Source of the DNA: Polytrichum commune
Taxonomy: Eukaryota > Streptophyta > Polytrichopsida > Polytrichales > Polytrichaceae
Reading direction: 5' to 3'
Assembly (NCBI GenBank): GCA_950295325.1
Contig: OX485808.1
Coordinates: 19,302,527 to 19,366,526 of the forward strand
DNA length: 64,000 bases
Positions 1 through 64,000 of this stretch are shown piece by piece. The notes under the pieces were generated by a model that was given only the letters and a program-made list of their open reading frames with translations, was not told the origin of the DNA and did not search any database. The position numbers and the translations under genes were made by a program. The stretch's first letter is position 1; every line of letters starts with the position of its first letter.

Positions 1-181
1 TGAGGAAGTAACCCAAGAACTGTAGGCTGGGTGCAATGTGAGCCCCATCCTTAATTGCCTTCAACAATTTTTTGTTGAATTCTTGATAATTCTCCCAATG
101 TGATTTTCAATCTCATAAAACTTCCGACCAACTAGATAACAACTTCACCACTAAGACATGTGGCAAACATCCACAAAGTCC

Positions 182-358
182 TCAATCATGACCATTAACA
201 GCCATGGAGTGGGAGGCTTTCCGACAACGAGGACAAACCCAATTGCCAGAAGGAAGAGTCAAAAGGGGAGGTGTCAAACATGCCATGTGCTATCCACGTT
301 AACAATGGTCGCACAATAACATTGTTGCAGCTCCTTTCTTCTCTCCACACACATAACA
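182..358 (-). other. C-terminal PHD zinc finger of the retrotransposon integrase region, broken by two nonsense codons
   Basis: Reading minus-strand codons from 358 gives CYVC, then CDHC, then (after TAA 299-301, R, G and TAG 290-292) HMAC, a proline/leucine-rich turn and WVCPRC at about 224-241, with a TGA at 182-184. Spacing is C-x2-C, C-x2-C, x4, H-x2-C, C-x2-C, the C4HC3 pattern of PHD fingers. The second stop sits where PHD fingers commonly have tryptophan or another aromatic just before the histidine, so TGG to TAG is the simple explanation. PHD fingers bind histone H3 tails (methylated or unmodified lysine 4). By analogy with chromodomains of chromoviruses it may guide integration, but that is inference. 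Confidence 0.8.
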
Positions 359-3300
359 AGGCAAACCCTGTGGTACAACCGCCAACTCGGGATGCACAGA
401 GCCGTCGATGGGAAGGTGACATGGAGTACAATTCTTTGAATGCTCACGACATTCCCGTCCATCCTTGCCTTCAAGCAATAATATACCACTTGGTAAAACA
501 TCTTTTACCCGCAAAATTGTGCGCCCAGCTTTGACATCCAATGTCGTAGACGCCTCCCGTTGCAAGTAAACATAATCCCCCTTGATAAATATACGAACCT
601 GAGGTCGATAAGCTCCACTGCGGATCCGGGCATACCGTAATGTATCACGATGTTGAGCTATATTTAAGTTCTCCATGGCCATAGGCATGGCCTTTTGAAA
701 GAATTCTGCTCGGTCATGAAGACATTGAGCCCAAACATCTGGATCATCTAAGTCTACCACAGGAGCCAATTTCTCTCGCACAGAGCTAGGTAAAATTGGT
801 TCCCGTCCATACAAGAGTTGGTAAGAACTATAGGATGCCAAAGATGCTTGTCTGCTGAAACGGTAACCCATTGCTATCCATAGTAACATCAAGTCCCAAT
901 CGCGATGGTTGCCATGAAACAACCCATACTTCCGCAAACCGCGCTTGACAGTCTGAACAACTCGTTCAGCTAAGCCATCTGCCTCAGGGTGATCTCTGGA
1001 AATTGTTCGATGATCAATCAAAGCCTTAGTACACAAAGCCTCAAAAGATCCAAAAAATTCTCTCCCTTGATCCGTCAACACCTCTGCATGTGCTCCAAAC
1101 CGTGCCAAAACTCGATCAAGAAATGCCATAGCCGCCAATTCTGAGGAATTTTGGGGAAGAGCCACGAGTTCAATCCACTTACTAAAATGCTCCACCATCA
1201 CAAGTACATACTTTGCCCCACGTGGAGTGATAGTAAGCGGTCCGGCAAAGTCCAAAGACCAACGATATCCCAAGCCCATAATAGGTAAAGGCTGAAGTTG
1301 AGGTGATAAAGTATTAAAACTTGACCTGACCCGGTCACATACTTCACACCTAGAAACATAAGTGGCAACCTGTTGATACATACCAGTCGACCAATATTGG
1401 TTGCGCAACATAGAGTGTGTCCTTCGCACTCCAAAATGTCCAAGCTCCTCGTGGACTTGGCGCACTAAAGAAGCTCTTTGATCTGGCTTTGGAACGATGC
1501 ACCTTGTTCCGTTCGGCCACACACGAAATAACAAGCCGTTTGCCCAACGAAACCTTGTTATTCGATGGCTAACTCTATCTCGCTCCATAGCAGATAGTCC
1601 AAGAGGAAATATCCCTTGTTGAAGTTTGTGCAAGACCGCCTGGTCTTCCCACACATCACTAACAACGAGAGATTTATCAACCTCCTCATCTTGTTCTTTC
1701 ACAAGGATCTCAGCAGCCAATCCCGACATCATTGTGAGATATGTGGCAGCATGCCAACCCGACACTGCCTCACGATCACAATCTCCATGCCACCTGGCTC
1801 CAGTTAAATCCTCATCTGAAGGACTTGGATTGCGAGACAATCCGTCTGCATCCAAGTTGGCAATTCCTGCTCGGTGAACAACTTCAAAGTCATATTCTTG
1901 AAGTAACAATGCCCACCTAGCAAGTTTTCCGGTGAGTTTATCTGATTCCATAAGCCATTTTAAAGGCTGATGATCAGTCACCAAAGTAAATTTTTGCCCA
2001 TACAAATAAGGTCGAAAATGTGCAATGGCCCAAACGGCCGCCAAGGCCTCGCCTTCATAAGAAGAATAATTAGATTCAGCATTATTATTGCTCCTAGATG
2101 CATAAGCCACCACATATTCTTTTCCCTCTTCATCTTTTTGTGTCAATACCGCTCTCAATCCCATTGCACTCCAATCCGTGTGTAATTGAAAAGCTCTAGA
2201 CACATCCGGGCGTCGAAACACTAGCGCTGAACCGAGCCTCTGCTTCAATGTATCAAATGCATGTTGTTGTTCCCGACTCCAAATCCATGGTTGGTCTTTC
2301 CCCGTGAGAATGGTGAGAGATTTGGCAATCAAACTAAAGTTTTTGACAAACCTTCTATAATAATTTGCCAATCCTAGAAATGCCCGAAGTCGTGGTACAT
2401 CACTAGGTGCGGGAATTTTGTGCAAAGCATCCACCTTCGTCTGTTGCACACCAAGACCGCCAGGAACAATCATGTGGCCTAAATAGGGCAATCGATCATG
2501 GAAAAACTTACATTTGTCATGATGTAAACGGAGTCCCCACCGTTGTAGTCGTTTAAATACCGCTTGTAAATGTCTCACATGATCATGTGGACTATTACTA
2601 AAGATGATAACATCATCAATGTAATATCTAGCAAACGGTAAACCAGCCAATAATTGGTCCATCACCCGCTGAAATTCAGCTGGTGTATTCTTGAGACCAA
2701 ATGGCAAAAATTTCCAATAATAAAGTTGATCCTTGCCATCTTTATCAATTCCCCAAAATGCGGTCTTCACCCGATCACCCAACAACAAAGGTAATTGATG
2801 ATAACCAGACCTCAAATCCAGAGTGCTGAAGATTCTAGCAAATTCCAGTGCATCAAACAACTCCTCTGGCATCGGCATTGGATATCGATCCGACTTGGTC
2901 TTGCGGTTGACTGGACGATAATCACCACAAATCCGTTTTTCCGTCCAGTTGCCAAAGATATCTTTCTTTGAAGGCATAACCGTGGCACAAACATACTCTC
3001 CATTGGAGAGTTCAATCAATTCCGCTGCCAATAATTCTTGACATCGAGTTTGAACACCCAACCTTTTAGATGTACTAAGTCTGTACGGCCGTCTGAAAAT
3101 AGGATGGTCGTCCTCGAGTTGAATACGAACAAGTTTACCTTTATATCCTTCAAGATCATGAAGACTAAAGGCAAAACAATTACGGTAAGAGCGAATAAAT
3201 GCCCGTACCTTTCGTGCTTCGACACTAGTAAGTTTTGGCCCCACTTCAATTGGCCAATCGTCAAACTCCGTGGTTTCCTTCTTCATAGAAGGATTGCCAC

Positions 3301-3544
3301 TTGGTGCCAGCACAACATGTGATTGCTAGTCCGTGGAGAGGGCAATACCTTTGCCCCCATCATCTGTACTTGAATCCAAATGCGTATTCTCTCCACTACA
3401 ATCAGTTTGTGTAGCTAAATAGCTACCCACATATGAAGTGTTACCAAGAAATAGAAGTGGAAACATTTTGTGGGCCTCCAACTTTCCAAAATTTTGGGCC
3501 AAAGCCGAAAAAACACGTTGGGCTCGAAACTCTTCCGCAACCTG
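182..3544 (-). CDS. Reverse transcriptase - RNase H - integrase - PHD half of the polyprotein (three in-frame stops)
   Basis: This is in the same frame as the Gag half. TAG at 3326-3328 lies 73 codons after TAA 3545-3547, and an uninterrupted stretch of more than 1,000 residues follows. RT shows FLPFGLKNTPAEFQ and the catalytic YIDD (near 2612-2625). RNase H shows HTDWSAMG and TDHQPLKW. Integrase shows the HHCC finger (HEELGHFG...H...CEVC) and the DDE triad in SLDFAGPL, LTDQGREFFG and HPEADGLAER. A C-terminal integrase segment precedes a C4HC3 PHD finger, which is split by TAA 299-301 and TAG 290-292 before the final stop at 182-184. Together these enzymes would copy the RNA into DNA and insert it. 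Motifs are intact; the stops suggest this copy is not autonomous. Confidence 0.93.
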
Positions 3545-6500
3545 TTATTTCAAAGAAAATAATCCCTCAGTGTCATTGACCTCCATATGATCCTTGGATT
3601 GTGGCTCCATTGCCCCCTGACCATTGTACTCTGTCCTCAGAGGAAGCAATTGGTCATCCATATGTTGTTGAGCAGCAAGACAAATTCCAATTATCCACAC
3701 AATGCTATTGAGATCCATAGCTTGTCCCAATAGGAAACGTCTCTGACCTTCCTGAAGCCCATGAGCAGCCGTGGTGCCTGTATGAAAACCCATGGCGCGT
3801 TCCCGCTCATCTGCCGTAGGCTCATCATGAGTTTGGGATTTTGAATCCCAAACCATGTCTGGTCCACGAGATCGAAATGCGAAAGACCGTGGATATGTCA
3901 CAAAAGTAGGTAGTGCACTTCTCGGAATTCCCACCTTGTTAATTAATGCAAATGACAAGGTGTTATCCTTCGAAACTGCCACGGAAACACGATGATCATC
4001 CAAAATGTCATCCACCTTGCGATTCATAAGGCGGGGAAGGCGGGCGATCGCCGCTGAAAGCACCTGAGGTGATACCAAATTGGTCCAAAACCAACGAGGC
4101 CGATGAGCAAAGGATCCCAAGGATGCAGCATCCAGAAATGTTGGAGTACCCAGAATTTGGTTAATATACTCACCATCCTTCACCACTTTGTGCCGTGTAT
4201 CATCCAATAATGGCACATTTTCAAAAATGTACCCTGGCGGAGTTGATTGGTGGGTAAACCACCATTGTGTCAATCGCATCAAATCCGCGAACAAACTAGA
4301 CCTAGGATCATCCAAACCCTGGCCAGTTCCTGTCCGTGAATGGCCTTGACATGGCCATCCTGCAATAATTAAATCCACGTGGCCCAATCTTCTCAAATCC
4401 TCATCACTAATCATAGTGACATCTTGAGGAAGTTGACCACAACATCCAAGAATGGCAGTGGCTGACAATTGTGCGGGGTACCTCAACAACAATTGTTGAA
4501 TGTGGTGTCGGACGGCTCTGTTGGCTGCATATCCATTATCCACATGAATATATCGCCTAACTGTAATCCCAGCCTCCAACACTACCGCCAAACCTGTGCC
4601 AATGCCCCCAAAGATTTTTACAAGGACAATACCTTCAGGTGGTGGTTGCCAACGAATGGGTTGAGCAAAAGAAAATGAGGATGACGTTGGAGGTGTCTCT
4701 CCAAGCCCCAAATCCGCTACAATGTGTCGACAATGGTCGGATAACTCCTTAGGAGTACGCCATGGTGGAGGTGGATCCTTGAAATGTCGAGCATAAATTT
4801 GTAAAGATGGCAAAATTTGTTGTTCTGCTGCATTACAAGCGTAGTCCAATGTTTCCTCCAACAAAACTGGAGCACAAGGCAAATCCGCAACTGAACCGCT
4901 GCAACCAAATATTGCCTCTGCAACCATAGTCATAGAAGTAGCTGCAAATGCTACAGGAATAAATACCTTCCTGCCATCTCCAGAAGACCATCCCGGTCTA
5001 ATCCATGCCTCTTCAGTCCAATTATCCAAACCAAAGCCAAGTGGATAAAGAGCTTGCTGACCAACAAGTATATCATAGTTGGTAGCATTAGTAACAACAC
5101 ATTTCATTGACAAATGAGTGTAGGTAGGTCCTGCCCCCACATTAAAAATCAAACGTAGAGGTGCCTTGGTGTAGCCTGTTGCACGTTCAGTGCCCCCTAC
5201 TGAAGTCACAATTGTGAATGGACAAGGATCTAAGTTTGCTGGCGTCAATCCAAGACTGTCAAAAAGTCCTTTGCCAATCATAACCGGTTGAGCACCGGAA
5301 TCCATCATAACTCTCAGTGGTGTAGCACGAATAGTAGGCATATCCGCGCGTGAAACGACAAACAAAGATTTGTCGTTCATCAGCCGTACAACTCCAGGTT
5401 GCAAATTATGCCGCTCGTGAGCAGGCCTTGCAGAAATATCTGCAAGATATGCCGCTCCCGCTGCATAATGCAAAAATGACGTGTCCACTGCTGAAATTGT
5501 TGATGGAGGAATATCAATGTGCTTACCAAAAGCAATGATCGCCGCATCCGCAAGGCTCGCTCGTAAATTGGCTAAGTCCTCCACCTCCTCAGCCACAGGT
5601 ACGTCAACAACAGCTTGGGATACTTGAAGGGATGGCAAATCCGCCTTACTTTCCAACATTTTTCCAGCTAAATGGAAAACTCCAGCAGGCTTGAAATCCG
5701 GAGCCATCAACTCCGAACCCGAGAAAATTGGCATATGGAGAATTTTATATGCCAATGCCTGCGTAACATCCTTCGAGATGGAATCTCCATCTCTCAAAGG
5801 TACAGGGTTTTTAGCCCCAACAACAGTGGTGTCTACCAATCCAAATGAGAGAGGTAAACGTGCTTGACCAACTTGATCCGCTGGTCCGGCATGGCAAGGA
5901 TGTGACACCTCGTTGCTACCACCACTTGTAGAAGCCATCGCATTTGCCAATGTTTGTGATCGAGTAGAAGCCGCAGCCACCACCTCTCCAGATGCCCCAA
6001 ACATATACATGTCCGAACCCGAGGTGCCACCATCCGCATGCGGCTCAGAAATTTGAGCAAAAGATGCAGAAGATTTGAGCTTTTGTTCGAGCTCTGCCAC
6101 CTTAGCCTCAAGACTCTGCTCCCTTGGAAATTTGCCAGTGACATAACTGGCAGGCCGCATCTCAGGATGAAGTTGGAAACAATGATCCACATCGTGATTA
6201 ATGCCACCACAATGGTTACATTTCAATTGTCTCTTATTAGAATTGTCCCCTGCCTTTACCGGTTCTATCTTTTGTTTTAATTTTCCCAAAGGCTGAGTGT
6301 TCTTCTTCTTAGGACAATTGGGATCATTCTTCGAATGACCAGCTTCTCCACAACCCCAACAATGCAAAATCTTTTGCTCCTTAACGGGTTGAGTCTCAGC
6401 TAAACTACTAGTAGCTGTGACAATTCTTCTTGATTTTGTACTCTCTGTCATCCAAGATACCATGTTTGTGGCATCGTGTTGACAGAGAGCCCGATCACAT

Positions 6501-7423
6501 CTCTTAACCACGGCAAACGCTTGTGCAAGCGTAGCTCTGCCTTCGTAGTCGAGGATAATCCGAGGTGATGCCAACTCAAATAGCCGCTTGTCAATCTTAG
6601 ACAAAAAGATTTTGACAAGCTGACTCTCAGCAAAAACACCTCCCGATTCAACAGCAAAGCGTGCGAGTCGCGTATACATGGTCCGTGGAGTGTCATCCTT
6701 CTCTCGGCAGAAATCCTGAATGCGCTGCATATGGTCTCGCCGAAACCCACCATACTCCACCTCCAAATGTGCGACAAATTCAGCAAGGGGATTAAATGGA
6801 GGTGGTGGACCAATAGCCGTCAATGCTGCCTGTGTAGCACGTGCCATCCGTGAAAGGGTAGCCGTGCTACTGCCAGCCACTATTGGCCCAAACGCCAGTT
6901 CTTGGTCCTTAGACTCCTCCGGTGGATCCTCCTCCTTTAAGGTGGGTGGAGCTAAGGTGGCAATCGCCCCATCTTTAAGGGCTGAAATAAGCTCAACCCG
7001 GGCCTCCCAATACTGCTCCACCTCCCGAAGTTGTCGCTGATGACCCTCTATCCAGCGTTCGTAAGTTTGGAGTGCCTCATACTCCAAATGCTGAGGCAGA
7101 AGTTCAAAGGCATACCAATCATTGAAATTGGAAGACCTTTGACGTTTCTCCTTAATCCAGGTACGAAATCAGAGTTTCCAATCGGGCAAGGAAATGCCCC
7201 CAGCTCGACCTGAGAACCGATCACGCACTGAACCGTGGTGATTGTCGTCCATTTCGTTGAACGTGCCAACACTCCAAATCCGAAGCCTACTAGTAGTGTC
7301 CAACGCCGAAATAGGCTCAAAAGCCTCGTTGGTGTCTACCTCTGGCTCAAGATTTGTGGTATGCACGTCCTCCAAGTAATCTGGTGATGGAGATCGATAA
7401 TATCGGCTCCTAGTTTGCACCAT
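3545..7423 (-). CDS. Gag - aspartic protease - C5-cytosine methyltransferase half of the retrotransposon polyprotein (one in-frame TGA)
   Basis: The start is the ATG at 7423 (MVQTRSR...). An in-frame TGA at 7169-7171 separates the first 84 codons from the rest, and the frame continues as coding on the other side. A Gag-like helical region lies around 6850-6450. Two zinc knuckles follow: CWGCGEAGH...C (one residue longer than usual in its last spacer) and CNHCGGINHDVDHC (canonical CCHC). The protease has the active-site motif DSGA at 5291-5302 (residue about 708). The methyltransferase follows at about 4665-3620. The half ends at TAA 3545-3547, but the codons beyond stay in frame and read as protein into the polymerase half, so the stop is either a nonsense mutation or a Gag-Pol readthrough stop. 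Capsid, protease and methylation roles are inferred from family; the order Gag-PR-MTase-RT is read directly. Confidence 0.88.
3620..4665 (-). other. C5-cytosine DNA methyltransferase domain inside the retrotransposon
   Basis: The conserved motifs of C5 methyltransferases occur in order. Motif I is FGGIGTGL (4594-4617, S-adenosylmethionine binding). Motif IV is GWPCQGHS (about 4338-4361), with the PCQ catalytic cysteine intact. Motif VI is FENVP (about 4208-4222), with the catalytic glutamate. Motif VIII-like HRPRWFW is at about 4085-4105. A variable stretch that would be the target-recognition region follows, then motif IX-like ERERAMGF and motif X-like LGQAMDLNSIVW. No nonsense codon falls inside the domain. 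These enzymes transfer a methyl group to C5 of cytosine in DNA. The domain sits between protease and RT, where it would be cleaved from, or packaged with, the particle. Target sequence and activity cannot be read from the DNA. Confidence 0.93.
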
Positions 7424-7585
7424 AAAATAATCACTTGAGTACCGGCAACTATCTACAAAGTAATGGCAACCTGCACCTGTTGCGGGCTATCTAAATGGCA
7501 ATCCCTTGCCAAATGCCAAGTGTTTATTTAGGCCCCCATAATTCCAAAATTGTGCCAAGGTTTGAGATTGGTAATTAAAATTAAA

Positions 7586-8017
7586 AAAATCAGCGTTGAA
7601 AATGTTAATTTCCAAGGTGATTATGGACTCCAATCAACAAACTAATTGTACCAATGGACTCCTAGGAAGATTTCACGCAAATTAGGCTCAAATTTCATTC
7701 CGTTCGGAGTTAATTTGCTCCCAAAAACAAAAATCAGCGTTGAAAATGTTAATTTCCAAGGTGATTATGGACTCCAATCAACAAACTAATTGCACCAATG
7801 GACTCCTAGGAAGATTTCACACAAATTAGGCTCAAATTTCACTCCGTTCAGAGTTAATTTGCTCCCAAAAACAAAAATCAGCGTTGAAATTAATAATTTC
7901 AGCAATGATTTTGAATTCCAATCAACAATCCAATTACACCATTGGATTCCTTGGCAAATTTCACACAAGATAGGCTCAAATTTCACTCCAATCGGAGCTA
8001 GTATGCCCCCAAATTTG
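7586..8017. repeat. 144-bp tandem repeat, three copies, upstream of the retrotransposon coding frame
   Basis: The marker CAGCGTTGAA begins at 7591, 7735 and 7879, exactly 144 bp apart. The first two units are nearly identical; the third is more diverged. Each unit contains a GGACTCCTAGGAAGATTTCA-like stretch. The array lies in the presumed 5' leader or LTR of the minus-strand element. Confidence 0.93.
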
Positions 8018-8094
8018 AACCTCAAAGTTTGTGAGAATGGGATGCCAAGTTTGAAAGGTGAAAGTAAAAATGTGAAATAAATAAATAAATAAAG

Positions 8095-8265
8095 GTAAGG
8101 GGGCTTACCTTAGGGGCCTGGCTGGCGCCGCCGCCGTGGGGCCCGGCTGACGTCCGCCCGCCCCCGGCCCGGAGAATAGGAGCTCCAGGAGTTCCAAGAG
8201 CTCCAGGAGTTCCAAGAGCTCCAAGAGGGTCCGGTGAGCTCCGGATCCGTCCGGAGCTCAACAAA
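8095..8265. other. GC-rich island with short GAGCTCCAGGAGTTCCAA repeats
   Basis: A sharply GC-rich block in AT-rich surroundings starts at the small palindrome AAGGTAAGGGGGCTTACCTT. From 8188 to 8262 it consists of degenerate 18-bp units built on GAGCTCC/GAGTTCC. It may belong to the LTR of the neighbouring retrotransposon. No convincing coding frame was seen. Confidence 0.55.
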
Positions 8266-9022
8266 AATTAAAAACAAATCGGATTTGAACTAAAAAAAAT
8301 TAAAACTAAATCGGATTTGATTAAAAAAAATTAAACTTTGCTTCCACAATTTGCAAGCAAGAAAGATGTGACTTGAGATTCCATTTGGTCTCAAGATTCA
8401 ACCATCAACAATTCAAGAAAACACAAAGACACAACAAAAAAGATGTGGAGATTTTTCTCAAAATCTTCTTGAGGGTTGCAAGGAATTGCAAGCTAAGCTT
8501 TCATACACTTATATCACTCATTTGCTCCCACTACTGGGCCATTCTAGCTCAGAAATACAACCAAAAATGAAAAATAAGCCATTGTTGTCAAGTATGAGGG
8601 TTTCTCTCTCCAAGCTCAAGAAACTAAGAAGTCTTCTTAGAAAGCTTAAGAAACTCTGAAATTCACACACAAGAATCAAGCTATCTCTCACTCCACAAAG
8701 GGAGAATCCAAGAGTGCAAGTGATGGAGAAAGAATGCAAAGGCTTTACTCATGATCTACTACACCATAGCCATAAGATAGCAACAACAAGCTCTCTCTCT
8801 CTCTCAAAACACACTCACAAGACTTTACTTGACAACAATGGCAAGTCAAGATGCCTTCCTCTCCACATAACCCCAATCCTATGTGGATTTCATCCATGGA
8901 GTGGATGAACAACTAACTAGGACTCCCAATGGAGTCCATCACTCATCCAAACACACATGGACTCCTAATGGAGTCCATTTACTCCTAATTTGACGTGACT
9001 TAGCCCCCGATGTCAACTCACG
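8266..9022. other. Non-coding AT-rich stretch, no gene seen
   Basis: It contains two short A-rich direct repeats around AATCGGATTTGA (8278-8320) and two near-identical small palindromes built on GGACTCC...GGAGTCC (8919-8937 and 8958-8978). It is possibly LTR sequence of the minus-strand retrotransposon, but no boundary could be proven. Confidence 0.4.
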
Positions 9023-9059
9023 TGACACAACCAAGGTTGCTGGACTTGTATTTCTGATG

Positions 9060-9490
9060 GGCTGTTGGATTGTATTTCTGCTGGTCCTAAGGCTAAGGGC
9101 AGCCAAGGCTGCTGGATTGTATTTCTACTGGGCCTACGGCCAGGGCAGCTGGGCTGTTGGATTGTATTTTTGCTGGGTCTAAGGCTAAGGGCAGCCAAGG
9201 CTGCTGGATTGTATTTCTGCTGGGCCTACAGGCAGGGCAGCTGGGCTGTTGGATTGTATTTATGCTGGGCCTAAGGCTAAGGGCAGCCAAGGCTACTGGA
9301 TTGTATTTCTGCTGGGCCTACGGCCAAGGCAACCAAGGTTGCTGGACTGTATTTCTGCGGGGCCTAAGCCAAGGAGCGGAGCTGCTGGACCGTATTTCTG
9401 TTGGGCCTAAGGCCAAGGCAGCTTAGCTGCTGGACCGTATTTCTGCTGGGCCAAGGCCAAGGAGCTCGGCTGCGGGACTGTACTTCGGTT
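9060..9490. repeat. Minisatellite of about 46 bp, about ten units, dimeric (92-bp) organisation
   Basis: The marker GGATTG or GGACTG/GGACCG starts at 9067, 9114, 9159, 9206, 9251, 9298, 9344, 9387, 9432 and about 9475. The first intervals alternate 47/45/47/45/47 bp, so the array grew as 92-bp dimers; later units are 43-46 bp and more diverged. The open frames across it are products of the repeat, not genes. It occupies the position, before the hairpin and small ORF, that other copies of the TGTGAGCC LTR-like family fill with minisatellites of other unit lengths. Confidence 0.92.
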
Positions 9491-9738
9491 GGGCTTAAGT
9501 TAGTTCGTTAGCTTTAATTAGTTAGGCTACTATGGGGGGGGGTGTAGTTAGGCTAATCCCTTGCGGGATTGTTAGACCATACTAGATTCTTTCATGCCAT
9601 CTTGGTTCTTAGGTAAAGTTGGATTCATTAGGAAAGTAGAAGTGTGTGTGACTCTTGAATGTGTTGGTGGTTACCCATTGAGGTAAGTGTTTTTAAACAC
9701 TCGTACTCTTTGGTTGGAATAAATCACGTGCATAATTA

Positions 9739-9903
9739 ATGGAGAATGTGGAGGATCCTAGCAAGGACAAGATGAAGGAAGTAAAAATCAAGAAGTCTAG
9801 AGGGATCTCTTTAAGGGCATGTGTGGCCAAGGCCGCGGGTTGGACCCTTGAGAAATCAAATTCCACTACGAGCAACGATGCTCACAATAACAAAGCAAGT
9901 TGA
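9739..9903 (+). CDS. Small conserved ORF inside an LTR-like repeat (54 residues)
   Basis: ATG at 9739-9741 and TGA at 9901-9903. The protein is basic and contains the segment RGISLRACVAKAAGWTLEK. A second ORF with the same segment lies on the minus strand at 12,315-12,503 (RGKSLKACVAKAVGWALEK), in another copy of the same repeat family and at the same place relative to the terminal box. The conserved reading includes a matching tail (HNNKAS versus HTNKIS). A hairpin AAGTGTTTTTAAACACT lies just upstream at 9687-9703. I do not recognise the protein family. The evidence for coding is conservation of protein between diverged copies; an upstream promoter for this copy was not located. Confidence 0.5.
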   Translation: MENVEDPSKDKMKEVKIKKSRGISLRACVAKAAGWTLEKSNSTTSNDAHNNKAS

Positions 9904-10002
9904 GTTGAGATGAAGTTAGTACCTAGGACATAAGAGCCATATAGCAATCCACATTATGGTATTAGGAATTGAATGTGATTCTCAAAGCCATCACCCGGAC
10001 TA

Positions 10003-10036
10003 GGACGCTTAAGGGTGGTGGGTTTGGCCTCACACC
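10003..10036 (+). repeat. Terminal box of the TGTGAGCC LTR-like family (copy 1 end)
   Basis: The box reads GGACGCTTAAGGGTGGTGGG followed by TTTGGCCTCACA. The same box, on the other strand, ends the complete copy at 12,183 and begins the copy at 23,449. Diverged versions end copies near 11,474 and 23,453. It marks the CA end of the element in the sense orientation of the small ORF. The start of this copy was not located; it must lie left of the 46-bp array. Confidence 0.7.
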
Positions 10037-11031
10037 TAGCCTAAGGTAACACCACGGGCTTCCCCCATTTATATTACCTTGTTCCCTCTCAAATCCCCTG
10101 ATTAAGTCCCTCCACGCTTAGATTAAGCCTCGGGACCACCGAAGTCACCTTGCTGGTTTGCTTAGGCAGCCAGCAATCTTACACTGAACCAACTTAGGAG
10201 TAGCCGTCTGCACACTGAACCAGCTTAGGCAGCAGTCTTCACACTGAACCAGCTTGGGCAGCAGTCTTCGCACTGAACCAGCTTAGGCATCAGTCTTCAC
10301 ACTGAACCAGCTTGGGGCAGCAGTCTTCCCACTGAACCAGCTTGGGGAGCAGTCTTCGCACTGAACCACCTTAGGCAGCAGTCTTCACACTGAACCAGCT
10401 TAAGGCAGCAGTCTTCACACTGAACCAGCTTGGGCAGCAGTCTTCGCACTGAACCAGCTTGGGGCAGCAGTCTTCACACTGATAAGTAATCTCCACAATG
10501 AATCCCCTAAGCCCTAACTAATTCCAATAACCTTCCCCAACTTCCTACCTAATTTCTCTAATTAATTGCACTAAATTCCCTAACCCCTACTTACCTAACT
10601 CACACATTCTTCTTAGCTCTAAGAGCTCCAAAATCCTAGAGAGGAGAGAGAGAGGGGGGGGAGGAGAAGAGCGAATGAAGAGAGAAAAGGAGAAGGAGGA
10701 GAGGGCACCCAAGGCCACAAGCCCCTTCACAATCCCCTACTTAGTAGGACCTAATCCTATCCACTAACCTTCACCCTTTAACCAACAAGAGCATGTTCTA
10801 ATTCTAACATTTTAATCAAAGGACCTTACCCTTGCTTCCTCAAACACTACTCACAACACTCCCTAATATCATTAAGCTTCTACTTAACCACTCAAAATGG
10901 CTTAAAGCCTAAAATATAAATCCACACCAAGCCTCATTCTTTTTATACTTTTGATTGTTTCAATAACACTCCAATTGCAATTCTAAATAAATTCTAAACA
11001 TAAAACAAATATGAGCGCTCATTTTGGGTTC
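10037..11031 (-). repeat. Truncated inverted copy of the TGTGAGCC LTR-like family
   Basis: Read on the minus strand it starts near 11,031 with TATGAACCCAAAATGAGCGC, a diverged match to the family start TGTGAGCCCAAAATGGTGCC. It shares the AATGAGGCTTG-type motif with the copy at 12,183-14,246. It contains the 29-30 bp minisatellite and then stops at 10,037, lacking hairpin, small ORF and terminal box. It abuts copy 1 tail to tail. A purine-rich run (10,638-10,705) and a pyrimidine-rich tract lie inside. Confidence 0.55.
10182..10487. repeat. Minisatellite of 29-30 bp, about eleven units
   Basis: The marker ACTGAACC begins at 10182, 10213, 10242, 10272, 10301, 10331, 10360, 10389, 10419, 10448, with ACTGATAAG closing at 10478. 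Intervals alternate 29 and 30 bp. Units read ACTGAACCAGCTTAGGCAGC then AGTCTTCAC with point changes. The CAGC core resembles the cores of the 34-bp and 46-bp arrays in sister copies. Confidence 0.95.
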
Positions 11032-11299
11032 ATAGGGCCAGGGTGGAGAAAAAAAAGATCGGTGCTGGTATTTGGGAACTGAATTGCGTGGCTGGGTAGA
11101 ACAAGGGAGGTAGCACTGCTCGGTTTGGAATTTGGGGTTAGGGGGTGACACGGTCACACAACCCTTAACAAACCCCTAAGTGATGGGGATTGCTCCTAAG
11201 AGGTTAGGAATTAGGCAATAGATGAAGGGCAGTTAGGGATTAATAGTTGACTAGAACCGGAAGTAGACGTTATGGTGGCAATGATGTAAATGTTACTAT

Positions 11300-11474
11300 A
11301 GGGCATGAGTATTTCTTAATACTTAAATCCTGGTGTGGTGAATAAAAGGAGTGTGATTGAAATTAATCCTAATGGAGTATGAGCAATGTACCTTGAGGCT
11401 AAGAACATGTGAGCACTGGGCTCCCACCGAAATACAGACGCTCAAAGGTGGGGGTTTAGGGCTGACACAACTTG
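11300..11474 (+). repeat. Fragment of the TGTGAGCC LTR-like family (hairpin plus diverged terminal box)
   Basis: A hairpin AGTATTTCTTAATACTT lies at 11,308-11,324 and a diverged terminal box GACGCTCAAAGGTGGGGGTT followed by TAGGGCTGACACA at 11,440-11,474. The small ORF found between these two landmarks in other copies is absent. Confidence 0.45.
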
Positions 11475-12314
11475 ATATTCATGGACCATGATTCTTGGAT
11501 CAACTTTGAACAAATAAAATTTTAAAAATCAAAATAAGGTATAACTTTATTCAACTGATGAGTTGTGTTCAATTGCCCTAACTTCAAATTATATTTGAAG
11601 CAATGGAATTATGGTATCCGGAGTATTTATTCTCAAATCCATATCTAGGCGCATGAACATAGCTCCTTAACTGAGTAATGTTATGGGTTTGAAAGAGGGG
11701 CTAATCATGCCATCATGACATTCATGGAACTTGATTCTTGGATTGACTTTGAATAATTGGTATGGATGGCTAAAGCTAACTTATAACTTAGGTAATATTG
11801 AAAAGGGCTCTCAATTCCGACATAAAATAATTATTCTTCCCTTGAGTTTTGCAATATGTCAATCTTACATTGGTTAAGACCGATTTGAATCCCACATGGA
11901 AACTACATTCTAGCATTTGTAAAGATGAAATAAATTGCCTTCTATGGTAATCGAGACTCAAAGAACATTGTCGTGCTTAGGCCTGATGTTAATAATTGTA
12001 TAACCATTCTCAATATTAGAATCATTGAAAAAAAACCCTGGCATATACACCATAGTAGTAGGAAGGCCAATTCTTTTATGTCCATGGCATAGACGGGCAA
12101 GCATGACATGTGTGGTCCATTGGGGCCACCTATGTCATAAATTAATCATCTTGGACTTGTCTTTATTTTGGGCACAACCATTTGTGAGGCCAAATCTACC
12201 ACCCTTAAGCGTTCTAGTCCGGGTAATAGGTTTCGAGATCACATGTGTAACATAACAACTTGTGGTAACATGGGATGTACGTTCTACCTTAATGAGTTTC
12301 TAACTTAATTCAAA

Positions 12315-12503
12315 TCATGATATTTTATTAGTGTGAACCTCGTACATAGACACATCCTTGGCTTTTTCCAGAGCCCATCCCACTGCTTTTGCCACGCATG
12401 CCTTCAATGATTTCCCCCTTGCAACTTTGGTTTTGGCTGTCGATTCTTCACTGGTGCATGACACCTCGCTGAGGCTATGATGTGTTGATTCCATGAGGCA
12501 CAT
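12315..12503 (-). CDS. Small conserved ORF inside the solo LTR (62 residues)
   Basis: Minus-strand ATG at 12,501-12,503, stop at 12,315-12,317. It contains RGKSLKACVAKAVGWALEK and ends HTNKIS, matching the plus-strand ORF at 9739-9903 residue for residue over most of the last 37 positions while the DNA has diverged. It lies downstream of the LTR's TATA box (13,616-13,625) and of a hairpin at 12,517-12,534, so an LTR transcript could encode it. The N-terminal 25 residues do not match the other copy. Function unknown; it could be an LTR-encoded accessory protein or the remnant of an exon. Confidence 0.5.
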   Translation of the reverse strand: MCLMESTHHSLSEVSCTSEESTAKTKVARGKSLKACVAKAVGWALEKAKDVSMYEVHTNKIS

Positions 12504-12744
12504 AAGTTTTAATACAAGTGTTGAAAAACACTTATATAACTTAACATTACCTTCTCTTCCACAAGTCCCTCACAAATCCTTCTCAACTTCATCTCATAAT
12601 ACAACCACTAACCCAACTAGCCTAACCCTCTAGCCTAACCGAATTAGACTAATTAACCATCCTCACTAACTACAAGTAACTTAGCTTGTTGATCTAGCTT
12701 AGACTCGGGAGTGCACAACTAGTTGGAACTAGATTCCTCCTTAA

Positions 12745-12895
12745 CCCATTCGCTAAATCTAACTGGCTCTACTTAAACCAGCCGCTAAGCCTAACTGCCT
12801 CCAACTTCAAACCAGCAGCTAAGCCCGACTGCCTCCAACTTCAAACCAGCAGCTAAGCCGACTGCCTCCAACTTCCAACCAGCAACTACAAGGTT
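12745..12895. repeat. Minisatellite of about 34 bp, about four units, in the solo LTR
   Basis: The marker ACCAGC occurs at 12,777, 12,810, 12,845 and 12,878. Units read AAACCAGCAGCTAAGCCCGA followed by CTGCCTCCAACTTC. Confidence 0.85.
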
Positions 12896-13615
12896 GAATG
12901 CTTTAAATTTAACATGAATCTAGATGCTACAATTCTAAATGTCATAATTCTAAACACTATAAATTTAAATGATATAAGTCTAAATTCTATAAATTGAACA
13001 CAACGAGCTAAGCTCAAAATGCCTCAAACCAAAGATTACTCCTAATAAGTGTCAACTAACTTCAAGGATAATTAGTCTTCACGGGGGGATCACACCCCTT
13101 TACATTTCATAACCACGTGCGATAAAAGTTTGCTACCCTATATTACATGCCACAGATAATTTTTAAAATTATGATATTTTTTCTACATACACATAACTAT
13201 TGATAATATCTTTTGTATATATTTTTTAAATTTTTAGTCATCTTCATTTTTTGTAGTAATTTGTTTAGTTCAATGTTGTGTCATTCTAGTTAGAAACGGG
13301 ATGTTTTATAAAAAAAACAAATCATCAAATTTGGTTACCAATTTTTACTATGTAATAGATACTATGTATATCTACTCATGAAAAAAAAATCATAAAATTT
13401 TGAACCATTTTGGTGATCTTTTATGTAAAAAGTAGATTTTGTTTTATCGCACATGGTATTCAACTTGACAATGAAGTGCACCCCCCGTGATAGTCTTGGT
13501 TTTTTACCTTGAGACCTTGCACACACACGTGCTTCTTTCTTGTTTCCCATACACCCACACTCATAACACGTGGGGTGCCAAGGAGCACAAATGAAAGAGA
13601 GAGGGGAGAGTGAGG

Positions 13616-13625
13616 ATTATATAGT
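13616..13625 (-). promoter_or_regulatory. TATA box of the solo LTR
   Basis: Minus strand ACTATATAAT, followed by a pyrimidine-rich stretch and GCTCCTTGGCACCCCACGTG. The same block occurs at 22,292-22,301 in the plus-oriented sister copy. Conservation in two copies and position between LTR start and small ORF support a promoter. Confidence 0.55.
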
Positions 13626-13638
13626 GAGGTGAAAAGGA

Positions 13639-13990
13639 GTAGGTGAGCAACCCCAAGGCTCAAAATAAACCTTTTGATCATTTCTTACTTTGTAGGCTCT
13701 CATCATATCCTTTAAGCCTTCAAGGGAGTAGGTGAGCACCCCCAAGGCTCAAGATAAACATTTTGATCATTTCCTACTTTATAGGCTCTCATCCTATCCT
13801 TTAAGCCTTCAAGGGAGTATGTGAGCATCCCCAAGGCTCAAGATAAACATTTTGATCATTTCCTACTTTATAGGCTCTCATTCTATCATTTAAGCCTTCA
13901 AGGGAGTAGGTGAGCACTCCCAAGGCTCAAGATAAACCTTTTGATCATTTCCTACTTTGTAGGCTCTCATCCTATCCTTTAAGCCTTCAA
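13639..13990. repeat. 89-bp tandem repeat, four units, in the solo LTR
   Basis: GTAGGTGAGCA (one copy GTATGTGAGCA) begins at 13,639, 13,728, 13,817 and 13,906, exactly 89 bp apart. Units contain TTTTGATCATTTCCTACTTT and are over 90 percent alike by eye. A single related unit is found in the sister copy near 22,180-22,290, so the expansion is specific to this copy. Confidence 0.95.
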
Positions 13991-15249
13991 CTCTTAAACC
14001 AACAACATAGATCCTAATTCAAACATTTAATTCAAGGAGCCACCCTTGGTTCACCACACACTATGCTCACCTAACTTAGGAACTTTCTTCACACCGCTAA
14101 ACTTTTAATCAACCTAAGGTCTAAACATAACTTCATTCAAGCCTCATTCTTTTTATATTTTTGTGAATAATCATAAAACATCAAAACATAACTTCTAATA
14201 GTTTCAAAGGGTTAAGAACACATGTGGGCACCATTTTGGGCTCACACCATTCTCAAAATTTTATTTTAAACATTGCCATATTGTTCATTTTGACATGGTA
14301 TTTTTGGGTGGTAATTAATGTTAGTAAATTTTGTTGGTAATTTTTAAAAAATAATACAACATAATATTTTTTCTATTTTAGTGCGTCTATATTGGATGAA
14401 TGAGAGACACACTTGTATACGGTAATGTTCTCTCTCACGTTGGTGATTACTTAGGAAGGTAGCTCACACCTAGATGTAGAAGACCTCTAAAACTACACAA
14501 AAATAAAACATTCATTCACGGATATTCAATAACGAGCCACTTGGGGCCGAGGCCCCTCCGTTGGTGGGAGGAGGAGGCCCCTCGTAGGAGAGGCAGTTCA
14601 TTTCATGATCGGCGACTCGATAACAAAAATAAATAATTAAACGAATGACTTAGATTGATATCCAAGTAGTCATTGATTTTGGTCACGGTTTTTGCTATTT
14701 AACTTCTTAACTATTTATTGAAACTAGTCAAATAGACTCCATGTGTCTCATGGCTTTCAAATATGGTGATCTTGTAAATACATTTTGGAATAAAGTAGGT
14801 ATGTGAGTGATTTTTCATGTTTACTGTTGGTAATTTATTCCTTGTTGTTGATGGGCTTATACTTGTGGAGTTGTTGAAAAATGCAACGTTGCTTTTACAA
14901 ATGGCAGTCTAAAAATCATAAAATTCAACAAGTGATGATTGATCATTTCCCATCAAAGCTCAAGAATCTCCTAATTTGGACTCATGTGATGTATAGAAAT
15001 AGGTTTGCTTGCTACGATGCTTAGATGCCTCACAAGCTGAGGATAAGAGCAACATATGTAATAATCATAATTAGATTACATGAATATATACAGTAACAAT
15101 GCTCTTATTGACATAATATTTGCTTCAAGTTCTAGATAGCTAGGTTCAGTTGGGTGCAAAGGTGCAAAAGGTATTGATTGGAAGGTTGTACCATAGCTAC
15201 AAAAGTTTACAAATTGAAGACATGGAAGATGGTCAGTTCTGATTGTAGT

Positions 15250-15543
15250 ATGACATGATTTCCACAATGTGACAAAGTCTTGCTTTCCAAGACCTTGCTT
15301 GTCGGAAGAACCTTCTTTCATAGTCTTTCCAACGCCTTTGAAAGTGTCCCCTACTTTCTCCATTGTTTTGTTATTTGTTGCATCTTTAATAGCATTTTAT
15401 GTATCCTTTACTTTATCACTGATGGTATGTACTGCTTGCTTCGCCTTCTCTTTCACACCTTCAGGCTCTTGTAGTTCGTCCCTCACCAATTGCGTTTGAT
15501 CCGGATATGCTCGATGTTTATCCCAAGGATTATAATTTTTTTG
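15250..15543 (-). pseudogene. LEA-like amphipathic-repeat coding relic inside the long-armed element
   Basis: On the minus strand a frame beginning near 15,543 reads NYNPWDKHRAYPD, then a lysine-rich amphipathic stretch (KEKAKQAVHTISDKVKDT), an in-frame TAA at 15,397-15,399, then NAIKDATNNKTMEKVGDTF and KGVGKTMKEG. Regular lysine/alanine/glycine/threonine spacing resembles group 3 LEA proteins, which protect cells during desiccation. The match is to a general pattern and not to a particular gene. Its place between inverted transposon arms suggests a captured host gene piece, which is inference. Confidence 0.4.
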
Positions 15544-16727
15544 TCATTTTGAACCCTCGGTCAAGGTTTCTTTCTTTCTTTCTCCTTTTTTTTTTCCCTC
15601 CCCAATTTGATGTGACCTAATTATGAAAACATTAACAGCAAACTTGGAAGGGAAATTTTTGGTTGCACCCCATGGCATGCACCATGAACTAAAATGGCTT
15701 TTCAATTAAGTAATTACAATGTTTTCTAACAATCTATTGCCAATTTGATTTTATAAAACAATTGTGAGATTTTCACATATTTTTGGATGAAATTGTCAAA
15801 TTTCTAGTTTCAAATCATAATAACTAGGTTTCAAGTCATGAAACCGCCAATTTGGAATACATGTATACAATTTTGGACAATGTTTTATATTATCATCCAT
15901 ATGTGACTTCATCACTCGAAGGATTGTAGGCAGCACTGCTCTCTTGAGGATTTGAAAAGAAAATCATTGGAATTTTACCAATGACCATAGCCAGTACAAG
16001 CCTCCAAGTGTTTGCATCATTAAAAGTGCAAGCCTCAATGGATCTTTTTGCCCTCAATAGAGTAGATAAGGTAATGGTGTGCACTAATAGTTACTTAGTG
16101 TAGGTATAATGTAGGGGTTAGTGAAGTAACCACGTACACTACATTTACTTTAGTGAATAGAATCATGGGATTGAACTTGGCCAAATGAGGCTCCGATCAC
16201 ACCAAACTTTCCGTCTGCTTCTAGCCATGATATTGTTAGGGGATTATGTTGAGAAATAGATGTTGGCCCATTATTACAATTGGAGATGCTGACGGATGGT
16301 GCCAGTAGTGGCTGGTGTGATTAGCCCCTTGAGTCTCACTAGAAGGAGGTAGGGGTACTTTGACATGAAAACCATAGGGCCCCACAACATTAAGAACAAG
16401 GATGAGTATTGTTTAGTGACTTTTCTTCAATATATGGGAGTTGTGTCATTTCTTTGTCACACAAAAGGTTTGTGAAGATTTTCTTGTATTTAGGCTACTC
16501 ATTAGATCTAGATTTTATGTTTACTCATTCAACATGGAATCCATTCAAGCATACTAATTAGATGAACCTTTCATGTACAATATTGATTCTTGAATGTACA
16601 TGAAGTAATGTTCACTCTCTATTAGTTTAGAGATCTTCTTATAGTGATCTATTTCCCCTCTTCCAAATTGTAATATTTTTGGCTACTTGTTCAAGCTTAC
16701 TCGCTAGATTGCATATTTATTATTAAA

Positions 16728-17397
16728 TGTCCGTGAAAGAATGTTTTATTTTTGTGTAGTTTTAGAGGTCTTTTACATCTAGGTGTGAGCCACTTCCTAA
16801 GCAATCATTAATGTGGGAGAGAGAAAATAATCTTGTACAAGTGTGTCTCTCATTCATCCAACATAGAAGCACTAAAATAGAAAACGGTATGTATTGGATT
16901 ATTTTTGGTTGTCACCGACAAAAGTTACTAACAATTCCATGTCAAAATGAAGAATATGTCAATGTTTAAGATAAAAATTTGAGAGTGGTTGTGCCCAAAA
17001 CAAAGACAGGTCCAAGATGAATAATTAATAACATAGATGGCCCCAATGGACCACACATGTCATGCTTGGCCATTTTTGTCCTCTTAATGTCTATGCCAAG
17101 GACATAAAGGAACTAGGCTTCTTACTACTATAGTGTCTATGCCGGGGATTTTTTCAATGATTTTGATTTTGAAAATGGTTGTGCAGAGCTTAGCTTCGTA
17201 AGGCCTAAGCATGACAATGTTCTATGAGTCTCAACTACCATAGAGGGCATTATGTTTCATCTTTACTAGTGCTAGATTGTAGTTTCCATGTGGGTTTCAA
17301 ATGGGTCTGAACCAATGTAAGATTGGCTCATCGCAAAGGTCAAACGAAGAATAATTATATTATGTCGGAATAGAGAGCCCTTTTCAATATTATGGCC
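16728..17397 (-). repeat. Right inverted arm, uninterrupted (empty-site paralogue of the solo-LTR insertion)
   Basis: The reverse complement matches 11,795-12,182 joined to 14,252-14,533. At the place corresponding to the insertion (about 16,985-16,990) it reads GTGCCCAAAAC on one side and AATTTGAGAGTGG on the other, with no interruption. Confidence 0.85.
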
Positions 17398-18349
17398 TTA
17401 TCAACTAAAATGAGCAAATTGGGCCATTGTGAGACAATCCGTACCTTGGGAACGTGCATTGGGAACGTAGTTTATGAGCAAAATCTTGTGAAAATGACTT
17501 CATTGACAATGTTTAGAACAACAAGAAGGTCATCAAGGTAGAAAAACACATTGTTTCAAACATATTGGTTGATTCATATAAGCTACAAAGGCACATAATA
17601 CTACACAAACTAGAACTTAGGCTAGATCTAACCACAGGTGAAAGCCCATGACCAAACAACACCACATAACACATATGGAAAAATCCATAACACAAAACAC
17701 TATATTCGGTAATTGGAGACTTTTTGTTGATTTTGAGACTATTTAAGGACGTGGCTTTCACAATTGTAGGAAGGAAAACAATATAAAGATGCTATGTTCC
17801 CAATTTTGGATACATATATGAGACTCAAATGCATGGAACTACACAAACGTAAATAAGAAAATGGGATCTTGGGGGGGGTAGTCATTGGTTGGAGTAGCAA
17901 TATATGTGCGAACAAATGATAGGGTATTTTAAAAACATGGGAGCAAAATTTTATAATTGGGCTTAAGAGTAATATAGGGTATCAAAAATGACATTGGACA
18001 TCTTTAAAATACTATAGGGTATGGAATAATAGGTAATTTGGAATTATAAGTAATGCAAGCCATTTTTCTATTAACCCAAAGTAGAAATTTACATAATGAT
18101 AGCATGTGAAAAAAAGAAGAGAATTGAAAGTAATACCCCCCTATAAAATAGTGGTTGTTCGCACCTATATCCTTAACTTTTTAACACACTGCCCCCCCCG
18201 AGAATGGGATATATGAAAACATTTGCATATACAAAATCGATATCATATTTATTGAGTAGGGTTGAAGTACAAAATACATGTGGAATATCCAATATTAGGC
18301 CAAAGTCCTAGAAATATAATCCCACAACTAATTGTATATTAATAATAGC
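17398..18349. other. AT-rich stretch, no gene seen
   Basis: Two poly-G/C runs (17,871-17,878 and 18,193-18,200) and a short segment at 17,700-17,755 that is the inverted match of 25,485-25,555 (AGACTTTTTGTTGATTTTGA against TCAAAATCAACTAAAAGTCT). Nothing coding recognised. Confidence 0.45.
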
Positions 18350-18706
18350 CTATACATTTGGATCATGAATACGACTCACTATTTTTATTTTTGCAATAGC
18401 CTTTGCGGCCATTTCTTTTTCTTTTGCTTTAATGGCATCCATGGCTCTAAAGATCTCGGACCCGCGGCTGTAACCTTGTTTATTGACTGGTCCCGAATAT
18501 GTGCCATTTGCCCATATTTGCTGACCCGCTACCGATTTGTGGGTTGTGGTATTGTGAGTGGAATACGAATGCGTTTGGAAAACTGAATGTCTTGCACTCT
18601 TCCATAGGGCCAAACAACGATCAGACTCGCAAGAAGCAGTCTTCAGTGTTCGCCTATCCAATGACGAAGTCGAGGATGACCGGCCCACATTCGTGTATAT
18701 TGGGGT
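18350..18706 (-). other. C-terminal exon of the FCP1-like locus, duplicated in part at 25.04 kb
   Basis: The acceptor AG lies at 18,707-18,708. The tail contains QQIWANGTYSGPVNKQGYSR followed by an EIFRAM motif and a lysine/alanine-rich helix. A plus-strand segment at 25,043-25,168 encodes the same motif with substitutions (WKNDTYSGPVNKNGYSR, EIFRAM, then a stop). Confidence 0.6.
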
Positions 18707-21692
18707 CTGAACAATGACAATAAATATATATAATGAAGGGTTAGTATAAGTGGTTACAAGTTACGGATGGAAGTCCGAAAAACCCAAAAAACTGAAATGC
18801 ACTAATACACGGAAATCATCAAGGGAAAACTTGAGAATGCTAATAGTTGGGCACCTTGGCCTTCGGGGCGTTGGTTAGAGCTTCTGGGACATCGAGGGGG
18901 GTAGATACAAGCCCGAGAGGGACGTTCGTAAACGCCGGGACATCAATTTGGGGTTCATCCATGCAAAGGCGTCTGGTCGACCGTGGGTTTCGAACGTGCT
19001 TCTCATTTCGGAGGGGAGATGAAAATGGAGATGGAGCGTAATTGAGTTTTGCAACCTTTGCAGGAGGGCTATCCACAACTCCGTCTTCAAACCCGGAGTT
19101 TTTGGAGTAATCAACAGCAGAGGCGGCATCGACGGCCGAAAATTGGAATAGTGAAGGCATTGCAACGTCGCTCATACCAAGGGAAGGGGAGCTGGAACCT
19201 GGCCGTGATGCAGACATACCATTGACGACACTTTGGGGTGCTTGGAGAGGCAACTAAGACACAAAAATACATTACAAAGATAAGGGGAGAAATGTTAGAT
19301 ATTTACATGGAGAGTCCAAGTACAAACCCAAAATTAAAGTTTTCATATTAATTTATTGAGTCTAGCGTAGCCGTACAACCTCCTAAATTCCTCATCTTGT
19401 GGGCTTAGAGGCCTATTGCCAATGGGGTTGGAGAGCACAAAGTCCGGGACAATTCCGGGGTGATAGGCAAGCCTCCTAATGTAGGGTCCTAGTTCACTCT
19501 CTAGAAAGTTGTCATTTCTATCGCTTTCCCAAGGATCCGGAAATATGCAATTGCCCGGGGGATTGAGAACACTCTTTGTGGGACTGTCGTCAATGAGGAG
19601 TGTGTTCTCTGGGGTGGGCCAACAACCATGGGGAACCCCCTCCAACGTAGGAACGCCCACGCAGAGGTTTTTCCTCAAGACCTTTAGGAATTGAGGCCCA
19701 TGACCTCCTCCGACCTTGGGTACAATCTTGCCACTACAGTCATAGAGGTCATCGCAGTGTTCTTGACCGAGAAGCAAGCATGGCATTGCAAGTTTTCGGA
19801 AAAGGAAACCGACGATGGCCTTCGTGTTGTCCATGAGCATAGAGCTCCAGATGATGACATGGGCGAAGCCAAGGACCTCACAAAGGAAGCTCCTCAAGCC
19901 GGGTCGGGCCCGTACAACCTTCTTATTAATGAGAGTATCGAACTGTCCGCCGTAATCCATGTCTTCTGGACTACGAAAGGGCCCCTTGGACCCACTATGC
20001 GAGATATGTTAGGAATGACAAAGTACCCCATTGAGGTCAAATATTATGAACGGTTTCCTCATGGGCCCACTTGGTCTTCCAGCGGGGTTGCGACATATCT
20101 CCAACGGACCCTGTGATGGAACATTCAATCTAGGTGAATGGTACTACTCAGGAAAACCAATTGACAAACATGGATAAACTCAACAAAGAAATATAATGCC
20201 AAAATAATCCGAACCATCCAGTTCAAAAATTTGTATTAATGTAATTGGTTATATACATTGTCACAAAAAATCTCTGTTGAAGTTAATGGAATCTATGCTA
20301 ACTAAATTGTATCCACCCGCCGGGCGAAGTCGAGAATGGAACTCGATAATATATACATGCCACGAAGGAAGCAGACAAGGAACATACGGACGCGCGTCCG
20401 TAACGTGGGAGGCATGCTTAAAGGTTCATTACCTCTTCAGCGGCAAGGTCCGCGTCAGCAGTGCCTCCCTCACCAAGCCCCATCATGGGACCATGTTCCG
20501 GACGCGCGCCCACAAAATTGTCCAAACTATCTTCAACCACCATCAAAGTGTCTCCAACCGCTTGCGACCCTTGGGTATCTACGTAAGGTTGATCCTCATT
20601 TGTGTCGTCTTGGCTGCCTCGCATATGTTCATCTTCGTCGCCGATGAGGGCGTTGCCTTCATTGACATCTCTCTCGGCGGCACCTACCGTGTCACGTGCT
20701 GGTATCTCCTCCTCTCCTATAGTATGAGAGGAGGGCTCTGGAGTGGCAACAACCTGGGGAGAGGCCGGGACAATCAACGCGGGGGCTGGATAAGCATGCT
20801 CCGGTATATACACTGCATGGCTACTAGATGGAGGCCGTATGAGAGTGGTGGGCATCGACATGCCGGCCTCGGGAGCTGCATACACAACTTGGGGTCTTGC
20901 CTGCAAGCTCTACATCAAGCTCATGAATTGTTGGCTCTGGGCCAAAAACTGTTGATTTTGAGCCATAAGATCAGCGTGCCTGCGAGCAGATTTCAACCTA
21001 GCTTGCTCCATCTCAGCTTGGATGGCAACCATCTTCTTGGCGTGCAGCTCATTAGCCTCTTGAAGCCGTTGGTCAAGCTCTTCCTTCATTCTCTTCTCCA
21101 GCTTCTCGTCCAACTCGGACACTGACATCGGCTCTTTCTTCACCTTGCCTGGTTTGGTAGGCAAGGCAGAGATGGCATTGTGAATCCTAACCTCATCCTC
21201 GTCTTCATCGGAGAGTTCCAAGACCGCGCCTTCAGGGTATTCGTTGTAGGGAGTTTTGTTCCTCTTTCGTCGACTCTCACGGTATAGAGATATGTCGGGC
21301 CTCAAGATCAGCTCTAGCACATCCCTACCCTCCATAAGTGGGAGCTCTGCCTGTTGAGATTCCCCTCCGGATGAAGCTGTACATCCGGCTTCTGTCGCAA
21401 GCTCGACATCCTTCTCTGCAATGATCCCCGCAACATGAGATGGACCCGCAGTAGAAGGAAACCCAACACGAGAAGTGGGAGTCCCAAAAGATGAGAGAAC
21501 AGGGGCATGGGGGACCTTTAGTGGAGTAACAGCTACATGTGTATCATGCGTATCCATGTGATCTGTGCCCAGAAAGAAAATATTTGTGGTAGGCTCACGA
21601 ATAAGGCTGTGTAAATCTTCGTGTGTGGTGGGCTGCTCTTTTGGGGAGTTGGTATCATGGTCTTCGTCGGTGTCTGTCTCTATTTCAGGCAT
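18350..21692 (-). CDS. Multi-exon gene or relic with an FCP1/NIF-type HAD phosphatase domain and a coiled coil
   Basis: Minus-strand segments follow one another with plausible splice sites. Segment A is 21,692 to 20,433: acidic disordered N-terminus, then a charged coiled coil (SELDEKLEKRMKEELDQRL...), with an in-frame TAG at 20,910-20,912. Segment B is 20,110 to 19,343: the phosphatase domain. Segment C is 19,253 to 18,840: serine/proline-rich. Segment D is 18,706 to 18,350: basic tail ending IHDPNV. The A-B junction (EE | GPLEIC) has GT at 20,431-20,432 and AG at 20,111-20,112, both phase 0. FCP1-like phosphatases remove phosphate from serine/threonine, classically on the RNA polymerase II tail. 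Two in-frame stops (TAG in A; TAA 20,009-20,011 in B) suggest a pseudogene. A conserved hydrophobic stretch on the minus strand at about 21,833-21,713 (CFVDVCDYDDAKVHRVIASK) may be an earlier exon. Confidence 0.55.
19343..20110 (-). other. FCP1/NIF-like HAD phosphatase domain with DLNG in place of DxDG
   Basis: The domain opens with RKPFIIFDLNGVLCHS, where the nucleophile aspartate is kept and the second aspartate of the usual DxDx(T/V) is asparagine. A TAA at 20,009-20,011 follows directly. Then come VVRARPGLRSFLCEVLGFAH (usual RPG..FL), VIIWSSM (the T/S motif) and LLIDDSPTKS...FPDPW (the DD motif near the end). The DLNG variant also occurs in plant FCP1-like proteins, from general knowledge; whether it stays catalytic is unclear. 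Confidence 0.7.
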
Positions 21693-22291
21693 TGCCTCAT
21701 TTCGAGAGGCATACTACAGGCTGGGGAGAAAGCACATCCATGATGTCTTGGATATCCATTTTAGAGGCAATAACCCTGTGGACTTTTGCATCATCGTAGT
21801 CGCAAACATCCACAAAACAATTTACTTGTAGCCCAAGCATCTACAATATAACAACAAAATTGGAAGGGAATTAATGTGATAATGGCATATAAATGAGAAG
21901 CAATATATCATCATAAGTAACAACATAAAGTAATATAATTTACGGACGTTGTGAGCCTAAATTGATGCCCACATGTGTTGTTAACACTTGTAAAACATTA
22001 CAAGTGGTGTTTTGTTGATTTATGATTATTTACAAAAATATAAAAAGAGGGAAGCTTGAAGAAAGCTAAGTTTGAAGCATTAGGCTTGTGTGGAGTGGAT
22101 TTAAATAGTATGAGGACATACCTTGGTAAAGTGTGGTAGATAGAAAGCCAAGGTTAGTTAAATGTTTGAATTAGGATCTTTGTTGATCATTTGAGGGAGG
22201 AAGGCTTAGGAGATAAGATGAGAGCCTACAAAATAGGAGGAGATTTCGAGGGCTTATCATGAGCCTTGAGGGTGCTCACCCCCTCAAACTC

Positions 22292-22301
22292 ACTATATAA
22301 T
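22292..22301 (+). promoter_or_regulatory. TATA box of the plus-oriented LTR-like copy
   Basis: ACTATATAAT followed by a pyrimidine-rich stretch and GGCACCCCACGTGTTATAAG, matching the inverted block at 13,540-13,625. It lies 342 bp from the element start. Confidence 0.5.
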
Positions 22302-22549
22302 CCCTCATTCTTCCCTCACTCATCCTCTCTTTCCTTCGTGCTCCTTGGCACCCCACGTGTTATAAGTGTGGGTGTATGAAAGCAAGATAGGAGCACATGT
22401 GTGTGCATGGTTTTGAAGTTAGGAGCCAAGGCTAGTTGGCCTTGAAGAGGGTTTGACCTCTTGTTAGCATTAGTTTGGGTGTGAATGATTTTAAGATAAT
22501 TTATGGCTTCAAGTTGTAGTACTTGAGTTCATATTTTTTGGGTATGTGT

Positions 22550-23453
22550 GTTTGCTAAGTGTCATTATAACTATTCCACTCGGGCTAGGAGGAAATCGAA
22601 GGGTGGAGTACTTTTGGTGACACGTTGCCGGAACACGAGTTGGTAAATGAGAGGGTCCTTTGAGTAGTCTAGGTTGTAAGGGGCATAACTTCCGAGCAGA
22701 AGAAGATACTTTGTTGAAATTTAGAGGGTTAGTAAACAACTTGTTTATATGAACATGGTCAAAATCTGAGGATGTTTGGAGTACTGGAGCAGTAATTATG
22801 ACATTATGAACTTTGCCTATATTTTCGAGCTGAAATGGGCATAACTCCTGGACAGAGGCTTGGAAACGCATGAAATTTTGAGGGATGCTTTGTTCTTAGG
22901 TTTCCTAGTTGTGGTACAAATTTCAAGTCATTCCGAGTAGATGAAAAGGAGATATATCATTCTGAAGTGTTTTCAAGAGTTGCAGACTAAAAAGGCCATA
23001 ACGTTTTGGCAGAAAATGAAAATAGTTTGAAATTTCAGGGGGTCATAAAAAATTAGTTTTTGTGATTTCTCCCAAAATTTGAAGTTCTTTGGAGCCCGTG
23101 GGAGGAAGTTATGACATTCTGAAATCTGGGTAGACTAACACATTAAAATGGTCATAACTATCGGACAGAAAATGGGATAGGCTCACAAATTGGTGAGATG
23201 TTTTTTTCTTTGTCTCCCTAGTTACAGATAAAATTTTAGGACAGTCCGAGAAGTAATGGGAAAATTACACTATTCTGAAATTTGTTCTGGATATAGCCTT
23301 GGGGGTTAAATCATAAGTCATTAACGTTGTGTATATTCCAAAGGCATATTGGAATGATAAATTGAGTTACTAAGGAAGGAGTTTGCTAAGTGTCATCAAT
23401 ATTATTTCACTCGGGCTAGGACGAAATCGAAGGGTGGAGTACTTTTGGTGACA
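22550..23453 (+). repeat. 73-bp direct repeat pair (22,550-22,622 and 23,381-23,453) enclosing a diverged array
   Basis: Both copies start GTTTGCTAAGTGTCAT and end GGTGGAGTACTTTTGGTGACA (last 20: GTGGAGTACTTTTGGTGACA) with only a few differences over 73 bp; they are 831 bp apart. The repeated unit includes the element's diverged terminal box, so the array grew between duplicated ends. Confidence 0.85.
22625..23330 (+). repeat. Diverged tandem repeat of about 156 bp, four units
   Basis: The motif GGGCATAACT or variants (GGCCATAACG, GGTCATAACT) begins at 22,681, 22,837, 22,994 and 23,150, spaced 156-157 bp. Each is followed by a CGGACAGAA-like stretch, AAATTT(C/T)AG, and a closing GACATTCTGAAAT-like motif. 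Units are much diverged, so the array is old. Confidence 0.85.
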
Positions 23454-25028
23454 AACCCCCACCCTTAAGCGTCGTGGTCCGGGTGAGAGCCTATGGCTCA
23501 CATGTACTTGCTAGCTTCCCTTGGCCCTTAATTCAGTACTTGTTGCCTCCACAACATAATTCCCAACATATGTTTTTATTCAATTACACTAGGTTACAAG
23601 TGTTAAGAAACACTCTTTCACCCTATGGTGATAATTAACCCAAGTACCCTAATGAAATTCTCCTCGCGCACTTAAATCCAAAACCCTCCTAGTTCACACT
23701 ATACTGACTACTAACCCATGTCTTAATGAAATGGGAGCACCACTACTCACACTTGTGACTAGCAATGCCTACTCCTCCTAAATGCTAATTCATCCAAACC
23801 TATATAATCAGGTTTGTCACCACACTTAACTCGGTAATCCAGGGCCCTAATGCCGTGTGCTGGTTCAGCCCTGCATCAATCTCTTATGTTGGAATTCCAA
23901 AGTCGACTGCCGTCCATATATTCTTTGGATTCTGCCTAACCCTTGGAGCCAGCAAGCCCTTTTCCTGGCCCTTGGCACCCACATTAACCTTTCCCTCAAA
24001 CTGACCATTATCGGAGCTCCACCAGGTGCCCTGATTCGGAATCAAGTCCTCAGCTCGCCCAACCAGCACAGCTCTCAGTAAATCCCATGCCTGCAACTGG
24101 TCTTATGGAACCCACACCCCGGTTGAGTACCTACAATCTAATGCATGCCCCTTCATCAACGATTAATGTCTCTGATGCCAAGGTCAAGGTTCTGCACCCA
24201 CAGGTGAAATCCACCTGACTCCTCTTCCTCCTTGCACTGCCTTTCAATAGATTTGAGCCGTGTTTTGATGTCCAATTCGGTGTGATCATTATTTCCAGAT
24301 GCAGCCCAGCAATGTGCCATGCTCATTCCGAGCCACCCTCCAATCCCTTCCCTGGTTCTACCCTTGTGAGATAGGGTGCGGAAATTCGAAGAGATCCAAG
24401 TTAGCTCCTGATTACCAGAGATTCACTTGGTGTAGCTTGTTGCCCCCGAATCAAGAACTGGCCTCAAACGATGCGAGATTTTCCCAGTTTCCCTTCTTAG
24501 CCACTGGGTAATGCCCTTCACCGCTGATGCTCAGCTCCTCGCCGAACTCGGTCTTTGGCATCCCAACCGTAACCACACGAGGAGGTTGCCTCCCCGCTCT
24601 CTAATCTGTGTCTGCCTCATCTCCCTTTCCCAAGAGAAACTGTGGTTCAGCCGCCAGCCCGACACCTGCTGGTGCCGAGCCCGCATTCCTCTAGGGTCCC
24701 ATTGGCCTCTCCCCAAACACTCACCACTCGATCCTAAAATGGTCAATTAACCCCAGCTGCCGGAACACTTGCTTGCCTAAGGCCTAACCCTTCAACAATC
24801 AATTTCACACCCTAACTCTAAGCCCAATCAAACCCTTAAGCAATCACTAATTTGATCCACGTAATCTCAACCCTATTAAATGCCCCATTAGGCACCCAAA
24901 CATAATTCTAAACTTAAACTTAAAAGCTCAACTTTCTTATCTTTTGCATATTTGAATGTAAATCCAAAACCCATAGTTCTAATGGTCTTCAGATTAAAAA
25001 CACATGTGAACACTGCTTTGGGCTCACA
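23449..25028 (-). mobile_element. Minus-oriented copy of the TGTGAGCC LTR-like family
   Basis: On the plus strand it starts at the terminal box ACCCCCACCCTTAAGCGTCG (after TGACAA), has the hairpin AAGTGTTAAGAAACACT at 23,608-23,624, and ends TTTGGGCTCACA at 25,028. The small ORF expected between box and hairpin is missing. The 23,820-24,770 part is relatively GC-rich with CAGC/CCAGC-type words and open frames of no recognised identity. It abuts the previous copy tail to tail. Confidence 0.6.
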
Positions 25029-25042
25029 GAGCGCGTCCGGAT

Positions 25043-25168
25043 AATATTATATGGAAAAACGACACATATTCCGGGCCCGTCAACAAAAATGGTTACAGCC
25101 GTGCGCTGGAGATTTTCAGAGCCATGGAGGCTGCCAAAAACAAGGACGCGGCCGCGAAAAAAAAATAG
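25043..25168 (+). pseudogene. Inverted duplicate of the C-terminal tail of the FCP1-like locus
   Basis: It reads WKNDTYSGPVNKNGYSR, EIFRAMEAAKNKDAAAKKK and a TAG at 25,166-25,168, without an obvious start. The match to the minus-strand exon at 18,350-18,706 is clear in protein and partial in DNA. It starts 15 bp beyond the LTR-like end at 25,028, as if that element had inserted into or beside the copy. Confidence 0.6.
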
Positions 25169-28100
25169 TGGGACGGACTCCCTAAACTAGAAATAGGTTC
25201 AGTGCTATGACATATTAGTGATAACTTACTATTTTATTTCTAGTTCTCCAAGACAATGATGGTATTTCCATTATACTTGTATTTATTCCCATTGAAGTAA
25301 TTCAATTTCCATTCATTATCCGTATTTTCCCTTCCATTGAGGTCGATTTCTCATTTCATACGCAAATATTTTCATGTATGCTTGACATTTTCGTTCAATT
25401 CGATGCCTTTATGTCTAATAATTATTTCCAAACCTATACATATGCGAGTTTTAGTTCGTAATTACTGGTCCATATTTGAAAAGAACGTCCTTAAATAGTC
25501 TCAAAATCAACTAAAAGTCTCTAATTAATGAATATAGTGTTCCATGTGATAATTTTTAAGGTTGTGTGTTGGTGGTTATCTATGTTTATGGTATCTGGTG
25601 GGGGGTGGTATGTGTTGATGATAATTGTAGTGGGGTGGTAGCCTCTTACTTTGTGTGTGCCTCATCAAACAACAAGCATTCACACAAAGAGAGAGAAGAA
25701 ACGTTGATTCTTATGGGATCAACATGATTGAAATGCTTGTTCGACCCACCCTTGATATTATGTCTAGTGGGCATAATAACCATGGTGTAGGACTACTAAC
25801 CCCTCTCGGGGTGGGCACTATAATAACCAAGGTAACCAAGGTGACCATGGAAACTTAGTGATTGGATGATTTTTGTATTGTTGATGTTAATGTGGTTGTG
25901 ATGTTTGTAAGGGTATGTGTTTTGTGTTTCTTCGTGTGGTGGTCACCAAGTGGGCTACTTAGTGGTTCTTTAAATGTGGGGGTTATTAGCACCGGTTTAG
26001 TGGTCCGGGTTCAATTCTTGATGGCCTCATACGAGCATTATATTGTGATGCAAGTGACTTGGCATATGCTATGTGAGTTTACTTGGTGGAACATATGGCC
26101 ATCAGCCCTTGCCATGGGTTGTAACAATTCTTTGGCTTTTGTTGGCATTTATTATTTTCTTTTAATCTTAATTATTTATTTTTTGGTGGGTATTTGGGGT
26201 TGTTATGTAAGTTGTGTGTGTTGTTGGTAGTGGTTCGTTGTTTTCTATTCTCCTTTTGTGTAAGATTATGGACATGGCATGTTGTATGGCAATGACGTTG
26301 ATTTCCTGTAGTACTAAATTCTGAAATTTTTGGCTCATTTCTGGATCAAGTGCAAATAGAGTCTTTACTTACTTAGATATTCAATTTGCCTAAAATGACT
26401 AGTGGGAATAGGCAATTGTCTTGGGAGATTGGAAACAACTAGTAGTAAGGACAATAATCTGTTATAGTTGAGGTAGTTACAAGGCCTCGGCTGGTTCTCG
26501 GGGCCTATTAGGTAGTTGAAAAATATAACTCTCTCTCTCAGTAGTTGAGCAAGCAAGGGAGAGGCCGGTTGTTGAGCCTTCTCTGACATTGTGAATTTTG
26601 GTGTGAAATTATTTTTAGAATAGCAAAGTTATATTATAGCATATGCATGTGATTCGCATATGCCGAGTCTATTGTCTGTTGTTTGTTGTTAGGATTAAAA
26701 TAGCTCCAAGGGGATTGCACTGGAGTTGAGAGTATTTGTGTAAGTTTTGAGCAGCATGGTAAGTGTGAGTGTGTGTACTTGTAAATCAACCAGGAGGGAT
26801 TTCTGAAATTCTTACTATGCCTTGCATTTTGAAGTTACTGTATGTGGTGTCGAACTTCTCATTCTGTTTCAGTCATTGATGAAATTAATAAGTAGGACTA
26901 TTGTCTATGTTTGTGTTAAACTGAGTTGTTGATGCTACTGCATCAGGCCATTATCTGAATGTCTGAGTAACTTCCTTTCGCAGTTTACAGAGTATGAACT
27001 TAGGGGTGGACTAAATTACTACGTTGCAGGCTATAGTTTAATTGAACTGCCAGTTGATGTTTTACAAATTAATTACCCGAAGGTGAGAGTGTGTTAGTCC
27101 TTGTAAAAGTCAGAGAAAGCCAGAGGGGTTGTGTTGGTCGTGAAGTTGACAATGTATGAATCTATAATGAGTTCAGATAAAGCCAATTCGACTAAAGGTC
27201 TCGGGAAGATTACCAGAATTTAATAAACTTGCTTTAGACTATGGTCTCAACGACTGTGGTTCACGTAAAAGGACAATGTTCAATTGAAAATCATCTTTGG
27301 AAGGAAACGAGGTATATAATTCGTTCTTTTGTGAGAAAAGATTGATTGTTGCACCGAGCGATTACCGAGGAGATTAATTTTGTAAACTTTGTAATCTGGG
27401 GGAAGATCCTGTTCTGAGTGATTACCAATTCCAGAAGTATATTAATATCCCTAAGAATTTTGAGACAATTATAGAGGATTGATTTTTCTACCTGTGGGCT
27501 ACGTTTAATAATGTGGTTGAATCGGACTCTATCATTGCATTAATTACACATCATAAACCCGTTTGATTGTATGACCTACTTAAGAGGCTATAGTTTGCCC
27601 ATTGATACATTTATATATTTCTAAATAGTCTCTAAAATAATTGCACCCATAAGTCAATTGTCATAATTGTGATTTAATTCTCTAAAATAATCCGGGAGAA
27701 GGTAGTAGTGTCGTTGTAATATGTGAAAGTGTTAGCAAGCACCGGTTGTCCGGGCACAATCAAATTGAGTAAAGAATAAGACTATTGTCTTCGTAGTGTA
27801 AATGGAGAAATTGTTTCTAACCTTTGATGGAAGTTGAAGCGTCAACGGATCAAGACCATTGACTGCGAAAGGTTAACCGGTGAAGGGAGAAGACAAGAGG
27901 ACGTGCCGATTGTGATACTGGTAAATCTTGATTGTTAATTAAAACCTTAAGGGAATTAAGGCTAATTTGGAATTCCATTATTTTTCAGAATTAAATTGCT
28001 TAAGCATTATTTGCAATAATGAAATGAAGTGATGAATTAAATGTTTTGATATCTAAGAATATGGAATTGGAATCTTAAATAAACTAAATAAGTTTATGAG

Positions 28101-29519
28101 TGATGTGAGAATATGTTAACACGCATAAGTGGTTTGGACTTATTGCCTTGAGGAAAGAGATGATGATTGCCTTGGCCAAGACCAGGTAAAAGACAATTGT
28201 CGGACCATATAATTAAGATTGAATCTAATAAAAGAAGACTGACCATCCTAAAAAGATTATTGCACTGCCTTTTCCAAGTTGCATTAAATGGGATTAATAA
28301 ATGAAAGACTATGTACTACGCCGAAGTGCCCTTGACTTCGGTAAAAAGACAAAAATGGGTTACTCATGCAAGATTATTGACTATGGTTGTGCCTATGCTT
28401 GTGCACCGCACTTGGTCCAATTAAAATGAACTCGCTGCCAGACTATTGTTTGGGAAATTAGAGTGAGGTGTGAGACTGTCACATTTGCATGTACTGACAT
28501 GGAGAGGTTTTTAGAGTTCTAATCCCTTACCCGTAAACCAATTGTAAGCCATAATCCAAAATGAAGTGAAATAACCTTGTGTTTTCCCTAATATTCCTTA
28601 TCTGAGACACCTAGATGATATATAAGTCACAATTTAAATCTTCCCTAATTGTTTCCTTGGGTTTGTTTGTAACCGAAAACTAAACTACATTTCCTCAAAT
28701 GTGTGTTTGATGCTTATTTTGGGTATTTTTAATCATTCACACAAACCATAAAACTGTAACTGAGCCATTTATGCCACCTATGTTATTATTAAGGAATAAG
28801 ATGTATGTCACCTAGGGTTTCAAGGGGGTTGGACCCTTTTCACTCCACCCTTCCAATTTTCACCTCATGTCATTTTGTCGTACTAGGGGGTGATTTAATG
28901 GGGTGGGGAGTGGGGACGCGAGGGAAAAGGTCTAGAGCAATCCTATTAGCCAAGATGTGTAAATCGGGCTGAAGGCTTTTAGATGGGTTCATGTAATCCA
29001 CATTTTTTGTTTTGGAAATAGCATTTTATGATTTTAGATGTTAAGAGTGAAACAATATTGCTCTATAGTTCTCTATTAGTGACAAGCTGATCGATTTATT
29101 ACTTAGAGACTAAAATGATAGAAAATTAGTATCAATTACCAAGATGCAGATTGATTGGCTATAGATTGTAGTGTGAATAAAAACATTTTGTAAAAGAGCC
29201 ATAGTCTAGTATTGTGAAGGTTTAATTTGATTCTTTTATCAAATTAACCTAGTATTAGTGGTAAATAGAAAATAAATAATAAATATTATGTCGGTTGGGT
29301 AAGTTGGGAGTTAGAAATTAGCTTAGCAAGTAAATCCTAATAGAACAAGCAACAACAGATTATTATAAGACTATTTCGGAATTAACTTAGCTAAAGGCAA
29401 TAATCGAGTGGTTTGTAAGGCTAAAGGTTTAAAATATTCCAAATCCAAAATGACTACGCAACAAAACGATTAAAGGAGTGGAGTAAAACGACATTGACTA
29501 GTAAGGATACTCTTTAGAC
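25169..29519. other. Long non-coding stretch, no gene recognised
   Basis: AT-rich sequence with scattered short frames lacking known motifs. The longest (25,862-26,230, plus) is hydrophobic and probably fortuitous. The segment 28,320-28,640 resembles 35,800-36,090 in word order (TGCCCTTGAC, ACTATTG, CATGTAC), suggesting an old dispersed repeat. No RNA gene was found. Confidence 0.4.
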
Positions 29520-29522
29520 TTA

Positions 29523-30492
29523 GGGCCGGTTTACACTACGGTGGAGAAGTCCACCCGTCATGAAAAGAAGGGCGTTTCTCAATTGTGATTGGTCGAAAAT
29601 GCAACTCTTGACCGGTGGGTGTTTACACTAGGTGAAGAAAACAATGGTGGTGAACTTTTCTCATGGATGATAAAATGACATGGCCGCCTACATGGCGGCA
29701 CTTTTTGGAGTTGGGCTTCTCCGGCCTCAAGAGGCCGGACAAGAAACTCCTCCTCCGGAGAAGCCCAACTCAATAAAAAAATTATCCACTTGGCCGGTCA
29801 AATTTCCACACCACCCTCTCCTTGCTCCCAAACAAAAAATATGCCATCATCATAATTGAAGCATTATGGTGATATATGATTGTTTTTTGTATCGCCATAG
29901 TTGAAACGATAAAATACTTCAAAATCATAAAGATCATAAGAGAGCACAAAATCTCTCTTCTTCGATTATCCATGATTGAAGATCAAAGATAAGAAGAGAG
30001 AAATTGATGAGGATGATTAAGAGGAGAGCATGTCTTAAATAATACCAAAGAGTAGTGTTTTGTCCAATGTGTATGGGTTTTCCCCTCTTCATTCTTAAAC
30101 ACCCAAGGAGACATTTATTTCCTACATGGGCCAAACTTGACAATTGGCAATTTGGCAATTTTCATTATCTTTTGAATAAAATTGAACACTATATTACACA
30201 ATTCTTGTTGAAATCTTTTGATACAATGTGAATGTAGAGAATTATGGTTTTTTATCACAAAAAATCTTCACCATTAGGTGAACTTCTCTTCACCAGTGGA
30301 CTTCTCCGGTGGACTTCTCCGCTAAACTTCTCCTCTAGGTGTTTAGACTTCAACCGGTCAAGACTCCTTAAGAAATATTTTATTGCCTTTAATTCTTCTC
30401 CGGCACATCCACCATTTGCCTCATATAACCATGTCTTGGCCAAGCATTCTTGACCGACCGGAGGCCTTCTCCACCGTAGTGTAAACCGGCCC
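29523..30492. mobile_element. PIF/Harbinger-type MITE, 970 bp, 27-bp inverted ends, TTA target duplication
   Basis: The left end (29,523-29,549) starts GGGCCGGTTTACACTACGGT and the right end (30,466-30,492) is its exact reverse complement over 27 bp. TTA flanks both sides (29,520-29,522 and 30,493-30,495). The 3-bp TTA duplication and GGG... ends fit the PIF/Harbinger superfamily. There is no transposase, so it is non-autonomous. Inside, GAGTTGGGCTTCTCCGG (29,708-29,724) and its reverse complement (29,755-29,771) form a strong hairpin, and the right part repeats GGACTTCTCCG-like words, possibly transposase-binding sites. Confidence 0.92.
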
Positions 30493-31117
30493 TTAGCCGA
30501 TTCGCCTCGACGAACGAAGATCCAATTTGACAAGTGTCTTTTGACACTACTAGGTCTAAATGGGATGAAGTCTTTTAGATACGAAGAATCAACAGTGGCT
30601 AATAGAATCCAATATGAAGATGGACATAACAAGACAAAATACCACAGAAATGTTAAATTCGACCGCATGATGTAACCTTAATTAAGGGACGTCGAAGCTT
30701 ATTTCAACATCACAATTTTTTAATTTTGGAGTTATTCCTTGGTCTCGGGCCTTCATAGGACCAACCCCCTCTAAGCATAGTTGTTTTCTTCTCCAACCCA
30801 AGCGTTTCCGACTTCAATCAATTTTTGATCGAAGGACCCGTTGTTAGTATTTAGTAGTTTGAGTGTATGTACTCCTTGAAAAGAAGTAGGTTATTCTTAA
30901 TATTCAAATAAAGTATTTTCTTATAGTTTATTTAGTCTTTGCATATTTGAATTCAAGTATATATATATATTTTTTTTGTTAGTGGAGCAAAATTAGTTCA
31001 TATAGAATATCATATTAGTTAGTGATTTTGAACCAAAAAGAGATAGTGTACTTCAGAAGCTTGTCACGTCTTACCTTTAAGTCTGATTCTAATATATCTT
31101 ATACGTATATATAGATG

Positions 31118-31425
31118 TTGAAGTCTTTATTCTAGAAAAAATAATTTCATTGAAATCTAAAATTTTGTTAAGAAGTTATGAGCGTTTCTGTGAGACAACT
31201 TCTACTGTGCTACTGCTAATTTTGTAGCTTCACCTCGGCTAGCTGTAGAGTCAATTTTCTATCATTTTTATATGTCTAGACAAGTCTTGAAGTTATATTT
31301 CTATTCATATTAGTTTTATTGAAATATAAAATTGTGATTAAAAACTATAAGTTTTTCCGTGAGACAGTTCACATAAACTTCATTTCTTCATATTTTTCAA
31401 ATAGTTAGAAAATTTAAAATATTAT
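31118..31425. repeat. Diverged direct repeat of about 169 bp, two units
   Basis: TTGAAGT...TTCATTGAAAT..AAAATT...TATGAGCGTTTCTGTGAGAC at 31,118 onward recurs as TTGAAGT...TTTATTGAAAT..AAAATTGT...TAAGTTTTTCCGTGAGAC from 31,287. The style resembles the 144-bp and 156-bp arrays. Confidence 0.6.
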
Positions 31426-33714
31426 ATTAGTATTTGGTCCCCTTTGTGTTAAATTTTAGTAGTTGAACTACATTAGAAGGGTCTAGGTTGCTGATTCTAT
31501 GGTAATTAAGCTTAGATTTGGCTAATTGGATACTTAGAAGGCTACCTACAACCTTCTCATTCAAACCTTAGAAAATGTTATTTGTTAACTAAGGGTGAGC
31601 ACGATTCAACCCTTTGGCTTGGAAACCAAAGGGGTGCCTACTTTACCTCACAAGTACGGTGGTTACTAACCGAACCTTTCTTCTTCAGGATTATAGACAA
31701 GAGGATCGACCATAGTCATTCAGTTATTTTTTAGACTCAAGAGAGCAGAGCTAGTTGAATATACACCCTCTTGGAAAGAGAGTGGTTAGTTTCCTCTTTA
31801 AAGTGTTTTAGTTAAGAAAGAGATTTACAATTTGCTTAGAAAAGTAAAGCCTTCTCAGTTTCAAGAATCCATTGTATGTCGAGCGGGAAGGAGTGTATGT
31901 GTGTACTGCCTATCTTTCTGTTTGTAATTTAAATAAAGATAACATTTTTTATCGAATAAGAAAAAGTTGTGTGTGTGCTTTGGATGAGTTATACAAGTTG
32001 AATACATTATGTACGAGTCATCTTCGTTTCACTAATATAAAAATACAATAATGTTCCTAAATATGATATGTCCACTGATAATGATTGAGAGATAATAGAT
32101 TATTGAAAATGAATATTGTGAGTAGGGATTATCTATTTTAGTACTATAGATATCCAATTCCACAGCTAGAATATATATGTCTAAGAAGGATGATCATATC
32201 TGTGTTGTTTTCTACCTCTGTATTATATCGAGGTCAAGTAAGAAGGAGAAGCAAGAATCATTAATTATTAAACCAATTGAGACTCCTAACTCATCCAAGC
32301 GAGGATACATGTGGCATTTTTGGGCCACCCCTTCTGAGGGAGCCTAAAAATGTCACACAAACCCTTCGGTGAAGGTGGCTTGCACTTGTAGGTGCCCAAG
32401 CTAAACCCGGATGATAGATGTATAACGTCAGTACTTAGATTTCTGGAGGAGAATTAAATATGCGTTGTAGTACCTCCGGAGGTTGAAAATTGGTTTTTTA
32501 CTATTGTGGCTCTAAATTCCACTAATCAATTTCATATCTAGTCCTAACTTAAACATACAACCTATGCTAAGCACAGACGCACCAGCCTTGGAACCAAGAT
32601 AATCCTTACTTGTGAATTGCGATGTCTCTGATACATACCAACCGGGTGTGACTCATACCATCCCTAGCTCAATGAACGGAATAACGACGATTTGATGGAT
32701 CATCTAATTCTTTCTTATTTCTTAACTTAGTTATATTTAATTTTCTAAGCGGGGGAGTTGGCCTAAGTCCCACCATTTACACAAATTCTTTCTTATTTAG
32801 TTAATTTCGTTTACACATCCTACCTTACTACATTCATATATTAGGCATCATCCCTTACCTGGTTGGTGCACCCCTTAGTTCGGAACCTTCTAAGGCCTTG
32901 TGCAGGTCCTTTGAAGGTCGAGTGATATCTTAAACCCTTCGGACATCAACGGTCCGAAGGGTGGTGTCACTCTACCGAGTTAAGTTTACGATTCGGGTCT
33001 CTTGCCAACAAGGATTTACGATTTATTTTGCATATTTTTAATTGTTAAGTGTGTTTACACTGGATAGACCACGAAATGCAACTTAATGGAACTAGAGTGA
33101 CGGACAACCTGTAGGTTCAACCTATTATACAATCTTCATAAATTGGGGCCATTATCCCAATCTACATGGCCAACAACATAATAGTGGATTCACGGATCAT
33201 TAATTACATTTTTCCACCAACAACATTCAGAGTGGTCGTGTCAGTGATTAATCCGACTTACCACATACGGAGCTTGCTAATAAATAAAGCTACTACCACA
33301 AAATATACTAAGGGGCCCGAGAACAATGGAGTTGGGTACCTCCTTGGCGGTCAAGTGACCTTACGAGATAAGCGAGTGGGTTTAGGAATGCATACATTGG
33401 CCGCGCTCCTTCCAACCCTAAATGGAAGGCTATGATTAGTTAGTTCACCTTAATTCTCCTCGGTTGATTGGGCTTGATGTAGGCCGAGTGGCTACTTCCT
33501 TCCTTGCTTCACTTCCCGAACGTTGATCTTGTCTTCTTCATTGTAGCTAAATTGATTATAAAGCTTATGTTAATTAACGACTAAAACATCATTTGTTTCT
33601 TTTGCATAACAACTTAGGCCTAAGTATAATATATTTACTTAGTGCACATAATTATCTTTCTAACGATCTAAAAATCACTTCAATCGGATAAGAAATGCAA
33701 AAGTTGTGAGGGTT

Positions 33715-34260
33715 GGAAGTGCGAGGTCGATTCAACCAATCCTTCCAATCCACCTATCCAACTTCCAACTTCAAAACTTCATAATAAATTCATTACTATT
33801 TAGATATGGGCTTTCTATACACCATTTGAAAACTATTAAGAATTGTTAATTAAAAAAAATATCATATTAACAAGTTAAGCCAAGATGAATCCAGAAGACT
33901 CCGTGTAATATAACAGTTAAACCATGATGTCTTAAACTACGTATCTCGCCTTTAAAAATTCATAACAAATTCATTTTTTATTCAAATCAAACACTTTAGT
34001 CAACCTTGGAAAGCTAAACAAAATATCTATTTAGAAAAAATACAATTTTTTAAAATTAAAAGGTTTATTAAGCTAGTAGGTCTAATCTAGCAGCCGCTAC
34101 CCAAATAAACACCATGTTTTTCTATTCCATCTTTGAAAATTCATAAATAATTATAACCTTAACCAAATCACAAATAGAAAATGGCTACAGATATCTATAA
34201 AAATCTCTTTAAGAGAAAAATGATAATTATTTTATTTTAGATCATGAACTAAGCGTTCAC
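33715..34260. repeat. Diverged tandem repeat of about 181 bp, three units
   Basis: AAACTTCATAATAAATTCAT (33,773), AAAATTCATAACAAATTCAT (33,955) and AAAATTCATAAATAATTATA (34,135) recur with similar following sequence. Spacing is 180-182 bp. Units are much diverged. Confidence 0.6.
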
Positions 34261-36361
34261 GCCATCAGCGGCTGAGGTCTACAATGCCTTTACTTGCAAT
34301 TATACAATCTAACCTACCTCTACAAAAGAAATGAAGAATTTTTTTGTATGTTAACAAATTCATATTCTAACTAGAAGATATAGTAGAAGAATTTCTCTAA
34401 CTTGGCTATTAGGCCATTGAGAATGCAAGATAGAAGTTTTTTTTCTAACTACATAGAAGCAAGGCTTCGTCCAAGCATTTAAAAGAAGAGAGATAATACA
34501 AAGTGAAAGAAGGGGTTTTTAAAACCCTCTCAAAAAAAGGTTGGACCCCTCCGCCATCAGCTTCATTTTTTTGAATCATTTTCCAAAATTTAGGCTTGGG
34601 GATTTTTCCGGTTGAGGTTGCCACCTTCTCGCGGAGGTGGCTCTGAAGGTAGACCTTAAAAATATTTCTAAATTTTCGCCATCATGTTGGTAAGGGGGCA
34701 AGTGGACAAGTAGCCCCATTGTTTTTTTTCTCCAATTGTCTTGTGTAGCCTATATTAACTAATAAACTAATATTTTCTTAGCTAGCATCTACTAACTTAA
34801 ATCTTAGCTAATTGTTTTTACTAGCTAGCATGTTTTTTTTACTTCGCTATTTTTTAGCACTACTTAGTTTTCATTTTAGCCAACCTTACCTTTCACTAGA
34901 TTTTTGTTTCTTCCGGTTGAAGGCCCAAAGTCCTCGGTAATTCACCTTCCTTCTTCTAAGCTAAATGCTAAATTAACTAATTTTTCCTAAATTCCTTATC
35001 AATTCAACATTTTAATGCTAGCATTCTAATTAAAAAGGTTCCCGCGGAGTGATGGCCCACTCTAAGGGTTCGCAGTTTGTCGCGATAACTATCTAGCAGA
35101 AGGGTAGAAGAAGAAAAAAATACAATATAGTCGCATAGAGAGGCAAACTAGTGTCTGGGAGTATGGCGCGTTTATCCCATATTGTTTGGGCGAATAGTGA
35201 AGGGCATGCATATAAAGTAAGCCCTCCCTTCTCTTTCAAGTTACTAGACTATGGCTTGACACTTGAGACTATGGTTGGATACTAAAACTATTTCCCCACC
35301 CTGTGAGACTTGACACTTGGTACTTTGTGACCGACACTTAAACTATGGTTGTTACATACTGGACTATGGACTCTGAGATTAGACTGCGGCCAATTGGTTT
35401 AGACTCGTTCGCTTAGTTACTGTCCAGTCGATTAGTCTTGGTTACTGGTTACTAGACTTTTGTTAACTTCATTTTGGTAAATTTCTTAAGTGAATAACTT
35501 AACTACATTATGAACTTCATCTTGTCTAAAGGAGAATAGTAATAAAAATGTTCATTTTATAACTATGAAATTAATAAAGAACCAAGGGAATTAATTTAGT
35601 CAACTATACTAATTTGTGGTATGGCCTATTGCCCTGAGCTACTCACATGTCCCTGGAATGTTTTGCACAGGTGTGGTTGACAAAACCATCTCCACATTAA
35701 ATATGAATTAAGTAATAAACTCAACAACCCACAGGGTTGAACCATTGCATTTCGTGATACACTAAATTGGTAACTAAAGGAGAAGAACTTATAGATGAAA
35801 ATTAAGGTGCCCTTGACCTTGGTTTTAGATGACTATGGCATATTCAAAGACTATTGTTGGGTTGTGACTCCTTGCTTTGTAATTTTAACTTAAAAGGAAT
35901 AATATGCCTGGGTGTTGGTTGTAAGGAAGAGACTGAACAATTACATGTACGGCATTGAGTGACCTTAACATCTTTATCCTTAAATTAATGAAACATGAAA
36001 CTCACCTAAGAACCAACTTTTCATAGGAATGTCTCATTAATTTTATTTTATAATCATTGTGATTTGTCAATCAACCTAATTGTGACAATCTATTGTTCAC
36101 TCATTTAGTCTTCCCTGTGTGGTTTTCTTAATTGGAACCCAATACCAAAAGTTAACTACAAGTCCCAAGTTCCAAGTCCCACTCATGTTAGCAAGTCCTA
36201 ACATGGAGACAAAGTCCCAACTTGTGAGCTTCAAATAATCACTAAAATATAGTGAATTATCATTAAAATAAAATCTTAATTATTTAATGCAAATATATTC
36301 GTGGGACTTGGTTTGAGAGTTGAGTCTAGCTTTTTGCTCAACCCAATTCACAATAGAAGCC

Positions 36362-36500
36362 CCTGTTGTCACTAAGGGCCCCTCAAAATGGGGCCTCCCC
36401 CGATTTTGCCTGCCCGCCCGCCCGAGTGAGGTGCCCGCTCCTCCCTGCCCGCCTTGCTCTGCCCGGGAGGTGGCTCCCCCGCTCACGAGCGGCGAGCGAA
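36362..36500. other. GC-rich island
   Basis: A sharply GC-rich block (CCCGCCCGCCCGAGTGAGGT and similar) in AT-rich DNA. Its edge CCCCTCAAAATGGGGC has a weak inverted counterpart near 48,555 (CTTTTGAGGAGCCCC), so both islands may be ends of one mobile family. The open frames across it look like composition effects. Confidence 0.4.
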
Positions 36501-37149
36501 TTCAAACATATTCTTGGTTGGCTATGGCAGGGAGAATACTCGAAGTGAGAAGGTGGCATTTTTGGTGGCGTTGGATGGAGGGAATTTGGGAATTTTGCTT
36601 TCGATATGAATCTTGATGAGAATTTCGTGCATTCGACATGGTATGCTATGTCAGTGATTAGAAACACAAGCTCGTTAATCTTTGTGTCTATGCTGATTGG
36701 AAATAAGCACCTTGGGGGAAGGGGAGGGGGAGGTGGGTGAGTTCTGGACTTATAGAGAGAGTGTGATCGAGTGACCTAAATTTGCGAATTCAAGTGTTTC
36801 GGAGGTGCATGTGCATGCTCATTTTTTGGCAAGGTGAATCATTCTTCACCATCATCATCTTATTCTTCTTCTTTGGTGGTGCACTATGGTAACGACTCTT
36901 GCAGCATGCACCCTTTTTCCTCCACCGCCTCCTTTCTCCTCTTTTTCCTGTCTCTTTCCATACTCTCGGGTGCAATCACCACATTTATTTGATTGCCTCC
37001 AGAATGTGGTTCTTGGATCAGCGACAGCAAGGATGAGTGTTTTGGCGCTCGTTATCGCAGTTGAAATATCATTGTATTACCTATTGTGTGAGTGCAGGGG
37101 CATTGCATTGGTATCTATCTGTGGTAGCACCCCCACAGGGCTCATCGTC

Positions 37150-38386
37150 TTTAGTACATGATGGTTTGAAGCTGCGACAAACATTATTAGAAGCACCAGC
37201 TCATTCGGTACATGTACATGGGGCAACTCGCGGAGCCAGTAGATGTGGAAGGCACTGTAACACTCCTCTACTTGGCAGACCGATTCGCTATTTCATCATG
37301 CATGGAACCACTGGCAAATGTGTTGAAGATGTTTCCGAGCACGCTGAACGATTGCTTGCTTATTCTTGGCTTGCCAAAGTCTCTGAAAGCCGAACGGGCT
37401 GTGCAACCTGTGGTTGAGCATTGCTGCAACTATCTTGTAGCAGAATTCCAGGCATGTTTCCTCTTGTTAACATTCTCCTCAGCAAAATTCATACATTCTT
37501 TCTGTGGATCTCTAAAAAATGTAACCCTTGTGGACCCGTTGCTTGAATCGTGAAGGTTCAGTAAAGTAGGCTCTGCACCCTCTTCTCCTATAATATTTAA
37601 CATACAATTAGTACGAGGCTGTAGTCATTATCTGATCATTTTTGGAGCTCAAAGGATTATCTTATTCGATATCAAAATTGAAGATTTCCTTTTTCTTCGT
37701 ACATGATCATATAGGTTCTTCTAATTATGTTGACTACTTCACCTAGAATAGTCAACAAATTTTGAGCTCAGAGTCTAATCTCTTGTAAGTACACGTCTTT
37801 TTGGTGTCCGTTTTTAGATTCAAACATGACCACACACCACTCATAGGTGTCTGATCAAGATAAGTGCCCGAATTGGGCATGCTTACCTTAGAGGTTAAAT
37901 TGTGTGTAGGGAATACCAAGCGGTGCAGAAGCTTAGAATCGCCCGAACTTCTCCCTTCCAAGCTTTGAGAATTATAGTGCAGAAGTGAAATTGAATGATG
38001 ACATGCTTGATGGTTTATCTTGTATACATGACCTCAATAATAACCGGCTGCTTAATTGCGTGTGGGATGTTCCTAGTGTTTAGGTTTTTGAAATGAGTTG
38101 GCAGTAGTTTTTGGATTTCAGTTACTACTGGTATGAGAATTTATTACTTAAATGTGTAAAAAAAAGGTAATATGTATACATGTGATGTGCTCTGAATTTC
38201 AATTCTCGTGTGGATCCTTTTGCATGATGGTTTCAGAACATTGCATCAAAGAAGGGGGACTTTCTGTCCCTTTCGATTGAGGGCGTGAAGGTTATCCTTG
38301 ACAGAGACGCTCTGATGGTTTCATATCAGGAGGAAAGCTGCATGAATTCTGAGAGATTGCAGATGAAATATAGTCCTGAAAATTAA
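37150..38386 (+). pseudogene. POB1-like BTB/POZ-BACK gene relic
   Basis: A plus-strand exon from about 37,197 reads LIRYMYMGQL, LLYLADRFAISSCMEPL, LLILGLPKSLKAERAVQP and LVAEFQ, the second half of a BTB domain and the start of BACK as in plant POB1-type proteins, which act as adaptors for CUL3 ubiquitin ligases. The upstream BTB half is only a trace in another frame near 37,100-37,195 (HDGLKLRQTLLEA), implying a frameshift. The next exon begins after CAG at 38,237 (NIASKKGDFLSLSIEGVKVI) and ends at TAA 38,384-38,386, far short of a full BACK domain. The intron would use a GC donor at 37,453. A truncated, frameshifted copy is the best reading. Confidence 0.65.
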
Positions 38387-39034
38387 GTAACGAAATTCAC
38401 AAAGTTTGCTACCCTTTCTGCAATTTTTTCCTGCTTCAAAAGCAATGCATTCCACTACAGATGTGCAGATGTTGCGTACATAACCACTTCTGTCATGCTC
38501 CATATTGATCAATAAGAACTCATAGGTATTATTGACCTGAGAGATATTTCTTTTCATGTTAGTGAGAGGAACTTTTTCTTGGGTTTCACAATCAGCATCT
38601 TGCTTCTTGAGGTTTGACATTTATGACTAAGGGGACCTTGTTTGTAAAGGGTACTTTTTGAGTGTATGATAATGGAAGAATATTGTGTGCGGTGTAATTC
38701 CTAGTTGAACAGCTTGATAATGTTCACCTGAGATGAAATTTATGCAGAGCTTAAAGAGGTTATTCTTGGATGTATATCTACTAAGAATATCTTGCTGGTG
38801 CAGGTGGCACATGATGGTCAAGAGGTTTTTTTCCTGCTTCAAAGTCCTAGAGCATATGCCTACAATAATGAGTAGGTACAAACTGCTCTTTATACTTCGA
38901 TTGTGACACTAGTTTTTCCTGTGGATGCTTCAGAAAAAAGATTGTAGTTGATTACGCCCTTGAAACCACATTGTATTTATATAGCACATCTAATTTAAGG
39001 ATCATTCATGGGCATTGTTGTACATGTGGTGCAG

Positions 39035-39142
39035 GTGGCCAAGCGGATGAAATTGAAAAAATTGTATGTGCATGTTGAAGCAAATAATCGGAATGCCTTG
39101 GCCTTATATGACAGTCTAGGATATGCATTGGAAGAGGAGTAG
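39035..39142 (+). pseudogene. Terminal exon of a GNAT-type N-acetyltransferase
   Basis: After an acceptor CAG (39,032-39,034) the frame reads VAKRMKLKKLYVHVEANNRN, then ALALYDSLGYALEEE and TAG at 39,140-39,142. L.VH..A.N..AL.LY..LGY is the C-terminal signature of GNAT acetyltransferases, which move acetyl from acetyl-CoA to amines. No earlier GNAT exon with the acetyl-CoA loop was recognised upstream, so this looks like an isolated exon or the end of a decayed gene. Confidence 0.6.
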
Positions 39143-40108
39143 CCTCTAGAGGCAGAGAGTGTACTTCAAAGGCTTTGGAGGAGGTTGCTTAGCTTCTGGG
39201 ATTCATAAGAAATCTCTCGCCTATGATTATGTATCAAATGGTCAGCTTCAAAAGGTGTGCAGTAACTGTTCTCTACATTAAAGATTAGACATGAGGAGGT
39301 TGTTGCTCCTATACAAAAAGGGTGTAGTACATGTGTGGATAGTGTTGGTTTTTAGCGCAAAGAATCAGGTTATTAGAGATTAGAAATACGAGTTTGGAGA
39401 TAAATACTTCAATTTGTTATTTCATTATGTCTATGTTGTCAAAGACATCCATGATTTGATCTTCACGGGTGTGACATTTCAAGCATATGACTCAATAATT
39501 AAAAAACAAAATGATTATTTATAGACGAAGGATAAGACATATAGATCACACCATTGACTGTAAATCATAACATTATCCATTATGTGAAGCAATCAAAGTT
39601 TATCGCATCTTGGTTTTCATGGTTCATATGTAAATCAAATGGTAAAAATGAGTGTGTGGTTTAGGGTGTGCAAGTTACCGACCAAATCAATGTTCAATTT
39701 CGTAACACATTCTAAACCTTTGATGTTTATTCAATGAATGATTGAGTTATTCAAGAAGTTCAATCTAGAAAAATTTAAAATTTAAAATTAGAGCTTTGAA
39801 GTGAAGATATGAATGTCAATTTTAGGGTGAACATATGAGACTTTGAGAGTTCAAAGCTTTGAAGCTATATGCATATTGTTCTTGTAACTTTTGACGATTT
39901 TTTTTTTTTACATGAATGGTTTGGTGGGTGTGCAAGCTAGCAACCATTACCAATATTTATGGTTCATATGTAAAGAACACTAAGCATGAACTTGTGCAAT
40001 TCATGAAATATTTGAATTTGTAAGATTGAAAGAAATTTAACATTTCTTTTTGTGGATGTGTGTAGGTTGTCTTCTAACATGTGTTTGTGAACACATTAAA
40101 TTTGCTTC

Positions 40109-43100
40109 AATGGAAGAAGAAACTGAAGATTTACATGATGACTACATTTATCCATCAGATTTTGAGGAAGAGCTTGATTATGTTGTGCAAGTGGAGAACA
40201 TTGTTGGAGGTTCTTTCGAGAATTACAGGGAGACGTATTTCCACTTATCGGATTACGACTCTGAATTTGAAGGCCATGAAGAAATTCATCAAGGATTGCA
40301 TGAAAGTGATATAGACCATGCAAGTTCTTCATGTGCCGACTTTGACATTTCTAAACATGAGTTTTTTTTTTTTTTTGAGCATATTTTCATAGATATTTTT
40401 CCAAAGAATGTGCATTTTACATTTGGGAGTATGAAGCTCATGATTGATTGTTTGCAAACACAATCAACTTCTACATTTGAGCAAATTCGTCAATCGGATG
40501 CTAGTTTTCGACCCCTTCAAAAAAATCATGGACGTTATATAGACGTCAATGATGTTTTTCATACCGTAGAGAGATGGAAAAAACTTCAAGAGAGTGAAAT
40601 TGATTAATATCAATGATGAAGTAATTTTATCACCTATGAGACAAGATTCACTAGGACGGCAAATTCCTCCCATTGAGTTGTGGCCTTTCATAGTTCAAGA
40701 GTGTCATGTAAATGTTAATGGCAAACATTTATCATTAACTCTCACACTCAATGCGATTCGAAAAAAGTGGACAATGAATATTAGAGTGGGAGGAATTCAT
40801 AGTTCATATGTTGAAAATTGTCTTTGTTCTTGTGCAACTTGTGAGAATGTCAGGTTATGGGATGAGGTTCGTACTATTCCCCATCACCTTTTAGATGTCA
40901 CACTTCACCAAATATACAAAAAATATATGGTCTTACGTAAATTGCGACGAAATTATAAATGTAAAGATCAAATTGTGAAGTACTATCATTGTCATCGGCG
41001 TGGGAACAAAAAATGTTCTCATAGAAAGACATCTTTTATTAGACCTTCTCAAGAAAAAAATGCAAATCAAGATAGGAAATTCACGTCGTGTAGTTGTTAT
41101 TTTCAATTAAAAACGGTGGAAACCATGAGACATCATAATTGTGATCGTGACCTACAATTAGGACATGTTACATTTTTTGTGCATACGGAACACACATGAC
41201 ATGTTCCGGGTTTTGGAAGTCGATATCCTATTTTTACCAGTGCATCCAATGGTTATGGCTATGGCGAAGGAAAATTTAAAGATGATGATTTCTACATCGA
41301 CGGTGGCGTTTGCTTCCAACCGAAAGGCAAACAATATTAAAGCTATTGTGACGGAGTTGGAGAGAGTTACATATCGATTTTTCGTCATTGCAAAACAAGT
41401 GGCGCAATTGAGGTTTTCTATGAGATTGAATGGTAAGTTATATTTTTCTTAATGTATGTATCATTTAAAAAAGAATTGAAATTTTCATTACATATTTTAA
41501 AATATCGTCATCATTGTGATATGTAGATGCTTTGCGAAAGGACGTGGGATGCCGCTCAACTAGAATGTCGGATGTTACAAGATCAAGGAAAGGTCATATT
41601 TTATCCATCATACTTACCAAAAGATAAAGACCCAAGAAAACGTGATTTTGTTGTAATAATTCAAGATGAATGGATGCAAAATGTTGGGAGGAGATTTTCA
41701 AATGGAAATTCATGGGCTCTTGATTCTACTTTTTATACAAATCAATATGGTATTCCTTTGTATGCCGCAATTTTCCCAAACCAAGATGGAAAAGGAGTTC
41801 CGATATTTTATATGTTATGCAGAAGAGATGTGAAACGAAAATAAGAACAAAGTCATGAAGGTATCGCGTTGAAAGTAGCTCTTACTATTGTATTTGCATC
41901 CATTGGAGATGTGAGATCTTCTGTAATTCTTATCGATAAGCATAAGACGTCTCTAAATGCTATCAATGAAGTTGTTGGCAAGGATATTCATTGTTGGCAT
42001 GTAGAGAATGGAGAACAAATATAAATTGGTGGAAATGTGTTACTATGTCATTTTCATATTATGAAGGCTTGAAGTGAGAATCTTCTTTCTCGTGTTTATG
42101 CTATTGATAAAGACAATGTTTGGAGAGCATTGCATTTTTAATGCATTGTTCACAAGAACAACAATTTGACAACAATCTTGTAGACTCACAACATTACTAA
42201 GAGGAGAAGACAACAAAATTGAAGGAAGTGAGTGCCTAACGGCACTCAATCAATAAGGACTCAAACTAGCCAAAAGAATTCACAAAGAAGAATGCCGAAG
42301 AACACCGAAGAGAGCTCTCCGAAGCCCGACCACGGTTATAGGGTTCCTTTCCACAGAGATACAAGGAAGTCGCGCGGTTATAGGGCCCCTTACCCCACGG
42401 CAATGGGTCGCCAGCGGCTTAGTGTAGGAAAACTTAGAATTTAAAGGTAGGGACTATTATGTGAGTATGAAAGGGCTTATATGAGGAGTATATAGGGGTA
42501 TATAGGGATATTATGAAGTATGTAGGACTTGAATTACATTCTATTTAGTTTAAGTATATGAGATTTTGTCAAAGACAATTATGAAAGAAGAATACTAAGC
42601 AATTACAAGAAATATAAAGACATATAGGAATATGGTACATTCTACTAGTATGATCATTGGAATTTAAATCAATCAATATAAAGATTTGATTGATTCTCAA
42701 AAAGGAATTGGAATGTAGCCATGACAAGGATATAGTGGAATCTTAGAAATACGAACATTACAGAGAAAAAACGGTTATAACCGTTTAGGATAGATAGCAT
42801 CTACATATATTGAAGATAGTTAGTTATCTAGGAAAGTGGAGATAACAATCACTCTTATTATGGATTTTGAGATAGATAGAAAATACTATATAAGCGGAAC
42901 GATTTAGGGAGATCACACCTCATTTTCTACACAACGAAGTTATCACAAATTTGAGTGTCAAAAACACTTGAATTTCTTTGTATCTCTCCTCTCGGAGCTC
43001 TTTTACAATACAATATATTTTCCACAAATGCGTGTGACCTTTCTCTCTCTCTTTCTCAAGTCGAACTAACGAGTTGTCAATTGGTACTTGTGACTCAAGA

Positions 43101-45724
43101 GATTATTAAACGAGAGAAGAGTAGGTGCTTTGAGAAAGAACTCAAAGTATTAGTACGAGGGTGAAAACAAAGCGCTCAAGAAGAGTTGGAGTATCAATGG
43201 AACTTTGAGAGTAGTTATTGTAAGTAGTAACGACAATTTGACTTGAACGTCAGAATTACGATTGACTCTCTAAAGTGGAACTTATCATTGAACTCCTCAA
43301 AAGGAAATTATAAATATACATGTGATTGAATGATTGAAGAATTATATGCATGATATGATTAAAGCAAAACCACTTAACGATTACAAACTCCTTCAAAAGA
43401 TGAGGAGCTTATTATTGAAAACTACACAATTGGCTTATAAGTATTATACATATTATACTACATATTGATTGTTGAACTTATGATTGACAAGAATGATGAA
43501 GACATTAATTCACATCAAAGTTTGAATACATATGAATGAAATAATATTGATATAAGATATTCTACTTACTATAATTGTTATTGGAATTTCTTTCTTTAAG
43601 TTTTTTTGTGAGTTGTTGGATGTGATTACAATTTGAAGGATTATTTATTCAAGAGAAGATCTCTCTCTCTCTCTTGAGCAAAACTCAAGAGAGATAGGTT
43701 TACTTCTCGTCATTAAGAAACACTTTGTAGTAAAAGTGTTTTCTCCCTTAAGATACTTTGTGAGTTGTTGGATGTCATTACAAGTGACGGATCAACTATT
43801 GAAGAGAAGAGTTCTCTCTCTTGAGTAAAACTCAAGAGAGTTATAATTACTATCGTCATTAAAAAACACTTTGAAGTTAAACGTGACATTGCAAAACAAT
43901 CAATGATGTGTTCATGAAATTTCAACTACTATATGTATACATGTCAAGTTACAATATTATAAGTAGTAACACTTGAGCTTAAAAATGAAGACTCAAGAAT
44001 ATTAGATCTTCTTCATCATTATAAGTTTACTATCATTTGTATGATTGATGTTTATGAACTACGAACCTTAAGGATTCATATAACTTATTGAAACTATATT
44101 ATTATTAAGAATATTGTTACACCTCTTGAAGCTTTCTTTACATCTAACGGTTCTTATTATCAATGATGCCTTACATTGAGAATAAGAATTAAGATAATGA
44201 AATTGTGTTCACTCCGATAAATATATTCATATCATAAGGAGAAGAGAGGGATTATTAATTCGAGACCGAACATATTAATGAGGCACGGTAGTTCTCAAGC
44301 AAATATAAATTTACGTGATGTCTCACCGTGAGTCTTCTTGAGCTAAATTGCAAGGGAACGACTCACGGGGTGCATCAAATCTCAAGAAATTTTATGAAAA
44401 TTTTCAACATATACCGAATGTGATAGATTATATGGAGAAATGATGGGCCAGTGAGAATGTACCTTGGAGAAGACTATGGCCACGATTTAGTCGTTTATTT
44501 GCCTATGGAGGTATGGATACTACAAATCACATCGAAAGACATTGAGAATGAATCAAATATACTTTACTTCAAGGAAAAGTTAATCGTGCGCTTAGGGATC
44601 TCATTGTTGCAATTGTAAGTAGCGTGGCGGATGAAAGTCGAATTGGTGGACCTACTATTCTTGATCATTTTCAAACTGTACAACTTATAAGTAAGTTATT
44701 TGTTTCGTTCAATTCGTGCATAATATTATAATTTTTTAAATTTTTGATAGACTCTCATGATACATATTATTTGTAATAATTTAGTTGTGTATTTTATATA
44801 TTATATGATTTATATGTAGGTGATTCAGGAAGGTTTTCAAGAAGAGGTAATACCAAGGAGCATCGTCGATGTTTAAAAGGAGGAAAACAAATATTGAAAG
44901 CTTACCAAGCGAATCCGGATGCAATATTGGAGGTGGTAGATGCGGATCATATGTTATTTCGGATTACAAGTGAGAGTTTTCCTAACACAAAGTATAGTGT
45001 TTCTTTGAACACTTATTTTTGTGATTGCCTATCATAAAAATCTACTTGCAAACACATATTAGAAGTACAATTGATTGTGAGAGAATATTTTTCTTATCCA
45101 CTAGCTAAAAAACTTCTTATGGGGCATGTGAAACGTATGAAGCATGTGGATCATTTAGATGATATTGTCAATTTAGAATCAATGTCCTCGATGGAAATTG
45201 ATACATTGGAATCGAATATTCCTGAAAATATCGTGGAAAAAAATAATTATATAAAGGGATTTTTGAATGCTTTGGATGACATTAAAAAATTAGTGGAAAA
45301 AAAATGATCTTGTGTTGAACATTATTGTGAAGAAAAAATGATACGCAAGACACATATTATGCGGACGTTTCTTGATTCTTTTTCATAGCCTATAACTTTC
45401 GAAAGACCTTTCACTATTGATATTCCCCGGCGTAGATTTATAGCCAGTATTCAAGAGAATGTGAGACGAACAAGGATGGGACATGGACAAAAACGAAAAA
45501 CATAGGAATATGAAGTAGGCAATGGTTCACGACCAACTCCAAGACGTCATGCACATGTATTGGTCTCTCATTCGAAGCATAGAAAAACTATATTTCCAAA
45601 GGTTTTGAGGGTATATTGTGACAAGTGTAAGGTGAACACAAGGTTGGAAGAAAGTGATGGTTATGTGGAGTGCAAGAATTGCGACAACCTTGTGAGTTTG
45701 GAATTACGGCCATCTTTTGAATAA
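40109..45724 (+). pseudogene. Decayed Mutator-like (MULE) transposase, interrupted by a 2.2-kb insertion
   Basis: It starts with an acidic N-terminus (ATG 40,109, MEEETEDLHDDYIYPSDFEEEL). After a frameshift near 40,600 a Cys/His region follows (YHCHRRGNKKCSH, then CSCYFQL and MRHHNCDRD), resembling the FAR1/WRKY-type zinc domain of MULE transposases. The transposase core shows SWALDSTFYTNQYGIPLYAA (41,709 on), the IDKHKTSLNAI segment, CHFHIMKA, and, after the insertion, WRRLWPRFSRLFAYGG and NHIERH. A SWIM finger (CDC...CKH, about 45,031-45,057, split by TAA) and a C-terminal zinc ribbon (YCDKCK...CKNCDN) end at TAA 45,722-45,724. Many stops make it inactive. MULE transposases cut and paste DNA; here only relics remain. 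Confidence 0.8.
42147..44370. mobile_element. 2,224-bp insertion in the MULE transposase, TGCAT target duplication
   Basis: TGCAT at 42,142-42,146 and 44,371-44,375 flanks the insert, and transposase coding resumes on each side (WRAL... and NLKKFYENFQHIPNVIDYME). The insert starts TGTTCACAAGAAC, which fits an LTR, but ends ACTCACGGGG without CA. It contains a 153-bp duplicated segment with GAGTTGTTGGATGT and CTCTCTCTTGAG hairpins (43,604-43,874). No retroviral domain was seen, so a diverged solo LTR is the best guess. Confidence 0.65.
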
Positions 45725-46984
45725 TCCGGTGATTAAGGTATATAGATCTCTTACCAAAGTTCTAGATTTATGAATGTCTTTTCGATAACCCATTGCATCT
45801 AATTTTTTTTTTCGAAGTCCTCAATAATTCATATATCTTATGAATAAACCATTGATTTTGTTGTTAATTGCTATTGATTTAATGTGTGAGCAATATGTAG
45901 TATATTTTATAAATAAAGTTTTAACAAAAACTTAGTTGTGTTGACAACAATGAAGTATATGGGATAGATTTCAATCTAGTTAGAAATATCTATACATTCA
46001 CGAGTGGTTCAAATTACAGTTAAACTAATATTATTTGATTACTTACATTTTGGTTTAGCTTATATTTTTTGTTGAGCACATATATATGCTTCATTCTTTA
46101 TATAATTTTTGTCTTACTCCAGGCCGGCGAACAATCTTCTAAGATATGTTATCTTTTGTTGCAGATATGTGCGACTTCATGAAGTTGGCAACCATCTTAT
46201 TTTGTTTGTTCATTTTCACAACTACAATGAGCAACAAGTGCTCATCTTTGATGTAGTAATTTATGATCTATATATTTGCAATTGTCCAACTTTTCATTTT
46301 CTCTTTCAAAATGGCTCTTGCTTAAACTCTTGTGATCTTTCTAAATATAGTTCATCTAAATACTTACTAAGGACGAGTAACTACATCTTTAATGATCCAC
46401 CATATAGGTGGAAGACTTCTGGGTTGATGATAATTGCATAATAAAATATCTATCATTTTAAGATTTTGTGTTATTAATGTTTTCAAGAAATTGGAGATTG
46501 AAACCAACTTAATCACCATTTATTTAGCATTTTTTGGTGGAATGTTAGAATCATACTTCAAACTCAATTGCCCATGCAACAATTTTTGGGTTGAGGAATG
46601 AGAAATAAAGTATTTATCCACCGTAAACAAACTTTACTCTTGAAGGAGTGACTTCAGGACATAAAGGGATTGAGCTTTGCATTCAAGACATCAATCATTA
46701 GAGGTTTAAAGGTCCCTATTTTTTTTGCATATCTATGTTGTATATGTTGAATTTATGTGGGTTTCAACATATTCTAAAACTGTCATACATATTGTCATTG
46801 TCTATTTGGGAAAATCATTGAACGTATGATTATGTGGGTGTGCTAGTTTCGAAATAATAATAATGTTGTGTTTCACAATAAATCGTAATACATATGTCAG
46901 GTGTACTTTGAAAAAAAAATATAAACTATGTGGTTTTGGTGAGTTGGTACTTATGAGGTCAAGGGTTCAGATAATATTGAAGGT

Positions 46985-47290
46985 GAAATTGTGAAATTCG
47001 TAAAAATTAAGATTTGTATGATTAAAAGAAACTTAAAGTTTGTTTTTTGTGGGTATGTAGGTCGGCTACCAACTCGTGCTTGTGAAAACATTAAATATGC
47101 TTCAATGAGTTCCAAAACTATTATTCAATGTAATGCACAATGTTATTGTGCATATATATATATGTATGGAGAATTTTTAATTACCACTTAGTGATGTTTT
47201 AATTTAGATTATGCAGGAAGATAATTTTTGAAAGATGAAGATATTTATCCATTAGATTTTGAGGAGGAACTTTTGAGCAATCATTTGAAT
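46985..47290 (+). pseudogene. 5' fragment of a second copy of the same MULE family
   Basis: This stretch matches the first copy at about 40,000-40,190 in order: GTGGGTATGTAGGT, CTTGTGAA.ACATTAAAT, TGCTTCAATG, then DEDIYPLDFEEEL against DDYIYPSDFEEELDY. A roughly 100-bp extra piece separates the two parts. Nothing of the transposase core follows. The preceding segment (46,109-46,441) holds an unrecognised frame. Confidence 0.65.
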
Positions 47291-47359
47291 AATCTACAGA
47301 AGCCTCTTGACCAAAGTTATTGTATTGTCACCATCTTTTGAGTTATCCAATGAAATGAA

Positions 47360-47680
47360 ATTGATTTTAGAGTCTAGGAAACCAAAAGGCTTGCGGGACT
47401 AAAAGTACAACAAGGTGTTATCAAATTGTTGCCCATTATTTTAGTATCCATTATAAGTCACAATTCATGATAAGTGCATTCATACTAACCCCTAAACATT
47501 TTGAACCCAATTTGGGCGTCTCATACATGCAATATTTTGAGATTGTACAACATGATGTGAATTTTGTGCTAATTCCCTAGAGTGGGGTAGTGTGGTAGAC
47601 TTTGTGAGATAGAGGCTAATTTTAACTTGATGATCCAATTGAAATAAAGACTTGAGACTCTCTAATACAACCTTCTCAAA
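47360..47680. repeat. Dispersed repeat shared with the kinase intron
   Basis: GGGACTAAAAGTACAACAAG, CTAGAGTGGGGTAGTGTGGTA, GAGATAGAGGCTAAT and TGATCCAATTGAAA recur in order at 52,395-52,535 (GGGATTGAAAGTACATCATG, CTAGAGTGGTAGAGTG, GAAATAGAGGCTAAT, GTTCAATTGAAA). Class unknown. Confidence 0.6.
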
Positions 47681-48479
47681 TAGGGATTGAAACTTATCTC
47701 TTATAATGTTAATCCAATGAGTAATTTACAAAGGCCTCTTACCAAAGCTCTCAATTTATTTGCTTGATTAAATTTTTGTTAAGGTTATATCCATATATGT
47801 AACCATTGTTTCCAAGAAGCTTGTTTTTGGAGGAAAAGTACACAATTTCTCATTCATCAACCACAAAATTATTGCATGGGCAATTGAGATTTAAGTATCA
47901 TGCTAACCATTTTTTTTTTCATGAAATGTATGTTACATAGAAGGTGAGTGAGTTGGTTTCAACCTCCTATTTCTTAAAACAATTTATCGCACAATAGTTC
48001 AAAAAATGGAATTTTATTATGAAAGTATTTGAAATTTGTGATTGATGATATGAATCACTTCAACATCATGTGTTTATTGATCATCCATGGATCATACATT
48101 TGATACATAGAGAAATATATTTGGATGAACACTTATGCATGCCAATGGATAAGCTCAAATTTACATAATTGAATATCTTAGGTGTTATGTTGACTAAACA
48201 AACATATGTGTGTAATGTTAAATGCGATCACACTAGTAGATATACAACTCCAAATAATAAGTGAAACTAAATGCAAAATTTAGTGTAGTTACAAGTATTG
48301 TGGTTGAGTTTGAAAAATGACAGGTTGAATTTTCAAGACTTTAAGAAAGTTACTGATAAATTTAAAGGAATTTATATAATATGTCTCAAACTAATAAAGG
48401 AAAATCGAAGATGTTAAGTAACTTAATATGTAACCGGTTGGACTAGGAAACACTGGGATCTCCACCGGTTATGCCCAAA

Positions 48480-48660
48480 AAATCTCCCCGGGCACTGTTA
48501 AGGGCAGGGCGTGGCGGGCAGGGCGGGGGCAGGGGGGCAGGGGCGTAGGTCCTCTTTTGAGGAGCCCCGTAGAGACGAGGAGAAGCCCCAAGCCTCACCT
48601 CCAGAAGTATTGCCATTTAGGCATCCATGTTCACTTGGGACCCCTGTGAACCGGCCCTTA
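48480..48660. other. GC-rich island
   Basis: Runs of GGGCAGGGCGGGGGCAGGGG and a small palindrome CCTCTTTTGAGGAGCCCC near 48,550. The right side ends GTGAACCGGCCCTTAGAG, which recalls the MITE end at 30,485-30,497, but no matching left end was found. Confidence 0.35.
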
Positions 48661-50665
48661 GAGCGAGCGTACTGGGATTCAGTGTAGCCAAGGTTCTTGA
48701 ATTTGGGTGGTGTTGGAGTGGTCTGCGAAATGGCAACGGTTCTGGTAGGGTTACGGATCGGAGTGTATTGGCCCCCGAACTGATTTCGAGTTCCAGGTGC
48801 AACTATTCTGACTCTTCAATTATGTTTGCTTGGGATTTGTTTTCTGGATAAGCGCTTATGCTTCGCAAGGTGAAGGGGAGGGCAATCGCCTGGTCACTAT
48901 TGGTCCTGCTCGCTCGTGCTCTTTATCGCGTGGTAGTCGTGCTCTTCTTGTTGATCGCCTGTCAGTTCGGTGTGCGCTTCTCTCTCGTCGTGCTGGTATA
49001 AAATGGGCTGTCACCTATGGTATTTGTAGATAGTACCTAGAGCAGGTACGTATCGTTGATGCTTCGCGCCTAGGTAGAGCCCTATGGCACAAAGGATCTT
49101 CCATGTGGAGACAGTAAGTAGGTAAGTAAATGTCTTCAATAGCAGATCATGAACAGACTCGAGAGTCCCTGTATATTGTTGGACGCCTAAGTTAGTAATC
49201 AAGGTCATTGCAGATTGAGGATTTTTGCAAATGAATTTGGAGATTCAGGGTTCTAACTGGGCATCCATTGTGCGTAGCATATCAGATGAGCAGCAGACTG
49301 GATGTTGGAATATGGTGCGAGGAATGGAAGTACACCCGTACCAACTATGCCCTAAGGTATGTGCAGGCCCCATTGTGGAGCACTTCAAACTCCACAGACA
49401 ATGTTGACCGCTGGATCGAACATGGACTCTTGCCTCATCCGGTTAGCAGTTGCCAATCAATCAGATTTTGGATTTGAAGAATCGATGGAGGTTTCAGAAT
49501 CAGAATCGGGGTTGAGGTGCAAAAGACATAAGAGGTCGAAGTGAAGATTCTCTTTCTCTTCAGGTGATCACATAGGTCTCCTGATTGGGTTCAAAATTCA
49601 ACCTAGTTTGGTTTGCTGTCTACATTTTGAGCATAGTACAATCTCATAGTGACACAATGATGTCTTTTTGGTGTTCATTGTCAACTACGAACCTTGCCAT
49701 AGACCACTTCCACTGTTAGAATCTCGTGTAATTTCTTGCACACCTTGCAGCAAGGTGAAATTAGAACTCAAATTTCTGCATTGGCCAAGGAAACTACAAA
49801 ATGATTTGCTTCGTGTCATGTACAAATGTTCTTGCAGCATTGATTGTTGCTGGGGTACCGTAATTTTGTCGGGAATGTATGTTGCACAAGTGCACAGCTG
49901 ATTCCTTGAAGGCTAGGGGTGCACATTATTAGTGCCTATGCTGTGATTCGTTGTTGCAACCATGAGGTTGTGATGTAAGTTATAGTCAAGGTGGAGCAGC
50001 TTAGAATCGGTATACAGAAAGCATAGCCTGAAGCACTAATAGTTATTATTGGCCAATGTGGTCTGCAAGTCAGTATAACTGTTTACGCCTCACACAACCA
50101 CAGTGTGCTCTGAAAATGATTTTGTTTGTTTGTTTGTTTTGAAAATAAATAAATAAATAAATCATAATAAATTTTGATTCGTTAGTGTGAGCGCAGGGTT
50201 TCTGATAATGTTATCTTAGAAGAATACATCTTGTTGGTCTGCAATTCAAGGTTTATTAAATTTTCTCCTCTGAGTACTTGGACGTGAGTACTGTATGCAT
50301 GCATTAATCTTTAGATTCAATAGACAGCGTTGCCCTCCTCAAGTGGGATTCAGGAGGTTATAGTGGGAGCAACATAGTAGGGAGCAGTGGGGGCAGAGTG
50401 CTGCAGAGGGGACCCATCTCTCTCCCTTCCCTTAGTTTCTTGAGTAGATCGCTTACATCCCAAGTCCGATTTCACTTGAGTGGAGCCTGTCAATGCCGTG
50501 CAGATCGTCCTGTTTTTAAGGTTCTCGAAAGGAATCTTACAGGTAGATCCCACCTGTATGTATTTCTGATAGTAAAATATGTGCAGGTAGAAGGTGCGGT
50601 GGGTAGAGAGGGCATTTGTCCCAATAGTGCTTCCCAGCAATCGAAGATCCTAGAAATTGTTAATC
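48661..50665. other. Region upstream of the kinase gene, no confident gene
   Basis: Short frames at 48,627-48,851 and 49,225-49,544 (plus) could be exon relics; the last ends in a basic RCKRHKRSK tail. A segment near 49,645-49,720 resembles 37,790-37,850 (TGTCTTTTTGGTGT...ACCACT), so it may be a copied 3' region. No domain recognised. Confidence 0.3.
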
Positions 50666-53600
50666 ATGGAGCTGAGCCCCTCAAGGGAAAATTGGGAGGT
50701 TCAGATGTGCTTGAGTAATGCCAAAAGGGCTTGTACGAATGTGATGATGGAGGTTCTTCCATGCTGGAACGAACAACAGTGTCAGTATTTGAAGACAGAG
50801 CTCATGAAGGCCATGGACAACATTCCGGAACACATGCAGGTTGTCACAATTTTTACTATTTATAAAAACTCTTTGAAGTGAAAACATAAACCTAGGCGGT
50901 CTAGATGGTGACCCCTTAGGCTTTATGATTGATGCTTCTAATTAGTTCTAAGAATGACATTTGAGAGTGCAAATCTTTTCTAATTCAGACATAACTGATA
51001 TCAATTGATTCCTCTAGATACCCTCTTTTCAAGCCTGTTGCTCTTCTTTATGAAATAACAAAAGAAATCATCAACTCATTAACAGCTTTAGAATTAGTGA
51101 TTTGGCAAACAACTGCTCTAACCTAGGGGAGAGTTGCCCCCATGGCAGGTTCAGGTTGTTGCTGCGAAAGAGTTTGAGTGCGCTGTGTCAAGAGCTGACA
51201 ATCTCCTCAAACAGTGCAGTTACGAGAATTGGCTCCTCAAAGCTGTGGAGATGGGGGACAGTGGGGAGCATTTTGTGGAGGTGTTGCTGGACTTGCACTT
51301 GGCCACTGACTTGGTGCGGTGGGGCTCCCGGAAAATGGAACTCGAGGAGATGCTCAGTAGCTGGCAAAGATGGCTGGAAGCTTTTCAAGAGGAAGGGATA
51401 AATTTGCGTGTCTGCAGGGAGGATGATAAGAGGAGGTTGTTGGAAAGGGTGAACGAGGAAGTCAACAACTCCAACAAGCCAAAGGAAACCGAGAGGCTCC
51501 TTGCATGCCTTCTCCTGCACCGATACCGTCTAAACTTCTCATGGCACCCGCCCGAGCTCGAAACTTACGTCCGGAAATTCCAACTCAGCACACGGACGAA
51601 GAACGTTTCTTCGGATGGACCTATGGTGGTTGTCAAGTTCCCGTGGATGGGTAGGCAGTTTGCTCTAAAAATGCCGCTTCCTCGTGTTCAGCATGATAGT
51701 GATATGCTCAGCAACGAAGCCACCCTCCTTAAGAAATACGGCAATCCATACATTGTCGGATTTGTCGGCCACTGGGAGATTGTGGTGACACGGAATCATC
51801 GATGGGGCTTTCAGGAGTCGTCCTCCATTGTAAAGGTGGTGCCGCTTCTCTTGATGGAGAACATGCAAATTACTGTTAGAGAGCTCCTGGACAAGGTTCA
51901 AGGGAGGCGACACAATGACATGAATGAAAGAGGTAAGTAAACGTGATGAACTGGTTGCAATATTCCTTGTGTAAGGTGAGTTTTGTTGTTCTACCACTTT
52001 TGTTGGCCTTCCAAACTCAAATATATATTTGATGATTCTCAAATGTATGAGGAGTATGCAACAATTTCATTATTTAATGTTCGTATAAATTTCCTACACA
52101 ATGTTGAAGTACATGTACCACATTTAGGGCTAGACACCTGCCTCTTTTTGATTTGGGCTCCCACCACTATTACTGAGGTAAAGGAGGGGGTCAGAAAAAA
52201 CATGACCCCCATAGGTTTGTGGTTCAAAGTGGGTCTCTATAGACTAACTAGAACCTGTGGTTGGGAAAGGGAGCTCTAGGTTTATCTTCAGCGTGGTTTG
52301 ATAGCAATATATTTTTAAAATTATTGTTATTTAAAATTTTAAAATTATTTAATTTACTTTTAAAGATTTGTTTTGTCTGATTGAAATTGCCTTTAAAGTC
52401 CAAGAAGCCGAAAAGGCTAATGGGATTGAAAGTACATCATGATGGTTTTTAATCAACTAATTCTCTAGAGTGGTAGAGTGCGGCAACCTCTATGAAATAG
52501 AGGCTAATGCCAATTTGGTGGTTCAATTGAAAGAAAACAATTGTCAGCTTATTTTGAAAATAATAGACACAATTTTCTAGAATTACTTTCATTCACCTTA
52601 CGCTTTTGCTGGAATAAAGTAAACTATCACTCTACAAAAAATTATGTAGTGTTAATAATCCACGGTAAGGTACTACATAGAGGAAGGGTTCGCCGTCTAT
52701 TCCTAGTCGTCTTTAGTCATTGCAAAGAATATGGGTTAACATGAAATTGCAAGACTATGTACCAAGAACTTGGTCTATGTCCTTAATACATTTTTGAACC
52801 CCAATTCCACATAGAAGATGCACTTGTTGGAATTATGTCCAAATAAAGAAAGTTGGTACATGAAACAAAGTACTATGTCCAAGAATAACTTTGTGATTTG
52901 AAAATTTTGTGCAAAAGATATGAATGAATTTCACCAAGCATTTTCAAGAAGTGAGGAGGTTTGAAGAGAAAATGAACACATTTTTGGAGCTAAGAATTTT
53001 TTTTTGGAGTTGTGTTCAATTAAGAAATCCTAGACAATAAAACACAATACCACCTCCAACAAAACAAAAGTGCAATTTGAAGTTTTTATACAAAAGATAC
53101 CGACAAATACATAGAGGTGGACTACTGGGGCTTCATCTCTCAACTTTACATATCCACATGGATTGTGGACACCTCACGGAGAGGACTTATATATTAAAAA
53201 GCATTGGTAATGCAATGTGTAATGTGAACGCCTTATACCTATCCATTAGTTGTATGTGAATTGGCCGGAATTGTGAAAGAGTCATAGGAAAAGTGTCGGA
53301 ATTTTCAAAATTGTTATTTTAAAGCAATAATTTGATGAGGCCCAAGCCTAGGGCATTCTGGGAAATAAGAGCCCAACATTGAGGCATTTCTGGGAAGAAA
53401 ATAGTGACAAGACTTCTTAAGCAGGGGAAAGCCCTTCGGGTCAGAATTTATGAATATTTTGGGCCTGCCCCTCGGGATTCGCCTTCAGGCATGGCCTCAA
53501 TTTTCGTAAGTCCCTCCCCTAAGAGCTTTCCCGTATACTTACTGCATCAAGATAAGAGTGAGTGTTGCAGGGTTGCAACCTTTGCTTTCCTGTAGAGGAG

Positions 53601-54816
53601 TAAGAGCTACTGTAGTGGCAGACAGACTCTACCATGCTGAAGCTCGAACTTAAGTATAAAAGTTCAACAATTAAACATGATGATGGCAGATGTCGAGCTC
53701 ATACAGCTAATTAGAGGACGGAAAATGCGAGCTCTACCCTCTAACCTTCTCGGGCAGCTTAGCGATTGAGTATTGAATACTTTCTCTGAATTGAAGAGCT
53801 AACCATCATCTCTGAACTTGCTGTTTGAGAGCTAACCATCACAGCACTTGCTGGTAGTATCAAAGAATGCTGTCTGGTTGACCAATTAGAGTGTCGGAAG
53901 CTCTTCTCCACGTGGGCCTTAATAGGGTTTGACAATATTTTCCACGTGGATATAGATGGATGTGAATATGACCTGTGGCAAATTTCTTTAAAAAAAGAAA
54001 CGTTTTTTTATTGAACTAGACCTTACTGAAGCAAGGACAGAGCAGCACAATTTCTTTCTAGGATGTTTGCCTGTATGCTGCTCCTTGCCACCATGTTGCA
54101 CCTAATGAGATGAATTGACACCATGTGATTAATCAGATTTTCTTGCAATAAATTATTATTCCTCAGGTCTTTCTCCTACCGAGGTGATCAACCTAATGCT
54201 ACCAGTTGCAAGGGCATTGAACTACCTTCATGGTAAGGAAGTCGCTCACCGTGACTTGAAGCCTCGGAACATCATGTGCACACTCAAGTGCGACAATTTC
54301 AACGATCCTGAACTTCTCAACGAAGTAACGGTGAAGTTGATAGATTTTGGGGACGCTAAGGAATTAGGTGCCCATGGCAATATAATCAGAAAAGCTGGAA
54401 CAACTGGATACATGGCTCCTGAGGTGCACAATCTCACAGATGTTGCAGGTCACACTAATAGCAATGATGATATTGATCTCTTGAAGGCTGACATCTTCAG
54501 TTTTGGGATGGTCTTAGGAGAGGTCTTGACCAAGAGACCTCCTCTGGAAGCTTTGGGGAGCGGCAACCGGACTACCTTCTGGAATAAACTGAAGGGAGGG
54601 GAGAGACCCAACATTCCTGACCACTTTCCATTGGGTTTCATCACTCGAAGCTGTTGGGATGCAAATCCGAGACACCGGCCCCAAGCTGAGGACATCTGCA
54701 GGATGCTGTCCCATGCAAAACTCTTCCTTTCTGACAATGTATTTAGCCCAGATGAGCTGACAAAAGTTTTTTCCTTTGAGGATCATGATGGTGTAATCCG
54801 CAGAGCCTGCAATTAA
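50666..54816 (+). CDS. Plant-type (TKL/RLK-like) protein kinase gene, three exons
   Basis: Exon 1 is 50,666-50,839 (ATG to CAG, phase 0). Exon 2 starts at 51,149 or 51,155 and ends at 51,932 (donor GTAAGT). Exon 3 is 54,167-54,816 (acceptor CCTCAG, stop TAA), with phase 1 joining G|GLSPTEV. About 533-535 residues. The N-terminal half is helical with conserved SRADNLLKQCSYENWLLKA and VEVLLDLHLATDLVRWG. The kinase part has the ATP lysine in QFALKMPL, catalytic HRDLKPRN, DFGDAK in the DFG position, GYMAPEV and SFGMVLGEVLT. The glycine-rich loop is not recognisable (DGPMVVVKFPWMG). The frame is intact, so it is likely functional. The substrate is unknown. The 2.2-kb intron 2 carries a dispersed repeat (52,395-52,535). 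Confidence 0.88.
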
Positions 54817-56220
54817 GATGATAGGAGGTCCCCATTTGTGAGTGGAGTTTTTTGGGGGGACTAGGGGCGGAGTAAAAAACATTCTCATGTTGGTTGTCAA
54901 TTCACTTAACCATATGTGTTTGAAACCTTTTATGCCCACCTCTTTGTTACCAAGAAATCTACTAGGATAGTCACTCTTTTACCTTTTAAGGTAACTTCCG
55001 GATTAGTTTAGTATAAATCTTGTACTTCCCCTTGCTTCAGTGAACAGTCGAGTTCCGCGCAGTGAGTCCTGCTTTGGTTGTCTTCAAGCTCTGCCAAGGT
55101 TTCTTCAATATGAACCATGAACAGGAAGCGCCACTTGAAGGTGAACTTGAACTGACATTTAGTGAGTACGGAGAATGTCTCCCAAATAGGTTAGAATTGC
55201 AACATGTGGATACTCGAGAATGGAAGGCAACCAACAAAGTAGATTAGTCATTGCAACATGTAGCTATTGGAAAATGGAAGGTTGTTAATATGTGCATTAA
55301 TGTAAGAAAACAACATTTTTCGAGAGTATTTCTCCTTTGCACTATGGTATGTTGCCCTATTATAGAGAATTGCATCTTGAGCAAATTTTAGCATCTATGG
55401 ATTTACATGTTTCTTCAAGAAATCTTTATTGTAAATCAAGAAATTTAATCTAAATCTCCATTTCTTATTTCATATTTCTGGACATAATATGAATTCTTAA
55501 CGTGTTGTATTAGGTTGATGGACCTAGTGATACCTCATATTAGATTTCAAGTATCCTCAATCTTAGACAGTAACGGTTGTCATTGTCGTCTATAACTATA
55601 TGATATTTTACCTCTAAGTTTATCTTTACACACTTATCATACGATTTGGGACCATTGCCTAATGAGCTAATTACACACCATGTGTCTTGAATCTGACACC
55701 TTAGTAACCAATCATAGCAAAAGAATAGGAAGGAATTATCTTGTCCTTGAAAACATGCTTACCTTGTCATGATTGTGTTCTAATTTTTGGTACTTGCCTC
55801 TCCCATGTAAGTGCTTTGAAGTTTCCTTCATAGAGACGGGCTCCATTTAACTTTGGCACCTCCCCACCTTCATTAAGGAGGACGTTAAATACCCCCCCAC
55901 GAACTTATAGGGGGCACCTCTGACAGGTACAGGACTGCCCGCGAAGTGACGTCAGCAGTGTCCAGCCGTCCATCCACTCCACTCCATGTTCATCCACTCC
56001 ACGTCCGCGTTGAAGGCGTCCTCCAGACCTGCGTAGCTAGGATTTAGTACACGACATTGACATATACTAAGATCCTTATATATTTATACATACAATGTTA
56101 TATACACAATGTTACAAGTATAGGGTACTGTATATCCAGTTCTGCATTTGCTGTTCTGTATACCCAGATCTGTACACCCAGACCTAGTTCTGCATATGTA
56201 CATATATAGTACATGCTTTG
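54817..56220. other. 3' flank of the kinase gene and spacer, no confident gene
   Basis: A short acidic frame at about 55,110-55,247 (MNHEQEAPLEGELELTFSEY) is of unknown status. Around 55,880-56,030 lie CCCCCC runs and repeated CATCCACTCCA words close to the start of the MULE-associated array. No terminal inverted repeat for the neighbouring MULE could be fixed here. Confidence 0.35.
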
Positions 56221-56224
56221 TAGA

Positions 56225-56610
56225 TCTGCAATGGAGTGTTCCTGTATATCTACCTATACAGAACATTCCCTTCAGATTTGCGATGGAGTCGTTCTGCATA
56301 TGTACCTATACAGAACATACTCTGCAGATCTGCAGAATGGACTCGTTCTCAATCTCTACCTATAGAAAACATGATCCGCAGATCTGTAAATGGACTCGTT
56401 CTCAATCTCTACCTATAGAGAACATGATCTGCAGATCTGTAAATGGATTCGTTCTCAATCTCTACCTATAGAGAACATGATCTGCAGATCTGTAAATGGA
56501 CTCGTTCTCAATATCTACCTATACAGAACATGCTCTGCAGATTTGTAAATGGATTCGTTATCAATATCTACCTATACAGAACATGCTCTACAAGTATGCG
56601 AATGGAGTGA
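56225..56610. repeat. 53-bp tandem repeat, seven units, upstream of the MULE
   Basis: TACCTATA occurs at 56,251, 56,303, 56,357, 56,410, 56,463, 56,516 and 56,569, spaced 52-54 bp. Units contain GAACATGATCTGCAGATCTG and TAAATGGACTCGTTCTCAAT. It is probably subterminal to the MULE. Confidence 0.93.
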
Positions 56611-56732
56611 TTTTTGGATCTAGGGTTTAAGGGTCTTGGAACGCAGAGCACACATTTCTTTGCATAGTGTGTGATGGTTTAGGGTTTCGTCATTTGTGCT
56701 CGCATTTTCAGATTGAGTTCTTTGCTATCCGT

Positions 56733-56904
56733 TTCCAGTTCTGCTGTTCGAAGTAGTTGGGTACTGCTCAAATTTTCTTCATCGCCTTCACCTTGCAAGG
56801 ACACATCCCCTCCCTCGTTTCCAGTTCTGCTGTTCGAAGTAGTTGGGTACTGCTCAAATTTTCTTCATCGCCTTCATCTTGCAAGGACACATCCCCTCCC
56901 TCAT
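56733..56904 (+). repeat. 86-bp tandem duplication before the MULE start
   Basis: GTTTCCAGTTCTGCTGTTCG (56,733) recurs at 56,819, and the following text (GAAGTAGTTGGGTACTGCTC...ACATCCCCTCCCTC) is the same apart from one or two bases. Confidence 0.93.
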
Positions 56905-56917
56905 CACATTCGTATTC

Positions 56918-57520
56918 ATGGAAATGGCCTCCCGAAATTCTGTGCAAGAGAAGGCGACCACCCATTTCCCCCGCAATTTGTCAAATCCTCAATCCAGTGT
57001 AGAGTGTGATGATGACATTCCACAAATCGCTCCTGCAACATTTCGTGCAATGCAGGCTGATCTTATAATTTCGTTGAGAGAGAGAGTTCAAAATCCTCCT
57101 CCAGGTGCATTTGCTATGGACGACTTGGTGTGGACCAACCACGTTACTCAAGGTTAAGGGATACAGAAAACCTCTAAGCTAGTTGTAATATTGTGGGAGA
57201 GACTTGATGATTTCATTAAAGACGAGCAACAACATCCTCAATTTCCCTGCAATTTCACCAAGGAAATCGTGCGTGTTAACTTGCCAAACTCCTTGCGAAC
57301 ACCTCGTGCACACAGTCCTGCAATTGTACTGAGGTTTGATCTACTGCCTACTCTAAATTTGAAACCACACACTATTCATGTTCTGCTTGTCATAATGTGC
57401 TCAGCAGCCAAATATCAAACTTATGCATTTCATTCTACACTCCACAATTTGCAGTACATTGTCCTTACTGTTCATGAGGGTGTATGGATTCCATGTCCTG
57501 CAATTATGTACATATAAAAT
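56918..57520 (+). pseudogene. Probable N-terminal exon(s) of the MULE transposase, with an in-frame TAA
   Basis: From the ATG at 56,918 one frame reads MEMASRNSVQEK, RERVQNPPPGAFAMDDLVW, TAA at 57,155-57,157, then (same frame) GIQKTSKLVVILWERLDDFI and FPCNFTKEIVRVNLPNSLR, reaching a stop near 57,517. Protein-like composition on both sides of the TAA suggests one broken exon, or a short intron over it. The link to the exon at 57,658 is inferred from position. Confidence 0.5.
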
Positions 57521-57657
57521 GATACATATTCAATACATGTGTGCTTCTATTGCCATTGCAGATACATATGCAATTTTGGCCCTGAAGATAGGAGTGATAT
57601 TGTTGTGCATGATATGCAAGCTCTACTGAAATCTACACAAAAAAATAAAAGCAGAAG

Positions 57658-60153
57658 ATGTTGCAGAAGAAAAAGCGAGGTAAGAAGGTAGTACCGGAAT
57701 ACGAGTCTTTCGCAGTGAGCAAATCAACCCGTCCAAACGCTGCGCGCATTGGCAAGACATATGCGGGCAACTCAGTGAAGCGAGGGTGCCAATGTTGTTT
57801 TCTTGCGAAGAAGCCCTATCTGGACCACTCGTTGTGTTTGCTAATTTATGAAAATGCAGAACACTTGAATAAAGCTGGAGAACACTGCCACGGCACCATG
57901 ATCGGTGGATTTAGATATGCGCTCGGTGCTGGTCTTTCAGATGAAATGAAACAAAAAATTGCTCAAATGCATGCCTATGGGTTATCCCCTGCCCAAATCA
58001 TGCAACAACACACCAAAGAGGTTCGTGAGCTTGCCGTGTCTAATGGAGTGGTGACGCGCGACACATTCTTGTTGCCGTCCGACGTCAAAAACATATGTCG
58101 AAAGAGGGCTGAAGACCTGTGGGAGAAACATCCGTCCGACCCGATTAGCGTCCGTATGTGGGCAGCAGAGAATCCAGACAGCGTGTTCTACTACCAAGAG
58201 CACTCGCTACTGGACCTTAATTCTCAAACACAAGACGACTCACCTTTCACCATAGGCATACAAACTGAATGGCAACTTGAAATGATGGCAAACTTCGGTC
58301 ACAACAATGTTCTTTCCATTGACGCCATGTTTGGTACCAGCCAGACTAGGGTAAGCTAATATCTATGTCCTTCATCTTCGTCGTCGTGTTCTGTTATGAT
58401 TTTCTCATACTGCCAGTCAATTTGTTTCAACCATGTTCTGCCCTATGCTAACAATGATGTTCATTGTTTTCTACAGTACCCACTCTACACTGTTATGGTG
58501 TTCGATGATTGGAGAAATGACATACCAATGGCTTTCTTTGTCATTTCGCGGACACGTGAACAAGATCTCCGCCCAGTTCTTCAAGCGCTGCATGACAGGG
58601 TTCAAGGGTTCAAAAATGATTGGTTACCATCCATTATTGTTGACAATGCTCAGGCTGAAATTAACACACTTGGGTAAGCAGTTATTGTATGTTCTGCAAC
58701 TTTTACTTTGTAGTCTCACCCCAATATGTAATGTAGAGTCCTGCATTGCATATTGGTGTTAATTATTAATTCCTCACTGTTACAAGTATTTTCCTCAATG
58801 TTCATCATCTGAGCTCATAATCTGCTGTTTTGTCTCTTGCGCAGTATAGTGTGGCCGCAAGCCAAAATTTTCCTGTGCTTGTGGCATGTCAAGAAGTCAT
58901 GGGCAGAGAACGCCATCAAGAAAATTTCAAGCGTTGCAGAACGCAACACTATTCTTCAAATGCTCGGCGACATAATGTACGGAAAAGGTTGCAAGGTTGA
59001 CGATGATCCTATCGACTGGGCCCTTGACCAACTTGACAATATATCTAATACTCGTCCATTGGCGAGTGCGTTCATGAGATACATGAACGATGTTTGGCGA
59101 GCCAAGACACCAATGTGGTGCGTCGGAGCGCGACGGATACCACATGCAGGACAGAACACTAACGCGGCTATTGAATCCTATCACATCAATTTGAAGAGTG
59201 TTCTAAACTTTGCCAAAGAGAGATTTGTGGGTAGGCGCATGGATTGGCTTATTTATCATCTAACGGGTGACGTTTTGACTCATTACTGGTACAGTGTCCA
59301 ATGCAAAGCATACGGATATATACGCAACAAGAAACAAGAGGGTATTGTTGCATCTGCAATTATGGGAGCCAACGACATACCTGACAGTAATGTCCTCATT
59401 TGTATGGACGAGGATGTTGCATATGTGGGGTCTGTAAACAACCGCCCGAAGGTGTGGACCATCAAATGTCCGGACTCTGAATGGGCACAATGCGACTGCC
59501 CCGTCGCCAAAGAGGGCATGATTTGCAAGCACACCATTAAAGTCTTCAAGATACTTCACCCTGGAATTGAAGATGGTGCCATAGTTCGTGAAGCTGGTAC
59601 ACGACATGGAACTCAGCGCGGCACTCCAATTGCGCGTTGCTACGCAGGACTGTCACAACAGATTACTCAAATCCATGTTCCGGAAGACGTCGGCACGCCA
59701 ATCGAAGTTGAACCTGTGGTGCAAGACAATGTTCTACAAATTGATGTTAATGAAGATCACATCACTCTAACTCCTGTGGACCCTGTGACTGTGGACGACG
59801 AACAGAACCCCTCGCAATTCTCTTCTCAGTTTACCCAGATGGACTCCTTCAATTCGACTCCCCTTTCCCAAGAGAGTTCTTCACAAGCACCTACTGCCGC
59901 AACCGCGCACGACATTTACGCCAGCCTTGCACTCAAGGCTGAGCAACATCCTCTTCTACAAACTCACTTGATCGCTGGCCTTAGGCATATTCGGGGCAAG
60001 CAAAACCAGCTTATTGCACAAGGTGTTACACGGATGCCATTGACTCCTACGACAACCTCGTTTCCAAAGAGGACAGGCGACAACTCTTTAAAACGCCGGA
60101 GGAGTTTCCTGGAGTTCCCGTTGCCGAGGAGAAAGCTTTCTAGCTCCAAATGA
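57658..60153 (+). CDS. MULE transposase with N-terminal zinc motif and SWIM finger, three exons
   Basis: Exons: 57,658-58,350 (donor GTAAGC), 58,477-58,673 (acceptor TACAG, donor GTAAGC), 58,845-60,153 (acceptor GCGCAG, stop TGA). Joints read TSQTR|YPLYTV and NTLG|IVWPQAK. An N-terminal Cys/His cluster (RGCQCCF...H...EHCHGTM) comes first. The DDE core follows: VLSIDAMFGT (first Asp), SIIVDNAQAEI (second Asp), the FLCLWHVKKSW motif and NAAIESYHINLK (Glu). Then a SWIM finger (CDC...CKH, about 59,490-59,532) and a serine/threonine/glutamine-rich tail ending in a basic stretch. The frame is intact, so the enzyme could be active. It lies tail to tail with a ULP1-like gene, as in ULP-carrying MULEs of plants (Kaonashi type). 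Confidence 0.88.
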
Positions 60154-60787
60154 TAGGGTTTAAGGGTGAACAATAATCTGCATTATCTGCATATTTGTAA
60201 TGCAGTACACAGTTAGTTCTTACTTGTAATAGTTCTTAATTTTGTGTGCAAAGTTATGTGTTAACAATAAAATGGTTCTTCCTAAGTACCATATCTGGGT
60301 GTAGTAGGGTGATTCATGTTCTGGTTACGACATACCTCAGCTCATTTTCCTTGTTGTACTGCAACTCGCCTGTCCTGCTCATTGTGTACTGTTCTGCACC
60401 ATTTGTTGATCACACGCCAGTTGTCCTGCCCATCCCCTGTTCTACACTTCTTCTACTGCACATCGACTGTTTCTGGGTTTCATGCGTTTTCATCATGACT
60501 GCTCCAATCCCTTTCAAGTGATCCCATCTAACCACACCCCCCCAACATCCCAAATCACATATGGTCTTGTGAAATGCCATTGCTTTATATCAAAATGGTT
60601 GCTATTAAAAGCAGTACAAATGGTCTTTGACCTTCGAGTGTTCTTTGTATCTTGTTCTGCGTTTTCCGTTCTGTATATCCTGTTCTGTGTATCCTATTCT
60701 ACATGACTACACGCTATTTGATGTTGTACAATGTAATGGAAACTGTAAGTCCATTTTACAACATGTTACACATGCAAAAAATACAAC
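60154..60787. other. Spacer between the convergent transposase and protease genes
   Basis: TTCTG-rich text (GTTCTGCGTTTTCCGTTCTG, TATATCCTGTTCTGTGTATC), likely shared 3' untranslated sequence of the two genes. Nothing coding was recognised. Confidence 0.4.
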
Positions 60788-62780
60788 CTAACTCCTGTCG
60801 ACTATTTTCTGAGGTTCGACCTTGAGCCTTACTCTGCGATGTCGTTTCGCCGGAGGTCTCCGTTGTGGTGCTGTCTGGAGTACAATTTTCACATTCCATT
60901 CCGTGGAGCGGTGCCGTCCATTCTCTATCACATCGATCAACGCATTCCTCACGACCTTCCTTGTACGCAATGCCTCTGTCCTACTATAGTTCAACGCGAA
61001 TCCCTGCAACAACACAAACATCCTTAGAACATTTGTTGAAGAACAGCAGTACATTCATTGTGGTAGTATTATACTTAAACTTTTCATGATCTATTACTCA
61101 TCTGCGTATTCTCTATGCATATTTAGGTGTTCGAAGAGGTCTAAGACTCAATTACCTCACACAATGTAAGGGGTCTATCTCACACGCTCTTTGTGTACTC
61201 CATGATATTCTTCAACATGTAGAACCCGCAAGCCCAGCTAGAATTTTGTTGTGGCACAATTTGCTTGTACCCACTGACGGGACGAGCTAACAACAGTCCA
61301 CATATCAGAATCGGTATCATTGCCACTCCACGCAGCCTACAACTTTCCGAGTCTTGTTTCAATTCTGGTGTCGGAATGGAGACTTGACCCTACCAAGGAA
61401 TCGAGATGGAAGAACCCGTGTTCCCCTACTATGTAAATCGTCCAATGTTTCCCGCAGGTATAAGGAACTATTAAAGTGTTTATGTTCTGCGTTGGAAGGG
61501 CTGCATACTTGTCATGTATGAAGGCTACATATACCTCTAAGGTGTCTTTTCCTTGCTCCTGAACATGCGCTAGGAGCAGGTTTAGAAGATAAAGACTGCA
61601 AACGTGACACTTTACACTCTCAAGTTGGGGATTTAGCCATGCCCTAATCCATTCCATCATGTAGTTACTCAACTCCCCATGATTTTGAACCAAAGGCTTC
61701 ATATCCCCTTTCCACTGTAGACTCAAATTCTCACCATGATACAGAAACTCAAAACTTGCAACTTTCTTCCCACCTGCTTCAGAAATGATGGTGTCCACAA
61801 GTTCCTCAAGTCTACATAACACTACATAAAAGTTACCTTCCATCCGATTTTTGTATTATACTGCCCAGGGTGTCGTCCAAAGTTTTGTCCTCCTTAGGCT
61901 GGACAGGATGGGAGCTGACCTTCACTGGCTCAACATGTTCCTCCACCTTTGATACTACCGGGCACGCAGTGCGAGTTGAAGTGGATGCATCCTTTGTCGC
62001 CGTCGAAACTTCACCCATGTTCTGGACCGCTTTGTAGGCGTCATTGAAAAGTGCGCCTATTTCGTCCGCTGTAGCACCAGTGTCCTACGAGCATCCGGAT
62101 GAGTCCAATGGTTTGTTGTGGGTGCAACCAGTAGGGGTAGTGTCGTCGAGGTTCAACCTCCGTGCTGGAGAAACCATTGTCCTGCCATCCGGAGGCCCTA
62201 TTGCAAGCGTGTGAGACGGCGCCCTGTAAAACCACGGTCTTGTGTTGACCATTTAGCAAAAGACATAGGTGGAAGGTGCTTAATTGAACTCATAGGCTGA
62301 TAAGGGTGTGGTACGAGACACGAACCTTAATGGCGTGTTCTACATCTCATAACTAAGCTGTGTTAGGGAGAGGTCCTGCGTGCTGATGCGGTCGACGCCA
62401 TCGAAATCCATGTGCATAGGTATTGAGTCCAAACTCTCCAAATTCATGGCCTCATGTACTTCACCCACGAACCCCAGTGTTGATCGAGATGATTTTTCCA
62501 TCGGCATCGCCACCTCTTCGAACAACAACGCCCTCATGCAATGTAGGTCATGGGCAATGTCATCTGTTGTGTCTTCCACTCCCAGTCCACAATTGAACAA
62601 CCGCAATTGGGTGGACCTTACATATTGCAAGCTCTGTACTATCTCCTTCACCCGAATCTGCACGCAGGGGCTCTTCTTGTGCAGGTCACCCAACGTCAAT
62701 GTTCCTATGTCAACGTCCTCGCGGAAGACCATTGATGAACACAGAACCTGCGCCACATATCCTTCACTTACTTTGGCCAT
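60788..62780 (-). CDS. ULP1-like (C48) cysteine protease gene carried by the MULE
   Basis: Minus-strand segments in order: 62,780-62,340 (MAKVSEGYVAQVL, helical N-terminus); about 62,018-61,833 (serine/threonine- and glutamate-rich linker); 61,843-61,337; 61,362-61,180; last exon 61,003-60,788 (basic tail, acceptor CAG at 61,004-61,006, stop TAG). The catalytic pattern of C48 peptidases is present: His in CGKHWTIYIV, Asp in FFHLDSL, Gln in IVPQQNSSW and Cys in WACGFYML. These enzymes cleave SUMO from proteins or mature SUMO. Exact splice joints between the middle segments were not fixed; the Cys segment is in a different frame from the His/Asp segment, so a small intron or a frameshift lies near 61,340-61,360. 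Whether it is intact is therefore open. Confidence 0.75.
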
Positions 62781-63059
62781 CGTATGTTGTTATACAAGTA
62801 CTGTTCTGCACTATATATTACTATATTGTTTTACATTTAATATTCAAAATGTACTGTTATACGTATCATGTTCCAATTAACTTCCAATCGTCATAGTGAA
62901 GAACATGCTAAACCCCGAGGGTGATTGTCAGATGAACAGGACTCAGGACATACCTACACAGTAGTCGCGTGGAACGTTAAATAGGAAACATGTTCCACTT
63001 GAAAAATGTCTCAATGTCTCCATTTTTCTATATTGGATATGACTTCGTATTCGACAATG

Positions 63060-64000
63060 AAGCAGTGTCCATCTTCCACTATAATAAAATGTACTTAGTC
63101 TATGTTGGAGATGACTTCATGTTCCACAATAAAGCAGTGTCCATGTTGTACAACCAATAAGAATGCATGTTCCACAATAAACCAGAGTCTATTTTCAATA
63201 ATCAAGCAGAGTCCATGTTCCACAACCAAGAATGTCCATGTTCCACAATAAAGCAGTGTCCATGTTGTACAACCAATAAGAGTGCATGTTCCACAATAAA
63301 CCAGAGTCTATTTTCAATAATCAAGCAGAGTCCATGTCCCACACCCAATAAGAGTGCATGTTCCACAATAAACCAGAGTCCATGTTGCACAATTAAGTAG
63401 TGTCTATGTTCCACAACCAAGAACATCCATGTTCCACAATAAAGCAGTGTCCATGTTGCACAACCAATAAGAGTGCATGTTCCACAATAAACCAGAGTCT
63501 ATTTTCAATAATCAAGCAGAGTCCATATTCCACACCCAATAAAAGTGCATGTTCCATAATAAAGCAGAGTCCATGTTGCACAATCAAGCAGTGTCCATGT
63601 TTCACAATCAAACAGTGTCTATGTTCCACAACCAAGAACATTCATGTTCCACAATAAAGCAGTGTCCATGTTCCACATCCAAGAACATCCATGTTCCACA
63701 ATAAAGTAGTGTCCATGTTTCACAACCAAAAAATGCATGTTTCACAATAAACCGGAGTCTATTTTTAATAATCAAGCAGAGTCCATGTCCCACACCCAAT
63801 AAGACTGCATGTTCCACAATAGACAAGAGTCCATGTTCCACAACCAAAAAAAGTGCATGTTCCACAATAAACCGGAGTCTATTTTTAATAATCAAGCAGA
63901 GTCCATGTCCCACACCCAATAAGACTGCATGTTCCACAATAGACAAGAGTCCATGTTCCACAACCAAAAAGAGTGCATGTTCTACAATAAACCAGAGTCT
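63060..64000. repeat. Higher-order tandem array: about 30-bp unit, 120-bp tetramer, continues past the window
   Basis: The basic unit is CATGTTCCACAATAAAGCAG plus about ten more bases (variants CAACCAAGAA, CCAGAGTC). The label TCTATTTT(C/T)AATAATCAAG occurs at 63,188, 63,307, 63,498, 63,758, 63,878 and at the window edge (63,998). The last three intervals are 120 bp with almost no differences, so the newest growth is by 120-bp tetramers. Frames across it (SMFHNQ... and the minus-strand equivalents) are repeat artefacts. Confidence 0.93.

Follow-up and report, generated by a model that had tools for sequence, protein, structure and literature searches.

A methyltransferase-bearing Ty3/gypsy-type retrotransposon family with split direct repeats in the moss Polytrichum commune

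The 64,000-nt stretch of Polytrichum commune DNA analysed here (the window) carries on its minus strand one copy of what is almost certainly a family of Ty3/gypsy-type retrotransposons that bear a C5-cytosine methyltransferase (DNMT) and have split direct repeats. The element is real, multi-copy and under selection; it is a relative and variant of the KnitGypsy-Dnmt3 kind, but not KnitGypsy-Dnmt3 itself, since a UAG or UAA codon splits its DNMT from its reverse transcriptase (RT). The original prediction that a gypsy-type retrotransposon in this stretch encodes its own C5-methyltransferase is borne out by profile matches, by the order of the motifs and by intact catalytic Cys and Glu residues; the leaky UAG, the damage to the window copy, a PHD finger, the split direct repeats and a second domain order in green algae go beyond it. 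The kind is already known from algae; this one belongs to a land plant and is laid out differently.

The layout of the family is A, gag-protease-DNMT, UAG, RT-RNase H-integrase-PHD, B, GC, A, B. Self-comparison and comparison between copies place the 5' repeat of the window copy (A1, about 440 nt) at 8588-9027 on the minus strand, with its TGTCACG start at 9027, and its 3' part, B1-GC-A2-B2, to the left of the window start, i.e. outside the window. Between A1 and the first frame are three tandem 144-nt repeats (7585-8016; repeat family D3), a unit present twice in other copies. The first open frame (3548-7168) encodes Gag, with two CCHC-like zinc knuckles (6314-6361 and 6179-6220); a retroviral-type aspartic protease (PR; 5048-5332), recognised by its DSGA motif at 5291-5302 and by Pfam matches that fall under the curated cut-offs (E 0.0042 and 0.009); and a stop-free, DNMT3-like C5-cytosine methyltransferase domain (3663-4672). 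The second (302-3325) encodes RT (2468-2935, YIDD at 2612-2623; RVT_1 5.8e-29), RNase H (1892-2281; RT_RNaseH 1e-37, with RT_RNaseH_2), an integrase (IN) with an H2C2 zinc domain and a DDE core (986-1486; Integrase_H2C2 1.8e-15, rve 7e-13) and the start of a PHD finger (176-361), so that RT, RNase H and DDE integrase follow one another as in gypsy elements; a tyrosine recombinase was not seen, as the Pfam matches include no phage-integrase family and the rve integrase was matched instead. The window copy is damaged: a TAA (3545-3547) ends its first frame prematurely after the DNMT, at 1207 codons, and two stops (299-301 and 290-292) lie within the C-terminal PHD finger.

Five further copies, chosen for an open DNMT, were compared. 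In all five the first frame runs for 1386 codons and ends in UAG, and in four the second frame continues in phase directly after it; in the remaining copy, C2_22.8, the open stretch starts 38 codons further on. Copy C4_4.8 is cut off after the integrase core, and the PHD finger is open in the other four (Pfam PHD 2.5e-11 in the C6 copy).

The window DNMT has motifs I, IV, VI, VIII and X in the normal order, and its best profile match is DNMT3-like (3e-19, as against 3.4e-4 to 9.1e-5 for the tRNA-type DNMT2), so the methyltransferase reading stands when set against an unrelated fold. An alignment of 34 relatives shows no variation at the W, P and Q of WPCQ or at the E of ENV; the catalytic Cys, the Asn of ENV and the two Arg of HRxR are conserved in at least 90% of them. 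Profile and fold-level matches to DNMT3 rule out chance motifs, and the profile ranking rules out that its nearest kin is a DRM or a bacterial-type enzyme; nor is the motif order rearranged, as it is in DRM, the rearranged plant methyltransferase. Single-sequence folding of the domain reached a pLDDT of only 33.5. A scan of viral contigs gave 20 loci with a best segment 30-47% identical, which we assume to be phage methylases.

With the window DNMT as query, the 408-Mb genome gave 108 scored places at 87-100% identity; with human DNMT3A as query it gave 138, of which 99 lie more than 1.5 kb from every window-DNMT place, three host genes being left out. Together at least 207 places match the domain, which rules out a one-off insertion; as only the best candidates were scored, this figure may undercount the copies. 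At four of the 99 added places the DNMT sequence was read (L068, L069, L070 and L073) and at a fifth the neighbouring sequence (L077, L078), while the others are counted on the match alone. These reveal a second subfamily, in which the DNMTs of L068-L070 are 61-63% identical to that of the window and the DNMT of L073, which has two stops, is 57% identical. With three mismatches allowed, the sequence where the 5' repeat meets the internal region occurs 153 times in the genome, and 0 times in the control. The host has two DNMT3 genes of its own, in separate exons, and likely its own DRM gene as well; motif IV of the two DNMT3 paralogs (L071 with L075, L072 with L076) is PCQ, compared with PCN in human DNMT3A.

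In the window copy the in-frame UAG (3326-3328) is followed by CAATCA (the whole at 3320-3328), a sequence that fits CARYYA, the readthrough context of tobacco-mosaic type. Among 26 aligned copies the site is absent in one, and the other 25 have UAG (24) or UAA (1), followed by CARYYA in every case; the one copy of the second subfamily that was read at this point shows UAG CAATTA in the matching position and phase. Because the UAG follows the DNMT, the enzyme would be expected at the level of Gag and protease: the stop probably places the METHYLTRANSFERASE with Gag. The 38 of 294 relatives returned in which PR-DNMT occurs without RT in the same frame fit this layout, and short contigs may account for part of them.

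The ends of the element combine features of two kinds of retrotransposon. Four of six whole loci (window, C6, C5 and C1) read A-coding-B-GC-A-B, as do all eight further 3' ends, taken from a set of 20 copies, in their B-GC-A-B part. Of the other two loci, C4_4.8 is truncated and C2_22.8 reads A-coding-B only; the latter has an exact 4-bp duplication, AACG (L012, L013), and may be a variant or different integration product, or have arisen by B x B recombination. All five copies in which both ends are present begin with TGTCACG and end with ACACGACA, and their 4-bp target duplications are exact in four (GAAG, AACG, TTAT and TCTT) and have one mismatch in the window copy (GTTG/GCTG). TG...CA termini and 4-bp duplications are as in standard LTR Ty3/gypsy elements, but two full direct LTRs are absent: the 5' end is A alone and the 3' end B-GC-A-B. 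From the termini, the duplications and the order of the repeats we infer that a DDE integrase inserts a DIRS-like repeat arrangement. A second-subfamily copy has the order B-A-B, its B copies identical over 106 nt, and its junction is the ACACGACA-GC-TGTCACG of the first subfamily, although much of A is unlike; in both subfamilies a G-run with GGCA at its end directly precedes B. A primer-site search with a few fixed patterns gave one match, outside the element.

Purifying selection on the DNMT is indicated by dN/dS ratios over 26 copies, which put its constraint on a par with that of gag and PR and below that of RT and IN: 0.41 for the DNMT, a value that the choice of copies with an open DNMT may favour, against 0.42 for gag, 0.41 for PR, 0.24 for RT, 0.25 for RNase H and 0.17 for IN. 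The C-terminal part of the integrase gives 0.39, the DNMT tail 0.71 and the PHD finger, over few sites, 0.78. Between subfamilies the DNMT is 61-63% identical, compared with 80% for the 144 residues after the UAG. The family has inserted recently. The A repeats of the window copy differ at 9 of 437 sites, and those of three other copies by 0.5%. CpG depletion, sought as a trace of self-methylation, does not exceed that of the flanks (0.63-0.67 in the elements, 0.42-0.77 in the flanks). Among changes specific to the window copy, 85 of 138 are C>T or G>A, at rates of 4.9% in CG, 3.2% in CHG and 3.0% in CHH contexts, a pattern that host methylation alone would explain.

Relatives are found among streptophytes (Marchantia polymorpha, Calypogeia fissa, Sphagnum troendelagicum and Klebsormidium nitens) and chlorophytes (Monoraphidium neglectum, Haematococcus lacustris and a record labelled Chrzof1, which we take to be Chromochloris). 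Two domain orders separate them. In the named streptophyte proteins of sufficient length the DNMT follows PR, and in the K. nitens protein P0048 it also precedes RT; in the named chlorophyte proteins it follows RNase H and is itself followed, where the protein continues, by IN and PHD. Among the 294 relatives returned, 109 show the DNMT alone, 38 PR-DNMT, 9 the DNMT before RT, 101 RT before the DNMT, and 37 the DNMT before IN in a protein that lacks RT; 111 have a PHD finger at the integrase C-terminus. Two of the retrotransposon-type DNMT proteins, P0066 and P0264, are filed under bacterial bins (Obscuribacterales and Minisyncoccia) and are probably misbinned eukaryotic contigs.

The algal order occupies one side of a branch in both the RT tree (100/99) and the DNMT tree (99/97), and the inner groups of the two trees mostly agree; the RT tree has a single distant outgroup, which has no DNMT, so that one RT clade for the two orders is no more than a possibility. 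In the DNMT tree, whose cellular DNMT3 part consists of three rows, two of them joined from exon pieces, human DNMT3A clusters with the host DNMT3s (99/97), and the DNMTs of the retrotransposons make up a single neighbouring group (86/93, moderate support on long branches) within which the algal order is nested. Because the retrotransposon DNMTs group together with the algal order nested, we lean towards a single ancient capture, after which the domain changed position, over separate captures, though horizontal transfer could also have contributed. A broader scenario is somewhat unlikely on present evidence: a single DNMT3-like capture before the chlorophyte/streptophyte split, perhaps even before the plant/animal DNMT3 split, would have founded a separate class of integrase-bearing, split-direct-repeat retrotransposons. 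In this class both termini would be copied from the internal B-GC-A junction; in mosses a leaky stop would bring the methyltransferase to the level of Gag, in green algae the domain would have shifted to a place between RNase H and integrase; and new copies would be methylated by the time they insert.

The element shares single features with several familiar systems. Its DNMT resembles cellular DNMT3 of plants and animals in fold, motif order and best profile match, but the domain has no intron and, with moderate support, groups beside the three DNMT3 rows and not inside them. Elements of the DIRS/PAT/Ngaro type have the same A-coding-B-A-B repeat order but carry a tyrosine recombinase and are not known to make a target duplication, in contrast to the DDE integrase, the TG...CA termini and the 4-bp target duplications of the moss element. 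Chromoviruses are gypsy elements in which a chromodomain, likewise a chromatin-reading domain, follows the integrase; the moss element has a PHD finger in that place, and a DNMT in addition.

Kinship with the class described by de Mendoza et al. 2018 (PMC5890265), which the original prediction had proposed together with novelty in host, position and partners, is supported, and the novelty holds. KnitGypsy-Dnmt3 of K. nitens is there given as a gypsy RT-RNase H-integrase element with an unrearranged Dnmt3-related domain, intronless and under purifying selection, and a figure legend assigns its repeat structure to the DIRS retrotransposon arrangement, all of which the moss element shares. The differences lie in the host, a land plant; in the DNMT, 41% identical to that of K. 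nitens over 65% of the query; and in the conserved leaky UAG between DNMT and RT, which are in one frame in P0048 (PR-DNMT-RT-RH-IN). SymbioDIRS-Dnmt3 and SymbioLINE-Dnmt of Symbiodinium (PMC5890265) are also retrotransposon-borne C5-methyltransferases in many copies and under purifying selection, but they are of tyrosine-recombinase and LINE type and derive from other acquisition events, while the moss element has a DDE integrase. According to the same paper, Symbiodinium retrotransposon Dnmt3 domains carry out de novo CG methylation in yeast, and the KnitGypsy-Dnmt3 domain gave no methylation there, a result the authors call inconclusive; they argue for independent captures in different lineages (PMC5890265). 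Symbiodinium elements that lack a DNMT spread as well. The words PHD, moss and Marchantia are absent from the main text of the 2018 paper (PMC5890265). Related work comprises Sarre et al. 2025 (PMC12344493), Yaari et al. 2019 (PMC6453930) and a 2019 review of accessory domains (PMC6338049); titles and abstract starts in the open-licence literature, including papers citing the 2018 study, contained no report of such elements in bryophytes or chlorophytes, which does not prove that none exists.

Our best explanation, to which as a whole we give an even chance, is that the methyltransferase of this split-repeat gypsy family acts on the element's own cDNA; methylation of cDNA as the role of the domain is a tentative reading, slightly less likely than not. 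Most ribosomes would halt at the leaky UAG, so that the DNMT would be made with Gag and protease, in excess over RT and integrase. The protease would release it inside the particle, and there or in the nucleus it would methylate cytosines of the new double-stranded cDNA, most likely at CG, as reported for other retrotransposon DNMT3 domains. A new copy would thus join chromatin pre-marked; this may protect it from being handled as foreign, or put it in a state that fits silent chromatin, and the PHD finger might help to choose the insertion site. The internal B-GC-A junction is probably the template for both termini in DIRS-type replication; each end would then carry GC, which the integrase would trim before inserting with a 4-bp duplication. 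Counting against cDNA methylation are the CpG levels, no more depleted than in the flanks, the higher dN/dS of the DNMT than of RT and IN, its faster divergence, the spread of DNMT-less elements in Symbiodinium and the yeast result for KnitGypsy-Dnmt3.

A rival reading gives the DNMT another target. If it acted on host chromatin, it could, with the finger, mark insertion sites or competing elements; the finger is present in the four copies that have that end of the integrase as well as in the 111 relatives, and its PDB matches include the PHD fingers of CHD4, UHRF1 and ATXR5. We regard this as unlikely, however, given that in the moss element the DNMT is encoded before the stop, with Gag and PR and apart from the integrase, and that host-wide action would damage the host. 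It seems similarly improbable that the domain does something other than methylate DNA, such as bind nucleic acid inside the particle or methylate RNA of the element. The layout predicts that the DNMT is co-made with Gag, the RNA-packaging protein, and RNA methylation is raised as a possibility for LINE-type DNMTs in the 2018 paper (PMC5890265), but pure binding would not require the catalytic residues kept in the 34 relatives, and the fold is nearest to DNMT3, with the tRNA-type DNMT2 a far weaker match.

That the domain is a selfish or useless passenger in decay would agree with its dN/dS, the highest among the enzymes besides PR, and with its divergence, faster than that of RT; yet that ratio is well below 1 and equal to those of gag and PR, and the domain is present in both subfamilies and in green-plant relatives from liverworts to chlorophytes, so we consider decay quite unlikely. 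A recent capture from the moss's own DNMT3 would agree with the PCQ shared with the host genes and with the independent captures per lineage argued by the 2018 work (PMC5890265). It is very improbable, and we reject it on the DNMT tree, where the host DNMT3 pieces group with human DNMT3A and the retrotransposon DNMTs beside them; support for that placement is moderate.

In plants, transposons are marked for silencing chiefly by cytosine methylation, and an element with a selected DNMT of its own tests whether the mark can serve a parasite. The relatives in Marchantia and Sphagnum extend this question to land plants for which genetics and methylomes are available, the amount of enzyme per particle is predicted by the leaky stop, and split repeats combined with a DDE integrase pose a concrete question about replication.

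Elsewhere in the window, a large inverted repeat at 11793-17392 (arms of 192, 93, 90, 74 and 60 nt, 83-93% complementarity, centre near 15.6 kb) may be a foldback element or a pair of same-family elements facing opposite ways. A tandem array at 10170-10491 has nine overlapping copies of a unit of about 29 nt (CACTGAACCAGCTT...), and a direct repeat with an 89-nt period at 13633-14077 has four copies in register. Protein-kinase-like motifs, HRDLKPRN and DFGDAK, can be seen by eye in frames at 51134-54816, a candidate host gene. At 57658-60153 two frames on the plus strand, 233 and 438 aa long and with a CxCx...H pattern near the end, look by eye like a MULE/SWIM-type transposase.
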